A stretch of DNA of 64,000 nt from Natrinema halophilum (GTDB lineage Archaea; Halobacteriota; Halobacteria; Halobacteriales; Natrialbaceae): positions 1,426,001 through 1,490,000 of the forward strand of contig NZ_CP058601.1 in assembly GCF_013402815.2 (NCBI RefSeq). Reading direction: 5' to 3'. The notes under the pieces were generated by a model. The model was not told where the DNA came from. It made no database searches and saw only the letters and a list, made by a program, of their open reading frames with translations. This document shows, piece by piece, positions 1 through 64,000 of the stretch. Both the position numbers and the translations under genes were made by a program. Positions within the stretch are counted from its first letter, which is position 1; each line of letters begins with the position of its first letter.

Positions 1-2
1 AA

Positions 3-506
3 CGCGAGCGGCCCTACGCCGAGAGTGCCGAGGATGAGACGGACGACGAAGACGACGCATCGTCACCGATCGTCCAGGCCGGCGGCGAGGCCCACGAGTA
101 CGGGTACACGCCGGTCGATGGGGACGCGGACGCGGGTTCGGACGCATCGCCGAACGCCGACGGGGAAACGGACGTGGCCAGCGACGGCGCGTTTGTCGTC
201 GCAAACGAGGAGCGCAAACCCGCGGAACTGCTCGAGATACAGTGGGTCAGCGACCGCGTTCACCGCGCGAGTGAGGGGTCTCAGTGTTCGATCGAAACGG
301 CCGAGGAGGTTCTGGCCGTGTTCGCACACGAGGGGCCGCTCGAGGCGGAGACGATCGCAAACCGGGTCGATCGGTCGACGGTCGCGGTTCAGAGTCTCCT
401 GTCCGAACTCCGGACGGAAGGAATGCTCGAGCGGTCCGCTGAACGGACGTATTCGCTGAGCGACGACGTTCGCGCCGCGCTGACCGAAACGCCGCCGGCG
501 GAATGA
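3..506 (+). CDS. Winged-helix domain protein, 5' end outside window
   Basis: The reading frame is open from the window edge, so the true start is missing and only the last 167 residues are visible. The first 60 or so visible residues are Asp/Glu/Ser-rich and look disordered. The last 80 form a winged-helix-like fold: an EEVLAVFAHEGPLEAETIA helix pair, then a recognition-helix segment RSTVAVQSLLSELRTEGML and a short wing. A DNA-binding role is inferred from this pattern only; I do not recognise the family. A GTG at 174 is an internal in-frame codon, not a convincing start, because the acidic frame continues upstream. Confidence 0.7.
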   Translation, partial: RERPYAESAEDETDDEDDASSPIVQAGGEAHEYGYTPVDGDADAGSDASPNADGETDVASDGAFVVANEERKPAELLEIQWVSDRVHRASEGSQCSIETAEEVLAVFAHEGPLEAETIANRVDRSTVAVQSLLSELRTEGMLERSAERTYSLSDDVRAALTETPPAE

Positions 507-546
507 GTATCGTCGGTTCGAAATTCATCGAGGACAGCGGGCAGGT

Positions 547-1671
547 CTAGCGACGAAGCCCGTCACCCGCTGCCTCGATCGCTGCGGTTTCGATCCCCTG
601 GTGGACCGGGAGGACGACGAGTTCCTCAGAGAGGCGGTTTGCGATGTCGTACTCCTCGTTTCCGTAGACCGACTGGCGGAGTATCGGCCAGGTGTGGGCC
701 CCGATGACCCCGCAGTCTTCGAGTTCCGCCAGAAACGCGTCCGGTTCGTCGGCGCGGACTGGGAATTCGTACGGGCTGATCCCCTCCGGGAGACGGTCGT
801 AGACGATGGTCACGTCGTCGCGTCCGGCCAGAGCGCGTTGCCAGGCGCGGTAATTCTCCCGCCGTGCTGATCGGATCGCTCCCGGATCCGCGGCGTCGGC
901 CACGGCTTTCGAGAACCTCGACATCGGCGCTTTGGTGGCCTCGTACCGGCTCCCGGGATCGACACTCGACGGATCGTCGGTGCCGTCGGAGAGGAGGGCT
1001 TCGACAGATCTGTGAAGCGATCGGCTCGTCCCGAGGACCGTTTCGGCGACCGACGTGGCGACGTACCGACAGTCCGCGGCCGCAACTCGGTCCGATACGC
1101 CGGCGAGCGACGAGGGCTCGAACGCTTCGCGGACCGCTTCGTCCCGACAGTACAGGACCGCACCGTCAGGAACCGGAAGGAGTTTCCGCAGGGTCGTCAC
1201 CCCGAGATCGCCGGCGGTCCCGAGCAGCGTCTCCCCGTCGACGCTGAGTGGCGCGTGCGCGTTATCGTCGATGTGATAGCAATCGTATTCGTCGGTCAGC
1301 GACGCGAAGGTTTCGAGGCCGGGTTGCGGGAAGCCGAAGTAGTTGACAGACATGACCGCGACGGTATCGTCGTCCATTCGTCGTTCGAGGTCAGTAAAAT
1401 CGGGTTCGAGGGTCTCTTTGATCGCGTAGAACCGCGACTCGAGGCCGAGGTCGTGAAGCGGCTCGACGACCGCTGGTGAGAGATAGGCGGGAACGAGGAC
1501 GTTTTCACCGGGCTCGACGAGCCCGGCGAGGCCGTCACGGAGCGCGACCTTCCCGGCGCCATAGTACGTGTAGTCGACGGACGGGGCGTGCAGGTCGACG
1601 AACGACTCGATTCCCACGTCCCCCGACCGTGAGAGTGATGCGTCGAACACGGAGGGGGTTGCACTGATCAT
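547..1671 (-). CDS. DegT/DnrJ/EryC1-type PLP aminotransferase
   Basis: A 374-residue fold-type I PLP enzyme. The likely Schiff-base lysine is K163 in TTLRKLLPVPDG, and the cofactor-binding Asp lies in YHIDDNAHA (about 133-140). The opening YYGAGKVALRDGL segment fits substrate and PLP-phosphate contacts. Such enzymes transaminate keto-sugars for surface glycans or make related amino compounds; the substrate cannot be read here. It is divergently placed from the phosphatase/transferase pair at 1902-4537, which supports a cell-surface polysaccharide context. The ATG is in a region with no better upstream start. It is somewhat shorter and more divergent than typical sugar aminotransferases. Confidence 0.8.
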   Translation of the reverse strand: MISATPSVFDASLSRSGDVGIESFVDLHAPSVDYTYYGAGKVALRDGLAGLVEPGENVLVPAYLSPAVVEPLHDLGLESRFYAIKETLEPDFTDLERRMDDDTVAVMSVNYFGFPQPGLETFASLTDEYDCYHIDDNAHAPLSVDGETLLGTAGDLGVTTLRKLLPVPDGAVLYCRDEAVREAFEPSSLAGVSDRVAAADCRYVATSVAETVLGTSRSLHRSVEALLSDGTDDPSSVDPGSRYEATKAPMSRFSKAVADAADPGAIRSARRENYRAWQRALAGRDDVTIVYDRLPEGISPYEFPVRADEPDAFLAELEDCGVIGAHTWPILRQSVYGNEEYDIANRLSEELVVLPVHQGIETAAIEAAGDGLRR

Positions 1672-1901
1672 ACGTGTGATTGGTATGCGATGGAAGTGGC
1701 GACGATCATCGACGTAATACAGTAACGGCCGGTACCTTAGTGATACGGTCAGTACCGTTCGCTATCGATTCGCAATCGATACTTACAGGCTCGGGTCGGT
1801 CCCTCGGTAGGGCAGCTATTCTGACCTTACAGGCGGCAGTACGATCCTAGAGACGGCCAGCACTTGCATAACAAAGCACGGGTGGACAAATACCGCTTCA
1901 C

Positions 1902-3530
1902 ATGGCAGGTTCGACCGACGAAGAAGACCTTCGTCTGCTCGTCGTTGGGCTCGACGCGGGCTGTCGACCGATACTCGAGCCCTTATTCGAGTCGGGCGAT
2001 CTTCCGACTCTTCGGCAACTGTTCGACACCGGGTCGTCGGGGCCGCTCGAGTCCCAGATTCCGCCGTGGACCGCGAGTGCATGGCCGTCGCTGTACACCG
2101 GAAAGAATCCGGGCAAGCACGGCGTTTACGACTTTCTCTCGTTCGACGGGTACGACTGGGACGTCGTCAACGCGACCCACGTCAGAGCGAGACCGATCTG
2201 GGAGCTACTGAGCGAGCACGGATTCTCGAGCGTCGTCGTTAACGTCCCGGTGACACACCCCGCTCGAGAATTCGACGGCGCGTTGATTCCGGGGCTGACA
2301 GCCCCCGAGGACCCCGACTGTCATCCGGCGGGGATTCTCGAGGACGTCAAAATGGCCTGCGGTGGCGAGTACTGGGTCTACCCCCAGAGTGGCCCGGTAC
2401 CCGACAGGTCGATCGACGGGTACGAACGGACGATCGAACTGCGAGGGACGGCGTTTCGATATCTCTGTCAGCGGATCAGTCCGGACTTCGGATTCCTCCA
2501 GTTCCAGCAGACCGACTCGGTGTTTCACGAACGGCCGGGCGACGAGGAGGCGGTCAGTGCGGTCTATCGCGAAGTCGATCGTCAGCTGGCGGAAACGCTC
2601 GAGCGAACCGATCCCGAAAACGTTCTCGTCGTTAGCGATCACGGCATGGGACCGGTAACCGGTACCGAATTCCGCGTCAACGAATTCCTCCGGGACAACG
2701 GATACGTGACCGCCAAGAGCGGCGGTGAAGGGATGCCGAACTGGTCAAAGGCCTGGGAGAACGACCTGCTCTACGGTTCTGAGGCCGGTGAGTACGAAGC
2801 GAATCCGCTCGAACGAGCGATGAACGTCGCGGCGAGAGTCGGGATCACGACCCAGCGCGTCGCGGGCGCGCTCGACCGCATCGGCCTGAAGGAACCGATC
2901 GGGAGTCGGGTACCGAACGATCTGCTCCGGGCGGCGAGCGAACAGGTTGATTTCCCGGCATCGCGGGCGTTCATCCGCTCGAAGAGCGAACTCGGCGTCC
3001 GCATCAACCTCGAGGGGCGCGAACCGAACGGGCGGGTCCCCGAGTCGGCGTACGAAACCGTTCGTGAAGAACTCATCGACGCGCTGTCGGCGGTCCGAAC
3101 TCCCGACGGGGAACCGATGTTCGACGCCGTCGAGCCGCGTGAGACGTACTTCGAGGGACCGCACGTCGACATGGCCCCCGACGTCGTGACTGTCCCTGCA
3201 GAGTTCAACAACGCGATCGTCGCCGACCTGGGACGAGACCGCTTTGGCGAGCCGATGGAACCGTGGAACCACAAGCGAACCGGCGTCATCGCGGCGACCG
3301 GTCCGGCGTTCGACGAATCAGCGATGCTCGACAGCGCGACGATTTTCGACGTTGCGCCGACGATCTGTTCGCTGTTCGACGTCCCCGTCGACGCGGCTAT
3401 GGACGGCGACCCGCTCCCGGTGATCGACGGGGGTGTCGAGCGACCGTATCCGGCCTACGATCCGGCACCGATTACGGCGACCGACGACGGAGCGGTCGAA
3501 GACAGACTCTCCGACCTTGGCTACCTATGA
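1902..3530 (+). CDS. Alkaline-phosphatase-superfamily phosphodiesterase/hydrolase
   Basis: A 542-residue protein of the type I phosphodiesterase/nucleotide pyrophosphatase branch. Visible motifs are the first metal-site Asp in LLVVGLDAGC, the nucleophile region PPWTASAWPSLYTGKNPGKHG (Thr or Ser of WTAS), and the second metal site VVSDHGMGPV near residue 245. No signal peptide is evident, so it may act in the cytoplasm or at the membrane. Haloarchaeal members often sit in exopolysaccharide or S-layer glycan clusters, consistent with the aminotransferase upstream. Its stop overlaps the ATG of the next gene (ATGA), so the two are translationally coupled. Confidence 0.88.
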   Translation: MAGSTDEEDLRLLVVGLDAGCRPILEPLFESGDLPTLRQLFDTGSSGPLESQIPPWTASAWPSLYTGKNPGKHGVYDFLSFDGYDWDVVNATHVRARPIWELLSEHGFSSVVVNVPVTHPAREFDGALIPGLTAPEDPDCHPAGILEDVKMACGGEYWVYPQSGPVPDRSIDGYERTIELRGTAFRYLCQRISPDFGFLQFQQTDSVFHERPGDEEAVSAVYREVDRQLAETLERTDPENVLVVSDHGMGPVTGTEFRVNEFLRDNGYVTAKSGGEGMPNWSKAWENDLLYGSEAGEYEANPLERAMNVAARVGITTQRVAGALDRIGLKEPIGSRVPNDLLRAASEQVDFPASRAFIRSKSELGVRINLEGREPNGRVPESAYETVREELIDALSAVRTPDGEPMFDAVEPRETYFEGPHVDMAPDVVTVPAEFNNAIVADLGRDRFGEPMEPWNHKRTGVIAATGPAFDESAMLDSATIFDVAPTICSLFDVPVDAAMDGDPLPVIDGGVERPYPAYDPAPITATDDGAVEDRLSDLGYL

Positions 3531-4537
3531 GTGTCGAGATCCGCGTCCTCGATCCGGACACTGATGCCGACGAGTGGAACCGATACGTCGACCGTTCTGA
3601 CGGTTCGAATCCGTTTTTCCGGGCCACAGCACTCCGATTACAGGCCGACGACACCGGGACAGACCTGAACCTGTTGGCCGGGTTCAAGGGCCAGGAACCG
3701 GTCGGCATTTTTCCCGTCTTCGAGTACAGGAAAGGGCCGATCACCGGTGCGTTTTCCCCCGCTCCCTATTCGTGGGCGAGCTATCTCGGCCCCTCCCTGC
3801 TAAACGTCGACAAGCTCAAGCAGCGCAAGGCCGACCGGCGTACAAAACGGTTCATCGAGGGCTGTCTCGAGTGGATCGACGAGGAAATCTCGCCGCTGTA
3901 CAGCAAGTTCGTCACCGCGGAGTTCGACGACATCCGACCGTTCGTCTGGAACGAACACGACGTCAAACCCGGCTACACGTACATCGTCGACCTCGACGGT
4001 ACCGAGGACGAACTCCTAAAACGGTTCAGTAGCGACGCGCGGAGCAACGTTCGAAACGCAGACGATACCAGCTACGTCATCGAGGAAGGGGACACCGACG
4101 ACGTCGAACGCATCGTCGACCAGGTCCGCCAACGGTACGAGAACCAGGGGCAGTCGTTCCAGTTGAGTTCGAACTTCGCGTGCTCTCTTCACGAGCAGCT
4201 TCCCGACGGCTCACTTCGGCCGTACGTCTGTCGCGTCGGCGAGGAGTTTCAGGGCGGCATTCTCGTTCTCGAGTCCGATGGGACGCGATACCGGTGGCAA
4301 GGCGGCGTCAAACCGGATGCAGACGTCGACCTTCCGATCAACGACCTGCTCGACTGGCACGTTATGCGCGACGGTCTCCACGATGGAATCGAGGAATACG
4401 ACCTCGTCGGGGCCGGCGTCCCGAGCATCAATCGGTACAAGGCGAAGTTCAATCCGCGCCTCGAGACCCACTACGAGATTACCACGGGAACCTTCGGGAT
4501 CGATCTGTTAGTCGATCGGTACCAGAAACACCGGTGA
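3527..4537 (+). CDS. FemAB/GNAT-like acyl- or aminoacyl-transferase
   Basis: A 336-residue protein with the two-lobed pattern of the lipid-II glycyltransferase (FemX/FemAB-like) and GNAT superfamily. The visible core has LKRFSSDARSNVRNA (about 165-180), the family's substrate-binding segment, and a C-terminal lobe with GGILVLE, YRWQGGVK and AGVPSINRYKAKFNP. Archaea lack peptidoglycan, so the acceptor is probably another surface or lipid-linked substrate. The start at 3527 is chosen because the ATG overlaps the previous stop by 4 bp; the longer open frame upstream is the antisense-biased shadow of the phosphatase gene. Confidence 0.82.
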   Translation: MSVEIRVLDPDTDADEWNRYVDRSDGSNPFFRATALRLQADDTGTDLNLLAGFKGQEPVGIFPVFEYRKGPITGAFSPAPYSWASYLGPSLLNVDKLKQRKADRRTKRFIEGCLEWIDEEISPLYSKFVTAEFDDIRPFVWNEHDVKPGYTYIVDLDGTEDELLKRFSSDARSNVRNADDTSYVIEEGDTDDVERIVDQVRQRYENQGQSFQLSSNFACSLHEQLPDGSLRPYVCRVGEEFQGGILVLESDGTRYRWQGGVKPDADVDLPINDLLDWHVMRDGLHDGIEEYDLVGAGVPSINRYKAKFNPRLETHYEITTGTFGIDLLVDRYQKHR

Positions 4538-4564
4538 AATCGGGCGGACGGCTCCAGTCGTCGA

Positions 4565-4870
4565 TCACTTCACCTCGCCGATCCGATACTGCGACTGCCG
4601 GGCATCCTCGAGGCTGACTCGGCTGCTAACCAGCTCCTGTTCCTCGAGTTTTCCCAGCGCGTAGCGGACGGTCCGAGGGCAGAGCCGAGATTCGTCGGCG
4701 ATCCCTTCCTGCGTCAGTGGTTCCTCGTATTCGAGAACCTTGTAGACGAGTTTCGCGCTGGGTGGGAGGTCGGCCGGGACCGTCTCGTTCTGTGAGGGAT
4801 GGCCCGAACCGTCGCTTTCGTCGGTCTCTGCAGCCTCGTCGACGTCGGTATCGGGTTCGGTTGCACTCAT
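4565..4870 (-). CDS. Winged-helix transcriptional regulator (MarR/ArsR-like)
   Basis: A 101-residue protein. Residues 1-35 are acidic and Ser/Thr-rich. Residues 36-101 form a compact wHTH: LPPSAKLVYKVLEYEEPLT, then QEGIADESRLCPRTVRYALGK as the HTH and EEQELVSSR plus a wing. It is convergent with the transferase gene, with only 27 bp between stops. The DNA target and ligand are unknown. The start ATG at 4870 is the only reasonable one for this acidic N-terminus. Confidence 0.82.
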   Translation of the reverse strand: MSATEPDTDVDEAAETDESDGSGHPSQNETVPADLPPSAKLVYKVLEYEEPLTQEGIADESRLCPRTVRYALGKLEEQELVSSRVSLEDARQSQYRIGEVK

Positions 4871-5253
4871 ACGTTCCGACCGGGACAGTCACCGTTCGAA
4901 CGTTCGAACCGTGGTACTCGCGTTCTCGGCCGGTCGAGAGTCACCGAACAGATCCGTGGGGATACGCTGCCGTCGACGTCCGGGAATCGATTACGTGAAG
5001 CGGTCTGTGGCGGTCTCATTCTCACTCGGGAGTTCCAGCGTGAATCACATATACAACACCGACAGTTCAAACATACAGGGAGGAACTAATGAACGAACTA
5101 TCGGATCAATCGCTCGATTGACACTGCGGGAGCCGTACACCGGGCAGCGCGCGTCTGCGAGTTATCGATGTCGCGTAGCGGGGTCGAAATCCGTCTGTCG
5201 TCTGCTGTGTTAACCCGTGCATAGTAAGGCGATGGCCCGCCTCAGAGGAGCAT

Positions 5254-6579
5254 ATGTTCGGAACCAGTGGGATTCGCGGACGGGTCGGCGACGAGGTGAC
5301 GGCGGAACTAGCACTCGCTGTTGGACGCGCGGTCGCTTCGGAGGGGTACGACCGAGTCGTCGTCGGTCGGGACGTTCGGGAAAGCGGATCGATGCTCGTC
5401 GATGCAATCGGAGCGGGACTGTGCGAGTGTGGCACCGACGTCGTTACCGTCGGGGTCGAAGCGACGCCGACGGTCGCCCGTTCGATTCCTCGCCTCGAGG
5501 CCGACGCGGGAGTCGTGATAACGGCGTCGCATAATCCGGCGACCGACAACGGAATCAAACTCTGGAACCCTTCGGGGAAGGCGTTCGGTCCGGACCAGCG
5601 TGCAGCGATCGAACGGCGTGTTCGTCAGGACGACTACGAGCTGGCCGCATGGGACGAGGTGGGGAGACGCGAGCGTCGCAGCGGTATTCGAGCCGCTCAC
5701 GCGGAGACGCTACGGAAATCGGTCACCCTCGAACGGACGCCAAGCGTCATCGTCGACGTCGGAAATGGAGCCGGAGGCGTAACGGCGTCAGCCCTCGACG
5801 ATCTGGGCTGTCGGGTCCGCACCCTCAACGGCCAGGAGGATGGCTCGTTCCCCGGGCGACCGAGCGAGCCGACCGAGGAGTCCCTTGCGACGCTGTCGTC
5901 GCTCGTCGAGCAGACGGACGCCGAGGTCGGAATCGCTCACGACGGCGACGCCGACCGCATGCTCGCCGTCGACGAGACCGGGACGTTCGTGCCCAAAGAT
6001 GCGTTGCTCGCCCTGTTCGCACGAGAGGCGGCTGAAGATGGAGAACGGGTCGCTGCGCCCGTCGATACCAGCCTCGCCGTCGACGACGCGTTGGCAGACG
6101 TCGGTGCGTCTCTCACCCGAACACAGGTGGGGGACGTCTACGTCGCAGAGCGGACGACGGAAGCAGACGTCGTCTTCGGCGGTGAGCCAAGCGGGGCCTG
6201 GATCTGGCCGGCGGAAACGCGGTGCCCGGACGGTCCGCTCGCGGCCTGCAAACTGGTGGCATTCGTCTCTCGAGGCGGGCCGCTCTCCGATCTCGTCGCC
6301 GAGATAGAAGGCTATCCGATCCGACGAACGTCGGTCGAGGTCGAAGACAAAGCAACGGTGATGGCCGAGGTGAGCGACCGAGTTACCGATCGATACGACG
6401 AAGTCGATTCCCTCGACGGTGTCCGGGTCGAAACGGCCGACGGCTGGTTCCTGCTTCGGGCAAGTGGGACACAACCACTGATTCGAGTGACGGCGGAGGC
6501 GCGGTCACCGACGGATGCCGATTCGCTATTCGAAGAGGCCCAGACGTTGATAACCGAGAGCGTCGCGACGAGCATGTAA
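5254..6579 (+). CDS. glmM: Phosphoglucosamine mutase (GlmM-like phosphohexomutase)
   Basis: A 441-residue alpha-D-phosphohexomutase. The phospho-Ser is S92 in VITASHNPATDNG, the Mg loop is HDGDADRML (about 230), the sugar-binding loop is GGEPSGAW and the C-terminal phosphate loop is RASGTQPLIRVT. The N-terminal MFGTSGIRG is typical of archaeal GlmM/ManB. It interconverts glucosamine-6-P and glucosamine-1-P, or hexose phosphates. GlmS lies 1.2 kb downstream on the other strand, which favours the amino-sugar role. The first TSGIRG block demands a start at or just before 5254. A second mutase lies at 57654-59051. Confidence 0.88.
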   Translation: MFGTSGIRGRVGDEVTAELALAVGRAVASEGYDRVVVGRDVRESGSMLVDAIGAGLCECGTDVVTVGVEATPTVARSIPRLEADAGVVITASHNPATDNGIKLWNPSGKAFGPDQRAAIERRVRQDDYELAAWDEVGRRERRSGIRAAHAETLRKSVTLERTPSVIVDVGNGAGGVTASALDDLGCRVRTLNGQEDGSFPGRPSEPTEESLATLSSLVEQTDAEVGIAHDGDADRMLAVDETGTFVPKDALLALFAREAAEDGERVAAPVDTSLAVDDALADVGASLTRTQVGDVYVAERTTEADVVFGGEPSGAWIWPAETRCPDGPLAACKLVAFVSRGGPLSDLVAEIEGYPIRRTSVEVEDKATVMAEVSDRVTDRYDEVDSLDGVRVETADGWFLLRASGTQPLIRVTAEARSPTDADSLFEEAQTLITESVATSM

Positions 6580-6675
6580 CGGAACGGGATGGGGCGGACC
6601 TGGGCGGCATCCAATTCATAGGGAAAACGAGACAATACTCCGTGCTCGAATCGACCGTTGGCGCCACCGAACGAA

Positions 6676-6849
6676 TTATCTCCGCTCTTTGGGGATGAAA
6701 TCGGAGGTCTTCATCTCTCGGTACGTCGCGCAATCGGGACAGGCGTGGACGACGTCACGATTGTCGCCAAAGACGCGGGCGAACTGTCGGGTCACTTGAT
6801 TGCCACAGTTGACACATCGGGGGGCAGTCGTTTGCTGGCCGGACGTCAT
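6676..6849 (-). CDS. Small zinc-ribbon protein (DUF7563-like)
   Basis: A 57-residue protein with two Cys pairs, CVNCG near residue 12 and CPDC near residue 40, separated by a stretch containing ARVFGDN that is characteristic of a family widespread in haloarchaea. It probably binds one zinc ion; the function is unknown. The start at 6849 (MTSGQQ) is preferred over the ATG at 6888 because family members begin close to the first Cys pair. The family name is from memory of the consensus, so treat it as provisional. Confidence 0.75.
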   Translation of the reverse strand: MTSGQQTTAPRCVNCGNQVTRQFARVFGDNRDVVHACPDCATYREMKTSDFIPKERR

Positions 6850-6889
6850 TGGCGTCCAGTTCGCGGATGGGTCCGTCGACATCAACAAT

Positions 6890-7799
6890 TCATACCCACA
6901 GATCGGTATTTACTATGGGCCTCATAATCGACGCCGCCCGTAGTATTCTCACGTTTCGACCGAAAGTGACCCGTGAGAAAGACTGTTCGGATATCGAGAG
7001 TATCAGCGCCTCGTTCGTGAGAAATGCAATATTTCGTCGGAGTAATACGGTGTTTAGCCCCGACAAATGTGTCAGAATGAGACAAATTAAGGGCTCAAAA
7101 CCGATCATCGCGATCGGGGAACAAGGATCAGCCTGCCGCTAACTGATCGGGGGAACAAGGATCAGCCTGCCGCTAACTGATCGGGGCTGAAAACAGCTCA
7201 TCGGTCGGCAGATACCGACGCAGATACTGCTCCTCTCAGTTGCCGATTCGACGCCATTACAGCCGTATAATTATCCGCCACGTCAAGGATTACGGTCAGA
7301 CGAACGCGATCGTTCTTGCGGCAAGGAGGGTACTCGTATCAGACCACTCTGCGTCCCTCCCAAAACCGACGGTTCCTCGGTTCTGTGCCCGTTCCGACCG
7401 GTTCGCTCAAGCGGGACAGTTCCCGTTCGCTCGGATCGCCCGTCGCTATCAGGTCCGCCCTTTATATGACGGCGAATCACTAGTCGAACTGGAGGGTATC
7501 GGTCGATACCCACATTTCCGGAAACGCCGTTGCCGGGATCTCGATCGCCACAGTAACCCTCCACGTTCGATCACGACATCGTTCGAGTACGGGTCGCTCA
7601 GCACCGATGCCGTGCGGATTTAGGACTACGGGGGTGGTCTCGCATCCTGCGGCCTCGAGACCCTTACTCGAGTTCGATCGGTATCGGCGGGCCGCTTTCG
7701 GAATCGGAGCACGACACTCCTCACGCATCGTTTAGCAGTAACGCGTACTGATAGGACCGTCCGATACTCGAGAACGGGACGAAACGCGTTCGCCACCGA
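6890..7799. other. Long non-coding stretch between zinc-ribbon gene and glmS
   Basis: About 0.9 kb without a convincing gene. The first 200 bases are AT-richer than the surroundings (for example the stretch at 7020-7095). A 33-34 bp tandem repeat sits at 7112-7186. Short open frames here are basic and Arg-rich, unlike haloarchaeal proteins. One minus-strand frame ending at 7480 has a brief IEIPATAFPE stretch reminiscent of the N-terminus of Bat-type HTH proteins, but nothing follows it. Confidence 0.6.
7112..7186. repeat. Tandem direct repeat, 33-34 bp unit x2 plus 8 bp
   Basis: Copy 1 spans 7112-7144 and copy 2 spans 7145-7178. They are identical except that copy 2 carries one extra G in its G-run. 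The first eight bases of the unit recur at 7179-7186. The unit starts GATCGGGG and ends GCCGCTAACT. It lies in non-coding DNA. Confidence 0.9.
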
Positions 7800-9611
7800 T
7801 TATTCGACGGTGACGCTCTTGGCGAGGTTTCGCGGTTTGTCGATCGGTCGGTCGAGCAGATCGGCGGCGTAGTACGAGACGAGTTGGAGCTGGACGTTCG
7901 CGAGCAATCCGGCCAGGTCCTGATCGGTGTCGGCAATCTCGAGGTGGTCGTCCGCGGCCTCGACCGCAGGGTGGTCGTCCGGACAGACCGCGATAACGGG
8001 CGCACCACGGGTCTGGGCCTCTTCCGCGTTTTTCAGCGTTTTCTCGTCTTCTTCGCCAGTGAAGATAGCGAAGACTGGCGTCTCGGGCGTAACCAGTGCC
8101 AACGGTCCGTGTTTGAGTTCGCCGGAGGCGAATCCTTCAGCGTGCTCGTAGGTGATCTCCTTGAACTTCAACGCACCTTCCAGGGCCACGGGGAAACCGA
8201 GGCCGCGGCCGATGAAGAAGTACGCCTGGCTATCCGCGTAGCGCCTGGCGATCGCAGCGGCGTCCGAATCGTCGAGGACGTCGGCGATCGCTCCGGGCAT
8301 CGACGCGAGTTCCGCCAGAAGCGACTCGGTATCCGCCCGCGGCTCGCCGCGTTGATCGCTGGCGATGCGCTGTCCAAGCAGCGTGAGCATGACGGCCTGC
8401 GAGGAGAACGTCTTCGTCGCAGCAACCCCGATCTCCGGCCCGGCGCGAATAAAGAGGGCATCGTCGGCCTCACGAGCAGCCGTCGAGCCGACCACGTTCG
8501 TCACGGTGAGCGTTTGAGCACCCTCGGCGTTTGCCTGCCGGAGGGCATTCAAGGTGTCGGCCGTCTCGCCGCTCTGTGTGACCGCGATCACCAGCGTTTC
8601 GTCGTCGACGGGCGGAGCCGAAACGCTGTACTCGTTTGCCAGCAGCGCAGACGATCGCACGCCAGCCTGGTTCAGCGTCAGCGAGCCGTACAGCGCAGCG
8701 TGATAGGACGTCCCGCAGGCGACGAACTGAACGCTGTCGATCCCTTCGAACGTTCCCGGCTCGAAATCGGAGAGGGCGATCCGCCCGTTCGCGGGGTCGA
8801 TTCGGCCCTCGATCGCCTGGGCGAGCGACGTGGGCTGTTCGTTGATTTCCTTGAGCATGAAGTGGTCGTACTCTCCTTTGCCAGCTTGCTCGGGATCCCA
8901 CTCGACCGTCTCGGGCTGGCGCGTGATCGGGTTCCCCTCGAGATCGGTAAACTCGACCCCGTTCTCGTCGACGACGACCACGTCGCCATCCTCGAGGTAG
9001 ACCACACTGTCGGTGTACTCGAGGAAGGCCGGAACGTCGCTCGCAAGGAAGTATTCGCCGTCTTCCATCCCGACCACGAGCGGCGAGCCCTGTCGAGCCG
9101 CATAGAGGACGTGTTCGCCCGACACCATCGCGGTGACAGCGTAGCTCCCCTCGAGTTCGTCGATCGCCTGTCGGAACGCCGTCTCACTGTCGAACCCCGC
9201 GTCGAGGTAGTACTGAACGAGGTGGGGGATAACCTCGGTATCGGTATCGCTGGTGAATTCGTAGCCGTTTGCCCCAAGCCGTTCTCTGAGCGCGGCGTAG
9301 TTCTCTATGATGCCGTTGTGAACGACCGCAACGTCCTCGCTCTCGTCGGTGTGCGGATGTGCGTTCGCGTCGGTCGGCGGCCCGTGCGTGCTCCAACGGG
9401 TGTGACCGATTCCGACTTCCCCCTTGAGCGGTTGACCGATCGATTCTTTCAATTCTTCGACCTTTCCCGAGCGTTTCCGTACGTTGATGCCGGAGCCGTT
9501 CTGAACCGCAACGCCGGCGGAATCGTAGCCCCTGTACTCGAGGTTCTCGAGCCCCGTTAGCAGGGACTCGAGCGCGCTACCGTCGCCCACACGCCCGATA
9601 ATACCACACAT
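7800..9611 (-). CDS. glmS: Glutamine--fructose-6-phosphate aminotransferase (isomerizing)
   Basis: A 603-residue GlmS. The N-terminal MCGIIG places the catalytic Cys directly after the initiator Met, so the start is fixed at 9611. Residues 2-220 are the Ntn glutaminase (RWSTHG, HNGIIENY). Two SIS domains follow: the first contains VACGTSYHAALY and TQSGETADT, the second contains GRGLGFPVALEGALKFKEITYEHAEG. The C-terminus is DKPRNLAKSVTVE, which carries the conserved KS..VE isomerase tail. It makes glucosamine-6-P for surface glycans and N-glycosylation. Length is normal. Confidence 0.97.
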   Translation of the reverse strand: MCGIIGRVGDGSALESLLTGLENLEYRGYDSAGVAVQNGSGINVRKRSGKVEELKESIGQPLKGEVGIGHTRWSTHGPPTDANAHPHTDESEDVAVVHNGIIENYAALRERLGANGYEFTSDTDTEVIPHLVQYYLDAGFDSETAFRQAIDELEGSYAVTAMVSGEHVLYAARQGSPLVVGMEDGEYFLASDVPAFLEYTDSVVYLEDGDVVVVDENGVEFTDLEGNPITRQPETVEWDPEQAGKGEYDHFMLKEINEQPTSLAQAIEGRIDPANGRIALSDFEPGTFEGIDSVQFVACGTSYHAALYGSLTLNQAGVRSSALLANEYSVSAPPVDDETLVIAVTQSGETADTLNALRQANAEGAQTLTVTNVVGSTAAREADDALFIRAGPEIGVAATKTFSSQAVMLTLLGQRIASDQRGEPRADTESLLAELASMPGAIADVLDDSDAAAIARRYADSQAYFFIGRGLGFPVALEGALKFKEITYEHAEGFASGELKHGPLALVTPETPVFAIFTGEEDEKTLKNAEEAQTRGAPVIAVCPDDHPAVEAADDHLEIADTDQDLAGLLANVQLQLVSYYAADLLDRPIDKPRNLAKSVTVE

Positions 9612-10214
9612 TGTCAGATCACCGACTGTGAAACCGTTCTGGGCGCGCGTCTAGCCCGGCCGAGGCGTCGACTCGACTATCCCCCGAAAGCGGCGGGAAA
9701 GATGACGTGATGTCCTGCTCGTCTATGGCGATTGTTCGAACCGCCGAACGGTACGCTACCATGAGAACAATTCAAACCACCCGATCCCATTACTATAGAC
9801 GGGCTACTAACCCCCGTAGCCTGTGTGTACTCGGCCGGTAGCGTGTGACTGTGACGGCTACCGAAAGCGAAAACTCTCGAGTCAGCGGGCAGTCCCCGGA
9901 TACGAATCTGCAATTGCAGGCGCGCTCACGGCGTCTTTGGCTGAAACCATCGCATCCGATGGAAAAGTACGGTGAACGAACAGCGAAGCGGCGCTCGAGC
10001 GGCCACCGCCCGCTGTTCAGTAACGACTACCCAAAGGGCAGTAGGGAGGCAAAACAGCGACCCGAAATCCGCGATGGAACGCGCCGCCGTGAGAGACCGG
10101 TCGGCCGCTCGTCGTCGCCCTGATCCGGTCACGAAAGCAAGCGGTGAAGTCGACGGGTCACCTGGAAGGGGACGAATCGCCACACCTTTTGCGGTGGATC
10201 TGGCACCCACGAAT
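9612..10214. other. Intergenic region between divergent glmS and the small acidic gene
   Basis: Six hundred bases hold no convincing gene. It must contain the promoters of glmS (minus) and of the plus-strand gene starting at 10215. No repeat or structured RNA was recognised. Confidence 0.5.
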
Positions 10215-10400
10215 ATGGGTTTTGGTAGCTACGACGAATCCGAACAACAAGAGCAGACCACCGACGACGAAGACGTAGATGCCGTCAACGTCCACGAAAA
10301 CGATCATGAAGGGGAGATGTCGTTTGAATCCGACGTTTCGACGGACGAACTGGTCTCACAGCTCGGGTCGATGAAAGACGACGAAACCGACGACGAATAA
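10215..10400 (+). CDS. Small acidic protein (DUF5786-like)
   Basis: A 61-residue, very acidic protein beginning MGFGSYDESEQ, the signature start of a small family that I recall as haloarchaeal DUF5786. It has a central ENDHEGEMSFE segment and ends in an Asp/Glu-rich tail after STDELVSQLGSM. No enzyme motif is visible. The ATG at 10215 is chosen because the signature begins there; the open frame extends upstream but that part is basic and not protein-like. Confidence 0.85.
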   Translation: MGFGSYDESEQQEQTTDDEDVDAVNVHENDHEGEMSFESDVSTDELVSQLGSMKDDETDDE

Positions 10401-10625
10401 TCCGCTGCCACAACGACGTCGCCTCGAATCCGGCCATCTTCGGTTGACGGCGACTCGAGAACGTCCTCGGTCTGCGCCCGAGTTAGGGCGGAACGTGGGC
10501 CAAACTGAAGCGGATCGGGGCTGAATCTCGGTCGGGCCGACTCGAACGTGCTCCGCTCGTTTTTCGAATGCGCTCTGTTGACGATCGAACCCATCGATAT
10601 CAGCGAGAAACGCCGCGCAGTACCG

Positions 10626-11360
10626 TCAGGAGAGGGTCGCACCGCAGAGTTCGCCGATCGCCCGCCGCAGTCGCTGGGAGACGGCAGACTTCGAGACGTC
10701 GAGTCGATCCGCGAGCTCGTCTTGAGAAATGCCCCGCGGAACGTCGAAATACCCCTCCTCGTGTGCCACAGTGAGTAGCTCCTGTTGTTTGTCCGTCAAG
10801 GCGACGACGCCGTCGCCCTCGTCGTCAGACACGCGGAGGTGATCGACGGTGACCGAGATTTCTCGGTCACGGCAGTAGTCGTTGAACTCGACGAGCCGAT
10901 CCCGATCCGGAAACCGAAGCTGGACCAGCCATCCGTCGCGTGAACTGGAGAGGTCGAGGAGGCGCCCCCCGATCTCGGCGGTTGCTGCAGAGAACGTGAC
11001 AGCGCGTGGGGCCAGTGTGACTCGATAGACGCGCCTGTCGGGATAGCGATCGACGAGAACCGGATCAGTGACGGTCGAATCCGTCTCGAGGGCCGTTTCG
11101 AATTCTTCGAACGCAGTTCCGTAGACGGTGACGAAGACGTGGGTTCGGTCGGGTTCGACGGTGATCCAGTAGTCGGGTTCGACGGTGACGTCTCGCGTTT
11201 GCCCGAGAGTCGGCCGCAAAAACAGGTTCGGATGATCGAGCCGAAGTTGGGCGACGATCCCGCCCTCGGCTTCCGATCGGATTCCTCGCGAGTCGACGTC
11301 GGCGTCGGTGTCGGCGACGGCATCTGCCACCTCCTCGGTATCGGCGATGTCGATGCTCAT
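10626..11360 (-). CDS. Bat-type helix-turn-helix transcriptional regulator
   Basis: A 244-residue regulator. Residues 1-190 form the bacterio-opsin-activator-like sensory region, with beta-rich segments such as VEPDYWITVEPDRTHVFVT. The HTH_10 domain follows at about 190-240: LTDKQQELLTVAHEEGYFD, RGISQDELADRLDVSKSAVS and QRLRRAI. The start at 11360 (MSIDIAD) gives a normal acidic protein; the frame upstream is basic. It lies 270 bp downstream of a larger Bat-type gene on the same strand. The family regulates stress, light or oxygen responses in haloarchaea; the targets here are unknown. Confidence 0.88.
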   Translation of the reverse strand: MSIDIADTEEVADAVADTDADVDSRGIRSEAEGGIVAQLRLDHPNLFLRPTLGQTRDVTVEPDYWITVEPDRTHVFVTVYGTAFEEFETALETDSTVTDPVLVDRYPDRRVYRVTLAPRAVTFSAATAEIGGRLLDLSSSRDGWLVQLRFPDRDRLVEFNDYCRDREISVTVDHLRVSDDEGDGVVALTDKQQELLTVAHEEGYFDVPRGISQDELADRLDVSKSAVSQRLRRAIGELCGATLS

Positions 11361-11578
11361 GTGATCACCCGCGATGCAAGCGGTCGACCGTCGTAATATC
11401 GTATTACCTCCACGGCGCTCATTGAATGGCTCATTAGGAGCCGGAGAAATGACCGTGGGCGCTAGATACGGAACCGTATCCGAATCTGACATCAATGTGT
11501 ATTCATTAGTTAGATATAGGAGTGGTTTCTCGGAGGGCGGAAATAAGAAATTACCTCGTCTAAATACCCGTATAGGAT

Positions 11579-11634
11579 CGATATACGGGCGGTGTCGCGG
11601 TTCAGCCGATATACGGGCGGTGTCGCGGTTCAGC
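11579..11634. repeat. 28-bp tandem duplication at the 3' end of the large Bat gene
   Basis: Copies span 11579-11606 and 11607-11634 and are identical. The second copy contains the TGA stop of the neighbouring minus-strand gene (11630-11632), so the duplicated unit has copied the gene's last bases and stop into its 3' flank. Confidence 0.92.
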
Positions 11635-14600
11635 CAGTCGCGGCGTCGTCGAACAACAACGCGAACAGTTTTCGCTGGGCCAGCCGGAGGTGACGACTGA
11701 ACGTCGGCTGAGAGACGCCGAGCGACTCCGCGACTTCTTCGCCCGTGCGTTCGCGCGGCCACTCGAAGAACCCGCTGTGGTACGCCGCTTCGAGGGTCCG
11801 CCGCTGGCGCTCGGACAGGAGAGCATCCAGTTCGTCGAACGGGCGCGTCGCTCGCGCAGGGCGATCACGCTCCCGGCGCGCGACTAACTGCGCGCCGGAA
11901 TACGTTCGGTCGAGCGTCTGGATGAACGATCGAACGGCAACCGGCTCTCCGAGTTCGATCACGAGCCTACTCCGGTCGTCGACCGGCGTGAGCGACCGGA
12001 GAATCCCGCCGCAGTCCGCGATCGTCCGCGCGACGGTGGGCTCCGTCACGGCGACCTCGAGAACGAAGTCGTCGTTGCCGCTGCCGACGATCGAAGCCGC
12101 ACCGACCGCGGGCAGCGATTCGACGGACTCGCGAGCAGCGTCCGAGTCGGATCCGGAGACCGCACAGAATACCGTCGAACCGCCGGACGACCGCGGAACG
12201 ACGGCCCGCACATCGATCCGTCTGTCCAGTTGGGTGGCGATCGACGAAAGTGGTTCCGCAGCGTTCCGAAGCACGACTTCCAGTTCGGTGATGCGGTCGG
12301 CGAGGAGCGCGTCTTTCGTTTCGATCGCGGCGATCGCATCACCGGCGATCGCCGCGAGGTGGTCGCAGGCTCGACGGGTACTCCCGTCGAACGCCGAGGT
12401 CTGATCCGCGTACGCGGTGAGCGTTCCGTACTGGAACTCGCTCGAGGAAAGCGGGACGCTCAGCACGGATCGGAACCCCCGCTCTAGGGGACGTTGTCGC
12501 CACGGTCGCGCCTCGTCGGTAGCGCTCGCTCCGCCGGCTTCGAGCGTCTCGAGTTCGGCCGATTCTCGGGTCGCCGCGGCGGTTCCCGTCGGTGAGTCAG
12601 TCTCCTCTTCCAGCGGAACCGTCGTCCGCTCGAGGAACTCTCCGTCGCGACCTGACCAGGTCGACGGCACGACCGTCTTCCGTCCGTCGTCGATGCGGCC
12701 GACCCAGGCAAGTTCGATCTCGCTCGATGATTCGAGCGGGGAGAGCGAGACGACCGCTTCGCTAAGTCGCTGCTCGACCTCTTTGCGCGTATCGGCTTCC
12801 AGTATCGACCGTTCGGCGGCCCAGATCCGTTCCGTGCGCTCCGCGAGCGTCTCGAACCGAGACCGAGCGCGTCGACACATGCGAAGATCCGCGGCGTGCT
12901 GGACGTTCTCGAGCGCCACGACGGCGGCGTTCGAAATTCCCACCAGGTGATCGAACTCGACCCCTTCGAAGGCCATCGGATCAGTACTGGTCGCGAGCAC
13001 GACGCCGCGCGACCCGATCGGAACGGCGAGGACCCGCTCGGCGCGCAATCCGGTGTGAGCGAGGAGGCCGTCGAGCGCCGCTGCCTCGATGATGGTCGGC
13101 GCTTCGTCCTCGAGAGGATCGGCCAGCGGCGTTCCGTCCGGATCGATAGACGGTGGCTCGATCTCGCCGCGGCCGCCCGACGCGATCCGATCCGCAGCGG
13201 CGACCGCTGCCGGGCGAAGACCGTCGTCAGCCACGAGGTACCAGGCGGCGATATCGGCATCGACGGACTGCCGAATGCCGTCCACTACTGCTGATCGAAT
13301 ATCCGATGGCGTCGCAGCCTCGCGGATGGCAGCAGTGGTTCGGCGAAGCGTCGAGAGCGCCGCGACCGGTGATCCACGTCTGTCTCGGATCACACAGAGC
13401 GTTCGATTCGGGTCGGAAAGCGGTGCCACGAACACGTCGACCGGACGATGCGTCTCGGTCGCGAGCTCGCCCGTGACGGGCTCCATCCATCTCACGATCG
13501 GCGATCGGGCGCGCTCTCGAACGATTGCTGCGAGATCGTCGGTGAACAGCGACTCGAGAGAACGGCCGACGAGTTGGTCAGTCCCGGCCAGGTCGGCGAG
13601 CGCCGGATTGGCCATGCGAACCGTCGAGTCCTCGATGACCGCGATGCCGTCGTCCAATGCGTCGACGACCGACTGGAGGAGGGCACGGCGGTCTCGCTCC
13701 GGTGACGCGTCAGCGGCGAGGGGCCGCTCGCTTGCGGACACCGTGACGCCGTCATCGCCGGGGTGAACGGAGACGACGAGATCCCGTTCGAGCGCTGAAA
13801 CGGTCGTTTCGAACCTGACGACCGCACCCGTCGCTTTGGCCTCGCGGACCCGGTCTGCGATTTTCCCACCAAAATCGTCGGGTAGTAACTCCCAGACGAC
13901 TGTTCCGACCGGGATCTCGTCTCTCGACCGGTCAGCCGCATCGATAGCGGTTGTGGCGTCTCGCGCGTCGGCGAACAACTGGATAGCCGCTTCGTTGGCG
14001 TATCGAAGCTCTCCTCGCGGACCCAACGTAAACATCGCATCCGCGAGCCGATCGAGCCCTTCCCGACCGTCGCCCCGAGCGAGTGATTCGGTGCTCCGGG
14101 CGCCCATCAGCGTGACGACGATCCCTTCGACGGCCGGGTCCGCCAGCCGATTCGTACAGGAAAGCTCCGCGACGTGCCAGGTCCCGTCGGCGTGGCCGAT
14201 CCGAAGCCCGACACGCTCTGTCGTTCCGACGGACGCCTCCGTGACGGACGCAAGCGTGTTGCGAACCCCCTCCCGATCGTCGGGATGAACGATTCGTGTT
14301 ATCGACGTCCGCTCGAGTTCCGTCGGCGTATATCCCATCCGCGATTCGACTGCGGGACTCGCGTACTCGACGTCGCCATCTGCGTCGAGCACCCAGACGA
14401 CTGCCGCAGCGCTTTCGAGGATCGCCTGATAGCGCCGGGTCTCGCTGGCCGTCGTACGCCTGTATCGCTCGCATTCAGCAACGTTCTCGACGCGAGCGGT
14501 GAGAACCGACGCTGACGCGTCGCGATCGACGACGTCGCTCGCCCCGGCCTCGAGCGCTGCATCCGCGTCCCCCTCGCCTGTCACTGCGACGATCGGGCGT

Positions 14601-14863
14601 TCGTCCGTTCGATCGACGAGCCGCTCGAGCGTCGATTCGGATGACCGCGATCGGTCCGCGGACGGGACGTACGGGCAGACGAGACAGTGAACGTCGCGGT
14701 TCGCGAGTCGCTCGATCGCACCCTCGACGGTTCGTTCGCGGATTAGTGCGACGTCCGGTCCCGCCGCGGATAGCGAATCCATCGCAGCATCGGCGGGGTC
14801 CGAATCGCCGACGATCAGGACGCACGGAACGTCAGCGGCGACGGCCGGTATACCGTTACTCAC
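11630..14863 (-). CDS. Multidomain PAS/GAF sensor with Bat domain and HTH_10
   Basis: A 1077-residue soluble sensor-regulator. In order it has a receiver-like domain (about 14-128, VLIVGDSDPADAA), a PAS domain (about 144-260, AVVWVLDADGDVEYASPAVE), a second PAS-like segment (about 275-385), a third (about 390-490, NPALADLAGTDQLVG) and two GAF domains (about 505-650 and 700-840). A Bat-type domain (about 850-1000) and an HTH_10 (about 1020-1070, LLSERQRRTLEAAYHSGFFEWPRE, TGEEVAESLGVSQPTFSRHL) follow. There is no histidine kinase domain, so signal and DNA binding are in one chain. Boundaries are estimates. A homologous smaller regulator lies just downstream. Confidence 0.9.
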   Translation of the reverse strand: MSNGIPAVAADVPCVLIVGDSDPADAAMDSLSAAGPDVALIRERTVEGAIERLANRDVHCLVCPYVPSADRSRSSESTLERLVDRTDERPIVAVTGEGDADAALEAGASDVVDRDASASVLTARVENVAECERYRRTTASETRRYQAILESAAAVVWVLDADGDVEYASPAVESRMGYTPTELERTSITRIVHPDDREGVRNTLASVTEASVGTTERVGLRIGHADGTWHVAELSCTNRLADPAVEGIVVTLMGARSTESLARGDGREGLDRLADAMFTLGPRGELRYANEAAIQLFADARDATTAIDAADRSRDEIPVGTVVWELLPDDFGGKIADRVREAKATGAVVRFETTVSALERDLVVSVHPGDDGVTVSASERPLAADASPERDRRALLQSVVDALDDGIAVIEDSTVRMANPALADLAGTDQLVGRSLESLFTDDLAAIVRERARSPIVRWMEPVTGELATETHRPVDVFVAPLSDPNRTLCVIRDRRGSPVAALSTLRRTTAAIREAATPSDIRSAVVDGIRQSVDADIAAWYLVADDGLRPAAVAAADRIASGGRGEIEPPSIDPDGTPLADPLEDEAPTIIEAAALDGLLAHTGLRAERVLAVPIGSRGVVLATSTDPMAFEGVEFDHLVGISNAAVVALENVQHAADLRMCRRARSRFETLAERTERIWAAERSILEADTRKEVEQRLSEAVVSLSPLESSSEIELAWVGRIDDGRKTVVPSTWSGRDGEFLERTTVPLEEETDSPTGTAAATRESAELETLEAGGASATDEARPWRQRPLERGFRSVLSVPLSSSEFQYGTLTAYADQTSAFDGSTRRACDHLAAIAGDAIAAIETKDALLADRITELEVVLRNAAEPLSSIATQLDRRIDVRAVVPRSSGGSTVFCAVSGSDSDAARESVESLPAVGAASIVGSGNDDFVLEVAVTEPTVARTIADCGGILRSLTPVDDRSRLVIELGEPVAVRSFIQTLDRTYSGAQLVARRERDRPARATRPFDELDALLSERQRRTLEAAYHSGFFEWPRERTGEEVAESLGVSQPTFSRHLRLAQRKLFALLFDDAATG

Positions 14864-14930
14864 CGGACAGACACCTCCGGCGAGCGATTACTGCGTGTTG
14901 AAAGCCACTATCACCCTGGGTTAGACCATC

Positions 14931-15018
14931 GGACCGGCGAATACCATGGGCGAGAGGAGCGCTACCGGACCGGCGAATACCATGGGCGAGAGGAGCGCTA
15001 CCGGACCGGCGAATACCA
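14931..15018. repeat. 36-bp tandem repeat, 2.5 copies
   Basis: Two identical copies at 14931-14966 and 14967-15002, then a 16-base partial copy at 15003-15018. The unit begins GGACCGGCGAATACCATGGG. It is in the 0.37 kb non-coding stretch 14864-15232 upstream of the large Bat gene, between it and the stress-protein gene. Nothing else was recognised in that stretch. Confidence 0.92.
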
Positions 15019-15232
15019 CTGCCCTGGTGGACAGCCCTGCCACGACCGACAGCCTGATCGGTGGGACCCGACGCAAACCTCAGTCCACCAGTTCGGGGAC
15101 CGAATCCCTCACGGAACGGGACCGAACTGAGGGTTTCTGTCACGATAGCGACCGAATTGCAGCCGCTCATCTTAAGTAGGATCGTCGTACCCGCGGGTAG
15201 CACAGTATTACGGGCCACCTGGATAGCGTCCG

Positions 15233-15655
15233 TTACGATTGTTCGCGAACAGTCATCACCGGAACCGGCGCGTTCCGCACGATCTCCTCGGCAACGCTGC
15301 CCGAGATCAGGTGGTCGAGCCCCGATCGGCCGGCCGTCCCGACGACGATCATATCGGCCGGGTTGGTGGTGGCGAAGTCGACGACCTGTTCCTGTGGAAC
15401 GCCGTGGCGAATCGATGACGTCACTTCGATGCCTTCTCGAGTTGCCGTCTCTTCGGCCGCTTCGGCAGCCGCCACGGCCTCGTCTTCCGGATCGTTTCGA
15501 AGCCTATCTTCTTTCGATTCCGCCTGCGGCCCCTCCTCCGATACCGACACCACGTGCAGGGTCGCATCGAGCTGGGTGGCGAGTTCGACTGCGCGATCGG
15601 TCGCTCGACGTGCGGGATCGCTACCGTCCGTTGCGAGCACTAGATCCGTATACAT
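15233..15655 (-). CDS. Universal stress protein (UspA family)
   Basis: A 140-residue single-domain Usp. The N-terminal MYTDLVLATDGSDPARRA is the first beta strand and Asp of the ATP pocket. The C-terminal VVGTAGRSGLDHLISGSVA carries the G-x2-G-x9-GS nucleotide-binding motif, so it belongs to the ATP-binding type. The start at 15655 is chosen because the domain begins there; a 12-residue upstream extension is basic. No operon partner is evident. Confidence 0.9.
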   Translation of the reverse strand: MYTDLVLATDGSDPARRATDRAVELATQLDATLHVVSVSEEGPQAESKEDRLRNDPEDEAVAAAEAAEETATREGIEVTSSIRHGVPQEQVVDFATTNPADMIVVGTAGRSGLDHLISGSVAEEIVRNAPVPVMTVREQS

Positions 15656-15744
15656 CGTTCGCCTGTGATTTCGTGAGACTGCGACATACATCCCGGACCT
15701 GCCGTTGCCTGCCGAACTCTGTCAGATCGACGTGATACTTCTCC

Positions 15745-15876
15745 TTAGAATACGACCTCCCATACGTTACAGCAGTTTCGACACTCGAACTGTCGTTTCA
15801 ACCCGGCCTCGATCACCGAACGATCGATTTCCACGCCCGCCTTTTCGAGACAGTTCGGACAGCGGTGGCGGTTCAT
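15745..15876 (-). CDS. Very small zinc-ribbon protein
   Basis: A 43-residue protein with two CxxC pairs, CPNC at residues 5-8 and CRNC near 34-37, joined by an acidic and charged linker and ending in WEVVF. One zinc ion is likely. The start at 15876 (MNRHRCPNC) is used because the frame upstream is hydrophobic and comes from the AT-rich spacer 15890-15950. The function is unknown; similar mini-ribbons are frequent in haloarchaea. Confidence 0.65.
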   Translation of the reverse strand: MNRHRCPNCLEKAGVEIDRSVIEAGLKRQFECRNCCNVWEVVF

Positions 15877-16018
15877 TATTTCGTCTCTAGATGTGAGTAT
15901 GAATAAAGATAATACCATCATAATTTGGATTAAGCGTTGCTGTGTCAATTAGAATGGAGAAATCCGAACGAACACCCCTGACGATTCGACCGAAATGGTG
16001 CCTCGACGAGCGGGTGGC

Positions 16019-16693
16019 TCAGATCGCGTCGAGAACGACGATGGCGAGGTAAAGTTGCCCGACGCCAGCGACGATCATTACTGCACCTGCGAGACGCTTG
16101 AGCGGACCGGCGTACGCCGTCAACCTGCCCGCACCGGCAACGACTCCCATCCCGGTCGCAACCGTCAGCGAAACCATGAGAGTGACCAGGCTGCCAACGT
16201 ACGTTCCCAGGAGCGCGCCCGCTGCGGTCGACGAGACCGACAACGAACGCGTCACAACGCTAAAGAAAATCGGCGCGACACAGCCCGCCGCCGCCAGCGC
16301 GTAGCCGACGCCGAAGACTGCAAAGCCGAGAACGCTCGAGCGTCGCTTCGGGAGCGGGATGGACAGCGACGGTGCGCGGTCGAAAACGACCAGAAGGCCG
16401 AACGCGATCAGGATGACGCCAGCGATCACTTCGAAGAGCGTGATAGACGAAAGCGTCGAATATCCGACCGCGAACGCCGCCCCCAGAAGGGCAGTGAACG
16501 TGACGAGGACGCCGCCTCCAGCGACCAGTCCGCGACTCAGCGCACCGCCGAGCGATGCCCGTTCGCCGTCGGTCTGGCTCACGTAAAAGCCGACGTAGCC
16601 CGGCAGGAGCGGGTAGGCACACGGAGAGAAGAACGTCGCAATACCGGACGTCAGTCCGAAAACGATCGACGTGGTGACCGCCGCGTCGACCAT
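16019..16693 (-). CDS. ccdA: CcdA/DsbD-type thiol-disulfide transporter
   Basis: A 224-residue protein with about six membrane segments. The redox Cys pair is C25 in FFSPCAYPLLPGY and C138 in AAAGCVAPIFF, the two hallmark positions of CcdA. It moves reducing equivalents across the membrane to extracytoplasmic thioredoxins used in cytochrome c or copper-centre assembly. The TlpA-like gene ends only 1 bp from its ATG (16695 versus 16693), so the two form an operon with shared function. The start at 16693 was chosen over a 37-residue hydrophilic extension. Confidence 0.92.
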   Translation of the reverse strand: MVDAAVTTSIVFGLTSGIATFFSPCAYPLLPGYVGFYVSQTDGERASLGGALSRGLVAGGGVLVTFTALLGAAFAVGYSTLSSITLFEVIAGVILIAFGLLVVFDRAPSLSIPLPKRRSSVLGFAVFGVGYALAAAGCVAPIFFSVVTRSLSVSSTAAGALLGTYVGSLVTLMVSLTVATGMGVVAGAGRLTAYAGPLKRLAGAVMIVAGVGQLYLAIVVLDAI

Positions 16694-16694
16694 C

Positions 16695-17282
16695 CTATCC
16701 GCCTCCGCTGGCCTCGACCGCTTGCTCGATCCCGGCGACGAGTTCGTCTGCGGTTTTGATGCCAGTATCCTCCCACTGCACGCGTCCCGAGGTATCGATT
16801 GCAACGGCAGATGGGTATCCGCCCGCGAGATATCTGGCGGTCAGTTCTGCAGTCGGATCGAGGCCGAGTAACCAGTTCCCCTCGTGTTTCTTCCACCAGT
16901 CGACCAGTTCCTCTTCCGTCATGGATCTCCCAACTGCTTCGTTCGTGACCGAAATGAACAGCACCTCGTCACCGATTCGTTCGTTTGCCGCCGCGAGAGA
17001 CGGCATCTGCTTGATACACGGTGGACACCACGTCCCGAAAAAGTCGATGAACGTCGGTTGGTCGGACGCTGGAACGCGGACCTCACCGGCCTCGCTTCCG
17101 GGTGCGTCGACCGTTTCAATCGTCATCGGGTCCGTATTCGTCGATGCCGATCCGTTCCGATTCTCGTTCTGGCTCCCGCCAGGCCCGTCCTCCACCGACG
17201 GCAGCCCCCGTATCGCGACGACTCCTGCGCTCCCGATGACGCCCAGACTACCGATTCCGGCAAGGACGTCACGTCTTCGCAT
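16695..17282 (-). CDS. TlpA-like thioredoxin-fold protein, membrane-anchored or exported
   Basis: A 195-residue protein. Residues 1-25 are an RR-containing signal or anchor (MRRRDVLAGIGSLGVIGSAG), then a Ser/Asn-rich linker to about 60. The thioredoxin domain carries the active site FGTWCPPCIKQMPSL with C86 and C89. A GGYPSAVAID segment supplies the cis-Pro. It likely receives electrons from the adjacent CcdA and reduces extracytoplasmic Cys residues. It is 1 bp from the SCO1-like gene upstream (17284), so all three are probably cotranscribed. Confidence 0.9.
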   Translation of the reverse strand: MRRRDVLAGIGSLGVIGSAGVVAIRGLPSVEDGPGGSQNENRNGSASTNTDPMTIETVDAPGSEAGEVRVPASDQPTFIDFFGTWCPPCIKQMPSLAAANERIGDEVLFISVTNEAVGRSMTEEELVDWWKKHEGNWLLGLDPTAELTARYLAGGYPSAVAIDTSGRVQWEDTGIKTADELVAGIEQAVEASGGG

Positions 17283-17283
17283 T

Positions 17284-17982
17284 TTATGCCGTCACCACCG
17301 TTTCGACGTCGTCTACGACCATTTGAATCTCGTTCGTTGCTCCTTTCGGATACGCTCGCTCGACGATCCCCCGTTCGTTGGCGAGCAAAATTAGGTTGAA
17401 GTGAGGAAACGCGTACTCGAGGTTTTCGTACTGTTTTGCGTCCCGTTTTTGGAGTGGCAACCCGATCTCTTCGTTCATTATCGTCTTTGCCTTCTCGTAA
17501 GTCTCCGGCCTGAGGAAGTGCCAGTTCTCGGCGTCCGCATCGACACCCTGTTGATCGGCGAACGACCGGAGTGCTTTTTCCGTATCACGCTCCGGGTCGA
17601 ACGTCATCGCAAGCAGTGCAACGTCGTCGCTATAGCCCTCGGACGCTGCGACTTCCTGAACGCGGCGCAATCGCAGCGTCAATGCGGGACACATTCCATC
17701 GGGACAGTTCGTGTAAATGAACGTCATCAAAACGGCCCGTTCGCCCTCGTACTGGTCAGTCGAAATTGTTTCTCCTGACAGGGGATCGGGCAGGCTGAGT
17801 GCAGGCAGGTCCTTGCCGTAACTCGGATGTGACGCTTCGCTCAGGTCAGTTTCTGGCGGCTCGAGTACGGTATTGGTGTCTCCTGTATTCCCACCATCGT
17901 TTCCGAGGCCTCCGCCAAGGCAGCCAGCAACGCTGGTGAGTCCCGCCATCCCGACTGAACCGAGGTATGTCCGGCGGTTCAT
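17284..17982 (-). CDS. SCO1/SenC-family lipoprotein
   Basis: A 232-residue protein. The N-terminus MNRRTYLGSVGMAGLTSVAGC ends in a lipobox-like VAGC (Cys21), possibly Tat-exported. The thioredoxin-like SCO domain contains TNCPDGMCP (C93 and C98) and a later FPHFN carrying the conserved copper-ligand His. The Cys pair is spaced by four residues, not the usual three, as read directly from the codons. SCO proteins deliver copper to the CuA site of cytochrome oxidase. It heads the SCO1-TlpA-CcdA gene string. Confidence 0.88.
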   Translation of the reverse strand: MNRRTYLGSVGMAGLTSVAGCLGGGLGNDGGNTGDTNTVLEPPETDLSEASHPSYGKDLPALSLPDPLSGETISTDQYEGERAVLMTFIYTNCPDGMCPALTLRLRRVQEVAASEGYSDDVALLAMTFDPERDTEKALRSFADQQGVDADAENWHFLRPETYEKAKTIMNEEIGLPLQKRDAKQYENLEYAFPHFNLILLANERGIVERAYPKGATNEIQMVVDDVETVVTA

Positions 17983-18191
17983 GTTTGATCCGTAGGAGCG
18001 GCCAATCAAAGGTTCGTTGGTTCGATTCGCGAAGGTGCGATGGACATTCAGGCCGCCGACGAACAACGGGATCCACGTGAACGGGTAAGTTTGACCGAAC
18101 TGTCACGTAAAATCGCGATCATCAGTCTCGTTGCGGCCGTTCGATCGGCGAACCAACAGGCGTTTTGTCGCCCCATCCCAACACGCTTTCA

Positions 18192-19337
18192 ATGAACCGA
18201 CGTGGGTTTCTCCGTGCCACGGCCGCGGTCGGCACCGTCGGGACCGCCGGGCTCGCTGGGTGTCTCGAGCGGCTCGGCTTCGAAGAAGAGTCCGCCTGGG
18301 CAAACCCGCCGCTCGTCGAGAACCGTCCCGACGCCGTCTACCTTCCGGCCTCACGCGAGGAGATGGGGATGTACGGGATGGCCACCGACGGCGACTACGC
18401 CGTCTCGCTCTCGTATACCTTCCCCCACCGGTTCTGGACGGTCGAGGCCACCGAGAAGGGAACGGAATTGGTCGAGGTCGACACCGACGATAGCCACCAC
18501 CTGATGGCCACCGTCTGGGACCGGAAGACGCGCACCGTTCTTCCGGTAGACGTCCGCCTCGAGATCCTTCAGGACGGCAGCCCTGTCGACATCGGCGTCT
18601 CCTCGCTGTGGCCGATGCTCTCCCAGCGAATGGGCTTTCACTACGGTGACAACGTTCGGCTCCCAGGGGAGGGGGAGTACACGGCTCGCATTCGAGCCGG
18701 TCCCGTCACGCGGCCCAATCGAACCGGAGCGTTCGAGGGGCGACTCGAATCGCTGGCAACCCTCGAAGTCGGCTTCGAGTATTCGCGAGCGGACATCAAC
18801 GATCTCTCCTTCGAAACGGTCGACGAAGACCGGCGGGGCAGCCGTGATGCGCAGTCGTTGATGCATCACGAGGGCAGCGGCGAGCAAAACCGCGGCGGAA
18901 AAACCGAATCCGAAGGCAGCGGCCAATCCGGCCAACCGCCGACGGGGCAGGGCCCGCCCGTCGAGGAGATGCCCGGTGAATTACTCGGGACCGAGCGAAG
19001 CGGTGATGCGAAATTCTCAGCGATCGTCACCGACGCCGATCGGTTCACCGACGGCGGCTCGTACCTCGCAATCTGTCCACGAACGCCGTACAACGACATC
19101 GTTCTCCCCTTTCTCACCATGTCCGTCTCCATCGAGCGAGACGGTTCGGTCGTCCAGAAGGGACCGCTCGCGGAGATGCTCGACGGGGAGTTCGGCCACC
19201 ACTATGGTCTCGAAGTCGACGAACTCGGGGCCGGCGATCGCGTTCGAGTGACGGTCGACTCCCCGCCGCAGGTGGCTCGTCACGACGGCTACGAGACCGC
19301 GTTTTTCGAGTTCGAGCCCGTGACCATCTCGGTCTAA
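18192..19337 (+). CDS. P19/Tp34-like iron-transport-domain lipoprotein
   Basis: A 381-residue protein. The signal MNRRGFLRATAAVGTVGTAG is Tat-like (RRGFL), followed by the lipobox LAGC. Residues 45-210 resemble the P19/Tp34 periplasmic metal-binding fold, notably SSLWPMLSQRMGFHYGDNV followed by LPGEGEYT. A Gly/Ser/Gln-rich linker (about 225-265) leads to a second beta-rich domain (about 275-381). Family members bind Cu/Fe for high-affinity iron uptake. It is divergent from the SCO1 operon, which suggests a metal-handling locus. No FTR1-type permease is seen nearby. Confidence 0.8.
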   Translation: MNRRGFLRATAAVGTVGTAGLAGCLERLGFEEESAWANPPLVENRPDAVYLPASREEMGMYGMATDGDYAVSLSYTFPHRFWTVEATEKGTELVEVDTDDSHHLMATVWDRKTRTVLPVDVRLEILQDGSPVDIGVSSLWPMLSQRMGFHYGDNVRLPGEGEYTARIRAGPVTRPNRTGAFEGRLESLATLEVGFEYSRADINDLSFETVDEDRRGSRDAQSLMHHEGSGEQNRGGKTESEGSGQSGQPPTGQGPPVEEMPGELLGTERSGDAKFSAIVTDADRFTDGGSYLAICPRTPYNDIVLPFLTMSVSIERDGSVVQKGPLAEMLDGEFGHHYGLEVDELGAGDRVRVTVDSPPQVARHDGYETAFFEFEPVTISV

Positions 19338-19578
19338 CGTGAGAGCGGTACGAACAGATCGTGGCGAGTTTCGGCTGGAAATCTCGGCTTGTCCTCGAGT
19401 CGAACGCCGTCCCTGGACATCGCGGTATTCGCGGTTCGTGTCCGACGCTGGCGTGTAATCGTGTACTGGAACGGGACCCGTAAATTCGATCATACATCGG
19501 TCGAACGATCGAACGACGACCCGTCGCCTTCCCTTACGGTTTCGATAACTATCCGGGATCAACGAATATGCTCGGGAC

Positions 19579-19755
19579 ATGTCCAGTACAGGCCAGTCAG
19601 ATATGCACGTCGGATGCCCGGAGTGTGGAACGACGATTGACGCTTCCATTCCCCCCGGCCCGGGTATCCATGCAGAGAGCGATTCGAATCGTCTGCTCGG
19701 AAAGCAAACTCGATGCCGAAATTGCGGTCACGAACTCGAATTCTATTATTACTGA
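19579..19755 (+). CDS. Small double-CxxC zinc-ribbon protein
   Basis: A 58-residue frame, read directly from the sequence. It starts MSSTGQSDMHVGCPECG and ends CRNCGHELEFYYY. The two pairs, CPEC at 13-16 and CRNC at 46-49, define a zinc ribbon, and the linker is rich in Pro, Gly and Ser. It lies alone between the P19-like gene and the Xaa-Pro peptidase. The remaining stretches 19338-19578 and 19756-20116 show no gene. The function is unknown. Confidence 0.7.
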   Translation: MSSTGQSDMHVGCPECGTTIDASIPPGPGIHAESDSNRLLGKQTRCRNCGHELEFYYY

Positions 19756-20116
19756 AGACGCCCGTATTCGGGCGGAGCAGACACGGATTGGGGCCACCAC
19801 ACCGCCGTTCGGAACGGAGACGGCGCGGCACGGTCCGGAACCCCACCACGAATCGAAAAGCTACGGCGGAAGTCATCGGCCGAGACACGAGGACGGGGAG
19901 GTACGGTCGGAGCCCTCGAGACGAACAGATAGCGGTTCCGGCGGAAACGGGATGCGAACATGGATTCTCGAAACCCCGTGTAACCCGCGTCCTCGAGGAT
20001 GAGGAACCATCTCCGGTCAAGTATACTCAGTCTCTAGCAATCTGTGAGGAAAGACTCCCGCCGGTAACGGCAGGGAGGACGTCACCTACTCAGCGTGTCC
20101 CGCCACCGTCGTCGAC

Positions 20117-21265
20117 TCACCGGCCCGTCTCCCATCCCCGTACCGTGTCGTTCAGGCGCTCGGCACCGGTCTCGGTTACCGCGACGAGATCTTCGATTCT
20201 GACGCCGAACGCCCCGTCGAGGTAGATTCCCGGTTCGACGCTGAACACCATCCCGGGCTCGAGTTCGCGAGCGTTGCCCGCTGCGATGTAGGGCGGTTCG
20301 TGGACCTCGAGGCCGACGCCGTGGCCGGTCCGGTGGACGAACGAGTCGCCGTAGCCGGCGTCGTCAATGACCGACCGGGCAGCGCGGTCGATCGCGCCCG
20401 CGGTGACGCCCGGTTCGATGGCATCGACTGCAGCCTGCTGAGCCTCCTCGACGGTTTTGTGAACGCGTTCGTATTCGTCGGGAGGATCGCCGACGACGAT
20501 CGTCCGGGTCTGGTCGCCGGGATATCGGGCCGTCCCTCCATCGAGATCCGACGGGACGAACGCGCCGAAATCGAGGACGATGGGATCGCCCGTTCGAATC
20601 TCCCGCGAGCCGCTTTGATGGTGCGGGCGTGCTCCGTTCGAACCGGCGGCGACGATCGTCTCGAAAGCGGGTTCGACACCGCCCGCAGCGGTGAGCAATC
20701 GGTCGATCTCGCTCGCGAGTTCCGCCTCCGTCGTCCCCACGAACTCGTCACCGCGCTCGCGAATCTCGAGCGAAACCTGATCTGCAATTGCACCGGCCCG
20801 TCGGAGCGTCTCGAGTTCGACGTCGTCCTTGCGAATCCGGAGCGGCTCGAGGACGGCACTCGCGAGGCCGAACTCGGCGGCGGGAAGTAGCGTTCGGAGA
20901 TCCTGCGAGAACGTCGCCCACATTCGGTCGTCGACGAGGACGGTCACCGGGCCCGTCGGATCGAAGGAATATCCCTCGATGACGTCGGCGGCGGTCTCGA
21001 GCGGGTCGTCCGCATCGCCCCAGAGGTGTAGTTGCATCCCTGAAATCGGCAGCTCGGCCAGTTGGGCCTCGTACATCGTCGGCGCGAGGAGTGCCGGAGC
21101 ACCGCTCTCGGGAACGAACAGCCACAGGTGGCGTTCGGACGGGGTCTCTTCGAAGCCGGACAGATAGGTCAGGTTCGGGCTCGGGAAGCAAACGATCAGA
21201 TCGGCACCCGCCTCTTCGAGGCGACGCCGACAGGCCTCGATCCGTCGCTCGAACGGAGCACTCAT
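20117..21265 (-). CDS. Xaa-Pro peptidase family (M24) protein
   Basis: A 382-residue protein. Residues 1-130 form the N-terminal creatinase-like domain (PSPNLTYLSGFEETPSERH). The pita-bread M24 domain has all five metal ligands: Asp in VLDFGAF, Asp in GDQTRTI, His in HRTGHGVGLEVHE, Glu in EPGIYL and Glu in RIEDLV. It probably cleaves X-Pro bonds in the cytosol as a dinuclear metalloenzyme. The start at 21265 (MSAPFERR) is preferred over 21295. The start region faces the otsA gene, with 327 bp between and nothing recognised there. Confidence 0.92.
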   Translation of the reverse strand: MSAPFERRIEACRRRLEEAGADLIVCFPSPNLTYLSGFEETPSERHLWLFVPESGAPALLAPTMYEAQLAELPISGMQLHLWGDADDPLETAADVIEGYSFDPTGPVTVLVDDRMWATFSQDLRTLLPAAEFGLASAVLEPLRIRKDDVELETLRRAGAIADQVSLEIRERGDEFVGTTEAELASEIDRLLTAAGGVEPAFETIVAAGSNGARPHHQSGSREIRTGDPIVLDFGAFVPSDLDGGTARYPGDQTRTIVVGDPPDEYERVHKTVEEAQQAAVDAIEPGVTAGAIDRAARSVIDDAGYGDSFVHRTGHGVGLEVHEPPYIAAGNARELEPGMVFSVEPGIYLDGAFGVRIEDLVAVTETGAERLNDTVRGWETGR

Positions 21266-21592
21266 GGTACCCAGTTCGCTCGAGCACGGAATCAACGTTC
21301 CGGCGCGTGGGGTTTCGCATCGCCTTCAGACCCATGCTCCTCGTACAACCGAAGAATGAATCGCTGCGTCCGCTTGCGCTGCCGATACAAACCGTTTCGG
21401 CTCGAGAGACCTCACAGCGACGAGATAGCGGCTGGCGTCAGGAGAGCGATCGGTCCATCCAGCCGGATTCGAGCGACGACCGGCATTACGTGCGAACAGT
21501 CAGTCGATCGCGATCGTTTGCGGGAAGCTATTAATCCCCCAGCGATTGCAGGCCGCGAAGCAACCTGTGGCGATGCTGTGATCATCCAGCGA

Positions 21593-23287
21593 ATGCGAAT
21601 AACCGAGCGGTTGTCGTTGGCGACTGCGCGTAATCGACAGCAAGGGTCCGACGGCCGCGGCCGAAGCGAAGAGACGGCCAGTGCCGACGGGCCGACCTGT
21701 CCCGGTTCGTTGATCGTCGTCTCGAACCGGCAACCGTATCGCCACGAATACGAAGACGAATCCACATCGGACGCCGCATCTCGTCGTTCTGGTGGCGGTG
21801 GAGGTCCGCCGACGGAAGCAGACGGCGGAATCCATGCGAAACCCAACGAACGGTCCATTACGGTCGACGAACCGACCGGGGGCTTGACCGCCGGCCTCGA
21901 TCCGGTCGTGAAGAAAACGGACGGTACCTGGATCGCCTGGGGAGACGGCGACGCGGATTTCGAAGTCACCGACGAAGAGAACTGCGTCGCCGTCCCGCCC
22001 GACGAAGAAGCCTATACGCTCCGCCGACTCGACCTCTCGGAGGAGGCGGTCGACTCGTACTACTACGGATTCAGTAACCGCGTACTCTGGCCGCTCTGTC
22101 ACGGCTTCCCCGATCTGATAGCGGATCGACCGACCGACTTCGACTGGTATCGAACGGTCAACGAGCAGTTCGCCGACGCAGTCGGCGACCACGCAGACGA
22201 CGACTCGGTGATCTGGCTGCAAGACTACCACCTCGCGCTCGCCCCGCGGATGATCCGCGATTCGGTGCCGGCCACCGCGACCGTTGCCCACTTCTGGCAC
22301 ATTCCCTGGCCGTCGCCCGCGACCTTTCGGCACTGTCCCGCCGGTAATCGCATCCTCGAGGGGCTGGTCGGCAACGATCTGCTGGGGTTTCACGTCGGAA
22401 CGTACGCCGATCGTTTCCTGAACTGCGTCGATCGGTACCTCTCCGGTGCTACCGTCGACCGTGCACGCAGGACAATTCGGTACGACGGAGGGATGACTCG
22501 CATCGTCGCGACCCCGATGGGCGTGGATGCGGCGGCGTACGACCGGGACGCGCGATCGGCCAGCGTCGACCGGCTGTCGTCGTTGTTCGACACGTACGGT
22601 ATCCCGGAAACCACCGCGATCGGGCTCGGACTCGATCGCCTCGATTACACGAAGGGGATTCCGGAACGGTTGCTGGCGATCGAGCGGTTCTTCGAGCAAC
22701 ACCCTGACTGGCTCGGTGCGTTTACCTTCGTGCAGAAGGCCACTCCCTCGCGAACGGATATCGAAGCCTACGAGCAGTACGGTGAGCACGTTCGCAGCGA
22801 GGTAACGCGGATCAATCGACGATTCGAGACCGCCGACTGGCAGCCGATCGTCTATACCGAAGACGTCCTGCCGCGGGAGGATCTCTGTGCGCTCTATCGG
22901 CACGCGGACGTGATGGTGGTGAGCCCGTTGGTCGACGGGATGAATCTGGTCGCACAGGAATACGTCGCCGCGAGCGTCGACAGCGATAGCGCGTTACTGC
23001 TTTCCGATCGGACCGGCGCACACGAGCGACTCGGTTCGCACGCCCTGACGATCGATCCGACCGATACCGACGGGTTCGCACACCAACTCGAGCGCGCGCT
23101 TTCCATGTCGCAGTACGAACGCAGTCGGCGGATGAACACGCTTCGCCAGCGCGTCTTCAACGGCGATATCGAGTCCTGGATGGATACGCAGTTCGATTGG
23201 ATTCGCCGTATCCACGAGAACGCTCACGAAACCACGTCGAGAACCGACCCCGAATCCGATTCGAGAGAGCCAACCCAGCCAGTGTAG
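21593..23287 (+). CDS. otsA: Alpha,alpha-trehalose-phosphate synthase
   Basis: A 564-residue GT20 glycosyltransferase. After a Ser/Gly-rich N-terminus, LIVVSNRQPYRHEY opens the donor-site domain. Further hallmarks are GGLTAGLDPV, WLQDYHLALAPRM, HFWHIPWPS, GLDRLDYTKGIPERL and VVSPLVDGMNLVAQEYVA. It condenses UDP-glucose (or another NDP-glucose) with glucose-6-P. The GG(x)G insertion near residue 65 is longer than in bacterial OtsA. The ATG at 21593 is chosen because the family start lies about 40 residues upstream of SNRQPY; the open frame continues further upstream but is Arg-rich. otsB follows 3 bp later. Confidence 0.92.
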   Translation: MRITERLSLATARNRQQGSDGRGRSEETASADGPTCPGSLIVVSNRQPYRHEYEDESTSDAASRRSGGGGGPPTEADGGIHAKPNERSITVDEPTGGLTAGLDPVVKKTDGTWIAWGDGDADFEVTDEENCVAVPPDEEAYTLRRLDLSEEAVDSYYYGFSNRVLWPLCHGFPDLIADRPTDFDWYRTVNEQFADAVGDHADDDSVIWLQDYHLALAPRMIRDSVPATATVAHFWHIPWPSPATFRHCPAGNRILEGLVGNDLLGFHVGTYADRFLNCVDRYLSGATVDRARRTIRYDGGMTRIVATPMGVDAAAYDRDARSASVDRLSSLFDTYGIPETTAIGLGLDRLDYTKGIPERLLAIERFFEQHPDWLGAFTFVQKATPSRTDIEAYEQYGEHVRSEVTRINRRFETADWQPIVYTEDVLPREDLCALYRHADVMVVSPLVDGMNLVAQEYVAASVDSDSALLLSDRTGAHERLGSHALTIDPTDTDGFAHQLERALSMSQYERSRRMNTLRQRVFNGDIESWMDTQFDWIRRIHENAHETTSRTDPESDSREPTQPV

Positions 23288-23290
23288 ACG

Positions 23291-24154
23291 ATGACGGAGA
23301 CGAAATCTCCGCCGCAGCCGGTCGACGAGCGGTTGCCGGATATTCGTGCAACCCTCGAGCGCGCCGCCGGCGCGCTCGTCTGCCTCGATTTCGACGGGAC
23401 GCTCGCCCCGATCGTCGATAATCCGGACGCTGCAGCACCGTTGGAGCCGAATCGAACGGCGGTAGTCAGTCTCGAACGAGCCCCCGGGATAACGACTGCG
23501 GTCGTCAGCGGCCGTGCCCTTGCCGACGTTCGAGAACGCGTCGACGGCCCGTCGGTTTACGCCGGCAATCACGGGCTCGAACTTGCACGCAACGGAGCGG
23601 TCGCCGTCCATCCTGTCGCTCGGAAACGGGCCGACCGGATCCAGCGCGTCTGCTCGGTCCTCGAAACCGCCCTCGCGACCGTTCCGAACTGCCGGATCGA
23701 GAACAAGCGCCTGACTGGGACAGTTCACGTCAGATCCGTTCCACCGGCTGTCGAACCCGTCGTTCGACGGGTTACGCGCGAGGTCGTCGACCGATTCGGC
23801 GGCGACGCCCTCGAGATCTCGACCGGCAAACGAATACTCGAAATCGGTCCGGATGTGCCGTGGGGAAAAGGCAACGCCGTCGAACTGATCGCTGCAGACG
23901 AACCGCCGCAGACGGCCGTCGTATACGTAGGAGACGACGTCACCGACGAATCAGCATTTCGAGCCGTCGAACCGAACGGAATCGGAATCCGCGTCGGCGA
24001 TGACGAACCCTCGAGGGCGTCCTGTCGTGTCGAATCGCCTGCGGAGGTCGCATCGGTGTTGTCGTGGCTCTGCTCGACCGGGGCCGACCTACTCGGCCGA
24101 TCCGGCCCCACCGTCGAACCAGCCGCCGACCCGTCGTCAACGACGCGCGGATAA
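23291..24154 (+). CDS. otsB: Trehalose-6-phosphate phosphatase
   Basis: A 287-residue HAD phosphatase. The nucleophile motif is CLDFDGTLAPIVDNP (about 33-47), motif II is VVSGRALADVRERV, and the metal-binding Asp pair is VYVGDDVTDESAF (about 213-225). GNHGLELA is characteristic of OtsB. It removes phosphate from trehalose-6-P made by OtsA. The gap of 3 bp to otsA indicates one transcript. Trehalose would serve as compatible solute and stress protectant. Confidence 0.94.
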   Translation: MTETKSPPQPVDERLPDIRATLERAAGALVCLDFDGTLAPIVDNPDAAAPLEPNRTAVVSLERAPGITTAVVSGRALADVRERVDGPSVYAGNHGLELARNGAVAVHPVARKRADRIQRVCSVLETALATVPNCRIENKRLTGTVHVRSVPPAVEPVVRRVTREVVDRFGGDALEISTGKRILEIGPDVPWGKGNAVELIAADEPPQTAVVYVGDDVTDESAFRAVEPNGIGIRVGDDEPSRASCRVESPAEVASVLSWLCSTGADLLGRSGPTVEPAADPSSTTRG

Positions 24155-24386
24155 CGACCTTTGGTTCCTCTCGAAGCCGTCGCCGTCGGTCCTCTCCAAT
24201 CGAGAGGCGACCGAAGCCGTCCGTCGCGGCGTGAACCGCCATACTGTCTCCGCTCGATCCGAACCGAATCGGTCGTTCGTCCACGATGGGACGAAACCGA
24301 TGAAAATTTCCGTTAGAAATAACCTGGCTCGAGCCGAAAGTATTAGTTACCACTGGAAATATAGTCCGGTACGAGAGTGAACCATT

Positions 24387-24737
24387 GTGAAACTCCGCCA
24401 ACCAACTGACTTCCTGATCCTCGAGGCACTCGAGGACAAAGGACGAAACGTCGCAACGAATCTAGCCGCACACACTGGAAAAAGCCGCAAGAATATCAAC
24501 ACGAGATTACCGGTCCTCGAGGACTACGGACTCGTCAACAAAATCGGGCCCGCTGAGCGGTCCGGTCTCTACGAGATTTCCTCGATGGGGAAAGCAGCGC
24601 TGGTCTACCGCGATCAGTACGACGAGGTCGACGACTTCGATTCGCTCATCGAGGGGCCCACAGCCAGTGCCGACCAAGAGGGAGAACCGCAGGCGAGTTT
24701 CGCCCGCGGCGAACCCGACGAAGACGACGACGAGTAG
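24387..24737 (+). CDS. PhiH1-repressor-like winged-helix protein
   Basis: A 116-residue protein. Residues 1-80 form a wHTH (KLRQPTDFLILEALEDKGRN, THGKS-like helix around THTGKSRKNINTRL, EDYGLVNKIGPAERSGLYE), resembling the repressor-like wHTH proteins of haloarchaeal phage phiH. The last 35 residues are acidic and disordered. The start is GTG at 24387, directly preceding KLRQPTD. The upstream 230 bp is AT-rich, with AAATTTCCGTTAGAAAT-like symmetry near 24303-24319. The target is unknown; autoregulation is typical of such proteins. Confidence 0.82.
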   Translation: MKLRQPTDFLILEALEDKGRNVATNLAAHTGKSRKNINTRLPVLEDYGLVNKIGPAERSGLYEISSMGKAALVYRDQYDEVDDFDSLIEGPTASADQEGEPQASFARGEPDEDDDE

Positions 24738-24854
24738 CGACTTATCTCGTTCGAGATTGCCTCGTCTTCGTCTCGACACGGTCAGGACCCAACCACCTGA
24801 ACCGCGAATAGCCCCTGGTATTCGATCGGAGTGGCTCGGTTCTCGGCCGTTTTC

Positions 24855-25655
24855 TCAGGAGAACCCACTTCCGTGGTTTGCCAGCGCACGGCGAGCGCAC
24901 GACGAAAATGAGAGGCTCAGTTTTCGCTCTCGGTCGGCCGCGGCCGGAATCGCCGTGCCACACCGTGATCGATCACCGTCGTAGTCGGGGTCCCACGCGT
25001 AAGAGCTCAGCATCGGCGTCGCGATCAGAGCACCGTCGTAGACGAACGCAACGCCGTGATCGTGCTTCAATCCGAGCGCGTGACCCGCCTCGTGGACGAG
25101 TACCTGAATCGTTCGCGCCGGCGTCGTGTTCGGAACGATGTCCCGATCACGGTCAGCGACGAGTTCTTCGAACGACTCGAGCGCGGCGATGTGCCGTGCT
25201 CCGCCAACGGACGCGATGCGTGGGATTCCAAATCCGGTCGGTGCAACTTTCATTTCACCGTCGGTCACCAGCAGATTGACGTCGGAGACCGGTTCGATAT
25301 CGCGTCGACCGAGGGTGCCTTCCGCGACGGCCTTCGGCCACTCCCCGCGTTTCATGAGACGCGCGGCGTCCTCGGTCGAAACCGAAACGGTGCCGCCGAC
25401 GGTGAACTCGAGCGACCAGAATTCGAAGTCGAGCATCCGCTCTAGGTAGTCGTGAATTCGGTCGGAGACTCCGTCGTAGGTCGACGCCTGTTCCGACAGC
25501 CAGATCCGTACCGAGAGGGTTTCTGGTGAGCGACGGGTCGTGTATGCAAGCGTCCCCAGCGAAATCGCCGATCCAACCGTTCCGAAGAACGCGCGACGGT
25601 TCACGAGCGTCGGTCTCGTGAGCGACCACCAGTTCCTGCGGGTGAACAGTGACAC
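24855..25655 (-). CDS. Metzincin-type zinc metalloprotease, exported
   Basis: A 266-residue protein. Residues 18-42 contain NRRAFFGTVGSAISLG, a Tat-like signal. The zinc motif is VHEAGHALGLKHDHG (H188, H192, H198), the HExxHxxGxxHD pattern of metzincins such as M10/M12. A Met-turn candidate is ATPMLSSYAW (M215). No separate propeptide Cys switch was noticed. It probably acts outside the cytoplasm. The substrate is unknown. The C-terminal RRALANHGSGFS tail may be extra. Confidence 0.82.
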   Translation of the reverse strand: MSLFTRRNWWSLTRPTLVNRRAFFGTVGSAISLGTLAYTTRRSPETLSVRIWLSEQASTYDGVSDRIHDYLERMLDFEFWSLEFTVGGTVSVSTEDAARLMKRGEWPKAVAEGTLGRRDIEPVSDVNLLVTDGEMKVAPTGFGIPRIASVGGARHIAALESFEELVADRDRDIVPNTTPARTIQVLVHEAGHALGLKHDHGVAFVYDGALIATPMLSSYAWDPDYDGDRSRCGTAIPAAADRERKLSLSFSSCARRALANHGSGFS

Positions 25656-25746
25656 GCATTAGGTGACCCATACCCCGCACTGCCAGCTCGGGCCCAGTCT
25701 CGAACTTCCAATTCGCTGGTTCCGACTCATTGAACGGCCGAACCGA

Positions 25747-26103
25747 CTACCCAGGAGGAGCACAGCGGGCGTCGACCACGCGAGCGCGTCCGTCTGAGAC
25801 GCGAATTTCGATTCCAGATGGCAACTCCTCGAGTTCAGTCGGCGTGAGCAAAAGCAACGCACCGCCGTCGGTTTCGACCAGTCGCCGATCAGGTGCTCGC
25901 TGCCGAATGCAAAGCGTCCATTCGCCGGTTCGTTGACGTTCCGTGACCTGCCAGTCGGTGTAATACCGCCCGTCTGAACCCTCGAAGAGGGACTCGAACG
26001 GCAGCGCTACCACGGCTGCACCCTCCGCGACGGGTGGGCGAGAGCTCCTGTATTCCGAACGACCGTCGTCATTCCTCGTCGAAGGATCGACCGCCGCGTG
26101 CAT
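25747..26103 (-). CDS. Conserved-looking hypothetical protein
   Basis: A 118-residue frame with no recognised domain. It has a beta-rich middle (FESLFEGSDGRYYTDWQVTE, WTLCIRQRAP) and ends ELPSGIEIRVSDGRARVVDAR. Composition and codon use are like the neighbours. It lies 89 bp from the protease gene on the same strand, upstream of it. The start at 26103 is uncertain; a shorter start inside the polar N-terminus is possible. Confidence 0.6.
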   Translation of the reverse strand: MHAAVDPSTRNDDGRSEYRSSRPPVAEGAAVVALPFESLFEGSDGRYYTDWQVTERQRTGEWTLCIRQRAPDRRLVETDGGALLLLTPTELEELPSGIEIRVSDGRARVVDARCAPPG

Positions 26104-26304
26104 CCGCTCGCGGGTTCACATAGCGCATCTTAAAGAAAACGTGACTCTCAAAATCGTGTGAACGTCGCGTCCGATTAGACGTGTCATCCCGAGTCTATCG
26201 ACAGTCCCGTCAGTCGAACGGACGTTGACAACCGCTGACAGCGGTGCTCGACCCTTTTCGACCGCAGAGGCCAATCGGTACAGGTACTGCCGACTGGCTC
26301 GTGG

Positions 26305-28443
26305 CTAGTGACGGTTGACCTCGAAGAATTCGCCGAGAATCGACTTGAGACCCTTTCGCAAGTGCTGGTGCATCGTCGGTGGCGAGATATCCATCGCTTC
26401 GGCGATTTCTTCGCCCGTACTCTCTCGTGGCCAGTCGAAAAAGCCGCCATAATAAGCAAGTCGCAACGTCGTCAACTGACGGTCGGTAAGTCGATCCAGG
26501 ATCCGATTCCTGCGTTCAGCCGCCGTCCGAACCGGTCGATCGACTTCCCGTCTGGCGACGAGTTCGGTGTTCTCGTAGATGAGCGTCAACGCTTCGGCAA
26601 TCTCTCTGACGTCGGCATCCTGTGATACCTCGACCAGACAGGTACCGACACCGGTTTCGACTGATACGTCCCGAATCGTCGCCCCGTGATTCGCGAGCGT
26701 TCGAACTCCCGACTCCGAGAGACGCATCTCGATCGTACAGCTTTCTTCCCCATCGTGGATGAGTCGACACTCCTCGATAGAATCGTGCGCCATCGCCTCC
26801 TCGAGGACCGTGTCGCCGTCAAGTCCGTCGATCGTCACGTACTGAAACGTGCGTCCGTTCGCGGTTGTACCGGCCCATTCGAGGGAGCATGTACAGCCGT
26901 GCTTCTCGGACAGGTCGAACGAGAACGTATCACCCCCGTCGATCCGAAACTCGAGTTCGACTACCGTATCGGCAAAGAGTAATTGCCGGTTTTTGACGGC
27001 CATGATGGTGAACCCGATCGTTTCGCCGAGCAACCGGAATCCCGCCCGTTCGCGCTCGCTGAAGGCGTCGTCTCGACTCGCCAGAACAGTGAGAACCCCG
27101 TAGGTTGCATCTTCGTGGGTAATCGGGGCGGCGATCGCCGATCGGACGTCGTCCTCGTAGGCTGCTTCTTCGAGTGCGTCCGGTACCGTTTCGTCCTCGA
27201 GAATTCGATTCGCCGTTCGGATCTCGCCCGTCTGGGCCGCCCGTGCGACCGGCCGGTCGTGACAAATACCGAGTTCGCGGACGCGTTCGAGGTAGGTGTC
27301 GGCCTCGCCCGCACCGGTCCGATAGGAGAGGTTTCCGTCGCCGGTTCGTTCGGCGATCCACGAGGCACAGTACAGATCCGAGTCGACCAACTGCTCACAA
27401 ACCTCACGCTCGATGGCGTCGCGGGCCGGTGCCTCGACGAGCGTCTCGATCACTTGTCTGACGACTGCATTGATCCGATTGAGCGTTTCGAGTTGATCCT
27501 GCCGCGAGCGAAGTTGCTGCTCGCGTCGGACTCGCTCGGTGATGTCTCGAGCGAGCCAGACGACCGCACGTCGACCCTGTATCCGTTCCTCGATCGGGAC
27601 GACGCGGGCCTCGAATTGTCTGCAACCGTCCGCCGTGTTCGCCTCGTACTCGACGGACTGAACGCCGTCGGTCCGAATCGCGCGATCGACGCAGTTCTGT
27701 AAGTTCGCGGCGACCGGATCAGGGTAGACATCCTCGAGACTCGTTCCCAGGATGTCGTCGGCGGAGACCGAGGAGAGTTCCGCTGAATCGGGATGGACTT
27801 TTGCCTCGAGATATGTGCCGTCCTCGCTGATAACGAACGCTTCGTCGGGCAATCTGTTGGCGAGAATGCGGTGGTGGTCGCTTTCACCGACGGGCGACGG
27901 CTGAGAGTCTATCGTCGTGACGATACGATCGATCGGGTCCTCGTCGCGTTCCGTTGGAACGTATTCGGTCGCGTTAGCTCGGAGTGCAACGGTGGCGAGT
28001 CGCTCGCTTCCGTTATGTGGGGCGACGATCGTCGGAACAGCAGGAAGCGTGGCGTGGAGACGCCGAAGAATCGACTGTATTTCGCCGGGACAGTCGAGTT
28101 CGAGGACGACCGCTATCGGACGAACCGATCCCGGGCTACACTCGATTGCCGAGGACTCAGCGTCGATCAGGGTCGACTCGTCACCGTTCGGGCCCGCGTC
28201 GGATGGAAACTCGACGGGTCCGTCGATTTCGGTCTCGGTTTCGGTTCCGGTTTCGACTTCAGTCTCAGCCCCGGTTTCGACATCCTCTACGGCAGAGTCG
28301 AGGACGGCCCTGAATCCACCGGTTGCGGGAACTGTTCGAACGTCGCGGTCAGTAGCCTTGCGGAGTCGGGTTCGGAGACGACTCTGTTGCTCCCGATCGT
28401 CTGTCACGAGAATTATCGGTCTCGATCGATGTGCAGTTGTCAT
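26305..28443 (-). CDS. PAS-GAF-Bat sensor regulator with HTH_10
   Basis: A 712-residue regulator. The N-terminal receiver-like fold (RPIILVTDDREQQSRL) is interrupted by an acidic Thr/Glu repeat (VETGTETETEI). A PAS domain follows (about 200-310, FVISEDGTYLEAKVHPDS; ends WLARDITERVRREQQL), then a GAF domain (about 345-490), then the Bat domain (about 500-640). The C-terminal HTH_10 has LTDRQLTTLRLAYYGGFFDW, ESTGEEIAEAMDISPPTM and HQHLRKGLKSILG. It lacks a kinase domain. The start at 28443 (MTTAHRSRP) places the receiver at the N-terminus; upstream starts exist. The target genes are unknown. Confidence 0.88.
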   Translation of the reverse strand: MTTAHRSRPIILVTDDREQQSRLRTRLRKATDRDVRTVPATGGFRAVLDSAVEDVETGAETEVETGTETETEIDGPVEFPSDAGPNGDESTLIDAESSAIECSPGSVRPIAVVLELDCPGEIQSILRRLHATLPAVPTIVAPHNGSERLATVALRANATEYVPTERDEDPIDRIVTTIDSQPSPVGESDHHRILANRLPDEAFVISEDGTYLEAKVHPDSAELSSVSADDILGTSLEDVYPDPVAANLQNCVDRAIRTDGVQSVEYEANTADGCRQFEARVVPIEERIQGRRAVVWLARDITERVRREQQLRSRQDQLETLNRINAVVRQVIETLVEAPARDAIEREVCEQLVDSDLYCASWIAERTGDGNLSYRTGAGEADTYLERVRELGICHDRPVARAAQTGEIRTANRILEDETVPDALEEAAYEDDVRSAIAAPITHEDATYGVLTVLASRDDAFSERERAGFRLLGETIGFTIMAVKNRQLLFADTVVELEFRIDGGDTFSFDLSEKHGCTCSLEWAGTTANGRTFQYVTIDGLDGDTVLEEAMAHDSIEECRLIHDGEESCTIEMRLSESGVRTLANHGATIRDVSVETGVGTCLVEVSQDADVREIAEALTLIYENTELVARREVDRPVRTAAERRNRILDRLTDRQLTTLRLAYYGGFFDWPRESTGEEIAEAMDISPPTMHQHLRKGLKSILGEFFEVNRH

Positions 28444-28604
28444 CCGTTGTACCATCTGTGTCACCGTCTCGAACCGGTCTGACACAGTGTGTCTTTCTAG
28501 CGGGATGGTACTACGGAATAAAAGTCTGCTGGTCGGCCAGTAATCGTCCGACATCACGGGGATAGCCCCCGTTTCGATTCTGCACTGCTACGTGCCGGCG
28601 TCGG

Positions 28605-28856
28605 TCAGAGTTCGTTCCGTTCTTCCAGTTCCTCGAGAAGATCGTCGACGAGGGACTCGACGTCCTCATAGGGGAAATCGCCGCCGGAGGTCTTGGTACT
28701 CAGTTCCATCGCAGTCATCGAAAAGTCGGCGGATTCGAATTTCGTCCCGGGACCGTCCGGAAGCGCTGGGACGAGTTCCATCTGTCCCGAAACTGGGTAA
28801 TCCGCGTCTTCGAACGCCTCGATCAATTGCTCGCGGAGTTCGGCTGTATCTGCCAT
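28605..28856 (-). CDS. MTH865-family protein
   Basis: An 83-residue protein with the family pattern: an N-terminal helix LREQLIEAFEDADYPVSGQM, then ELVPALPDGPGTKFES, MTAMELSTKTSGGDFPYE and a final acidic helix. It matches the MTH865 fold, an EF-hand-like small protein of unknown function found in methanogens and haloarchaea. The start at 28856 (MADTAELR) is preferred over 28874. It lies downstream of the structured element at 28915-28995 on the same strand. Confidence 0.88.
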   Translation of the reverse strand: MADTAELREQLIEAFEDADYPVSGQMELVPALPDGPGTKFESADFSMTAMELSTKTSGGDFPYEDVESLVDDLLEELEERNEL

Positions 28857-28914
28857 TGTGCTCCTCGATTCCACGTGTTAAACAAACAATAAATCCGTTA
28901 TGGAGTGGTGAACC

Positions 28915-28995
28915 GCCTCGGGGTCAAGTGGTTCGAGAGACCTGCGGTCTCTCGTCATCACGAAACGGCTACGCCGTTTCGGGCGACCCCGAGGC
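28915..28995. repeat. Three-way-junction inverted-repeat element
   Basis: Three perfect inverted repeats nest into a cloverleaf. The outer stem is 28915-28925 with 28985-28995 (11 bp). Hairpin 1 is 28934-28942 with 28946-28954 (9 bp, loop TGC). Hairpin 2 is 28961-28969 with 28973-28981 (9 bp, loop TAC). The whole 81-base unit is non-coding, between the minus-strand membrane-protein gene and the MTH865 gene. Possible explanations are a remnant of a palindrome-ended IS200/IS605-type element, a MITE, or an RNA structure. None can be settled here. Confidence 0.85.
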
Positions 28996-29052
28996 ACTCG
29001 GCCTGCTCCGCCTGTAGAATCCGGCTGGCCCTCCATTCCGTATCCAGTACAG

Positions 29053-29775
29053 TTAGAGCCGACGCATGAACTCCGGGAGAATGCCTCGCTCGCTCGACGT
29101 TCCGGTCGCAGCCGGCTCGGCACCCGACGGATCGATATCTCCCTGGGTGTGTGTATCCCCGGCCGCGTCCGCCGTTCCCCCGTCAGCACTCGCCGATCCG
29201 GGCGAACCAGCAGTGGCGCCAGTTGCAGTCGGGCCGGTCGCGTTCGATGAGACGTCCGCCGTGTCGCTTCCGACAGCTGCATCGGTGCCAGATTCGGCCT
29301 CGACGGCCGCTTCGAACGCCGCTTCGGATTCTGGGCCGAAGTAGTAGGGATCGTTCGGAGCGAGGTACTCCTGAAGTTGAACGTTCCCGTAGCCAGCCAG
29401 TGCGAGAGCGGGGACGAACAGCGGTTCGATCCCGAACAGCGTCGGCCCGGCCGTCAAAATGACGAGAAAAACCGATACCGGAGAATAACAAAAATAGGCG
29501 ACGAGACGAAAGACGGGACCGACGTAAGCGTCGACGACGTACGCGTAAAGTCCGTACGCTCCGACCGCGAGCCCGAGATCGGCGTAGAGGCCGACCAGCA
29601 GACCGACGTCGCCGGCGACGAATCCGTGGATGTGGACCGCGATCGCGCCGGTCAACACCGTCGTTCGGTTGACGTATGTCTCGTCGAGCGCCATCCCGAA
29701 GACGAGGACCGCAATCTGTATCAGCGGTGCTGCGATCCACCACGGGAGGGAACTGAGGAAGACACCCGGATACAC
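29053..29775 (-). CDS. Multi-pass membrane protein with acidic C-terminal tail
   Basis: About 240 residues. Four or five hydrophobic segments occupy the first 135 residues (PLIQIAVLVFGMAL, IAVHIHGFVAGDVGLLVGLY, GLAVGAYGLYAYVV, SVFLVILTAGPTLFGI, LFVPALALAGYG). The remaining 100 residues are Ala/Gly/Thr/Asp-rich and disordered. The family is not recognised. The start is uncertain: an in-frame ATG at 29865 adds 30 polar residues, but GTG at 29775 begins right before the first membrane segment and a TTAAA-like box lies about 40 bp upstream. Confidence 0.7.
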   Translation of the reverse strand: MYPGVFLSSLPWWIAAPLIQIAVLVFGMALDETYVNRTTVLTGAIAVHIHGFVAGDVGLLVGLYADLGLAVGAYGLYAYVVDAYVGPVFRLVAYFCYSPVSVFLVILTAGPTLFGIEPLFVPALALAGYGNVQLQEYLAPNDPYYFGPESEAAFEAAVEAESGTDAAVGSDTADVSSNATGPTATGATAGSPGSASADGGTADAAGDTHTQGDIDPSGAEPAATGTSSERGILPEFMRRL

Positions 29776-30008
29776 GTCGATTACACCAACTCGTCTGAGT
29801 GGATTCGGGCCGGTCCCTTTAACGTTCGTTCCGTTTCGAAACTCGATACGAACGACGACGAACATCCGCCGAGGCGGCGAAATCCTCGAGAAACGATGGC
29901 GACTCGCGTATCGATTCGACCCTTCGTTCGAGATCCGCCGGACGACCGTATGACATCCGTACTAGATCTCCGAAACAGTAATGAGTCAGCAGCGAACAGT
30001 GTCGGGAC

Positions 30009-30398
30009 ATGGCGAAAGATACCGTCAGGTACCCGGACGACGTGGTCGAACAGATCGACGCGCTCGTCGAAGACGGTATGTTCGAAAGCAAATCCGAATT
30101 TTATCGGTTTTCCGCGGAGTACGTCCTCACGCTGATCGATACGGACCACGAGGTGAAGACGTTCAACTTCGATGAAATCAAGTCCGAACTCGATATCAAC
30201 CACCGCCAATACGCAGAATCGTTCGGTACCGACGGTGGAACCTTCTTTCTCGACGCCGTGATTACCGTCCGAAAACAGGGCCTGCGCGGAAATTACGAGG
30301 CCGCAGAGCGGTTTATCGATACCCACTACGACGCGTCCGACCAGGAGTGTATCATCCTGGAGGAACTGCTCGGAACGTACCGCAACGGCGAACTGTAA
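30009..30398 (+). CDS. Ribbon-helix-helix (CopG-like) transcriptional regulator
   Basis: A 129-residue protein. Residues 1-45 form the RHH DNA-binding fold (MAKDTVRYPDDVVEQIDALV, FESKSEFYRFSAEYVL). A C-terminal helical domain (about 55-129) has a YAESFGTDGGTFFLDAVITV segment, which may be for dimerisation or ligand binding; it lacks the NikR metal motif. It is a dimeric DNA binder by family. The gene is convergent with the cobyric acid synthase gene. Confidence 0.85.
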   Translation: MAKDTVRYPDDVVEQIDALVEDGMFESKSEFYRFSAEYVLTLIDTDHEVKTFNFDEIKSELDINHRQYAESFGTDGGTFFLDAVITVRKQGLRGNYEAAERFIDTHYDASDQECIILEELLGTYRNGEL

Positions 30399-30428
30399 CG
30401 GGTCAGTCACCCGACCCCTCAGAGGCGA

Positions 30429-32153
30429 TCATATCACGTCGAACGGTTCACCGAGCGCCGCCAGAGTGACGTTGTCGCGGACGAGTCGTGCCGCTCGATC
30501 GGACGGCGTCGCGGTCGCCGGATCGTCGCTGGGTGGTTCGAAAGCGGATTCGTCACGCATCGGTCGATCAACGCCCGCGTCGGTTGCGACGGACTCGAGA
30601 AACGCCGTCCGCACCGTCTCGTTATCGAACAGTCCATGCAGATAGGTCCCCAGTACACGCCCGCAGGCTGCACTCGAGTCGCCAAGCGGTCGGTTCACGT
30701 CACCCACTGCCCGCGTCCGACCGGCGTGGATCTCGTAGCCAGTTGCTGCACCGGCCGCACCGGAAAGCAACGACGTGGCCGATCCGTCGACGGGAACCGT
30801 CGTTTGCTCGAGGTGTTTCTCGCCTTCGAATCGAGTTTCGACCGGAAGGAGGCCGAGACCCTCGACGATATCGTCGTCGCTCGTCCCTTCGAGTGCGGCG
30901 TTGGTGATCCGTTCGCCGAGCATCTGATACCCGCCGCAGATGCCAACGATCGGTCCGGCGAAGGCCGCGAGCGCATCGGCAAATCCGGCCTCGTGCATCG
31001 CCAGGAGATCGTCGACCGTATTTTTCGTGCCCGGCAGGACGACTGCATCGGCGTCGACGTCCTCGAGTGGGCTGCCGTGGCCGTTATCTCCAAGCGGGCT
31101 GCCGTGGCCGTTATCTCCAAGCGGGCTGCCGTGGCCGTCGTTGGCGTCCGCAGGGGAATCGTTGGTCGCGCAATCGGCGTTCCCGGTCCCGGCGTCGACC
31201 GGCACGTACACGATCGAGACGCCGGGTTCGGACGCCAGCGCCTCGAGGTCCGTCGCGTTCGATATTCTGGGGAGTCTGGGGACGGCGATCCGTATCCGTC
31301 GGCCCGGGGGAACCCCGTCGTCGTCACCGACGACGGCCCGCTCTTCGCTGCCGGGTAGGCTAACGCTGTCCTCTTCCGGGAGCCCGGGGTCGTCGTAGGG
31401 AAGCACGCCCAAGATTGGAACCCCTGTCCGTGATTCGATTTCGTCGATCCCGGGCTCAAGCAGGGAGGGATCGCCCCGGAATTTCGTGATGAGCGCGCCG
31501 ACGATTCGATCGCGAATGGCATCGGGAACGAGTTCGATGGTGCCGTAGAGGCTGGCGAACGCCCCGCCGCGTTCGATGTCGGCCAACAGGAGAACGTCGG
31601 CGTCTGCAAATTCGGCTGTCTCGACGTTAGCGAGGTCGCGGTCGTGCAGATTGATCTCGCCGATGCCGCCCGCGCCCTCGGCGACGATCACCTCGTTGTC
31701 GGCCGCCAGCCGCCGGTGGGATTCCTCGGCGACCGCACGGGCTCGATCCCAGTGCTCCTCGTAGTACGCGCCGGCAGGCACGTGGTCGTGGGCCGCCCCC
31801 TGGAGTACCAGTTGACTTTCCCCGTTGCCGCGGGGCTTGAGCAGGACCGGGTTGCAATCGGTCGTCGGCGTCGTGCGGGCCGCTCGAGCCTGGACGAACT
31901 GGGAGACGCCGATCTCGCCCCATCGATCGTCGGATTTGTCGCTTGCAGCGTCGCCGGAACTGTCATCGGCATCGTCGGGCTGCCGGCCGTCGGTATCCGG
32001 CCGAACGACGACTCGAGCGTTGTTACTCATGTTCTGGCCCTTGAACGGGGCGACGTCGATCCCGCGGTCGGCGAGCAACCGACAGAGGCCGGCAGCGACC
32101 GTCGATTTGCCGACGTGGCTCGCAGTTCCGGCGACGAGGAGCGTTCTGGTCAT
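30429..32153 (-). CDS. cbiP: Cobyric acid synthase (adenosylcobyrate, glutamine-hydrolysing)
   Basis: A 574-residue enzyme. The N-terminal domain starts [19 protein letters not shown] (P-loop-like) with [11 protein letters not shown]; the C-terminal glutaminase has the nucleophile in [14 protein letters not shown] (Cys) and a late His in YLHGLFDN. It amidates the corrin ring in cobalamin synthesis. The chain is longer than the usual 480-510 residues because of two acidic insertions: one near residue 55, and one near 355-380 that contains a 9-residue repeat (GHGSPLGDN). The start at 32153 (MTRTLLVAG) is set by the domain. The adenosyltransferase at 34732 is on the same strand. Confidence 0.92.
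31069..31138. repeat. In-frame 27-bp tandem repeat inside cbiP
   Basis: Copies at 31069-31095 and 31096-31122 are identical, followed by a 16-base partial copy at 31123-31138. Read on the minus strand it yields GHGSPLGDN repeated, in a linker between the synthetase and glutaminase domains. The unit length keeps the frame. Confidence 0.93.
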
Positions 32154-32371
32154 CCGCGTTGGACTGTAGTGGTCGAGCCGACGGTATCGTCCTGTCGGTT
32201 CGGTGGCGCTCCGACGGTGGGCCGATGGACCGCGTCGTTGTGTTCTGCCATCACGGCAGCGACCCAACACAGGTACGCAGGTCGGGTTCGGTCTGCCAGA
32301 CGCAGTCGGTTCGCATCCGCGAGCGTGTCGAAATTCCCGACCGGAATCTCAGTCGACGGCACTGGGAATCG

Positions 32372-33856
32372 CTAGTCCATCCGATAGCGGTTTTCCCAGC
32401 GCGCTCCGGCGCGATTCGAGAGGATAGTACCGACACCGCCGAACGCAATTCCGGCGAGGCCGAGCGCGACGGCGAGTTCCACCGACGGCGGGGCGACGAC
32501 GAAGCCAGCGACCAGCGTCGGCACGAGCGCGACGGCGACGCCGACCGTAAACGTCGCGAACCGAACGGCATCGAAGAGGAACTCGTTGGGGTCGAAGCCG
32601 GCGATGTAGACGGTAAGGCCGTAGTAGTACAGGGCATAGCCGGCTAACAGCAGCGCCCCTGCGAGGGCATCGACGACCGTCGCGTCGAACCAGACGACAG
32701 CCGCAAGGTACGGCGCCGCAGCCGTCGGTGCGCCGACGAGAACGAACGCGATCCGCTTCGCCCGAAAGACAGCCTCGATAGAAACGGGGTACGCGAGGTA
32801 GTCCTCGAGCGAGTCGAACTGCGTGAGCCAGTTGTAGGTCGTAAAGGCCGAGAGACCGAGGACACCGCCGAAGAAGATCCCCGGCGCGGGCGCAATGCCG
32901 GTGATCGAATCGACGACGCCGACGAGCGCGGCTACGAGCGCTAGCAGGATCGTCGACGAAACGAACGGCTTCCAGACCCCGCCGGAGGAGCGTGCGAGAT
33001 CGAGCAGCGTCTTCGTCACCAGGGGTGCGTGATCGGTGGGGACCGTTCCGCAAAGACGGGCGAATCGGTCGGCCGAGGTGCGCGACGGGCGGCCGTAGGT
33101 CGGGTCGTAGGCCGCAAGCGACGTGGCCGCGACGACGATGGTTGCCGAACTCAGCACCAGGACGGAACTCGCGGACCCACGAATCGGCACGAGAACGGAC
33201 CGGATAGCCTCGAATCCGCCGATCGTCCAGCCGCCGACGATACCGAGTCCGACTGTCAGCGCGATCGCCCACGGTGGCACGCCGCGCGTTCGAGCGGCGA
33301 TCGCCGCGTCCGTGACCGCCATTCCGGCCGCGAAAACGAGGTAAAGCGAGAGCCAGAGCTCCGCAATCGCGAGCGGCATCCGAACCGATACCCCCTCGAG
33401 AGGCACACTCGACAGCGCCATCGGTAGGACGAACGCAACGCCGTAGAATAGCGCGTCTTTCAGGAGGAACGCGCCCAACAAGCGTCGCCGCGAGAGCGGC
33501 AGCGTCGTCGACGACGAGAGGAGCAGCGACAACCGGCCGAACACGTTCTCGAGCATGTCCGAGCCCGCGAACCCGGCAGTCCCGCTGTAGAGACCGAAGC
33601 CGAACGCGAGCGCGTGTAGACCGCCAATTACCGTTCTCGGCGTGGAACCGGTCTCGACGAGCGCGATGGACGCGCTCACCGCGAGAGCGGCGATCACGAA
33701 CGGGAATAGAGCGAACCGCCAGCCGCCGAATAGCTGCGTGTGGAGTCGCCATTCCTCGCGGAAGAGAATCACGAGTAACCGTCTCGTGGGCAGACCCGAT
33801 CGCGATCGTTCCGGGCCAGCAGCCCGTGTCGGGTCCGTAGAACCCGTTCCGGTCAT
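32372..33856 (-). CDS. ABC transporter permease (ABC-2 type)
   Basis: A 494-residue membrane protein with about ten to twelve hydrophobic segments, for example GWRFALFPFVIAALAVSASIAL and the C-terminal AFVLVGAPTAAAPYLAAVV region. The N-terminal 40 residues are polar. It is the membrane partner of the ATPase whose stop overlaps its ATG by 4 bp (33853-33856), so the two are coupled. The substrate is unknown; ABC-2 exporters often move drugs or polymers. It lies between two cobalamin genes, but no sequence evidence links it to corrinoids. Confidence 0.88.
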   Translation of the reverse strand: MTGTGSTDPTRAAGPERSRSGLPTRRLLVILFREEWRLHTQLFGGWRFALFPFVIAALAVSASIALVETGSTPRTVIGGLHALAFGFGLYSGTAGFAGSDMLENVFGRLSLLLSSSTTLPLSRRRLLGAFLLKDALFYGVAFVLPMALSSVPLEGVSVRMPLAIAELWLSLYLVFAAGMAVTDAAIAARTRGVPPWAIALTVGLGIVGGWTIGGFEAIRSVLVPIRGSASSVLVLSSATIVVAATSLAAYDPTYGRPSRTSADRFARLCGTVPTDHAPLVTKTLLDLARSSGGVWKPFVSSTILLALVAALVGVVDSITGIAPAPGIFFGGVLGLSAFTTYNWLTQFDSLEDYLAYPVSIEAVFRAKRIAFVLVGAPTAAAPYLAAVVWFDATVVDALAGALLLAGYALYYYGLTVYIAGFDPNEFLFDAVRFATFTVGVAVALVPTLVAGFVVAPPSVELAVALGLAGIAFGGVGTILSNRAGARWENRYRMD

Positions 33857-34626
33857 TGTGCGCCCGTCCGTTCGAGTGTCGGGACGTCCCTCGTGTCTTC
33901 GTCCTCGACGCGCTCGAGGAAAATCTCGAGCAACGATTCGTCGCCCTCGCTGCCGTCCCGAGCGTCGCCGGTCAACGATCGTTCGGTCACGAGGCGACCG
34001 TCGGCAACGATCCCCACGCGAGTACAGATCGCTTCTGCGACGTCGATGTTGTGCGTCGAGACGAAAACGGCGTTGTCGCCGGCCGCGTAGGAGACGAGAA
34101 ACTGCTTGACCTGTTCCTGGACGAGTGGATCGAGATTCGCGAGCGGTTCGTCGATGAAGACCACGGCAGGCTCGTGGATGAACGCCTGGGTGATCATCAC
34201 CTTCTGTTGCTGGCCTCGCGAGAGGTCGGTGTGTAACGTATCGAGTTTACTCTCGAACCCGAGCCGGGCTGCCCAGGCGTCGGTCTGCGTTTCGACCCGC
34301 TTCGGCGAGAGATTCCGAACTTCGCCGACGAATTCGAAATACTCTCGCGGCGTGAGAAAACTCGGCGGCATCCCCTGTTCCGGCAGGATACCGACCCGGC
34401 GGCGCGTCTCGATCGGCTCCGCGACGGGATCGGTGTCGAGAACTGACACGTCACCGGAATCAGGATTGATCTGGCCGGTCAGTATCCGTATCGTCGTGGT
34501 CTTTCCTGCACCGTTCGGCCCGAGAAAGCCGTACAGTTCCCCGCGCTCGACGGTGAAACTCATATCGGCGACCGCCTCCACGGATCCGTAGGACTTTCGC
34601 AGTGCGTCTACCCGAATTGCACCCAT
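33853..34626 (-). CDS. ABC transporter ATP-binding protein
   Basis: A 257-residue ATPase. Walker A is FLGPNGAGKTTTIRI, the Q loop is GILPEQGMPP, the signature is DLSRGQQQKVMI (LSRGQ variant of LSGGQ), Walker B is AVVFIDEPLANLDPL and the H loop is STHNID. It pairs with the permease at 32372. The start at 34626 (MGAIRVDAL) is set by the N-terminal strand; the frame upstream is AT-rich and belongs to the promoter region, where AATTCATAATAG near 34650 is a TATA-like candidate. Confidence 0.93.
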   Translation of the reverse strand: MGAIRVDALRKSYGSVEAVADMSFTVERGELYGFLGPNGAGKTTTIRILTGQINPDSGDVSVLDTDPVAEPIETRRRVGILPEQGMPPSFLTPREYFEFVGEVRNLSPKRVETQTDAWAARLGFESKLDTLHTDLSRGQQQKVMITQAFIHEPAVVFIDEPLANLDPLVQEQVKQFLVSYAAGDNAVFVSTHNIDVAEAICTRVGIVADGRLVTERSLTGDARDGSEGDESLLEIFLERVEDEDTRDVPTLERTGAQ

Positions 34627-34731
34627 TGAACATCGAGCTATTATCAGGAATTCATAATAGCTGTACTGGGAGAAAAACAGCGTCGGTGGCATGGCTGCGT
34701 CCGGTGAGCGGTCGTTCGCTGAGCGAGCCGA

Positions 34732-35421
34732 TCAAAACTCGGTCCCGCGTCGCGCCCGCTGGCCGTCGTCGATCGGATGTTTCACCTTCCGGACGTTCGT
34801 GATGAGGTCGGCGCGTTCGGCGAGATACGCCGGTTCGGTGTGGCTTCCCGACAGCACCATCTCGAGGTTGGCTGGCTTTGCGTCGATCAGGTCGTGGACG
34901 TCGGACTCCGAAAGGAGGCCACGATCCGCGGCGTAGAGGATCTCATCGAGGATCAGCATGTGCATTCCCGAGTCGGGATCCGCGTCGAGGGCGATCGGTT
35001 CGCCGAGGTCTGCGTCGTCGGCCGCCCCGAGGAGTTCGTGAGCGCGCTCGAGGCCGGCCTGAGCCTCGGCTTCGTGGTCGCTTTCGTCGCTCCCATCGGC
35101 CATCCCGTGCCAGCCGTAGTGGCCGAGATTCTCGTAGCTGATTCCCGGCATCGCGGCGATAGCGTTGTATTCGCCGCGAACCGCCTCGACGCTCGAGGCC
35201 CCGCCTTTCATGAACTGGAGCATGTGAACGCGGTAGCCGTGGCCCGCAGCCCGAACGCCCATACCCAACGTGGCGGTCGTCTTTCCTTTTCCGTCGCCCC
35301 ACCATACCTGGACGAGGCCGAACGCTTCCGGTGCGGCCGGTTCGATGCGCTCCGGTTCCGGCGTCCGCCCCTGTCCCGGCGTGTTCTCGATCGGTGCGTC
35401 GTCGGCCCGGTCGTCGCTCAT
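34732..35421 (-). CDS. cobA: Corrinoid (cob(I)yrinic acid a,c-diamide) adenosyltransferase
   Basis: A 229-residue CobA/CobO-type enzyme. The P-loop is VWWGDGKGKTTATLGMGV, followed by GYRVHMLQFMKGG and the motif LILDEILYA near residue 165. ATP's adenosyl group is transferred to Co(I) corrinoid. An acidic 35-residue N-terminal extension is typical of haloarchaea. The start at 35421 (MSDDRADD) is used; a longer frame is basic. It belongs with cbiP in cobalamin synthesis or salvage. Confidence 0.9.
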   Translation of the reverse strand: MSDDRADDAPIENTPGQGRTPEPERIEPAAPEAFGLVQVWWGDGKGKTTATLGMGVRAAGHGYRVHMLQFMKGGASSVEAVRGEYNAIAAMPGISYENLGHYGWHGMADGSDESDHEAEAQAGLERAHELLGAADDADLGEPIALDADPDSGMHMLILDEILYAADRGLLSESDVHDLIDAKPANLEMVLSGSHTEPAYLAERADLITNVRKVKHPIDDGQRARRGTEF

Positions 35422-35536
35422 ACGCACCCGGTTGGCCCGACGGCACATGTAGTTGTCCACGATCGATCCGTCGCGGAGCGGGAACGTCCCCAACCAAACG
35501 TGTCTTTAGGCCTCGCTCCCAACCCGCGTTCAGCGC

Positions 35537-35896
35537 ATGACACTCGAGTTCTCCTCGTCGGACGATGCTCCCACGTTCGAGGGCGTGATCGCCGCACTCG
35601 ACGACGGTACGTGCCGGGAGATCATCGCCGTGCTCGAGGAGCCGATGACGGTCCACGAAGTCGCCGACGCGACCGACCGGCCGCTTTCGACGACCTACCG
35701 CAAACTCGATTCCCTGACGACGGCTGGTCTTGTAGAAGAAACCGTCGGCGTCCGTCAGGGACGTCACCAGAAGTCCCGGTACGTCGCCAACCTGAACCGA
35801 ATCTCCATCGACCTCGACGACGACAACGAACTACGCGTCGACGTGGATCTGTCTGCGGAACTCGGATTCTGGTCTAACGTCACCCGAGAGTTCTGA
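35537..35896 (+). CDS. ArsR-like winged-helix regulator
   Basis: A 119-residue protein. The wHTH is at about 15-85: DGTCREIIAVLEEPMTVHEV, ADATDRPLSTTYRKLDSL, AGLVEETVGVR. A C-terminal beta segment (NRISIDLDDDNELRVDVDL) follows. It is divergent from cobA, with 115 bp between, so it could regulate that gene; this is inference. No metal-binding Cys pair is seen. Confidence 0.85.
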   Translation: MTLEFSSSDDAPTFEGVIAALDDGTCREIIAVLEEPMTVHEVADATDRPLSTTYRKLDSLTTAGLVEETVGVRQGRHQKSRYVANLNRISIDLDDDNELRVDVDLSAELGFWSNVTREF

Positions 35897-36204
35897 CCGT
35901 ATCCCCGCGTCTTCGAAGAGATCACCGACGGACAACACGCAACACCGACCACTACTCGGGCTACCGCTCTGGTAACCCCGAGCGAAATCGTCCTGGCGCG
36001 GTGAGTACTCCCGTCACGTTCGAAGAATCGAGCACTGAAACACACTCGGTGAGGTCGCTCGAGGAGGACGACTCGTAACGGAATTGATCGGTGCTGGCCC
36101 CGCACCCGTGGACGGTAACGGACTATCGGAGCGGTGGTGGACGACGTTCGAACCGGTTCGGTCGGGCTCCGGTTTTTTCTCTCAGTACGGTGGAGTGACG
36201 ACCG

Positions 36205-36654
36205 ATGTCCGAACGCATTCTCGTTCCAATCGACGGCTCACCCCTCTCACAGCTGGCCCTCGAAACGGCACTCGAAGAGCACCCCGAGGCGGAAATCGTC
36301 GCGTTGCACGTCATCGATCCGTTCGAACCGGGGTATAGCGTGTACGACGTTCCGTACGACGGTGAGACCGAACCGATCCACGGTTCCGACGAGTGGTACG
36401 AACGCGCAGACGAACTCGCCACCGACCTTCTGGCGGACGCACGGGACCTCGCCGCGGAGTACGAGACGGAACTCTCGCTCGAGACGGTCACCGGAAACCC
36501 GAGCAAGGAAATCGTCGAGTACGCGACGGACAACGACGTCGATCAGATCATCATGGGCAGTCACGGTCGCGAGGAGGACGCTCGCATTCTGCTCGGGAGC
36601 GTAACCGAGGCTGTCGCGTTCCGTGCACCGATTCGCGTCAGTCTCATTCGGTGA
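36205..36654 (+). CDS. Universal stress protein (UspA family)
   Basis: A 149-residue Usp. It starts MSERILVPIDGSPLSQLA, has VTGNPSKEIVEYATDNDVDQI and the ATP-binding motif IMGSHGREEDARILLGSV (G-x2-G-x9-GS). It is a second single-domain Usp in the window, not close in sequence to the one at 15233. The 308 bp upstream (35897-36204) holds no recognisable gene. Confidence 0.93.
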   Translation: MSERILVPIDGSPLSQLALETALEEHPEAEIVALHVIDPFEPGYSVYDVPYDGETEPIHGSDEWYERADELATDLLADARDLAAEYETELSLETVTGNPSKEIVEYATDNDVDQIIMGSHGREEDARILLGSVTEAVAFRAPIRVSLIR

Positions 36655-36895
36655 CGGGACTCGGTTATGGGGCCGCTACGAACTGACTCGCCGTGTGATG
36701 GCTCGCGTCGAAAAACGATCCGGGTACCCGATACTCCCGCGATTCGCGAGTTTATCCAGCAGCCGCACACGACCTCCCAGAGCACGCGGTCGATCCGACC
36801 GTATTCGAGGCCGCTATTCGTTCGACGGAAACGCTTCGATCGTACCTGATCGGAAACCGGGAGGAGGAGTGCCGCCGGCGGCCCTTGCCGATAGC

Positions 36896-38128
36896 CTACG
36901 GTGGGTCGGTCCGATCGACGATATCTGAATCCGTCGGTCCCTGCCCGTCGAACCGCTCGACGAACGCGTCGAGCTGGGTCGGATCCGTCACGGCCGGAAG
37001 CTGCCGATCTGCCGTGGAACAGTCGGCGTCGACGCCGAGTCGATCACAGACGAGGTCCGCCGTCGCTTCGGCCATCTTCCGGTACGTGGTCAATTTCCCG
37101 CCGACGATGCTACAACAGTTCGCGAGTCCGTCGTCGGCGTGGTCGAGCAGGTGAAAGCCGCGGGAAATTCCGCGCCCGCCACGAGCGGCTTCGTCGGGTT
37201 CGTACAACGGTCGGACACCCCACCACGTCCGCACGCGGTCGGCGTCGGCGACCGGCGGGAGCATCGCTGCACACTCCTCGATCGTACGCTCGACCTCCCA
37301 GTTCGCCCGTTCGTAGTCGTCCGGGTCCTCGACGGCGACGCTCGTCGTCCCGAGGACGACTTCGCCGTCGTGAGGGACGATGATATCTCCGTCCGCGGGT
37401 TCGCGACACCGGTTGAGAACCGGTCCGAGGCCATCGTAGGCAACCGAGACCATGACGCCGCGGGTCGGCCGCATCGCGACCGAGACGCCGGCCATGTCCG
37501 CGATGCGGCCGGCATGGGGTCCGGTCGCGTTAACGACGTAGCGCGGGCGAACGGTCCGGTCGACCTCGCCCCCGAGCGCAACGCTCGCGATCCGATCATC
37601 CTCGCGAGTCATCGACCTGACCGGTGCGTGCGTCCGAATCCGGCCGCCGTGTTCGCTCACGTCCGCTGCGTTTGCCGCGACCAACCGCGACGGAACGACC
37701 ACGCCGTCCGGAACCCACATCGCTCGCTCGAGATCGTCGGTGACGTCAGGTATCGTCTCGCGAACTGCGCCAGCGTCGACGACTTCAGTCGAAATCCCAG
37801 CGTCGTCACACGCGCGTCGCTTCGCCTCGAAGTACGCCGGGTCGTCGGCAGCCAACTGAACGAAGAGCCCTCGCGTCTCTCTGATACACGCTCCCGCGAT
37901 TCGTCGCAGGGTGTGACTCTCCTCGAGACACGCACGAGCCTCCGGACCGTCGGCTTCGGCGTAGCGAGCGCCGCTGTGAAGCAGACCGTGTGAGCGGCCC
38001 GATGCGCCCGCGGCAAGCCCGTCGCGTTCGACGAGCGTCACGTCGACGCCTCGGAGCGCGAGGTCGCGTGCGATCCCCGCTCCCGTTGCACCGCCGCCGA
38101 TCACGAGGACGTCAATGGAACTGTCCAT
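36896..38128 (-). CDS. GlpA-like FAD-dependent oxidoreductase
   Basis: A 410-residue protein. It begins MDSSIDVLVIGGGATGAGIA, the Rossmann FAD motif (GxGxxG), followed by HSGARYAEADGPEARACLEES and later VNATGPHAG, TWWGVRPLY and IVGGKLTTYRKMAE, all typical of glycerol-3-phosphate dehydrogenase family A. The domain is complete, but the chain stops soon after the FAD domain; bacterial-type GlpA chains have an additional C-terminal [2Fe-2S]-like domain. No glpB, glpC or glpK is adjacent. It may act alone or with an unlinked partner. Confidence 0.8.
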   Translation of the reverse strand: MDSSIDVLVIGGGATGAGIARDLALRGVDVTLVERDGLAAGASGRSHGLLHSGARYAEADGPEARACLEESHTLRRIAGACIRETRGLFVQLAADDPAYFEAKRRACDDAGISTEVVDAGAVRETIPDVTDDLERAMWVPDGVVVPSRLVAANAADVSEHGGRIRTHAPVRSMTREDDRIASVALGGEVDRTVRPRYVVNATGPHAGRIADMAGVSVAMRPTRGVMVSVAYDGLGPVLNRCREPADGDIIVPHDGEVVLGTTSVAVEDPDDYERANWEVERTIEECAAMLPPVADADRVRTWWGVRPLYEPDEAARGGRGISRGFHLLDHADDGLANCCSIVGGKLTTYRKMAEATADLVCDRLGVDADCSTADRQLPAVTDPTQLDAFVERFDGQGPTDSDIVDRTDPP

Positions 38129-38284
38129 AATCTCACGAGGGCAGCCGGCCGGACATAGGTTTACCCCGCTATCGCTCGGTCCTCGTTGCTATCACTCGTC
38201 ACGACCGCGATTGACTGTCAGAAAGAGAGCATTGTGCGATCTGAACGGTCGATACGCCGCGACTCGAAGCGGACCCGGCGGGTG

Positions 38285-38798
38285 CTACGGGCTGTAATCT
38301 GGGGACTGCGAGTCAATCGTTTCCGAGACGTTTTCGAGTTCCTCACCGATAGTCGCGACCAGATCGTCGAGCGTGGCTATTCCCGTCAGCTCGCCGTCGT
38401 CATCCACGATCGGGAAGCGACGGACGTTGTGTTCTTTGATCGTCCGAGACCGGGATCGGATCGTCGTCTTCGTGGACAGTCGACGGATCCTCGGTCAGTT
38501 CCTCCTCGACCGACACCGACTCGACCGACACCGACTCGACCGACACCGACTCGACCGACACCGACTCGACCGACACCGACTCGACCGACACCGACTCGAC
38601 GTCGTCGTGTTCGTGTATCGTGTGCGCGACGTCACGGTCGGTGATTATCCCGACGGGATCGTCGCCCTCCGTGACGACGATCGAACCGACGTTTTCCACG
38701 TCCAACCGCGTCGATAGTTCCTCGAGTTCGCGGTCTCATTCGGTGGTGACGACGTTCTCGGAGCCGAGCTTGTCCAGAGACACGTTTACGAGGATCAC
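38285..38798 (-). pseudogene. CBS-domain pair protein, broken
   Basis: Three pieces line up as one CBS protein. The start is GTG near 38798 (or 38783), giving VSLDKLGSENVVTTE, then an in-frame TGA at about 38745, then DRELEELSTRLDVENVGSIV and IITDRDVAHTI (first CBS). A 15-bp repeat (38506-38595) adds ESVSV six times in the linker. Then EEELTEDPSTVHEDDD, after which the frame shifts: an extra base at about 38444 is needed to reach IKEHNVRRFPIVDDDG, GIATLDDLVATIGEEL and the stop near 38285. At least two lesions make a full protein unlikely. Confidence 0.82.
38506..38595. repeat. 15-bp tandem repeat, six identical copies
   Basis: Unit TCGACCGACACCGAC on the plus strand, six perfect copies from 38506 to 38595, partial copy after. 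On the minus strand it reads ESVSV within the CBS-domain pseudogene. Confidence 0.97.
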
Positions 38799-38850
38799 AA
38801 CCGGGCCGGTATTCAAGTCGAATCTTTCGAGTGAACGCAAGTTAGCTGCG

Positions 38851-39381
38851 CTACTGATCAGCGGCGACCTTTTCCCGGAACTTCTCCCGGACCTTCTCGA
38901 CTTTCGGGGCAGCGTGCATCGTGCAGTACGCGTCGTTCGGATTCTTTTCGAAGTAGTCCTGATGCGTTTCTTCGGCGCGGTAAAACGTTTCGAGGGGCTC
39001 GAGTTCCGTCACTACGTCGTCGTCGTACTCGTCGTCAAGCGCGTCGAGGTAGGCTTCGGCACGTTCCCGCTGGGTCTCGTCGTGATACAGCACGATAGAG
39101 CGGTACTGGGTGCCCACGTCCGGCCCCTGTCTGTTCAGTTGGGTCGGGTCGTGCGTGGCGAAAAACACGGCCAGTAGTTCGTCGTATCCGATCACGTCCG
39201 GATCGTACTCCACCTGCACGACTTCTGCATGTCCCGTAGTCCCGGAGCAGACCTCACGATAGGACGGGTCCTCGGCATGTCCGCCTGCGTAACCGGACGT
39301 GACCGACGCGACGCCCTCGAGTTCTTTCATCGCTGCCTCGGTACACCAGAAACAGCCGCCGCCGAACGTGGCTCGTTCCAT
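38851..39381 (-). CDS. msrA: Peptide methionine sulfoxide reductase A
   Basis: A 176-residue MsrA. The catalytic Cys is C10 in MERATFGGGCFWCTEAA. Further family marks are SGYAGGHAEDPSYREVCSG, TGHAEVVQVEYDP, THDPTQLNRQGPDVGTQYRS and FYRAEETHQDYF. It reduces Met-S-sulfoxide in the cytosol. The start at 39381 is chosen because the family begins a few residues before GGGCFW. Recycling Cys residues near the C-terminus: one Cys in AYCTMHAAP. Confidence 0.96.
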   Translation of the reverse strand: MERATFGGGCFWCTEAAMKELEGVASVTSGYAGGHAEDPSYREVCSGTTGHAEVVQVEYDPDVIGYDELLAVFFATHDPTQLNRQGPDVGTQYRSIVLYHDETQRERAEAYLDALDDEYDDDVVTELEPLETFYRAEETHQDYFEKNPNDAYCTMHAAPKVEKVREKFREKVAADQ

Positions 39382-39509
39382 AGCGAACTGTAGGACATCC
39401 TCGAGCAAAGATGTGACGGGAAGAGACGCTCGCTCGTCGGCTCCATCTTCAGCCTTTCAATTCGCAGCAGGTCCGAAAAGATTTGAACGTGGCCGCGAAA
39501 CGCCGGGAC

Positions 39510-40280
39510 ATGTCCTGGGAAACAGTTCGACTCGAATGGGAGGGAGACGTCGCAACGCTAACCGTCGACCGACCCGACGCACTCAACGCGTTGAACGTCG
39601 CGACGCTCGAGGCGATGGGCGAAGCGATCGAGGAGGCGGCGACCGACGGCGCTCGCGCGCTCGTTCTGACGGGGGCCGGCGATTCGTTCATCGCCGGTGC
39701 AGACATCAAGTATATGCGGGACCTCTCCGCGGAAGCGGCACAGGAATGGGGGGAACTCGGCCACGACGTCACCGACGCGCTCGAGGCGTTCCCCGCCCCG
39801 ACGATCGCCGCTGTCAACGGATACGCGTTCGGTGGCGGCTGTGAGATGGCGCTGGCCTGTGACCTGCGGGTCGCGAGCGAGTCAGCGTTGATCGGCAACA
39901 CCGAAATCGATCTGGGGATCATCCCCGGTTGGGGCGCCACCCAGCGGCTGCCGCGTCTCGTCGGCGACGAAACCGCGCGTCGGATGATCTTCTTCGGCGA
40001 CCGTCTCGACGCCGACTCCGCTGCTGAGGCGGGTCTGTTCGGCGAGGTCGTTCCCGACGATGAGCTCACAGACGTCGCCGCCGAACTGGCCGATCGAATC
40101 GCTGCGAAGCCGGCATTCGCGATGCAAACCGCCAAACAGGCGATCAATCAGGGATACGAAGGAGGGCAGGCGAGCGGACTCGAATACGAGAAACGCGCCT
40201 TCGCGAGCCTCTTCGGGACGCACGATCAGCGCGAAGGAATGGCGGCATTCGTCGAGGACCGAGAGCCGGAGTTCGAATAA
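39510..40280 (+). CDS. Enoyl-CoA hydratase/isomerase family protein
   Basis: A 256-residue crotonase-fold protein. The oxyanion-hole segments are IAGADIKYMRDL (about 66-77) and GYAFGGGCEMALACDLRVAS (about 105-125), and GNTEIDLGIIPGWGATQRLPR follows. A Glu in the GGGCEMA helix and a second Glu in NTEIDLG are at positions used by hydratases. It probably acts in fatty-acid or butanoate metabolism in the cytosol. The start ATG at 39510 is chosen over a TTG at 39483. Confidence 0.92.
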   Translation: MSWETVRLEWEGDVATLTVDRPDALNALNVATLEAMGEAIEEAATDGARALVLTGAGDSFIAGADIKYMRDLSAEAAQEWGELGHDVTDALEAFPAPTIAAVNGYAFGGGCEMALACDLRVASESALIGNTEIDLGIIPGWGATQRLPRLVGDETARRMIFFGDRLDADSAAEAGLFGEVVPDDELTDVAAELADRIAAKPAFAMQTAKQAINQGYEGGQASGLEYEKRAFASLFGTHDQREGMAAFVEDREPEFE

Positions 40281-40313
40281 CGAACACCCTGCTACGCGGT
40301 TCCTCCAGATCGT

Positions 40314-40979
40314 CTACCGGCCCTCGACGCACCAGGTGAGCAAGACTCCCCCGTCGAGCCGATCGAATTCTTCGAGTTCGAGCATCGGAAACTCGGCGAC
40401 GAACCCCTCGCCGTCTGCGAGCGTCGGTGCGTCGCGGCCGCCGACTATTTTCGGACCGACGAACGTGCGTAGCTCGTCGACCAGGCCGGCCTCGAAAAGG
40501 GAGAAAATGAGTTCTCCGCCCCCTTCGACCATGATTTGCTCGAGGCCCTGTTCCTGCAGCGTCGCGAACGCGCCCAGGAGGTCGACCCGATCGTCTCCCG
40601 CCGTAAGTAACTGGGCGCGGTCGGCGAGGTCCGCACGGCGTTCGACCGGCGCGTTCTCGCTCAAGCAGACATAGGTCGTCGCCGCGTCGTCGAGGATCGC
40701 GGCATCCATCGGCGTCCGACCGTTCGAATCGACGACCACCCGTGCGGGATTCGCCGATCGTCCGTTCTCGCGGCGTCGGTCACGTAGTTGCTCGTCTTTG
40801 ACCGTGAGATGCGGATCGTCTGCGAGGACGGTTCCGACACCGACGACGACGGCGTCGCTGTCGGCCCGGAGACGATCAACCCGCGCGAAGTCTTCGTCGC
40901 CGCTAATCGCGAGTTGGTCGCGGCGGCGCGAGGAGAGCTTGCCGTCCGCGCTCACGGCTGCGTTGACGACGACGTACAT
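40314..40979 (-). CDS. 2,5-diamino-6-(ribosylamino)-pyrimidinone 5'-phosphate reductase
   Basis: A 221-residue RibD-C/DHFR-like reductase. It starts MYVVVNAAVSADGKLSS, has DAVVVGVGTVLADDPHLTVK, a NADPH-site segment ARVVVDSNGRTP, and IMVEGGGELIFSLFEAGLVDEL. In archaea this single-domain enzyme reduces the ribosyl group in riboflavin synthesis (ArfC/MJ0671 type). It is convergent with the enoyl-CoA hydratase gene. The N-terminal deaminase domain of bacterial RibD is absent, as expected. Confidence 0.9.
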   Translation of the reverse strand: MYVVVNAAVSADGKLSSRRRDQLAISGDEDFARVDRLRADSDAVVVGVGTVLADDPHLTVKDEQLRDRRRENGRSANPARVVVDSNGRTPMDAAILDDAATTYVCLSENAPVERRADLADRAQLLTAGDDRVDLLGAFATLQEQGLEQIMVEGGGELIFSLFEAGLVDELRTFVGPKIVGGRDAPTLADGEGFVAEFPMLELEEFDRLDGGVLLTWCVEGR

Positions 40980-41204
40980 ATCCGTGCTGAGTCGTCGGCC
41001 CTAAAGAAACCCCGCATCTCGGCTCGGATGGCCCGAGGTCTTCGCCCCGAAATACTCGATGTGTCGGCCAGAATAATCGACTGCTCCGCCCAGAGCAGTC
41101 ACCGACGCGTCTCTCGTCGCCGGATATATGTCACCATATAGGAACGGATATGGAACATATAAACGACTTATCCGGTCTTGCGGAATTATTTCAGAGCACA
41201 CCGC

Positions 41205-41405
41205 GTGACGACCGATATCACCACGTTCGGCGACACGGTACCGTTCCATCACCGGCACATCACTCTCGAAAACCGGGGCAACGTTTGCATCGTCGGTGAC
41301 ATTCACGGCTGTCTTGATTCGCTCGAAGCGCTACTGGAGGTACTCGACCTCGCCGCGAACGACCTCGTCGTGTTCGTCGGCGACCGGAGGAGGCATGGAC
41401 CGTAA
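41205..41405 (+). pseudogene. Metallophosphatase N-terminal fragment
   Basis: The frame starts GTG at 41205 and contains CIVGDIHGCLDSLEALLEV and NDLVVFVGD, the first two metal-binding motifs of PPP-type phosphatases (GDxHG and GDxxDRG region). After VVFVGD the expected continuation is lost and it stops after RRRHGP at 41405. Most of the catalytic domain is missing, so it is a remnant. It overlaps the start of the next frame. Confidence 0.72.
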
Positions 41406-41702
41406 CGAACGGACTTCGGAGAGGGCGGAACTCGAGGCATCCGAGACGGAAGTCGACGAGAATCGATCGCGTCCACCCGACGAAACTCACGCTTCTGATA
41501 CGGTCGTTGACGTGACGACTCTGATGCGGCTACCGACGCTGACGACTCTGATGCGGCTACCGACGCTGACGACTCTGATACCAGGGAGAACACTCACACT
41601 GGCCCCGGGGGCAGACCGTCCGACGAGAGCAGTGCCAATGGTGCAGCGGACGAGGGTACGGTCGCTACGGAGGGGTTAACACCGATACTGACGGCTCAAT
41701 AG
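41395..41702 (+). pseudogene. Acidic repeat protein with frameshift at the repeat
   Basis: A strong ribosome-binding-like GGAGGAGG precedes ATG at 41395. The first 40 residues (MDRNERTSERAELEASETEV) are acidic. At about 41512 the frame must change for the acidic reading to continue: in the second frame it becomes DDSDAATDA repeated, then DDSDTRENTHTGPGG and on to the stop TAG at 41700-41702. The original frame turns basic and Leu/Thr/Arg-rich. I infer a frameshift next to the 27-bp repeat. The protein is unknown. Confidence 0.55.
41514..41579. repeat. 27-bp tandem repeat, 2.4 copies
   Basis: Copies at 41514-41540 and 41541-41567 are identical, with a 12-base partial copy at 41568-41579. The unit encodes DDSDAATDA in one frame and TLMRLPTLT in another. 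Confidence 0.93.
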
Positions 41703-41768
41703 CACAATTAGCAGTGACTTAGTAGGTATCGTCGCTGTGTTCAGGTACGGGACCTACTACCCGAAATC

Positions 41769-41996
41769 ATGAACGGATCAACCGGCGGTTACGACGATCA
41801 GTCCACCCGACAGCGACTGGCCGCGGCCACGCAGTATTCGAGCGATAAAACCGATCTCGAGTCGGTTGTCGTTCGCTACGAGGACAGGCCCAATCGATGC
41901 ACGATTGTGCCGCGAGAGTGCCCCGAAGCCGAGCGGGTGACCACCTGGCTGACAGCAGACGCGCGAGCGTTCGTCGACCTGGAGGACGCGCGGTAG
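41769..41996 (+). CDS. Small protein of the DUF7511-like family
   Basis: A 75-residue protein. Residues 28-75 carry LESVVVRYEDRPNRCTIVP, then ERVTTWLTADARAFVDLED, a pattern I recall from a small haloarchaeal family (DUF7511). No catalytic motif is visible. It is intact although it follows three broken genes. The start ATG at 41769 gives a polar N-terminus. The function is unknown. Confidence 0.75.
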   Translation: MNGSTGGYDDQSTRQRLAAATQYSSDKTDLESVVVRYEDRPNRCTIVPRECPEAERVTTWLTADARAFVDLEDAR

Positions 41997-42414
41997 TCGA
42001 GTGCTGTGGTGCAATCGAGCGTCGTGCTGGGTCGACACCGTTCCCGCCGTGAACAGCGAAATATCGAAGCTCCCTCGAACAGTCGGGCGGACCTCGACGA
42101 CGCCGAAGATATCCGCGGTGAAAGTGTCAGATTTGCCGCGGTCACCGTCGACGGCTCCGGTCCGAGCAACCCAGCCGTCGATCCGCTCTGTCACCGGTTT
42201 TCAGAGAAGCCGGTTCGGTAACCGCACTCCAAAACGAGGTCGCTCGACCGCACAAATCTATATATAGATATATTAGGGTACAGTTGTCGATGGAGAGTTA
42301 CGAAATCGTGTATATCTAAAACCGTCAAAAACCGCCCTTCAGGAGATTATTCGGGGGATTCGAATATCTCTATAGACTAGTGGATTTATATTGTTGCAGT
42401 TGGAATCCGCTCGT
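41997..42414. other. Intergenic region upstream of the AbrB-PhoU gene
   Basis: About 0.4 kb without a convincing gene. The second half is notably AT-rich for this genome, with a self-complementary run TCTATATATAGATATATTA around 42257-42275. The promoter element for the next gene is listed separately. Confidence 0.5.
42383..42392 (+). promoter_or_regulatory. Candidate TATA box for the AbrB-PhoU regulator
   Basis: GATTTATATT lies about 27 bp before the ATG at 42415. This spacing fits an archaeal TATA box driving a leaderless transcript. Sequence inspection only. Confidence 0.5.
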
Positions 42415-43425
42415 ATGGAGACGCGAAAGGTGCAGGTGACAGGTGGGTCGACGTTCACGGTCTCGCTTCCAAAAACGTGGGCAACCGAGAACGGCGTCAG
42501 TAGCGGAACGACCGTCGAATTCTACCCGGAAGGAGACGAACTTCTCCTGACTCCCGAACGTGAGACGCGTCGGGAGGAAGGTGCCCTCGACGTCTCGGGG
42601 CTCGAGGGAGAACAACTGGAGCGAGCCGTGATGACGATGTACGTAAGCGGCTTCGACATCATCAGACTGCAAGCCGGCCGGATCACGACCGAGCAACGCA
42701 GCGCGATCCGTACTGCGACCCAGCGTCTCATCGGCGTCGAGGTCCTCGAAGAAACCAGCGACAGCATGATCATTCAGGATCTGCTCGACTCGTCGGAGCT
42801 GTCGATTGTCAATGCCGTCACTCGAATGCGACTGATCGCTCAGTCGATGCTCGAGGACGCTGTGACCGCGTTGATCGAGAACGACGACGACATCGGATAC
42901 GACGTCATCGAGCGCGACGACGACGTCGACCGCCTCTGGCTGGTTGTCTCCAGAATCTTCCGTGCCACGCTGCGCTCACCCCGAGCGATTGAAGAACTCG
43001 GCGTCTCCCGAGAGGACTGTTTCGACTTTCACTCGAGTGCCCGCCAACTCGAGCGGATCGCAGACCACGCGGTCAAGATCAGCGATATCGCCCTCAAACT
43101 CGATGAACTCCCCGCTAACGTCGCCGACGCCCTCCACGGACTTCACGCCGAAACAGCGACCGTCTTCGAGCAGTCGATGGATGCGCTGTTCGCCGACGAC
43201 GCTGACGAAGCCGCCCGACTCGGTCACGAAGCTCTCGCAGCCGTCCTCGAGATCGACGAACACACGCGACAGATAGACGACATGCTCCGCGAGCTGGAAC
43301 CCGCACAGGCCCAGTCGATCGGACTGATCGTCGACTCGCTGTCGCGAAGCGCAGACTACGGTGGCAACGTCGCCGAAACGGCGCTGCAAAAGGCCGCACC
43401 TCGACCGGGAACGGAACCCGAATAG
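42415..43425 (+). CDS. Phosphate uptake regulator: AbrB-type domain fused to PhoU
   Basis: A 336-residue protein. Residues 1-45 form a SpoVT/AbrB-like DNA-binding domain (METRKVQVTGGSTFTVSLPK, EFYPEGDELLL). Residues 100-330 are helical PhoU-like repeats (SIVNAVTRMRLIAQSMLEDA, ARQLERIADHAVKISDIAL, EIDEHTRQIDDML). This fusion is the common haloarchaeal PhoU-like regulator and probably controls phosphate transport genes; no pst genes are in the window. The start at 42415 gives the exact AbrB start. Confidence 0.9.
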   Translation: METRKVQVTGGSTFTVSLPKTWATENGVSSGTTVEFYPEGDELLLTPERETRREEGALDVSGLEGEQLERAVMTMYVSGFDIIRLQAGRITTEQRSAIRTATQRLIGVEVLEETSDSMIIQDLLDSSELSIVNAVTRMRLIAQSMLEDAVTALIENDDDIGYDVIERDDDVDRLWLVVSRIFRATLRSPRAIEELGVSREDCFDFHSSARQLERIADHAVKISDIALKLDELPANVADALHGLHAETATVFEQSMDALFADDADEAARLGHEALAAVLEIDEHTRQIDDMLRELEPAQAQSIGLIVDSLSRSADYGGNVAETALQKAAPRPGTEPE

Positions 43426-43438
43426 TCAGGAAAACTAA

Positions 43439-43464
43439 ATAGTTTCCGTTTTGACGGAAACTAT
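43439..43464. promoter_or_regulatory. Perfect 11-bp inverted repeat over the next start codon
   Basis: ATAGTTTCCGT at 43439-43449, a 4-base spacer TTTG, and ACGGAAACTAT at 43454-43464. It lies 14 bp after the PhoU-type stop and covers the first two bases of the ATG at 43463 (AT at 43463-43464). It can be an operator or an RNA hairpin/terminator; the sequence cannot decide. Confidence 0.7.
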
Positions 43465-44412
43465 GAACGGCGAGGGAGCAAGCAGACGCGCTGCACTCGG
43501 GCTTCTGGGGTGCGTGGCGTCATCGATCGCCGGTTGCCTGGCACGATCCGATTCCGATGATCCGAGCGGGTCCGACACCGGATCGACCGGGAGCGACGGG
43601 GCAGATACCTGCGTCAACGGCGGTTCCGACGGTACCGAAGTCGCGGCGTGGCCGACGCCTCAGTACGACGTCGCGAACACGGGCACTCCGGGTACCGGCG
43701 TCGGCCCGAAGAAATCCCCTGAACCGATCGGTTCCGCTACCGCGACGGACCGGGTTACTGCGAGTCCGGTAATCGTCGACGACATTCGTACGTCGGCAGC
43801 TGGGACAACACATTGTATGCGCTGTCGATCGCGGACGGCAGCCTCGAGTGGACGGTAGACACCGGTGGGAGTATCCTCTCACCGGCAGCCGTCGTCGACG
43901 GAACGGTGTTCGTCGGGAATGGCGACTCGTCTCTGTACGCACTCGACGCCGCAACCGGCGATCCGCACTGGACGACCGATCTTCCCGCCTCGGCCCGAAC
44001 GAGTCCCGCGATAGTCGATGGGACCCATTACATCGGCTGTGGCGACGGTAACCTCTATGCGCTGTCGCCGACCGACGGGTCCGAACGCTGGACGTTCCGG
44101 GCGGCTGGGCCGGTCGGCGGAGGACCGACCGTCGTGGACGATACCGTTTACGTTCAAAGTCACGACGTCGCGAACGGGGATCGACGCTGGGAATCGAACG
44201 TCGGCCGCTTCGGCGGGTCCCCGACCGTCGCGGACGGGGTCCTCTACGTCGGTACCTGGGAGAAAGAACTCTACGCGCTCGACGGCTCGGACGGGTCGAA
44301 GCGCTGGAGCGACGACGCGGAAGACGCCATATCGGGATCAGTCGCGGTGGCCGATGGGGTGTTCGGATTCGGTGACGACTACGGTAATATCGTTGCGCTC
44401 GCGGAGCCGTAG
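43463..44412 (+). pseudogene. PQQ-type beta-propeller lipoprotein, frameshifted
   Basis: The first part (MNGEGASRRAALGLLGC) has a lipobox-like SIAGC and AWPTPQYDVANTGTPG, a normal start for haloarchaeal PQQ-binding-like propeller lipoproteins. At about 43783-43790 (after ASPVIVDD) one base is missing: the propeller resumes in another frame as YVGSWDNTLYALSIADGSLEW and runs to 44412 with five or six WD-like blades (LYALDAATGDPHW, LYALSPTDGSERW, LYALDGSDGSKRW). One blade near 44160 also lacks about six residues (VYVQSHDVANGDRRW). The second part has its own late ATG at 43813, which would lack export. Confidence 0.75.
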
Positions 44413-44451
44413 CTCACAGGTATCGGGTACAAAACCGCGAACGAAGTCGCG

Positions 44452-44823
44452 TTATTCGACGAGAACGGCGTTTACCTGTCCGGTCTGACCGGGGCGAGAC
44501 GTGACGCGAGCCTCACCTTCCGAGGTTTCGATGATGGCGCCTTTCGTGATGATGTTCCGTCGGACGTAGTTCGGATTGGCGTCGTTCTCGACGACGTCTT
44601 CGATGTCCGCCGTGATCGTCTCGCCGCCTTCGTTGACGCTCGCAACGTTCGTCGCGAGTGCGCGAGTCTTCGTCCCGTTGCCGCGAACGTCGACGGTTCG
44701 GAAGCGCGGTTCGCCGACCTGCGTCTCCGTCGGCAGACGACCGAGTTCGTCCTTTCGGCGCTTTCGAACGTTCTTCAGTCGACCTCCGGTTCGCTTTCGC
44801 GTAGAGCGTCCCTGATCTTGCAT
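44452..44823 (-). CDS. rps8e: Ribosomal protein S8e
   Basis: A 123-residue S8e. It begins MQDQGRSTRKRTGGRLKNVRK, typical of archaeal S8e, and ends GQTGQVNAVLVE. Central segments VDVRGNGTKTRALATNVASV and NPNYVRRNIITKGAII match the family. It is a small-subunit protein. The start at 44823 is set by the family; the upstream frame is non-coding. Its stop is only 40 bp from the end of the convergent beta-propeller pseudogene. Confidence 0.96.
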   Translation of the reverse strand: MQDQGRSTRKRTGGRLKNVRKRRKDELGRLPTETQVGEPRFRTVDVRGNGTKTRALATNVASVNEGGETITADIEDVVENDANPNYVRRNIITKGAIIETSEGEARVTSRPGQTGQVNAVLVE

Positions 44824-44842
44824 ACCCGGTAAAAAACCGGGC
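44824..44842 (-). promoter_or_regulatory. Short inverted repeat directly before the S8e start
   Basis: CCCGG at 44825-44829 and CCGGG at 44837-44841 flank a run of A/T. On the minus strand this gives a 5-bp hairpin in the leader, one base before the ATG. A TATA-like CAAGTA lies some 25 bp upstream of the start. Function is uncertain. Confidence 0.4.
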
Positions 44843-45115
44843 GCATACTTGAATGCACTGCTCCGAAATTTTGTCGAGGGCGCAGCCAAGACGCGCGTAC
44901 ATCCACACTACTGCTCGAAAGCACTGGAACACGCGGCGGGTCTTCCAAGCTGTCGTTTACCCCGTCGACGAGACCACACCTACACCTATTTCCGTTCCAA
45001 CGGACGTCGTCGGTCTCCACACCGTCGCCGGCACACTCGCTCAGCCGGTGACTTCGTTCTCGGCAACCAACCGGGAGACCGTAGCGGCGAGGTCTCGAGC
45101 CGCGTTACGAACCGC

Positions 45116-46579
45116 TTATTCGGCGGAAACCAGACAGTACGCCCGACCGGGTTCCTCGAGCACCGTCTCTTCGTCTTCGTCGTAGTAGTTCGTAAAGACG
45201 CCGCGCTCGGCGTAATAGATCCGGCCGTCGCGGGGGATCGCACCGCTCGTAACGTGACCGCGGTTTTCGACCCGCCAGCGTGGCTCGCCGGTGGTCCTGT
45301 CGAGAGCATAGAGGTGGGTGTCGTAAGAGCCGACGAGGATCGTCTCGGCGGTCGCCGTAAGAGAGCCGATGATGTGGCCGCCCACGTTCGTCGACCACAG
45401 TTCGTCACCAGTCGCTGTATCGAGCGCGCGGACGTAATGGTCGTCGCCACCCACGTAGACGATTCCCTCATCGGGATCGACAGCCGGGTTCGACATGACC
45501 ACGTCACCCGTATCGACCGACCACTCCTCGCTGCCGTCGGCGAGATCGAGACGGTAGAACCGGCCATCCCACGAGCCGGCGAACGCCCCGCCGTCGTAGA
45601 CGGGGATCGTTCCCTTGATCTGGGCACCAAGACGGAACGTTCCATCTGCCATCGATTCGCCGTCGGGACCGCCCCCGCCGCCGGCCTGGAACGACCAGGC
45701 GAACTCGAGCGAGGGGAACTCCCAGCAGTAGACGACGCCGTCGTTCGAGCCCGTGACGAGTCGGCCGGCCTCGCAGTCGATCGCGGGCGAGGGATGGGGC
45801 ATCCCCCAGATGCGGTCGTCGCTCCAGGTCGGATTCCCGGTTTCGGCGTCGACTTCCCACAGTGCACCGCTGGCCGGGTTCTTGTGTTCGGTGAGCAAAT
45901 AGAGATTTCCGTCCACGTACGCAGGGCTCGAGCCGATCGCGATCGCATCGCCGAACTCCCGGGTTCGGGTATGCCAGATCCGGTCGCCGGTCGCGATGTC
46001 GATAGCGTAGAGTTCGCCGTCGTAGCCGCCGATGTAGGCGGTATCCTCGACGATCGTTGGCGTCCCGTGAAAGCCGAGGCTTCGGGCGGCACCCGTCTCG
46101 ATTTGCCAGCGGTGATCGCCGTCGGGTTCGACGGCGTGAACGTGACCGGTGTCACTCGCGATGAGAATCGTCTCGCCGTCCGGCGTCGGTCGGGGCGTCG
46201 ACTTGGCCGCAGTGTGACCGATGCGGTTGACCGGGACGGACCAGTCGACTCGGACGGACGACGGGACGACTTCGTCAGGATAGTAGCCGTAACGGCGCAA
46301 TCCGCGACGAAACATCGAGATGTCGTCGTCCGCCGGGAGCGGAACGTATCCATCACCGGTCGCGGCGTCGGCAGCGACGGGGTCGCAATCCGGTGGCGAT
46401 CGATACTGTCGTCCGATACAACCGGCCAGACCGACGATACCGGACGCTCCCGCAGCGCGAAGGAGCAATCGCCTGCTCACACCGGTACCGACAGCGGTCC
46501 GATCCGGCCGCTCTGAGGACGCATCATGCGACTTTCGTGTGGAACCGCCATCGCGGCGGTCAGCGACTGGCTCGTGCAC
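45116..46579 (-). CDS. PQQ-type beta-propeller lipoprotein
   Basis: A 487-residue protein. An N-terminal extension (about 1-35) precedes SRRLLLRAAGASGIVGLAGC, a Tat-like RR signal with lipobox (Cys about 54). Seven or eight propeller blades follow, with repeated motifs such as VHAVEPDGDHRWQI, LYAIDIATGDRIWHT, FYRLDLADGSEEWSV, VRALDTATGDELWST and LYALDRTTGEPRWRV. PQQ-binding residues cannot be assigned, so it may be structural only. It is a paralogue of the broken gene at 43463. The start may be a later ATG. Confidence 0.88.
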   Translation of the reverse strand: MHEPVADRRDGGSTRKSHDASSERPDRTAVGTGVSRRLLLRAAGASGIVGLAGCIGRQYRSPPDCDPVAADAATGDGYVPLPADDDISMFRRGLRRYGYYPDEVVPSSVRVDWSVPVNRIGHTAAKSTPRPTPDGETILIASDTGHVHAVEPDGDHRWQIETGAARSLGFHGTPTIVEDTAYIGGYDGELYAIDIATGDRIWHTRTREFGDAIAIGSSPAYVDGNLYLLTEHKNPASGALWEVDAETGNPTWSDDRIWGMPHPSPAIDCEAGRLVTGSNDGVVYCWEFPSLEFAWSFQAGGGGGPDGESMADGTFRLGAQIKGTIPVYDGGAFAGSWDGRFYRLDLADGSEEWSVDTGDVVMSNPAVDPDEGIVYVGGDDHYVRALDTATGDELWSTNVGGHIIGSLTATAETILVGSYDTHLYALDRTTGEPRWRVENRGHVTSGAIPRDGRIYYAERGVFTNYYDEDEETVLEEPGRAYCLVSAE

Positions 46580-46599
46580 GGTCCGTTTCGTCTCCTCTC

Positions 46600-48855
<2,256 letters not shown>

Positions 48856-49003
48856 ATCGGGGACACTGCGGGCGACTACTAAAACGATGCGAAGGGATCT
48901 TTCGACATCTGTCGATATCAACTAACAGTCGGATTGCAATTCGTCTCGGCGAACAAATAGTTCGATTCGACCGTTTTATAGCACCGGGCATGTGAGGAGG
49001 GAT

Positions 49004-49468
49004 ATGGACGTCGCGCTTGGTGGGACCTTCGACCCCGTTCACGACGGCCACAGACGGCTGTTTGAACGGGCATTCGAACTCGGAGATGTGACTGTGGGGC
49101 TGACCAGCGACGAACTCGCGCCCAAGACACGCGCAGTCGAACGACGAGTGAGATCGTACGACGAACGTAAACGGAACCTCGAGACCGAACTCGACGCAAT
49201 CGCGGCCGAATACGACCGCGAGTTCCAAGTTCGGAAACTCGAGAAGCCGACGGGAATCGCGACCGAACCACAGTTCGACTACCTCGTCGTCTCTCCCGAA
49301 ACGCAGGAGGGTGGGCGGCGCATTAACGAAATCCGAACCGAGCGCGGCCACGACCCCCTGGACGTCATCGTCGTTCCGCACCTCCGGGCCGACGACGGCG
49401 ACATCATCTCGAGTACGCGGATCGTCAACGGGGAAATCGACGAACACGGGAACATCGTCGACCACTGA
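49004..49468 (+). CDS. coaD: Phosphopantetheine adenylyltransferase (archaeal CoaD)
   Basis: A 154-residue nucleotidyltransferase. MDVALGGTFDPVHDGHRRLF carries the HxGH motif (HDGH), and the C-terminal region has DIISSTRIVNGEID with the ISSTR ATP-binding motif. It makes dephospho-CoA. A GGAGGG ribosome-binding sequence sits 5-10 bp before the ATG. It is divergent from maeB, with a 148 bp spacer holding both promoters. Confidence 0.93.
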   Translation: MDVALGGTFDPVHDGHRRLFERAFELGDVTVGLTSDELAPKTRAVERRVRSYDERKRNLETELDAIAAEYDREFQVRKLEKPTGIATEPQFDYLVVSPETQEGGRRINEIRTERGHDPLDVIVVPHLRADDGDIISSTRIVNGEIDEHGNIVDH

Positions 49469-49646
49469 AACGCGCTGAGCGTCGGCGGCGATCTGCCCGC
49501 GGACGGTTCGTTTGATTGCGATGTCAACCCGGTGGCAATATCCATCGGTTATTGACTCCGTCCGTCGTTCATTTCATTCTCGTAACGGATACGTACACCG
49601 AATCAGTACGTCACTGGCCTCCGAAACGGTCGAGCGTACGTGATCG

Positions 49647-49955
49647 TTACCATCGCGGCGGTTCGAGCCCCGCGGATTCGAGCAACTCCTTCCAGCGTGA
49701 TTGAATCGACAATCGTGAGACGTCTGCAGCGTCGGCGACAGCACCCTGTGTGCGGCCGTCACCGGCGACGAGCGAACCAGCGTAAACGCTTGCGGCGAGG
49801 ACCGCACGCTTGGATCGATCGGACGCAGGGACGTCGGCGAGGAAAAGATCGATGGCACAAGACCGCGCATCCGGCGAGAGATCCAACCGATCGGCGACGG
49901 TCTCGAGTTCCTCGAGCCACGGTTCGTATTCGACGCGATCCCGGGCGCTGTGCAT
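49647..49955 (-). CDS. Short TFB-like (cyclin-fold) protein
   Basis: A 102-residue protein. It contains a single cyclin-like repeat: ELETVADRLDLSPDARSCAI, then KRAVLAASVYAGSLVAGDG and QGAVADAADVSRLSIQSRWK. It resembles the second repeat of archaeal TFB but lacks the zinc ribbon and B-finger. It may be a transcription-related adaptor. The start at 49955 (MHSARDRVEY) matches the known small haloarchaeal TFIIB-like proteins; the frame upstream is basic. Confidence 0.78.
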   Translation of the reverse strand: MHSARDRVEYEPWLEELETVADRLDLSPDARSCAIDLFLADVPASDRSKRAVLAASVYAGSLVAGDGRTQGAVADAADVSRLSIQSRWKELLESAGLEPPRW

Positions 49956-50190
49956 ACCCGCGAGTATCGGATCGGTGGGGATAAATCTACGGTCGAGACG
50001 ACGCTGCTGATCGATTGGCCGAGTGAGACGCCGCGGAGTCGCCAATAGCGTACTACCGAAGGCAACGTTCAACTACGAATGACTTGGAAAACCGGCCGTT
50101 CTCCATCGATTTCACTAGGAGACGACTACTAAACCCTGCGTCACCCGAAGGAGCGCCTGGCGCCGTCGATCGACGTCGGTTTGCATCCCC

Positions 50191-50364
50191 ATGAAAGAGC
50201 CAACCTGCAAACTCGTCTGTACCGGTTGCGGGCTCGAGATGCCGTATCGGGAGCGGTCGTTGGCCGAACAGGCTGCCGAATTACACCAGCTTCGGGACCC
50301 CGAACACGTGACGTTTATCGTGCCGCCGGACTGGTCGCCCGAAGAACCGGTGAAACACGGGTAA
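50191..50364 (+). CDS. Small Cys-rich zinc-finger-like protein
   Basis: A 57-residue frame starting ATG at 50191 (MKEPTCKLVCTGCGLEMPYR). The CxxxC/CxxC pattern near the N-terminus (C6, C10, C13) plus a late His, in AAELHQLRDPEHV, could ligate zinc. The acidic tail ends PVKHG. Composition is normal for the genome. It lies just upstream of tRNA-Leu. The function is unknown. Confidence 0.65.
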   Translation: MKEPTCKLVCTGCGLEMPYRERSLAEQAAELHQLRDPEHVTFIVPPDWSPEEPVKHG

Positions 50365-50423
50365 GGCGAACCGACGGCGCAGACCGACAGGTTCTTACTC
50401 GAATCGTGAAAACTCGAGGATGC

Positions 50424-50508
50424 GCGCGGGTAGCCAAGCTAGGCCAACGGCGCAGCGCTTAGGACGCTGTCCCGTAGGGGTCCGCCGGTTCGAATCCGGT
50501 CCCGCGCA
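50424..50508 (+). tRNA. tRNA-Leu (anticodon UAG)
   Basis: An 85-nt cloverleaf. The acceptor stem GCGCGGG (50424-50430) pairs with CCCGCGC (50501-50507), with discriminator A at 50508 and no encoded CCA. The anticodon stem CAGCG/CGCTG closes the loop CTTAGGA with anticodon TAG. A long variable arm (TCCCGTAGGGGTCC region) and the T-loop TTCGAAT make it a class II tRNA, hence leucine. Confidence 0.96.
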
Positions 50509-50975
50509 TTGCTGTCGCGAGCAAATCCGCGAGCGACAGCAATCGTCGGCCGGTTCGAAGTAGGGAAGACGCGCGCAGCGTAGCGAGCACGTCTTCACGT
50601 GGTTCGAATCCGGTCCCGCGCATTCTCCGCGAACAAATCCATGAGCAGAGAATGCGGTCAGCGGATTCAAACCCTGGAAGTCGCAGTGCGCGCAGCGAAC
50701 GACGTGAGCGAGTACATCCGTCTTCACGTGGTTCGAATCCGGTCCCGCGCACTGAAACGAGTTTTCGAGCGGAGCGAGAACACGAGTGAAGGAGCAGGAG
50801 CGGGTTCGCGGCCCAGAGGACGTGCGAAGCGAAGTACTCGCGGTTCGAATCCGGTCCCGCGCATGCTTCTTCGAGTGATTTCGCGGAGTTGTCTCGTGCC
50901 AAGAAGTCGCATGAGAGAAGACGAGCACACCGACTCGAGTTGCCGTGGTGGTGTTCGAGTTCCGTCTCACGCACT
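50487..50975 (+). repeat. Cluster of tRNA-Leu 3'-end repeats
   Basis: The last 22 nt of the tRNA (T-loop side of the T-arm, second half of the acceptor stem and discriminator; 50487-50508) recur perfectly at 50601-50622, 50730-50751 and 50842-50863, with a degenerate copy near 50952-50972. Spacers are about 80-110 nt. Hairpins follow the 3' end of copies: 50508-50543 (11-bp stem), 50620-50655 (8-bp stem) and 50761-50781 (7-bp stem with one wobble). The first two share a loop resembling GCGAGCAAATCCGCGAGC. These copies lack the anticodon and D arms, so they are not tRNA genes. Confidence 0.92.
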
Positions 50976-51190
50976 CGAGATGCCATTCCGTGAGGCGGAG
51001 CCGAAATCTGTATTCCTCGAGCATCGACGAGCGGCGCTCCGAATGCGCATGCAATCCGTCCGTCTGAGCCCACCAGATCCGCCCCTGGCCGGCAGAAACG
51101 GAACGAACATCCAGAAGTGGCCGTTGACGGTCAGGGAGGCATGTTCGCGCTTTAATTGTATCGCAGTTTACTTACGCCGTCTGCCGGTGA
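50976..51190. other. Non-coding tail after the tRNA-repeat cluster
   Basis: Two hundred bases between the last tRNA-end copy and the regulator gene. No gene or repeat was recognised. Confidence 0.4.
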
Positions 51191-51451
51191 TTAGCCGTCA
51201 GTTTCCGACAACGTACTCGCGTCGAGTTCCCCCTCGAGATACGAGTTCCCTTCCTCGGAGATCACGTAGAAGCCTCGAGACGGACGCTCGAGTAACCCGT
51301 AGGAGGCGAGTTTGCGGCAGCGAGTCCCGATATAATCATTATTCCGGTCGAGAGCATCTGCGATCACCTTGGGAGTGCCAGCAGTTTCCGATGAGAGGTA
51401 CTCGAGTATCTCGTCGTCTGCCCGCGTCATCCATTCGGCACGCTTTCGCAT
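51191..51451 (-). CDS. PhiH1-like winged-helix repressor
   Basis: An 86-residue wHTH: MRKRAEWMTRADDEILEYL, SSETAGTPKVIADALDRNND, YIGTRCRKLASYGLLERPSR and GFYVISEEGNSYLEGELDAS. It resembles haloarchaeal phage-type repressors, like the gene at 24387. The start at 51451 leaves the palindrome 51460-51474 in the upstream region; starts at 51472 or 51526 would put it inside the gene. It lies next to the tRNA-repeat cluster, a place where integrated elements are common. Confidence 0.75.
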   Translation of the reverse strand: MRKRAEWMTRADDEILEYLSSETAGTPKVIADALDRNNDYIGTRCRKLASYGLLERPSRGFYVISEEGNSYLEGELDASTLSETDG

Positions 51452-51459
51452 CTGTATAG

Positions 51460-51474
51460 CTATGCTGAGCATAG
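51460..51474. promoter_or_regulatory. Palindrome upstream of the PhiH1-like gene
   Basis: CTATGCTGAGCATAG is a perfect 7-bp inverted repeat around one base, 9 bp ahead of the ATG at 51451. A related half-site GCATAG recurs near 51559-51564. This looks like an operator for autoregulation; it is inference. Confidence 0.5.
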
Positions 51475-51696
51475 TTGCATGAAGGTACGCCTTAACAGGT
51501 CTCCTAACCGCTCTAGCAGTTTTCAAATTTTGTAAGGGTGGTCAATAGAACTGCAAAGCATAGTTTTTTGTTATACTACTGTATTGTATGAGATGGCGGG
51601 ACGGCGGACTGGCTACGCCGAATCAGTATCCGCAAAAGTGCAGGCCGGTGCTACCCCACCGACCTGCGTCAGCTCCCGTCTCTATCCACGGAAGCC

Positions 51697-52152
51697 ATGC
51701 TACCCAACGATTCGCGGGGGCTTGAAACCCTCGACCGACGAGATGCATCGCCCGACCTGACTGCTCGAGACCGCACGGAAACTCGAGCGAAGCCAGCACA
51801 CCGCGTCCGCCTCGAGGCGATCGACGCGGCGGTGCAGGGGTTGCTCGTGGACGTACGACGACTGCGTCGAAATGGGGTGCTCGAGGGGGAAACGGGACGC
51901 GATGTCGAGGGGCGATTGCACGAAATACGGTCGGAAGCCGTGTCCATCGGGCGGCTGATCGGGACCGCAAACGGCGAGACCGACCACGACGGCGCTGGCT
52001 CGAGCGGGGGCGAAATCGCGACCGAGGCCGACGCTTGCGGCACTGACTCCGATGCTGTCCCGATGGTCACGCGTCGTGGTGGCGGGGTGTTGTCGGTACT
52101 CGGACCCGCTCCGTCCGCCTTCGAACGCGAGCGCGCTGATCACGACACCTGA
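51697..52152 (+). CDS. Hypothetical protein, weak support
   Basis: A 151-residue frame of neutral to acidic composition. A helical segment (HRVRLEAIDAAVQGLLVDVR, LRRNGVLEGETGRDVEG) occupies the middle and a Gly/Asp/Ala-rich tail follows. No domain is recognised. The opposite-strand frame is longer in part but basic, so this strand is the better candidate. The start could also be later. Confidence 0.4.
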   Translation: MLPNDSRGLETLDRRDASPDLTARDRTETRAKPAHRVRLEAIDAAVQGLLVDVRRLRRNGVLEGETGRDVEGRLHEIRSEAVSIGRLIGTANGETDHDGAGSSGGEIATEADACGTDSDAVPMVTRRGGGVLSVLGPAPSAFERERADHDT

Positions 52153-52465
52153 CCGGCGGTGGTCGCTGCGCCGAGCCCGCTGAGACGCGTCGAACATCGG
52201 TTTTCGGAGGCACCACCGGACTCGGAGTTCGCCAGCGGTGCCAAAACCCAAATCACGGCCGCGTTGCTGTGCTCCCCAGAAGCGGACCGACGGCCTGGAT
52301 GACGAACAGTCCTCGTCGTCGGTAGTCGATACGCAAACTGGATAGTCGAGATCGTGTCCCTTGCTTGTAACTATCGCTACAATATGTATTTCAACGAATT
52401 ACCCGGAGGGATAACCCATCGAAGTCAGATAATTTAAGAAAGCTCGGCGAGTCGTAGCGATATCG
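52153..52465. other. Intergenic region upstream of the substrate-binding lipoprotein
   Basis: Three hundred bases with no convincing gene. TATA-like ATAATTTAAG at 52428-52437 lies about 29 bp ahead of the ATG at 52466, a reasonable leaderless promoter. Confidence 0.45.
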
Positions 52466-53803
52466 ATGGCTCCTCCCTTCGAAAACGAATCTCTCGGCGT
52501 GGAATCTAACAGTCGGTCGACGGTTCTGGCGGCGCGGACGTCTCGTACGAGCAGACGACGGCTACTGGGAGCGGCCGCCACCGGCGCTCTCGGAACGGCA
52601 TTCGCCGGCTGTCTCAGCAGTCTCACCGGCACCGGCGGCGATTCGGGAGCGGTCAAAATCGGGGTTCTGACCGGCGGAACCGGACCGGCTCAGAGTACCG
52701 CAGCGGAGGTGGCGGCCGAAACACTCGAGGAGAACGGCGGGATTCGCGGTCGCGACGTGACCGTTAGTACGGCGGAGACGGACTCGAGTCCGCTCGAGGC
52801 ACGGCGGAGCTACCATCGGCTGGTGCTTGAGGAGGACGTCGACGTGACGATGGGAATTTCGACGGGAACGGTGCTCGATTACCTCATCGACGATTTCGCC
52901 GAGCAGCAACTGCTCCATTTCACGACGGGGTCCGAATCGCTCACGCCAACGAAACGCATCGACGAGGAGTACGAGAAATACAAATATCACTTCCGAACCG
53001 GACCGGTCAACACCGAGCAGTTGATCGAAAACCAGTTTGCGTTCCTTCAAAATATGGGGCCACAGCAGGGGTGGCAGTCGGTCGGGCTCCTGGTGGAAGG
53101 ATATCCGTGGACCGAGGGGATCGTTTCGACGTTCGAGGACCAGCTCCCGAAGTTGGGATTCGAGATCCCGTACAGCCACCGGTATCAGCCCGCAAGAGAC
53201 GATTTCGGCTCGATTTACGACGACGCCGAGCAAGCGGGCGTCGACGTCATGTGGGTCGTGATGGGCCACACCGGTGACGAGGCCGTCACACAGTGGGCCC
53301 GAGAGACGCGCGCGTTCGAGTTCGGCGGAACGCACGTCCGACTCCAGTACCCGGACTACTACGAGAACCTCGACGCAGCGCCCCGGTTTACGTTCACGCA
53401 GACGTCGGCGACCGCGACGAGCGAACTGACACCGCGCACCCAGGATTTCGTCGACCGGTATCGGTCGAAATCAGGCGGTGACGAGCCGATCTATACGTCG
53501 TACAACATGTACGATTCGATCGTCGCATACGCAGAAGCCGTCGAACGAGCCGGCGCGTTCGACACGGAGGCCGTCATCGCCGAACTCGAGTCGCTCGAGG
53601 TTCCGGGGACGACGGGGACCATTAGCTACTACGACGGTTCGAGCCGATATCCACACGACCGAAAGTTCGATCCCGAGAACGACGACCACTCCGGATCGAT
53701 CTTCTTCCAGTGGCAGACGGACGAAAACGGCAACGGCGTTCAGGAAGTCGTCTGGCCGGAGAAGTTCGAGACAGCGACGTACACGTCGCCTCCGTGGGTT
53801 TGA
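52466..53803 (+). CDS. Substrate-binding lipoprotein (branched-chain amino acid/urea-type ABC)
   Basis: A 445-residue periplasmic-binding-protein fold. Residues 30-55 carry the RR signal SRRRLLGAAATGALGTAFAG with lipobox Cys. KIGVLTGGTGPAQSTAAEVA starts domain I; DVTMGISTGTVLDYLI, LLVEGYPWTEGIVSTFEDQL and VMWVVMGHTGDEAVTQWA follow, and TSYNMYDSIVAYAEAVERAG is the LivJ-type C-terminal pattern. The protein likely captures a small polar solute outside the cell. No permease or ATPase genes are next to it, so it is an orphan in this window. Confidence 0.88.
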   Translation: MAPPFENESLGVESNSRSTVLAARTSRTSRRRLLGAAATGALGTAFAGCLSSLTGTGGDSGAVKIGVLTGGTGPAQSTAAEVAAETLEENGGIRGRDVTVSTAETDSSPLEARRSYHRLVLEEDVDVTMGISTGTVLDYLIDDFAEQQLLHFTTGSESLTPTKRIDEEYEKYKYHFRTGPVNTEQLIENQFAFLQNMGPQQGWQSVGLLVEGYPWTEGIVSTFEDQLPKLGFEIPYSHRYQPARDDFGSIYDDAEQAGVDVMWVVMGHTGDEAVTQWARETRAFEFGGTHVRLQYPDYYENLDAAPRFTFTQTSATATSELTPRTQDFVDRYRSKSGGDEPIYTSYNMYDSIVAYAEAVERAGAFDTEAVIAELESLEVPGTTGTISYYDGSSRYPHDRKFDPENDDHSGSIFFQWQTDENGNGVQEVVWPEKFETATYTSPPWV

Positions 53804-54076
53804 CACGGACGCGTCCCTTCGCAGAGAACGTCGAAAGCGAGTGCGTGGCTGAGACGCTCCGTCGATGACGGCGGATGGGGCCGAGGTTCGAGCGAGCGGC
53901 CCGTGTGGAATTTCGTGTGCTCTCGAGGGATACCGAATCCGCGACTCTGGCACTGACGGCCGTATCGACCGGAATTATGTCGATTACTGAGTGTTTCGGC
54001 ACTGCTGAAGATAATCGGATGACACACGTCAGACATCCCAAAACGCTTATTCGGGCACGACCGGGTTGTATGACTA

Positions 54077-54889
54077 ATGGTCGGGTTAGACGACGTGTTC
54101 GGGGATCTCTTTGCGAACGTCGATGCCGTCGTACTCTTCTCGCCGAGCGGTTCGTTCTACGAGGAGGTCGCTGCCGTCGACGAGGCCGACGTGATCGTCG
54201 TCGGAACGGAAAATACCGTGGGTGCGGAGACGTTCGTCGAACTCCCCCTCGCGTTCGAGGATATCACCGAACGGATCCGCTTCGGTCTCGAAGGCGCCAT
54301 CGAACAGGGGGTGATCGAAGACGGTGACGAACTCGCCTGTGCGACGAGCATCTTCAGCGACGGAATCGATACGGTCTCCCGCGTTCGGGCGGATGCGGAG
54401 ACCCATACCGGAATCTACGATCTGTTCGTCAAATCCCGGGCCGACCCGGACGTGATCAAATCGGTTCTCGAGTTAGCGATCGAACTGGGTCAGAAAGGAC
54501 AGAAGGGAAAGCCCGTCGGGGCGCTGTTCGTGGTCGGCGACGCGGGAAAGGTGATGAACAAGTCTCGACCGCTTTCATATAACCCGTTCGAGAAGTCTCA
54601 CGTTCACGTCGGCGATCCGATCGTGAACGTCATGTTGAAGGAGTTCTCTCGGCTCGACGGCGCATTCGTCATCTCGGATGCGGGAAAGATCGTCTCCGCA
54701 TATCGCTACCTCGAACCGTCGGCTGAAGGGGTCGATATCCCGAAAGGACTCGGTGCGCGACACATGGCGGGCGGCGCGATCACGCGCGATACGAACGCGA
54801 TTACGATCGTTTTGTCGGAAAGCGACGGCCTCGTCCGCGCCTTCAAGGCCGGTGAACTGATTCTGGAGGTCGACCCGGAGGCGTACTGA
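54077..54889 (+). CDS. dacZ: Diadenylate cyclase (archaeal DacZ)
   Basis: A 270-residue protein. Residues 1-110 form an N-terminal regulatory region. The DAC domain (about 130-260) has FVVGDAGKVMNKSRPLSYNP, the DGA motif in LDGAFVISDAGKIVSAYRYL and the RHxxA motif in GLGARHMAGGAITRDT, all required for c-di-AMP synthesis. c-di-AMP controls osmolyte and ion balance in haloarchaea. A mechanosensitive channel gene begins 2 bp after the stop. Confidence 0.94.
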   Translation: MVGLDDVFGDLFANVDAVVLFSPSGSFYEEVAAVDEADVIVVGTENTVGAETFVELPLAFEDITERIRFGLEGAIEQGVIEDGDELACATSIFSDGIDTVSRVRADAETHTGIYDLFVKSRADPDVIKSVLELAIELGQKGQKGKPVGALFVVGDAGKVMNKSRPLSYNPFEKSHVHVGDPIVNVMLKEFSRLDGAFVISDAGKIVSAYRYLEPSAEGVDIPKGLGARHMAGGAITRDTNAITIVLSESDGLVRAFKAGELILEVDPEAY

Positions 54890-54890
54890 T

Positions 54891-55658
54891 ATGGAGGATT
54901 GGCAGCTCTTCGTCGACGAACCGGCCGTTATAGCGGCTGCAGTGCTGGCGCTTGGGCTCGTCGTCGGCTACCTCGTCGGCCGGCTCAACGAAGAGTTGCT
55001 GTCAGCGTCGGGGGTGCCGGAAGCCGTCGAGGGAACGCCGTTCGAGCGAACCGCCCAGTCGATCGGAACGTCGACGGTCGAAATCGTCGCGCGGCTGAGC
55101 TCGTGGTTCATCTATGGGATCGCCGTTCTCACGGCGATTCATATCGCGCAATTGCTCGATACGGACGCCTTCTGGCTCCGGGTTACGGAGTTCATTCCGC
55201 AGCTTTTCATCGCCGTCCTCGTCCTCATCATCGGGTTTATCGTCGCGGACAAGTCCGAACTCATCGTCAGCGAGTATCTTCGGGGGGTCAAGCTTCCCGA
55301 CGTGTCGGTCATCCCGAAACTGGTCAAGTACTCCGTCCTCTACGTCACCTTCATCATCGCGCTGGGCCAGGTCGGCGTGCACGTACTGGCTCTTCTGATT
55401 CTCCTGACGGTGTACGCCGTCGGCGTCGTCATCGTCGGTACGGTCGCGTTCAAAGATTTCCTCGTCTCGAGTGCGGCGGGGATTTACCTGTTGCTCAATC
55501 AGCCCTACGGGATCGGCGACGAGATACGGATCGGCGACCAGTCGGGCATCGTCCAGGAGGTAGACCTGTTCGTCACCAAAATCGAGGATGACTCGGAGGA
55601 GTACATCGTTCCCAATCGGAAAGTCTTCGAGAACGGTGTCGTCCGAATGCGGGACTGA
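54891..55658 (+). CDS. Short MscS-family mechanosensitive channel
   Basis: A 255-residue protein with about four membrane segments (AAVLALGLVVGYLVGRL, LSSWFIYGIAVLTAIHIAQLL, LFIAVLVLIIGFIV, LLILLTVYAVGVVIVGTVAF) followed by a beta domain (GDEIRIGDQSGIVQEVDLFV, EEYIVPNRKVFENGVVRM). The C-terminal cytosolic vestibule of full MscS is absent. It releases solutes on osmotic downshock. It lies 2 bp after dacZ, so the two are one transcript. c-di-AMP gating is an attractive inference but not shown. Confidence 0.88.
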   Translation: MEDWQLFVDEPAVIAAAVLALGLVVGYLVGRLNEELLSASGVPEAVEGTPFERTAQSIGTSTVEIVARLSSWFIYGIAVLTAIHIAQLLDTDAFWLRVTEFIPQLFIAVLVLIIGFIVADKSELIVSEYLRGVKLPDVSVIPKLVKYSVLYVTFIIALGQVGVHVLALLILLTVYAVGVVIVGTVAFKDFLVSSAAGIYLLLNQPYGIGDEIRIGDQSGIVQEVDLFVTKIEDDSEEYIVPNRKVFENGVVRMRD

Positions 55659-55707
55659 GAGACGTTCCATAGACGCGGTGAGAAACGGGTTTCGCCGACG
55701 GGTGCGC

Positions 55708-56529
55708 CTACTCGAGCGACAGTCCCGCGTGCCAGCGATCGGCGCCAGCGTCGCGTTTGACCGCGTCCATTCTCGCCAGGAGGTGCGTGGCGAGCGACGC
55801 GGTTTCTGCGGCTCGTGATTCTCCTTCGGTCCGAAATTCGCCCGTTTCACGATTAGCGTAGACGGTACAGACCGCCCCTGCACGGAGGTCGTACAGGTTC
55901 GCGAGCGTCAAGAGGACGCTCGCCTCCATCTCGATGTTTTTGACGTTCGCCGCTTTGAGATCGGCGATCAGGTCGTCCGAGCCGGCGGCTTCGAACTCGT
56001 CGAAACCCGGCCGGCCCTGTCCAGCGTAGAACGAGTCGGCACTCATCGTGACGCCGGTGTGGTAATCGTAGCCGAGTCGCTCCGCGGCTGCGATCAGCGC
56101 AGAGACGACCTCGTGATCCGCGGCGGCCGGATAGTCCTCGCGGACGTACTCGTCGCTGGTTCCTTCCTGGCGAACCGCGCCGGTCGTGATCACGAGATCG
56201 CCCACGTCCATTTCGGGCTGGATCGCCCCGCAAGAGCCGACACGAATGAAGGTGTCGGCGCCGACGCGTGCCAGTTCCTCGAGCGCGATCGCAGCCGATG
56301 GACTGCCGATTCCGGTCGACGTAACAGAGATCGGCGTTCCGTCGTAACTGCCCGTTGCCGTCCGATATTCACGGTGGCGGGCAATGATCTCGTGGTCGTC
56401 CCAGTCGGCGACGATCGTCTCGAGACGGTCGGGATTTCCCGGTAACAGAACGGCGTCGGCGACGTCGTCGGGGCCGACCTCGAGGTGGTACTGTACGTCG
56501 GCGTTCGGGTTTTCGCTGTCGCCAGGCAT
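55708..56529 (-). CDS. Uridine phosphorylase-like nucleoside phosphorylase
   Basis: A 273-residue PNP/UDP-family enzyme. It contains VLLPGNPDRLETIVADWD, TGIGSPSAAIALEELARVGADT, RVGSCGAIQPEMDVGDLVIT and the nucleoside-binding NIEMEASVLLTLANLYDLRAG. It probably cleaves uridine (or purine nucleosides) to base and ribose-1-phosphate. A cytidine deaminase and a mutase are close by, which favours uridine. The family assignment is firm; substrate is inferred. Confidence 0.9.
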   Translation of the reverse strand: MPGDSENPNADVQYHLEVGPDDVADAVLLPGNPDRLETIVADWDDHEIIARHREYRTATGSYDGTPISVTSTGIGSPSAAIALEELARVGADTFIRVGSCGAIQPEMDVGDLVITTGAVRQEGTSDEYVREDYPAAADHEVVSALIAAAERLGYDYHTGVTMSADSFYAGQGRPGFDEFEAAGSDDLIADLKAANVKNIEMEASVLLTLANLYDLRAGAVCTVYANRETGEFRTEGESRAAETASLATHLLARMDAVKRDAGADRWHAGLSLE

Positions 56530-56588
56530 CTGCTATCGGCGGTTCGATCCGACGCTGTATATAAATGCGGGGCCCGAGTAGGAAACGT

Positions 56589-57023
56589 ATGGCACGGGGG
56601 ACGCTCGCGGACACCTACGTCGCCGCCATCCAGCACGATCTGGCCGACCTACCGGCGGATACGACCCGCGTCGGTGTCGTTCGACGTCCGACATCCTGGT
56701 TTCACGCGGCCGTCGACGAGAATCAGCCCGCCCTCGGCCCGCCCGCCGACCTGCTCGAATCGATGCGCCACCGCGAGGAAGACATGAAGATGCAAGGGCT
56801 GTGCGAAGAGGGCGCGCACAACGCCGCCTGGGACCAGGTCGGATTCGAGGAAGCGTATCGGGAGCATCTGGAGACGGAAGCCAAAGCGCAGGCGGCGCTC
56901 GCGACGCTCGAGGATCGGCTGGCGGCCGGCGAATCGGTGGCGCTGGTCTGCTACGAGAACACGGAGAAAAAACGGTGTCACCGGACGATTCTCAGGGAGG
57001 TTCTGGAGGAACGTGACCCGTAA
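56589..57023 (+). CDS. DUF488-family protein
   Basis: A 144-residue protein. The C-terminal VALVCYENTEKKRCHRTILRE is the family signature (CxExxxxxCHR). The N-terminal VGVVRRPTSWFHAAVDENQP resembles its first strand region. DUF488 proteins are uncharacterised, perhaps nucleotide- or thiol-related. The start at 56589 (MARGTLAD) is set by the domain. It is divergent from the phosphorylase gene, with 59 bp between starts. Confidence 0.88.
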   Translation: MARGTLADTYVAAIQHDLADLPADTTRVGVVRRPTSWFHAAVDENQPALGPPADLLESMRHREEDMKMQGLCEEGAHNAAWDQVGFEEAYREHLETEAKAQAALATLEDRLAAGESVALVCYENTEKKRCHRTILREVLEERDP

Positions 57024-57221
57024 CGGCTGAATTGAGCCACAGCCGCTACTGATGTGATTGACAGAGCCCCGACAAACCACGGTGGTCGGAACCAAGAGAC
57101 GTCCAAAAACGGTCAAAACGGCCCACATCGGACGAACCCGGCTTCGTCGAGCAAGATGGATCGTCCGGTGCGGTCACTCGATAGGGGCTCGGTTTACAGC
57201 GTCTTTAGGCGCGGGAAGATA

Positions 57222-57611
57222 TCAATCGAGCATGTCCTGCGTGATCGTATTCGGAAGCAGTTCACCGAGCGAGTACTCGGCAACGTCGTCGCCGCCCTCG
57301 TCGCACAGTATCACCAGTTCGTCGTCGCAGAACTCCGCGAGGGTCTGGCGACACATTCCGCAGGGAGTGACGCCGTCCCGGCGGTCAGAGCTTACGGCGA
57401 GCCGCGAGAACTCCCGGTGGCCGTTCTTGACCGCCTCAGCGATTGCGACCTCCTCGGCGTGGAGGCTGTTGCTGAAGTTCGCGTTCTCGAGGTTACAGCC
57501 GACGAAGACATCGCCGTTTGCAGTCTCTATGGCTGCGCCGACCCGGTAGTCAGAGTAGGGGACGTGGGCGCGATTCTGCACCTCGCGAGCGGCGTCGATC
57601 AAGTCGTCCAT
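57222..57611 (-). CDS. cdd: Cytidine deaminase
   Basis: A 129-residue homotetrameric-type CDA. It has YSDYRVGAAIETANGDVFVG, the zinc/catalytic HAEEVAIAEA and the metal Cys pair TPCGMCRQTLAEF. It converts cytidine to uridine, feeding the phosphorylase nearby. The mutase gene at 57654 lies upstream on the same strand, with 42 bp between. Length is normal. Confidence 0.95.
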   Translation of the reverse strand: MDDLIDAAREVQNRAHVPYSDYRVGAAIETANGDVFVGCNLENANFSNSLHAEEVAIAEAVKNGHREFSRLAVSSDRRDGVTPCGMCRQTLAEFCDDELVILCDEGGDDVAEYSLGELLPNTITQDMLD

Positions 57612-57653
57612 AGGGATCAGTTAGAACAGCGGCTACCAAAGAATATCGGCTGG

Positions 57654-59051
57654 TCACCGGTTGTCGGCCACCGCCGTCTCGATGACTGCGCGCGCCTCTG
57701 CGACGAGTTCGTCGACGGTCTCGCTCTCCGCATAGAGGCGGATGTACGGTTCCGTGCCACTCGGTCGGACGAGCAGCCACGATGCGTCCTCGAACTCCAG
57801 GCGGACACCGTACTCCGTCTCGACGGCGGCCCTCGGGAACGCGTCGGGGAGCGCAATCTCGAGGGCGGCCATGGCTTCGGATTTCGCGTCGTCCGGGCAG
57901 TCCAGGCTGACTTTTCGGTAGGGCCGTTCCGTGACCGGTTTCCGAATTGCGTCGGTGTCACCTGCTTCGTCGACGAGCGCGGCGACGGCCGAGGCGCTGA
58001 CGACGCCGTCGATCCAGCCGCCGAAGGCGGTGTGGATGTGCTTCCAGGGTTCGGCCGCAAAGACGACCTCCGTGTCTTCGCCGGCGCGGTCGCGTTCGCG
58101 GGCGATTCCTTCGTGGAGAGCTCCAAGGCGGACGCGTTCGACGCGACCGCCGGCTGCACGGACTCGCTCGTCGATGCGGGCGGACGCATTGGGTGTCGTC
58201 ACGACGACTGGATCGGCAGCGTCGCTGTCGGCAGCGTAGTGAGCCGCGACCACGGCGAGGACCGTATCTTCGTGGATCGGATCTCCATCGGAGCCGAGGA
58301 CGACGAGTCGGTCGGCGTCGCCGTCGTGGGCGAGGCCGAGATCGAACGTCCCGTCGGCGAGGAATTCGGAGAATTCAGACAGCGTTTCCGGAGTTGGCTT
58401 GCTCTCGCGGCCGGGGAAGTGGCCGTCGACAGTAGCATTGACAGCGACGACCGACGCGCCGAGGCGCTCCAGAACCTGCGGTGTCGCGAGCGATCCCATT
58501 CCGTTCCCACAGTCAACCGAGATCCGAAGCCCCGTGAGAGGGGCGTCTGGAATCCCGTCTTCGGCCTTTTCGCTTCGAATACCGAACTGATTCCGAACGT
58601 AGGCGACGACAGCGTCACGGTACCGATCGAGAACCGGGAGCCGCTCGGAGTCGCCCCACTCGTCCCAGCGAGCCAACCTCGATCCATCGGATGCGACGCG
58701 GTCCTCGATAGTCTGTTCGGCGTCGCTATCGTACTCGACGCCGTTTACGAAGAGTTTGATGCCATTGTCCGCGGGTGGGTTGTGACTCGCGGTAAGCATG
58801 ACACCTCGTCGGCCTCGCGTGGCAAACGCGAGTGCGGGCGTTGGCACCTGTCCGACGCGGCGGACGACGGCCCCGGCGCTCTCGAGACCCGCTTCCATCG
58901 CCGCGGCGAGTGCCGGACTCGTCTCTCGCCCGTCACGGCCGACAACGAACGTTTCCCCGGGTTCGCCGGCTGCCTGGCCGACTGAGAGCGCCAACCGTGG
59001 CGTCACTTCTTCGACCGGACCGCGGATTCCTGCCGTCCCAAAAAGCGTCAT
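57654..59051 (-). CDS. Phosphohexomutase/phosphomannomutase-family protein
   Basis: A 465-residue alpha-D-phosphohexomutase. The phospho-Ser is S89 in LTASHNPPADNG, the Mg loop is HDGDADRLVVLG, the sugar loop is AEPWKHIHTAFGG and the phosphate loop is RPSGTEPYIRLYAE. The gene sits directly upstream of cdd and close to a nucleoside phosphorylase on the same strand, so it may interconvert ribose-1-P and ribose-5-P or a hexose phosphate. Substrate is inferred from context. The other mutase at 5254 is in an amino-sugar context. Length is normal. Confidence 0.88.
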   Translation of the reverse strand: MTLFGTAGIRGPVEEVTPRLALSVGQAAGEPGETFVVGRDGRETSPALAAAMEAGLESAGAVVRRVGQVPTPALAFATRGRRGVMLTASHNPPADNGIKLFVNGVEYDSDAEQTIEDRVASDGSRLARWDEWGDSERLPVLDRYRDAVVAYVRNQFGIRSEKAEDGIPDAPLTGLRISVDCGNGMGSLATPQVLERLGASVVAVNATVDGHFPGRESKPTPETLSEFSEFLADGTFDLGLAHDGDADRLVVLGSDGDPIHEDTVLAVVAAHYAADSDAADPVVVTTPNASARIDERVRAAGGRVERVRLGALHEGIARERDRAGEDTEVVFAAEPWKHIHTAFGGWIDGVVSASAVAALVDEAGDTDAIRKPVTERPYRKVSLDCPDDAKSEAMAALEIALPDAFPRAAVETEYGVRLEFEDASWLLVRPSGTEPYIRLYAESETVDELVAEARAVIETAVADNR

Positions 59052-59131
59052 GTGCGTCCGTTCCGCGAGCAGATACTTAGCAACACTGCACCGGTTCTGC
59101 TCGACGTCTGTGCCAGCCGGAACTAATCGGA

Positions 59132-59770
59132 CTACTCGTCGGGGAGGTCGTCGATCAGGACGACGGCCTCACCGTCGATGACGGTCGAATCGGCGTCTTC
59201 GTTGCGGACGACCGTCTCGAGTCTGTACTGGTCGTTGCCGAGATTTTCGACGATTTCGACGCGAGCGGAGACGCGGTCACCGATACCGACCGGACCGCTG
59301 AATTCGAGATCCTGCGAGAGGTAGATGGTAAGTCCGGGTAGCCGGGCGAGAGCGGCGCTAATAAGCCCGGAAGCGAGGGTCCCGTGGACGATACGCTCGC
59401 CGAAACGGGTGTCGGCTGCGAATTCTTCGTCCAGGTGGAGCCGATTCGTGTCACCACTGACAGCGGCGAATGCGCGGACGTCGTTGTCCGTGATCGCCTT
59501 CTCGAACGTGACCGTGTCGCCGACGCTGATGCCATCGGGATCGTCGACCGTACGATCAAACTGCCAATCGAGATCGGAGTAGTCGATCGACGGAATCGGC
59601 GGAGAGACCCGTTCCCCCTCCTGGCCGTTCTCGCCATCTACAGACGGAAGCATCGCAGAAACAGCCGCTCGATTCGCAGCCGTCGCAGTTCGAAGGAACC
59701 CTCGCGTCATCGCCGACCACGCGGTCGTCATGGCGCTTAGATTATCTCCTCGAGTATTCTGGTGGGACAT
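59132..59770 (-). CDS. phaJ: MaoC-like (R)-specific enoyl-CoA hydratase
   Basis: A 212-residue protein. The hot-dog fold occupies residues 65-210, with ISVGDTVTFEKAITDNDV and the hydratase motif SGDTNRLHLDEEFAADTRFG plus IVHGTLASGLISAALARLPG. It makes (R)-3-hydroxyacyl-CoA for PHA. The N-terminal 60 residues are an extra linker. The gene is divergent from phaR, with 278 bp shared. The start at 59770 is supported by a CATATAG-like box about 27 bp upstream; ATG at 59731 is an alternative. Confidence 0.87.
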   Translation of the reverse strand: MSHQNTRGDNLSAMTTAWSAMTRGFLRTATAANRAAVSAMLPSVDGENGQEGERVSPPIPSIDYSDLDWQFDRTVDDPDGISVGDTVTFEKAITDNDVRAFAAVSGDTNRLHLDEEFAADTRFGERIVHGTLASGLISAALARLPGLTIYLSQDLEFSGPVGIGDRVSARVEIVENLGNDQYRLETVVRNEDADSTVIDGEAVVLIDDLPDE

Positions 59771-60048
59771 CTACGGGCGGCTAAGTGTGGGGTCTATATG
59801 ACTTCTTTGGCTGTTCTAATATCATTTTTCTTCCACTATGGGGCTGTAATAGCAACCTACGGAGACTCTCGATGGCGATTCCGGTCGGTAAAAATAGATT
59901 ACCAGATCGCCGTCGTATGCCGTCAGTCCGCCGGAACCGAACCGATTAGCACCACTGAATATCACTGCAAACCACTAGATGCCATCTATTGCCATGAGAT
60001 GGTGATTCGTGGAAAGGCTTATGTGATCTCCAGTCCAAAGAGCTGTTG
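59771..60048. promoter_or_regulatory. Divergent promoter region of phaJ and phaRPEC
   Basis: It carries a CATATAG-like box for phaJ and a GCTTATG box at 60017-60023, about 28 bp ahead of the phaR ATG at 60049, both leaderless arrangements. Binding sites for PhaR itself are plausible here but no palindrome could be assigned. Confidence 0.5.
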
Positions 60049-60369
60049 ATGACGGACGACTCCGACCGATCGCTCTGGTTCCCACCCGCGCTGTTCGCAG
60101 AAGGGATGCAGGAAGCAGGAGAGCAGGTCGCCGAATCCCAGCAGGAGATGATGAAGCAGTTGTTGCAGGCGACGTCGGCGAATCCGTTCGAGAACGGGTC
60201 GGCGTTCGGCCCAATGAGCATGGGAACGGCGACGTTCAAAGCCCGCGTTCAGAGCGGCGGTCGGATCAGCATTCCCGGTCCCGAACGGGAAGCCCTCGAT
60301 ATCGAAGAGGGCGATATCGTCCAGACGATCGTCGTCCCCGTCAAACGAAACCGAGAGGAGCAATCATGA
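60049..60369 (+). CDS. phaR: PhaR-like PHA regulatory protein with AbrB-type domain
   Basis: A 106-residue protein. Residues 10-50 are helical (LWFPPALFAEGMQEAGEQV, ESQQEMMKQLL). Residues 62-100 form a SpoVT/AbrB-like fold (TFKARVQSGGRISIPGPERE, DIEEGDIVQTIVV). In haloarchaeal PHA clusters this protein both regulates phasin transcription and sits on the granule. Its stop overlaps the phasin ATG by 4 bp (60366-60369). Confidence 0.88.
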   Translation: MTDDSDRSLWFPPALFAEGMQEAGEQVAESQQEMMKQLLQATSANPFENGSAFGPMSMGTATFKARVQSGGRISIPGPEREALDIEEGDIVQTIVVPVKRNREEQS

Positions 60370-60851
60370 ACCAGAATCCATTCAGCGCAGTTTTCGACGC
60401 ACAGCGTACCGCAATCGAACAGAGTCAGAATCTCACTCACGACGCCCTCGAAGCCCAGCAAATGTCGCTCGGTGCCTTCGCCGACGCGGTCGAAACGTCG
60501 AGTGCGATGTTCGAGTCGAACGCTGAAGTAACTCGCGGCGCCGTCCACGCATACTTCGACGCCGTCGAAACGGGACTTCCCGAGGGAAGCGCCGACTTCG
60601 ACGAACTCCGAGAACTCGTCGACGAAGGGTTCGACTCCGCAACCGAAGCGCAGTCCCAGTCGCTCGAGGCCGTCCTCGAAGCGATCGAGGAATCCGAAGT
60701 CGCTTACGAAGAGTTCGCCCAGAGCTACGCCGACGTCGTCGATACATCGTTCGACGCCTACCTCGACGCACACGAGCAGGTCGAGCAAAACGTCACCGCC
60801 GTCGCCGAGAACGTCGAAGAAGCCGCCGACGAGTTCGACGTTTCGGCGTAA
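60366..60851 (+). CDS. phaP: Phasin-like PHA granule protein
   Basis: A 161-residue helical, acidic protein without motifs for catalysis. It has amphipathic repeats such as DAQRTAIEQSQNLTHDALEA and SDNLE-like stretches up to DAHEQVEQNVTAVAENVEEA. It coats PHA granules, controlling their size and number. It is translationally coupled to phaR. Confidence 0.87.
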   Translation: MNQNPFSAVFDAQRTAIEQSQNLTHDALEAQQMSLGAFADAVETSSAMFESNAEVTRGAVHAYFDAVETGLPEGSADFDELRELVDEGFDSATEAQSQSLEAVLEAIEESEVAYEEFAQSYADVVDTSFDAYLDAHEQVEQNVTAVAENVEEAADEFDVSA

Positions 60852-60894
60852 CGCAGGGACGTCGTTTTTTACAGCACACCGTTACTTTTCACCC

Positions 60895-61443
60895 ATGGCA
60901 GACTCACAACCCCCGGCACAGAACTGGAACGCGTTCGTCGAGCAGTGGAACGAACAATTCCTCGATGCACTCGAGGACAACATGGAGGCCCAGGCCCGGT
61001 TCGTCGAGAGCTGGTCCGAAACGGTTGGCGACATCAGCGAGGACACCGAAATTTCCGACGGCGTCGAGGGTTACGCTCGCGCCTACGAAACGTGGATGAA
61101 CGCCTCGAAGCAGATGGTAGACCGGATGAACGATCAACTCGAGGGCGAGGACGTCGACGTCGAGGAGTTCCGTGACATCTGGCTCAATACGGCCAACGAG
61201 GCGTTCAAAGACGTCATGTCGACGACTGCGTTCGCCAAAATGACTGGCGAGACCGTCGGCGACGTTCTCGAACTCCAGCAACAAGCAGACGAGGCGTCTC
61301 AGGAGACGCTCCGGACGCTCGGCTTTGCGACCGAAACGGATGTCGTCGAAATCGGCGACCGACTCGTCGAACTCGAACGCCGCCAGCACGCCGTCGAGGA
61401 AAAACTCGACCGCGTTCTCGAACACCTAGAAGACGAGCAATGA
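60895..61443 (+). CDS. phaE: PHA synthase subunit PhaE
   Basis: A 182-residue helical, acidic protein. It begins [20 protein letters not shown] and ends with a coiled-coil-like [20 protein letters not shown]. It matches the short PhaE of haloarchaeal class III synthases, which activates PhaC. Its stop overlaps the phaC ATG (ATGA at 61440-61443). The 43 bp before its start carries a short AT box. Confidence 0.9.
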
Positions 61444-62903
61444 AAAACCCGTATTCGATCGCACTGGACATGCAGCGCCAGGCCTGGGAGGGCGCGGCCG
61501 ATCTGGCGGACAAAACCACAGTCGCACCGGAACGAACCGAAACCTCGGAGAACGTCGAGGTCGGGCAGACGCCGAGCGAGGTCGTTTACGAGGAGAACAA
61601 ACTGCGGCTCCTTCACTACGAGCCGATGACGGAAGAGCAACACGACATACCGATCCTCGTCGTGTACGCACTGATCAACAAGCCCTACATCCTCGATTTG
61701 CAACCCGACCGCTCGGTCGTCCAGACGCTGCTCGAGGCAGGCTTCGACGTCTACCTGATCGACTGGGGTGAACCGTCCAAACTCGATCGGACGCTGTCGC
61801 TTTCCGATTACGTCAACCGGTACATCGACAACTGCGTCGACGTCGTTCGCGAGCGCTCCGGTCAGGATGCGATCAACATCCTCGGCTACTGCATGGGCGG
61901 CACGAAATCGGCCATGTACGCGTCGCTGTACCCCGAAAAAGTCAAGAATCTGGCGCTTATGGCTGCTGGCCTCTGTTTTGACGGGGACGGCGGCGTCCTC
62001 GAGCTCTGGGGAGCTGAAGCGTACTACGATCCGGAGACAGTCACCGAAACCTTCGACAACGTCCCGTCCGAGTTCCTGGACGTCGGCTTTGCGCTGATGG
62101 ACCCGGTTGCCAACAACGTCACGAAGTACGTCCGGTTCTACGACAACGTCGAGGACGAAGATTTCGTCGAAAACTTCGCCCGAATGGAGCGCTGGCTCGA
62201 CGAGGGAATCGACGTCGCAGGCGAGGCCTACGAAGAGTTCATCCGCGACATTTACCAGGAAAACAAGCTCTACCGGAACGAACTGACGCTGGATGGCGAG
62301 CGCGTCGATCTCTCCAAAATCGACATGCCCGTCCTTCAGATCGTCGCTGAATACGACCACCTCATCCCACCGTCGGCCTCCAAACCGTTCAACGACGTCA
62401 TCCAGTCCGAAGACACCGAGATACTCGAGTTCGCGACGGGCCACATCGGGATGTCCGTCTCCTCGCGAAGCCACGCGGACCTCTGGCCCCAGGTCTGTGA
62501 CTGGTTCGAGGAGCGGTCGAACGGGACGGAGGCCGAGCTCGAAACGGAGACGGATACCGAAACGCCGCCCGAAACGGATGCTGCGCTCGCCGAAGACGCA
62601 GGTGACGAATCGGGTATCGAAGACCTCGCTGACGGCGGCTCGAACGTCGAGACGACCTCGAGTTCCGACGTCGCTGCCGAAGGCGAAGACGAAATCGAAC
62701 ACGTCGCCGACGAGATCGGATCGAAAACCGACGACCTCACCGAACTAACCGGCATCGGTCAGACATACTCGGACGCTCTCGCCGCCGCCGGGATCGAGAC
62801 GTTCGATGATCTCGCAGATGCCGATGTCGAGGAGCTCACGACCGAGACGGGGATTGCTCCAGCCCGGATCGAAGGGTGGATCGAGCAGGCTCGCGAACGG
62901 TAG
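61440..62903 (+). CDS. phaC: Class III PHA synthase PhaC with C-terminal HhH extension
   Basis: A 487-residue alpha/beta-hydrolase. The nucleophile is C151 in [14 protein letters not shown] (lipase-box-like GxCxG), with D306 in [10 protein letters not shown] and H335 in ATGHIGMSV; this is the class III triad. The catalytic core ends near residue 358. Residues 360-428 are acidic linker ([20 protein letters not shown]). Residues 430-487 form a helix-hairpin-helix-like domain ([40 protein letters not shown]). Such extensions occur in some haloarchaeal PhaC proteins; DNA or protein binding is inferred. Confidence 0.94.
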
Positions 62904-63037
62904 TTCGCGTCCGAGCCGCGCCACCGATCGGGCACATCGGACGCTCGCCTCAGTCGGCTCGCGCTGCGGACTCTGGCCACCATTTCAGCCGGCAGCCGAA
63001 TTCACACCCACAGTGAATATTTTGCAAATCAATAGGA

Positions 63038-63049
63038 CGTTATTTATCA
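63038..63049 (+). promoter_or_regulatory. Candidate TATA box for phaB
   Basis: CGTTATTTATCA-like segment with TTATTTAT at 63040-63047, about 27 bp before the ATG at 63072. This suggests separate leaderless transcription of phaB. Confidence 0.5.
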
Positions 63050-63071
63050 CCGGACGTCGAACGTTCAAACC

Positions 63072-63815
63072 ATGTCTATGGACGGTCGAACCTGTGTCAT
63101 CACTGGCTCAGCACGGGGTATCGGTCGAGGCATTGCCGAATACCTCGGCGAAGAGGGAGCGAACGTAGTCGTCAACTACCGGACGTCAGAAGGGGCGGCA
63201 CACGACGCCATCGACGCTATCGAATCCAAAGGTGGCTCCGCAGTCGCAGCCAAAGCCGACGTCAGCGACCGCGCGGAGGTCGAGCACATTCGCGAGGTCT
63301 GTCACGACGCATTCGGTCAGTGCGACGTACTGGTGAACAACGCCGGGATAACGGCCGACAAGCAATTCACCGAAATGTCCCGCGAAGAGTGGGACCGTGT
63401 GATGGACATCAACCTCGGCGGTATGTTCAACTGCACCCAGTTGTTCTACGACGATATCTGGAACGCCGACGAGGGCCGACTGATCAACATCTCGAGCGTC
63501 GTCGGGAAACAGGGTAACTTTGGACAGGCGAATTACGCCACCGCGAAAAGCGGCATGTTCGGATTCACGCGGACGATCGCCCTCGAATTCGCCCAGGGAG
63601 GGTCGACGGCGAACTGCGTCGCACCGGGCTTTACCGCCACCGACATGCTCGAGAGCGTCCCCGACAAGGTACTCGATCGGATCATCGCGGGAATCCCACT
63701 CGAACGACTCGCAGAAGTCGAGGACATCGCGGCGGTCGTGCGGTTTCTCGCGAGCGAAGATTCCTCGTACGTAACGGGAGAAGTGATCGACGTCAACGGT
63801 GGGATGGATCTCTAA
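63072..63815 (+). CDS. phaB: Acetoacetyl-CoA reductase
   Basis: A 247-residue SDR. It has the NADPH motif TGSARGIGRGIAEYLGEEG, NNAGITADKQF, the catalytic Ser in INISSVVGKQG and YxxxK in YATAKSGMFGFTR. TADKQFTEMS and the C-terminal VTGEVIDVNGGMDL are PhaB-like. It reduces acetoacetyl-CoA to (R)-3-hydroxybutyryl-CoA for PhaC. A beta-ketothiolase is not in the window. The remaining 185 bases to the window end hold no gene. Confidence 0.92.
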   Translation: MSMDGRTCVITGSARGIGRGIAEYLGEEGANVVVNYRTSEGAAHDAIDAIESKGGSAVAAKADVSDRAEVEHIREVCHDAFGQCDVLVNNAGITADKQFTEMSREEWDRVMDINLGGMFNCTQLFYDDIWNADEGRLINISSVVGKQGNFGQANYATAKSGMFGFTRTIALEFAQGGSTANCVAPGFTATDMLESVPDKVLDRIIAGIPLERLAEVEDIAAVVRFLASEDSSYVTGEVIDVNGGMDL

Positions 63816-64000
63816 CGACCTCGCAGTCAGAATAATAACTCGACGGAGAGGGCTGTGTCGAGTGTCACTCGAACGAGAAATGTCGAACCCCGTTTCTCTT
63901 ACCGTCGCTGTAGAACAGGGCGTGTCAGCTCTTACAAGTGGCCATCAATCAGGAGAGAATCGTACGAAAGGACCGCGATCGCGGCCATATTTCGTCAATC

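Follow-up and report, generated by a model that had tools for sequence, protein, structure and literature searches.

Tandem hairpin modules with sense and antisense copies of the adjacent tRNA 3' end behind tRNA genes of Halobacteria

Introduction

The tRNA-Leu(UAG) gene of Natrinema halophilum is followed, within about 500 bp, by a row of copies of its own 3' end. The question raised by this locus is what the copies and the sequences between them are. A first-pass annotation of the window (by which we mean the whole 64,000-nucleotide stretch of DNA analysed) offered two descriptions, small elements of one family that use the tRNA end as an attachment site, or RNA structures under selection, and named serial integration by a tRNA-targeting integrase as a process that would leave such a row. 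Here we describe the repeat unit, its distribution and its pairing, and weigh the possible explanations of its origin and role.

Results

Architecture of the ladder

The ladder consists of four adjoining modules located directly 3' of tRNA-Leu(UAG), at positions 50509–50973 of the window (Table 1), and is spanned by four successive matches of the covariance model R1. The first-pass annotation had counted three perfect repeats and one degenerate repeat (16/22) of a 22-nt tRNA-end block, and both the counts and the coordinates were borne out; the measured spacings of the copies are 114, 129, 112 and 110 nt, the last having been given as about 109. Hairpins follow the copies as it had described, and the first two fold into different, fully paired stems with similar loops. 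What it overlooked is that each module also holds an antisense copy of the tRNA end and a second hairpin, and that such modules are spread genome-wide and class-wide.

All intact modules, about 100–130 nt in length, have the same plan: hairpin A, then box B, hairpin C, and copy B'. Hairpin A of module 1 has no equal in strength among the other GA/GA hairpins of the window. Box B is antisense to the 3' end of the module's own tRNA, and B' is the sense copy. According to RNA folding, B pairs with B' over most of the copy, giving a long second hairpin with B as the 5' arm and B' as the 3' arm. The discriminator base of B' is mostly unpaired (it is paired in only ~20% of modules), like that of a tRNA.

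Table 1. Positions of the tRNA gene and the module components in the window
Feature	Position	Strand	Evidence
tRNA-Leu(UAG) gene	50424–50508	+	ARAGORN; Rfam RF00005, 49.2 bits
tRNA-Leu(UAG) 3' end echoed by the modules, GGTTCGAATCCGGTCCCGCGCA	50487–50508	+	last 22 nt
Module 1, 114 nt	50509–50622	+	covariance model, 118.5 bits; part of training set
Hairpin A of module 1, TTGCTGTCGC-GA-loop-GA-GCGACAGCAA	50509–50542	+	fold
Box B of module 1, GGCCGGTTCGAA, antisense to the 3' half of the tRNA T-arm	50548–50559	+	fold and covariation
Hairpin C of module 1, GAAGACG...CGTCTTC	50565–50596	+	fold; helix 3 of the covariation test
Copy B' 1, 22/22 against the tRNA 3' end	50601–50622	+	
Module 2, 129 nt	50623–50751	+	covariance model, 74.6 bits; outside training set
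Copy B' 2, 22/22	50730–50751	+	
Module 3, 112 nt, weaker	50752–50863	+	covariance model match 50762–50863, 26.0 bits, E 0.0011; outside training set
Copy B' 3, 22/22	50842–50863	+	
Module 4, 110 nt, decayed	50864–50973	+	covariance model match 50867–50973, 21.7 bits, E 0.0077; outside training set
Copy B' 4, 16/22	50952–50973	+	

The ladder contains no integrase gene, as noted earlier, and no Pfam integrase match was found anywhere in the window. The downstream winged helix-turn-helix gene reported in the first-pass annotation (51191–51526, minus strand) is confirmed by a match to phrog_2440, a transcriptional regulator; no tie between this gene and the ladder was found. Two minus-strand open reading frames across the ladder (within 50395–51073; 219 and 204 aa), in which CAGPDSN and GTGFEP peptides recur, were rejected as genes, because they are antisense readings of the tRNA 3' end in overlapping frames. 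Spurious reading frames with these peptides may be annotated as proteins elsewhere. Upstream of tRNA-Leu(UAG), a 141-aa reading frame (49647–50072, minus strand) contains one TFIIB repeat (PF00382, E 1.4e-6) and encodes a putative short TFB-like protein.

Distribution across tRNA genes and genomes

The N. halophilum genome (4.84 Mb, three contigs) contains 45 tRNAs according to the Rfam tRNA model, 44 of them usable for the analysis. Defining an own-end copy by at least 17/22 identity within 40–260 nt downstream of the tRNA, we found such copies at 14 of the 44 tRNAs: Leu-UAG, Ser-UGA, Arg-CCU, Tyr, Met, Gly-UCC, both Lys, Gly-GCC, Val-UAC, Glu-UUC, Pro-UGG, His and Arg-GCG. The ends of other tRNAs reach the same threshold in 2.0% of trials; hence, the own-end copies are not due to chance. 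The second fully mapped genome, from another family, has copies at 13 of 45 tRNAs. Its set of tRNAs overlaps the first only partly, so that no single tRNA needs a module. No own-end copies were found at 45 tRNAs of non-haloarchaeal Halobacteriota.

Among named genomes, 74 of the 114 Leu-UAG genes with sufficient flanking sequence have at least one copy, and Val-UAC genes across the order follow the same pattern. Species with modules at the loci analysed include Haloarcula vallismortis, Haloarcula argentinensis, Natronococcus amylolyticus and Halococcus morrhuae. In a phylum sample of 120 genomes searched with strict filters, model R1 has matches in 18 of 19 Halobacteriales genomes and in no genome outside Halobacteriales; thus, within the genomes sampled, the module family is limited to Halobacteria. 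Strong R1 matches in N. halophilum sit behind tRNAs. As a description, the idea of a small-element family that uses tRNA ends was apt: modules of unit length are common to several tRNAs.

One tRNA-Gly(UCC) with a module and further A-type hairpins resides on the 828-kb plasmid NZ_CP031306 of Natronorubrum bangense (locus L330, 3952–4200), for which the gene table of the plasmid lists nothing.

Matching of modules to their own tRNAs

The antisense box may be as long as in Halorubrum sp. CBA1125 (locus L083), where box B is a perfect 21-nt antisense copy, TGCGCGGGACCGGATTCGAAC. Across modules, the tRNA position R57 and the facing pyrimidine of box B covary (G/C 68, G/T 3, A/C 3, A/T 18; Fisher p = 2.7e-13, a value inflated by kinship, as are all p values given here: the tRNA-matching statistics take in related species and overstate the independent evidence). 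The duplex energy of the module interior with the end of its own tRNA is better than the mean for other tRNAs in 20 of 21 tRNA kinds, the exception being Asp. Where the last 22 nt of a tRNA depart from the isoacceptor consensus, the departure is common to tRNA and copy in 32 of 39 cases. Ungapped antisense matching of box B gave weak support only; it was replaced by duplex energies and the direct two-column test, because box B is often one base short.

Hairpin A and the GA/GA motif

A stem of at least 6 bp flanking GA...GA was identified in 59% of 126 modules, compared to 1.4% of dinucleotide shuffles, and 50 different stem sequences were observed. Substitution of other dinucleotides for GA yielded 0–14 matches versus 74 for GA itself. 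The base preceding the second GA is C in 38, U in 34 and G in 2 hairpins (C or U in 72 of 74). Within 0.9 Mb around Leu loci, the density of GA/GA hairpins downstream of tRNAs is ~12 times that found elsewhere. With 38 instances near tRNAs against 2 of the complementary TC form, the GA form identifies the tRNA-sense strand as the folding strand. Hairpin A has no counterpart in the tRNA, and the combination of 50 different paired stems with a GA/GA motif fixed on one strand requires selection on the folded strand.

The L7Ae sites known as kink-turns and k-loops are built on a tandem G-A pair plan (PMC5539422). The modules resemble them in the stem adjoining tandem GA/GA and may differ from them in the base before the second GA, where C is as frequent as U. 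By this analogy, hairpin A is a predicted k-loop-like motif that could bind L7Ae.

Compensatory pairing

Covariation was tested in an alignment of 28 modules from several tRNAs on a named structure of 26 pairs; these modules had been picked for having a GA hairpin, a choice that favours helix 1 (the A stem) and not helices 2 and 3. The bases are paired in 90.6% of cells, and 18 of the 26 pairs are altered on both sides. Double changes occupy 130 cells, versus 41 (sd 6) in shuffles and 17–32 in slid controls, and the covariation score is 0.503 versus 0.055–0.116 in slid controls. Cells with G-U outnumber those with A-C, by 16:5 in hairpin A and by 70:17 in B-B', which fits RNA better than DNA.

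Taken with the box B that tracks the tRNA sequence and the one-strand motif, these compensatory pairs strongly support the earlier suggestion of RNA structures under selection. The first-pass annotation had proposed a search of the genome and related haloarchaea together with a test of stem covariation, and had named as counter-evidence units present nowhere else and lacking conserved pairing. Quite the opposite is observed: the units occur throughout the genome and the class, and pairing is kept by compensatory change.

Gain, loss and reassortment of modules

Families of hairpins A and C combine freely: one A family occurs with 12 C families, and one C family occurs with 15 A families at 9 tRNA kinds. 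Between related species, entire modules are present or absent within matching flanks, as seen for Haloarcula sebkhae and H. amylolytica (offset 121); two Val loci, L234 and L239, likewise show a unit-length difference (offset 120). Behind a tRNA-Phe (genome G146, locus L358, 404–768) there are three 121-nt copies with 122-nt spacing and an identical model score, likely a recent tandem duplication. Recombination between repeated tRNA ends explains both module loss and tandem gain. Many modules are decayed, and the occupancy of tRNAs varies.

Transcription signals

In the 30 nt behind module-less tRNAs the T content is 0.259, compared with 0.137 within modules and 0.232 downstream of the last copy. 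Runs of four T occur in the first 80 nt behind 19 of 127 tRNAs with modules versus 55 of 159 without (p = 2e-4), and TATA-like motifs are nearly absent in modules. These patterns lend mild support to transcription of the modules as part of the tRNA unit. We rejected T runs behind the last copy as proof of termination, since their rise over the module interior is not significant (p = 0.15).

Integrases, islands and displaced modules

Among the 40 Leu-UAG genes without a copy, 11 have a tyrosine integrase gene directly behind the tRNA, starting at a distance of 25–62 nt. At four other Leu loci (L168, L197, L060 and L066, none of them the window ladder) a homologous integrase gene starts 17–57 nt behind a module copy. 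Three of these integrases were tested, including the one behind the copy in L197, and match Pfam Phage_integrase. Judging by gene position, module copies can apparently serve as att sites. The pairs L147/L150 versus L168 and L096 versus L060 were considered as clean empty host sites and rejected, as the shared flank is the integrase gene; for the same reason these loci are cases of integration, either at the tRNA or at the copy. The family of tyrosine integrases targeting Leu tRNAs was observed at loci L147, L150, L096, L106, L168, L197 and L060.

In N. halophilum, four R1 matches (E 4e-9, 4e-6, 0.002 and 0.006) follow remnants of tRNA 3' ends instead of tRNAs (loci L352–L355; G000:C1:1926641, 3878920, 3812141 and 2013300). 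Each lies ~0.5 kb from a tyrosine integrase gene and 6.5–48.5 kb downstream of the matching tRNA, in the same orientation. The corresponding islands, of 6.5, 48.5, 20 and 14 kb, are located at tRNA-Ala (Ala-CGC), tRNA-Phe, tRNA-Met and tRNA-Ser (Ser-GGA), respectively. The four modules have thus been pushed away by integrated elements, and they mark the far ends of the islands. Both ends of the tRNA-Met island carry similar modules (G000:C1:3792201–3792301 and 3812141–3812241); the integrating element may have carried a module in its attachment arm. True islands at tRNA ends of this genome have an integrase gene and are bounded by tRNA-end remnants, 14–24 nt contiguous where measured.

A free mobile form of the module was not found in phage and plasmid collections, which yielded tRNA matches and the plasmid tRNA-Gly with a module mentioned above. 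Haloviruses of the HSTV-2/HRTV/HCTV group contain an unannotated stretch with 84% identity to tRNA-Leu positions 18–86 (e.g. KC117376, 49622–49688). On plasmid NZ_CP084091 of Halomicrobium urmianum (locus L331, 2001–2100), a site-specific integrase gene is preceded, at a distance of 45 nt, by 56 nt matching the 3' part of tRNA-Leu; this stretch is likely an attP, longer than the 22-nt module copy.

Discussion

We consider it somewhat probable that the ladder encodes a structured 3' trailer of the pre-tRNA transcript, built as a tandem array of modules. The modules would be transcribed together with the tRNA, and tRNase Z would cut after each B', yielding small structured RNAs besides the tRNA. 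Such cutting behind B' is plausible, since both tRNase Z and RNase P of Haloferax volcanii cleave tRNA-like elements (PMC4946936). Recombination between the recurring tRNA ends would lengthen or shorten arrays and exchange modules, and the copies could be kept matched to the tRNA by recombination or template switching. It is also conceivable, if quite unlikely in our estimate, that the module is a self-tailoring RNA switch, with box B alternating between two partners: pairing with the tRNA 3' end would keep the tRNA from folding and maturing, and pairing with B' would free it. In that event, about one third of the tRNA genes in an archaeal class would be under individual maturation control, built from swappable hairpin modules.

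Alternatively, the modules could be minute mobile DNA cassettes, with the hairpins and the tRNA-end copy as recombination sites, that tyrosine integrases of larger elements move in trans or carry in attachment arms. The unit-length differences between related species, the similar modules behind the tRNA and the far remnant of the 20-kb tRNA-Met island, the integrase genes behind module copies in four loci, and the A and C families common to different tRNA kinds all speak for such cassettes. We regard them as an unlikely explanation, however, since the modules have no integrase of their own, the phage and plasmid collections yielded no free form, target duplication yields a direct copy and not an antisense box B, and the GA motif and the tolerance of G-U indicate RNA. 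Neutral repeats are another proposal: functionless arrays would be built and homogenised by template switching at quasi-palindromes and by recombination of short repeats with one another. Inverted copies can stay matched through template switching, modules are easily lost when direct 22-nt copies recombine, occupancy varies, and many modules are decayed. We give this little credence, given a hairpin A that has no counterpart in the tRNA and yet keeps the same plan with its many paired stems and one-strand GA/GA, and given the persistence of modules across the class.

Integrases enter two further explanations. The copies might be decoy landing sites that draw integrases off the tRNA gene, in line with the short distances of integrase genes from copies and from copy-less tRNAs at the Leu loci. 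Little would be gained, as the tRNA is normally restored upon integration at its end; a decoy requires neither box B nor hairpins; and four elements in this genome integrated upstream of the module, at the tRNA itself. A decoy role thus seems very unlikely. The serial integration and decay of elements, leaving a row of att cores, had been suggested in the first-pass annotation and is extremely improbable as the origin. The copies do correspond to the tRNA segment used by integrases, and integrated elements at tRNA ends are present in the genome, but the remains would have to converge on ~100–130 nt and one two-hairpin plan at dozens of tRNAs in many families, with the constant plan and compensatory pairing found in the modules, whereas true islands here extend over 6.5–48.5 kb and have integrase genes. 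The fixed two-hairpin plan, the absence of genes in the modules and the pairing kept by compensation mean that the link to integrases is one of interplay, not of module origin.

The presence of the element in 18 of the 19 sampled Halobacteriales genomes and at about one third of the tRNA genes in the two mapped genomes implies that it probably touches tRNA maturation or tRNA-gene stability across an archaeal class. Several questions thereby become testable: where haloarchaeal tRNA transcripts end, whether tRNase Z has products beyond tRNAs, and how integrases choose between tRNAs and copies. Displaced modules in addition serve as markers for the far ends of integrated islands in N. halophilum.

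Comparison with known systems

The closest known arrangement is that of the Escherichia coli tyrT repeats and the rtT RNA, where tandem repeats behind a tRNA gene each contain the tRNA 3' end. The rtT RNA is released upon processing of the precursor, and the system is confined to one enterobacterial locus with a unit of 178 bp. We know of no antisense box in the rtT repeats. The haloarchaeal modules share with rtT a tandem repeat unit holding the 3' end of the tRNA just upstream, and differ from it in being found at many tRNAs of a whole archaeal class, in being matched each to its own tRNA, and in having two conserved hairpins. A cmscan of 50000–51600 against Rfam, with E up to 1, retrieved the tRNA only and no match to the RtT family.

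The t-elements of Haloferax volcanii (Hoelzle et al. 2012, as cited in PMC7714728) are, like the modules, haloarchaeal non-tRNA sequences that resemble tRNA; cutting is known for t-elements and only proposed for modules. The t-elements are tRNA-shaped, whereas in the modules only the T-loop and 3' strand are retained and the 5' strand is new. Accordingly, the modules are not tRNA-like enough to be found by ARAGORN or the Rfam tRNA model, whose sole find was the tRNA gene itself. The att repeats of elements integrated at tRNA genes (reviewed in PMC8371274) are likewise direct repeats of a tRNA 3' end, and the modules, by their position at four other loci, may be usable by integrases. In contrast to att repeats, the modules have no element or integrase between the repeats, a fixed short length, an antisense box and paired hairpins.

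A structured element with sense and antisense copies of the preceding tRNA was found neither in Rfam nor in the open-access literature, the scope of our search, so that an earlier description in subscription journals is possible. The feature that sets the modules apart is the sense-plus-antisense tailoring to each tRNA; if any repeat of a tRNA end were counted as one kind, they would be a variant of the rtT kind.
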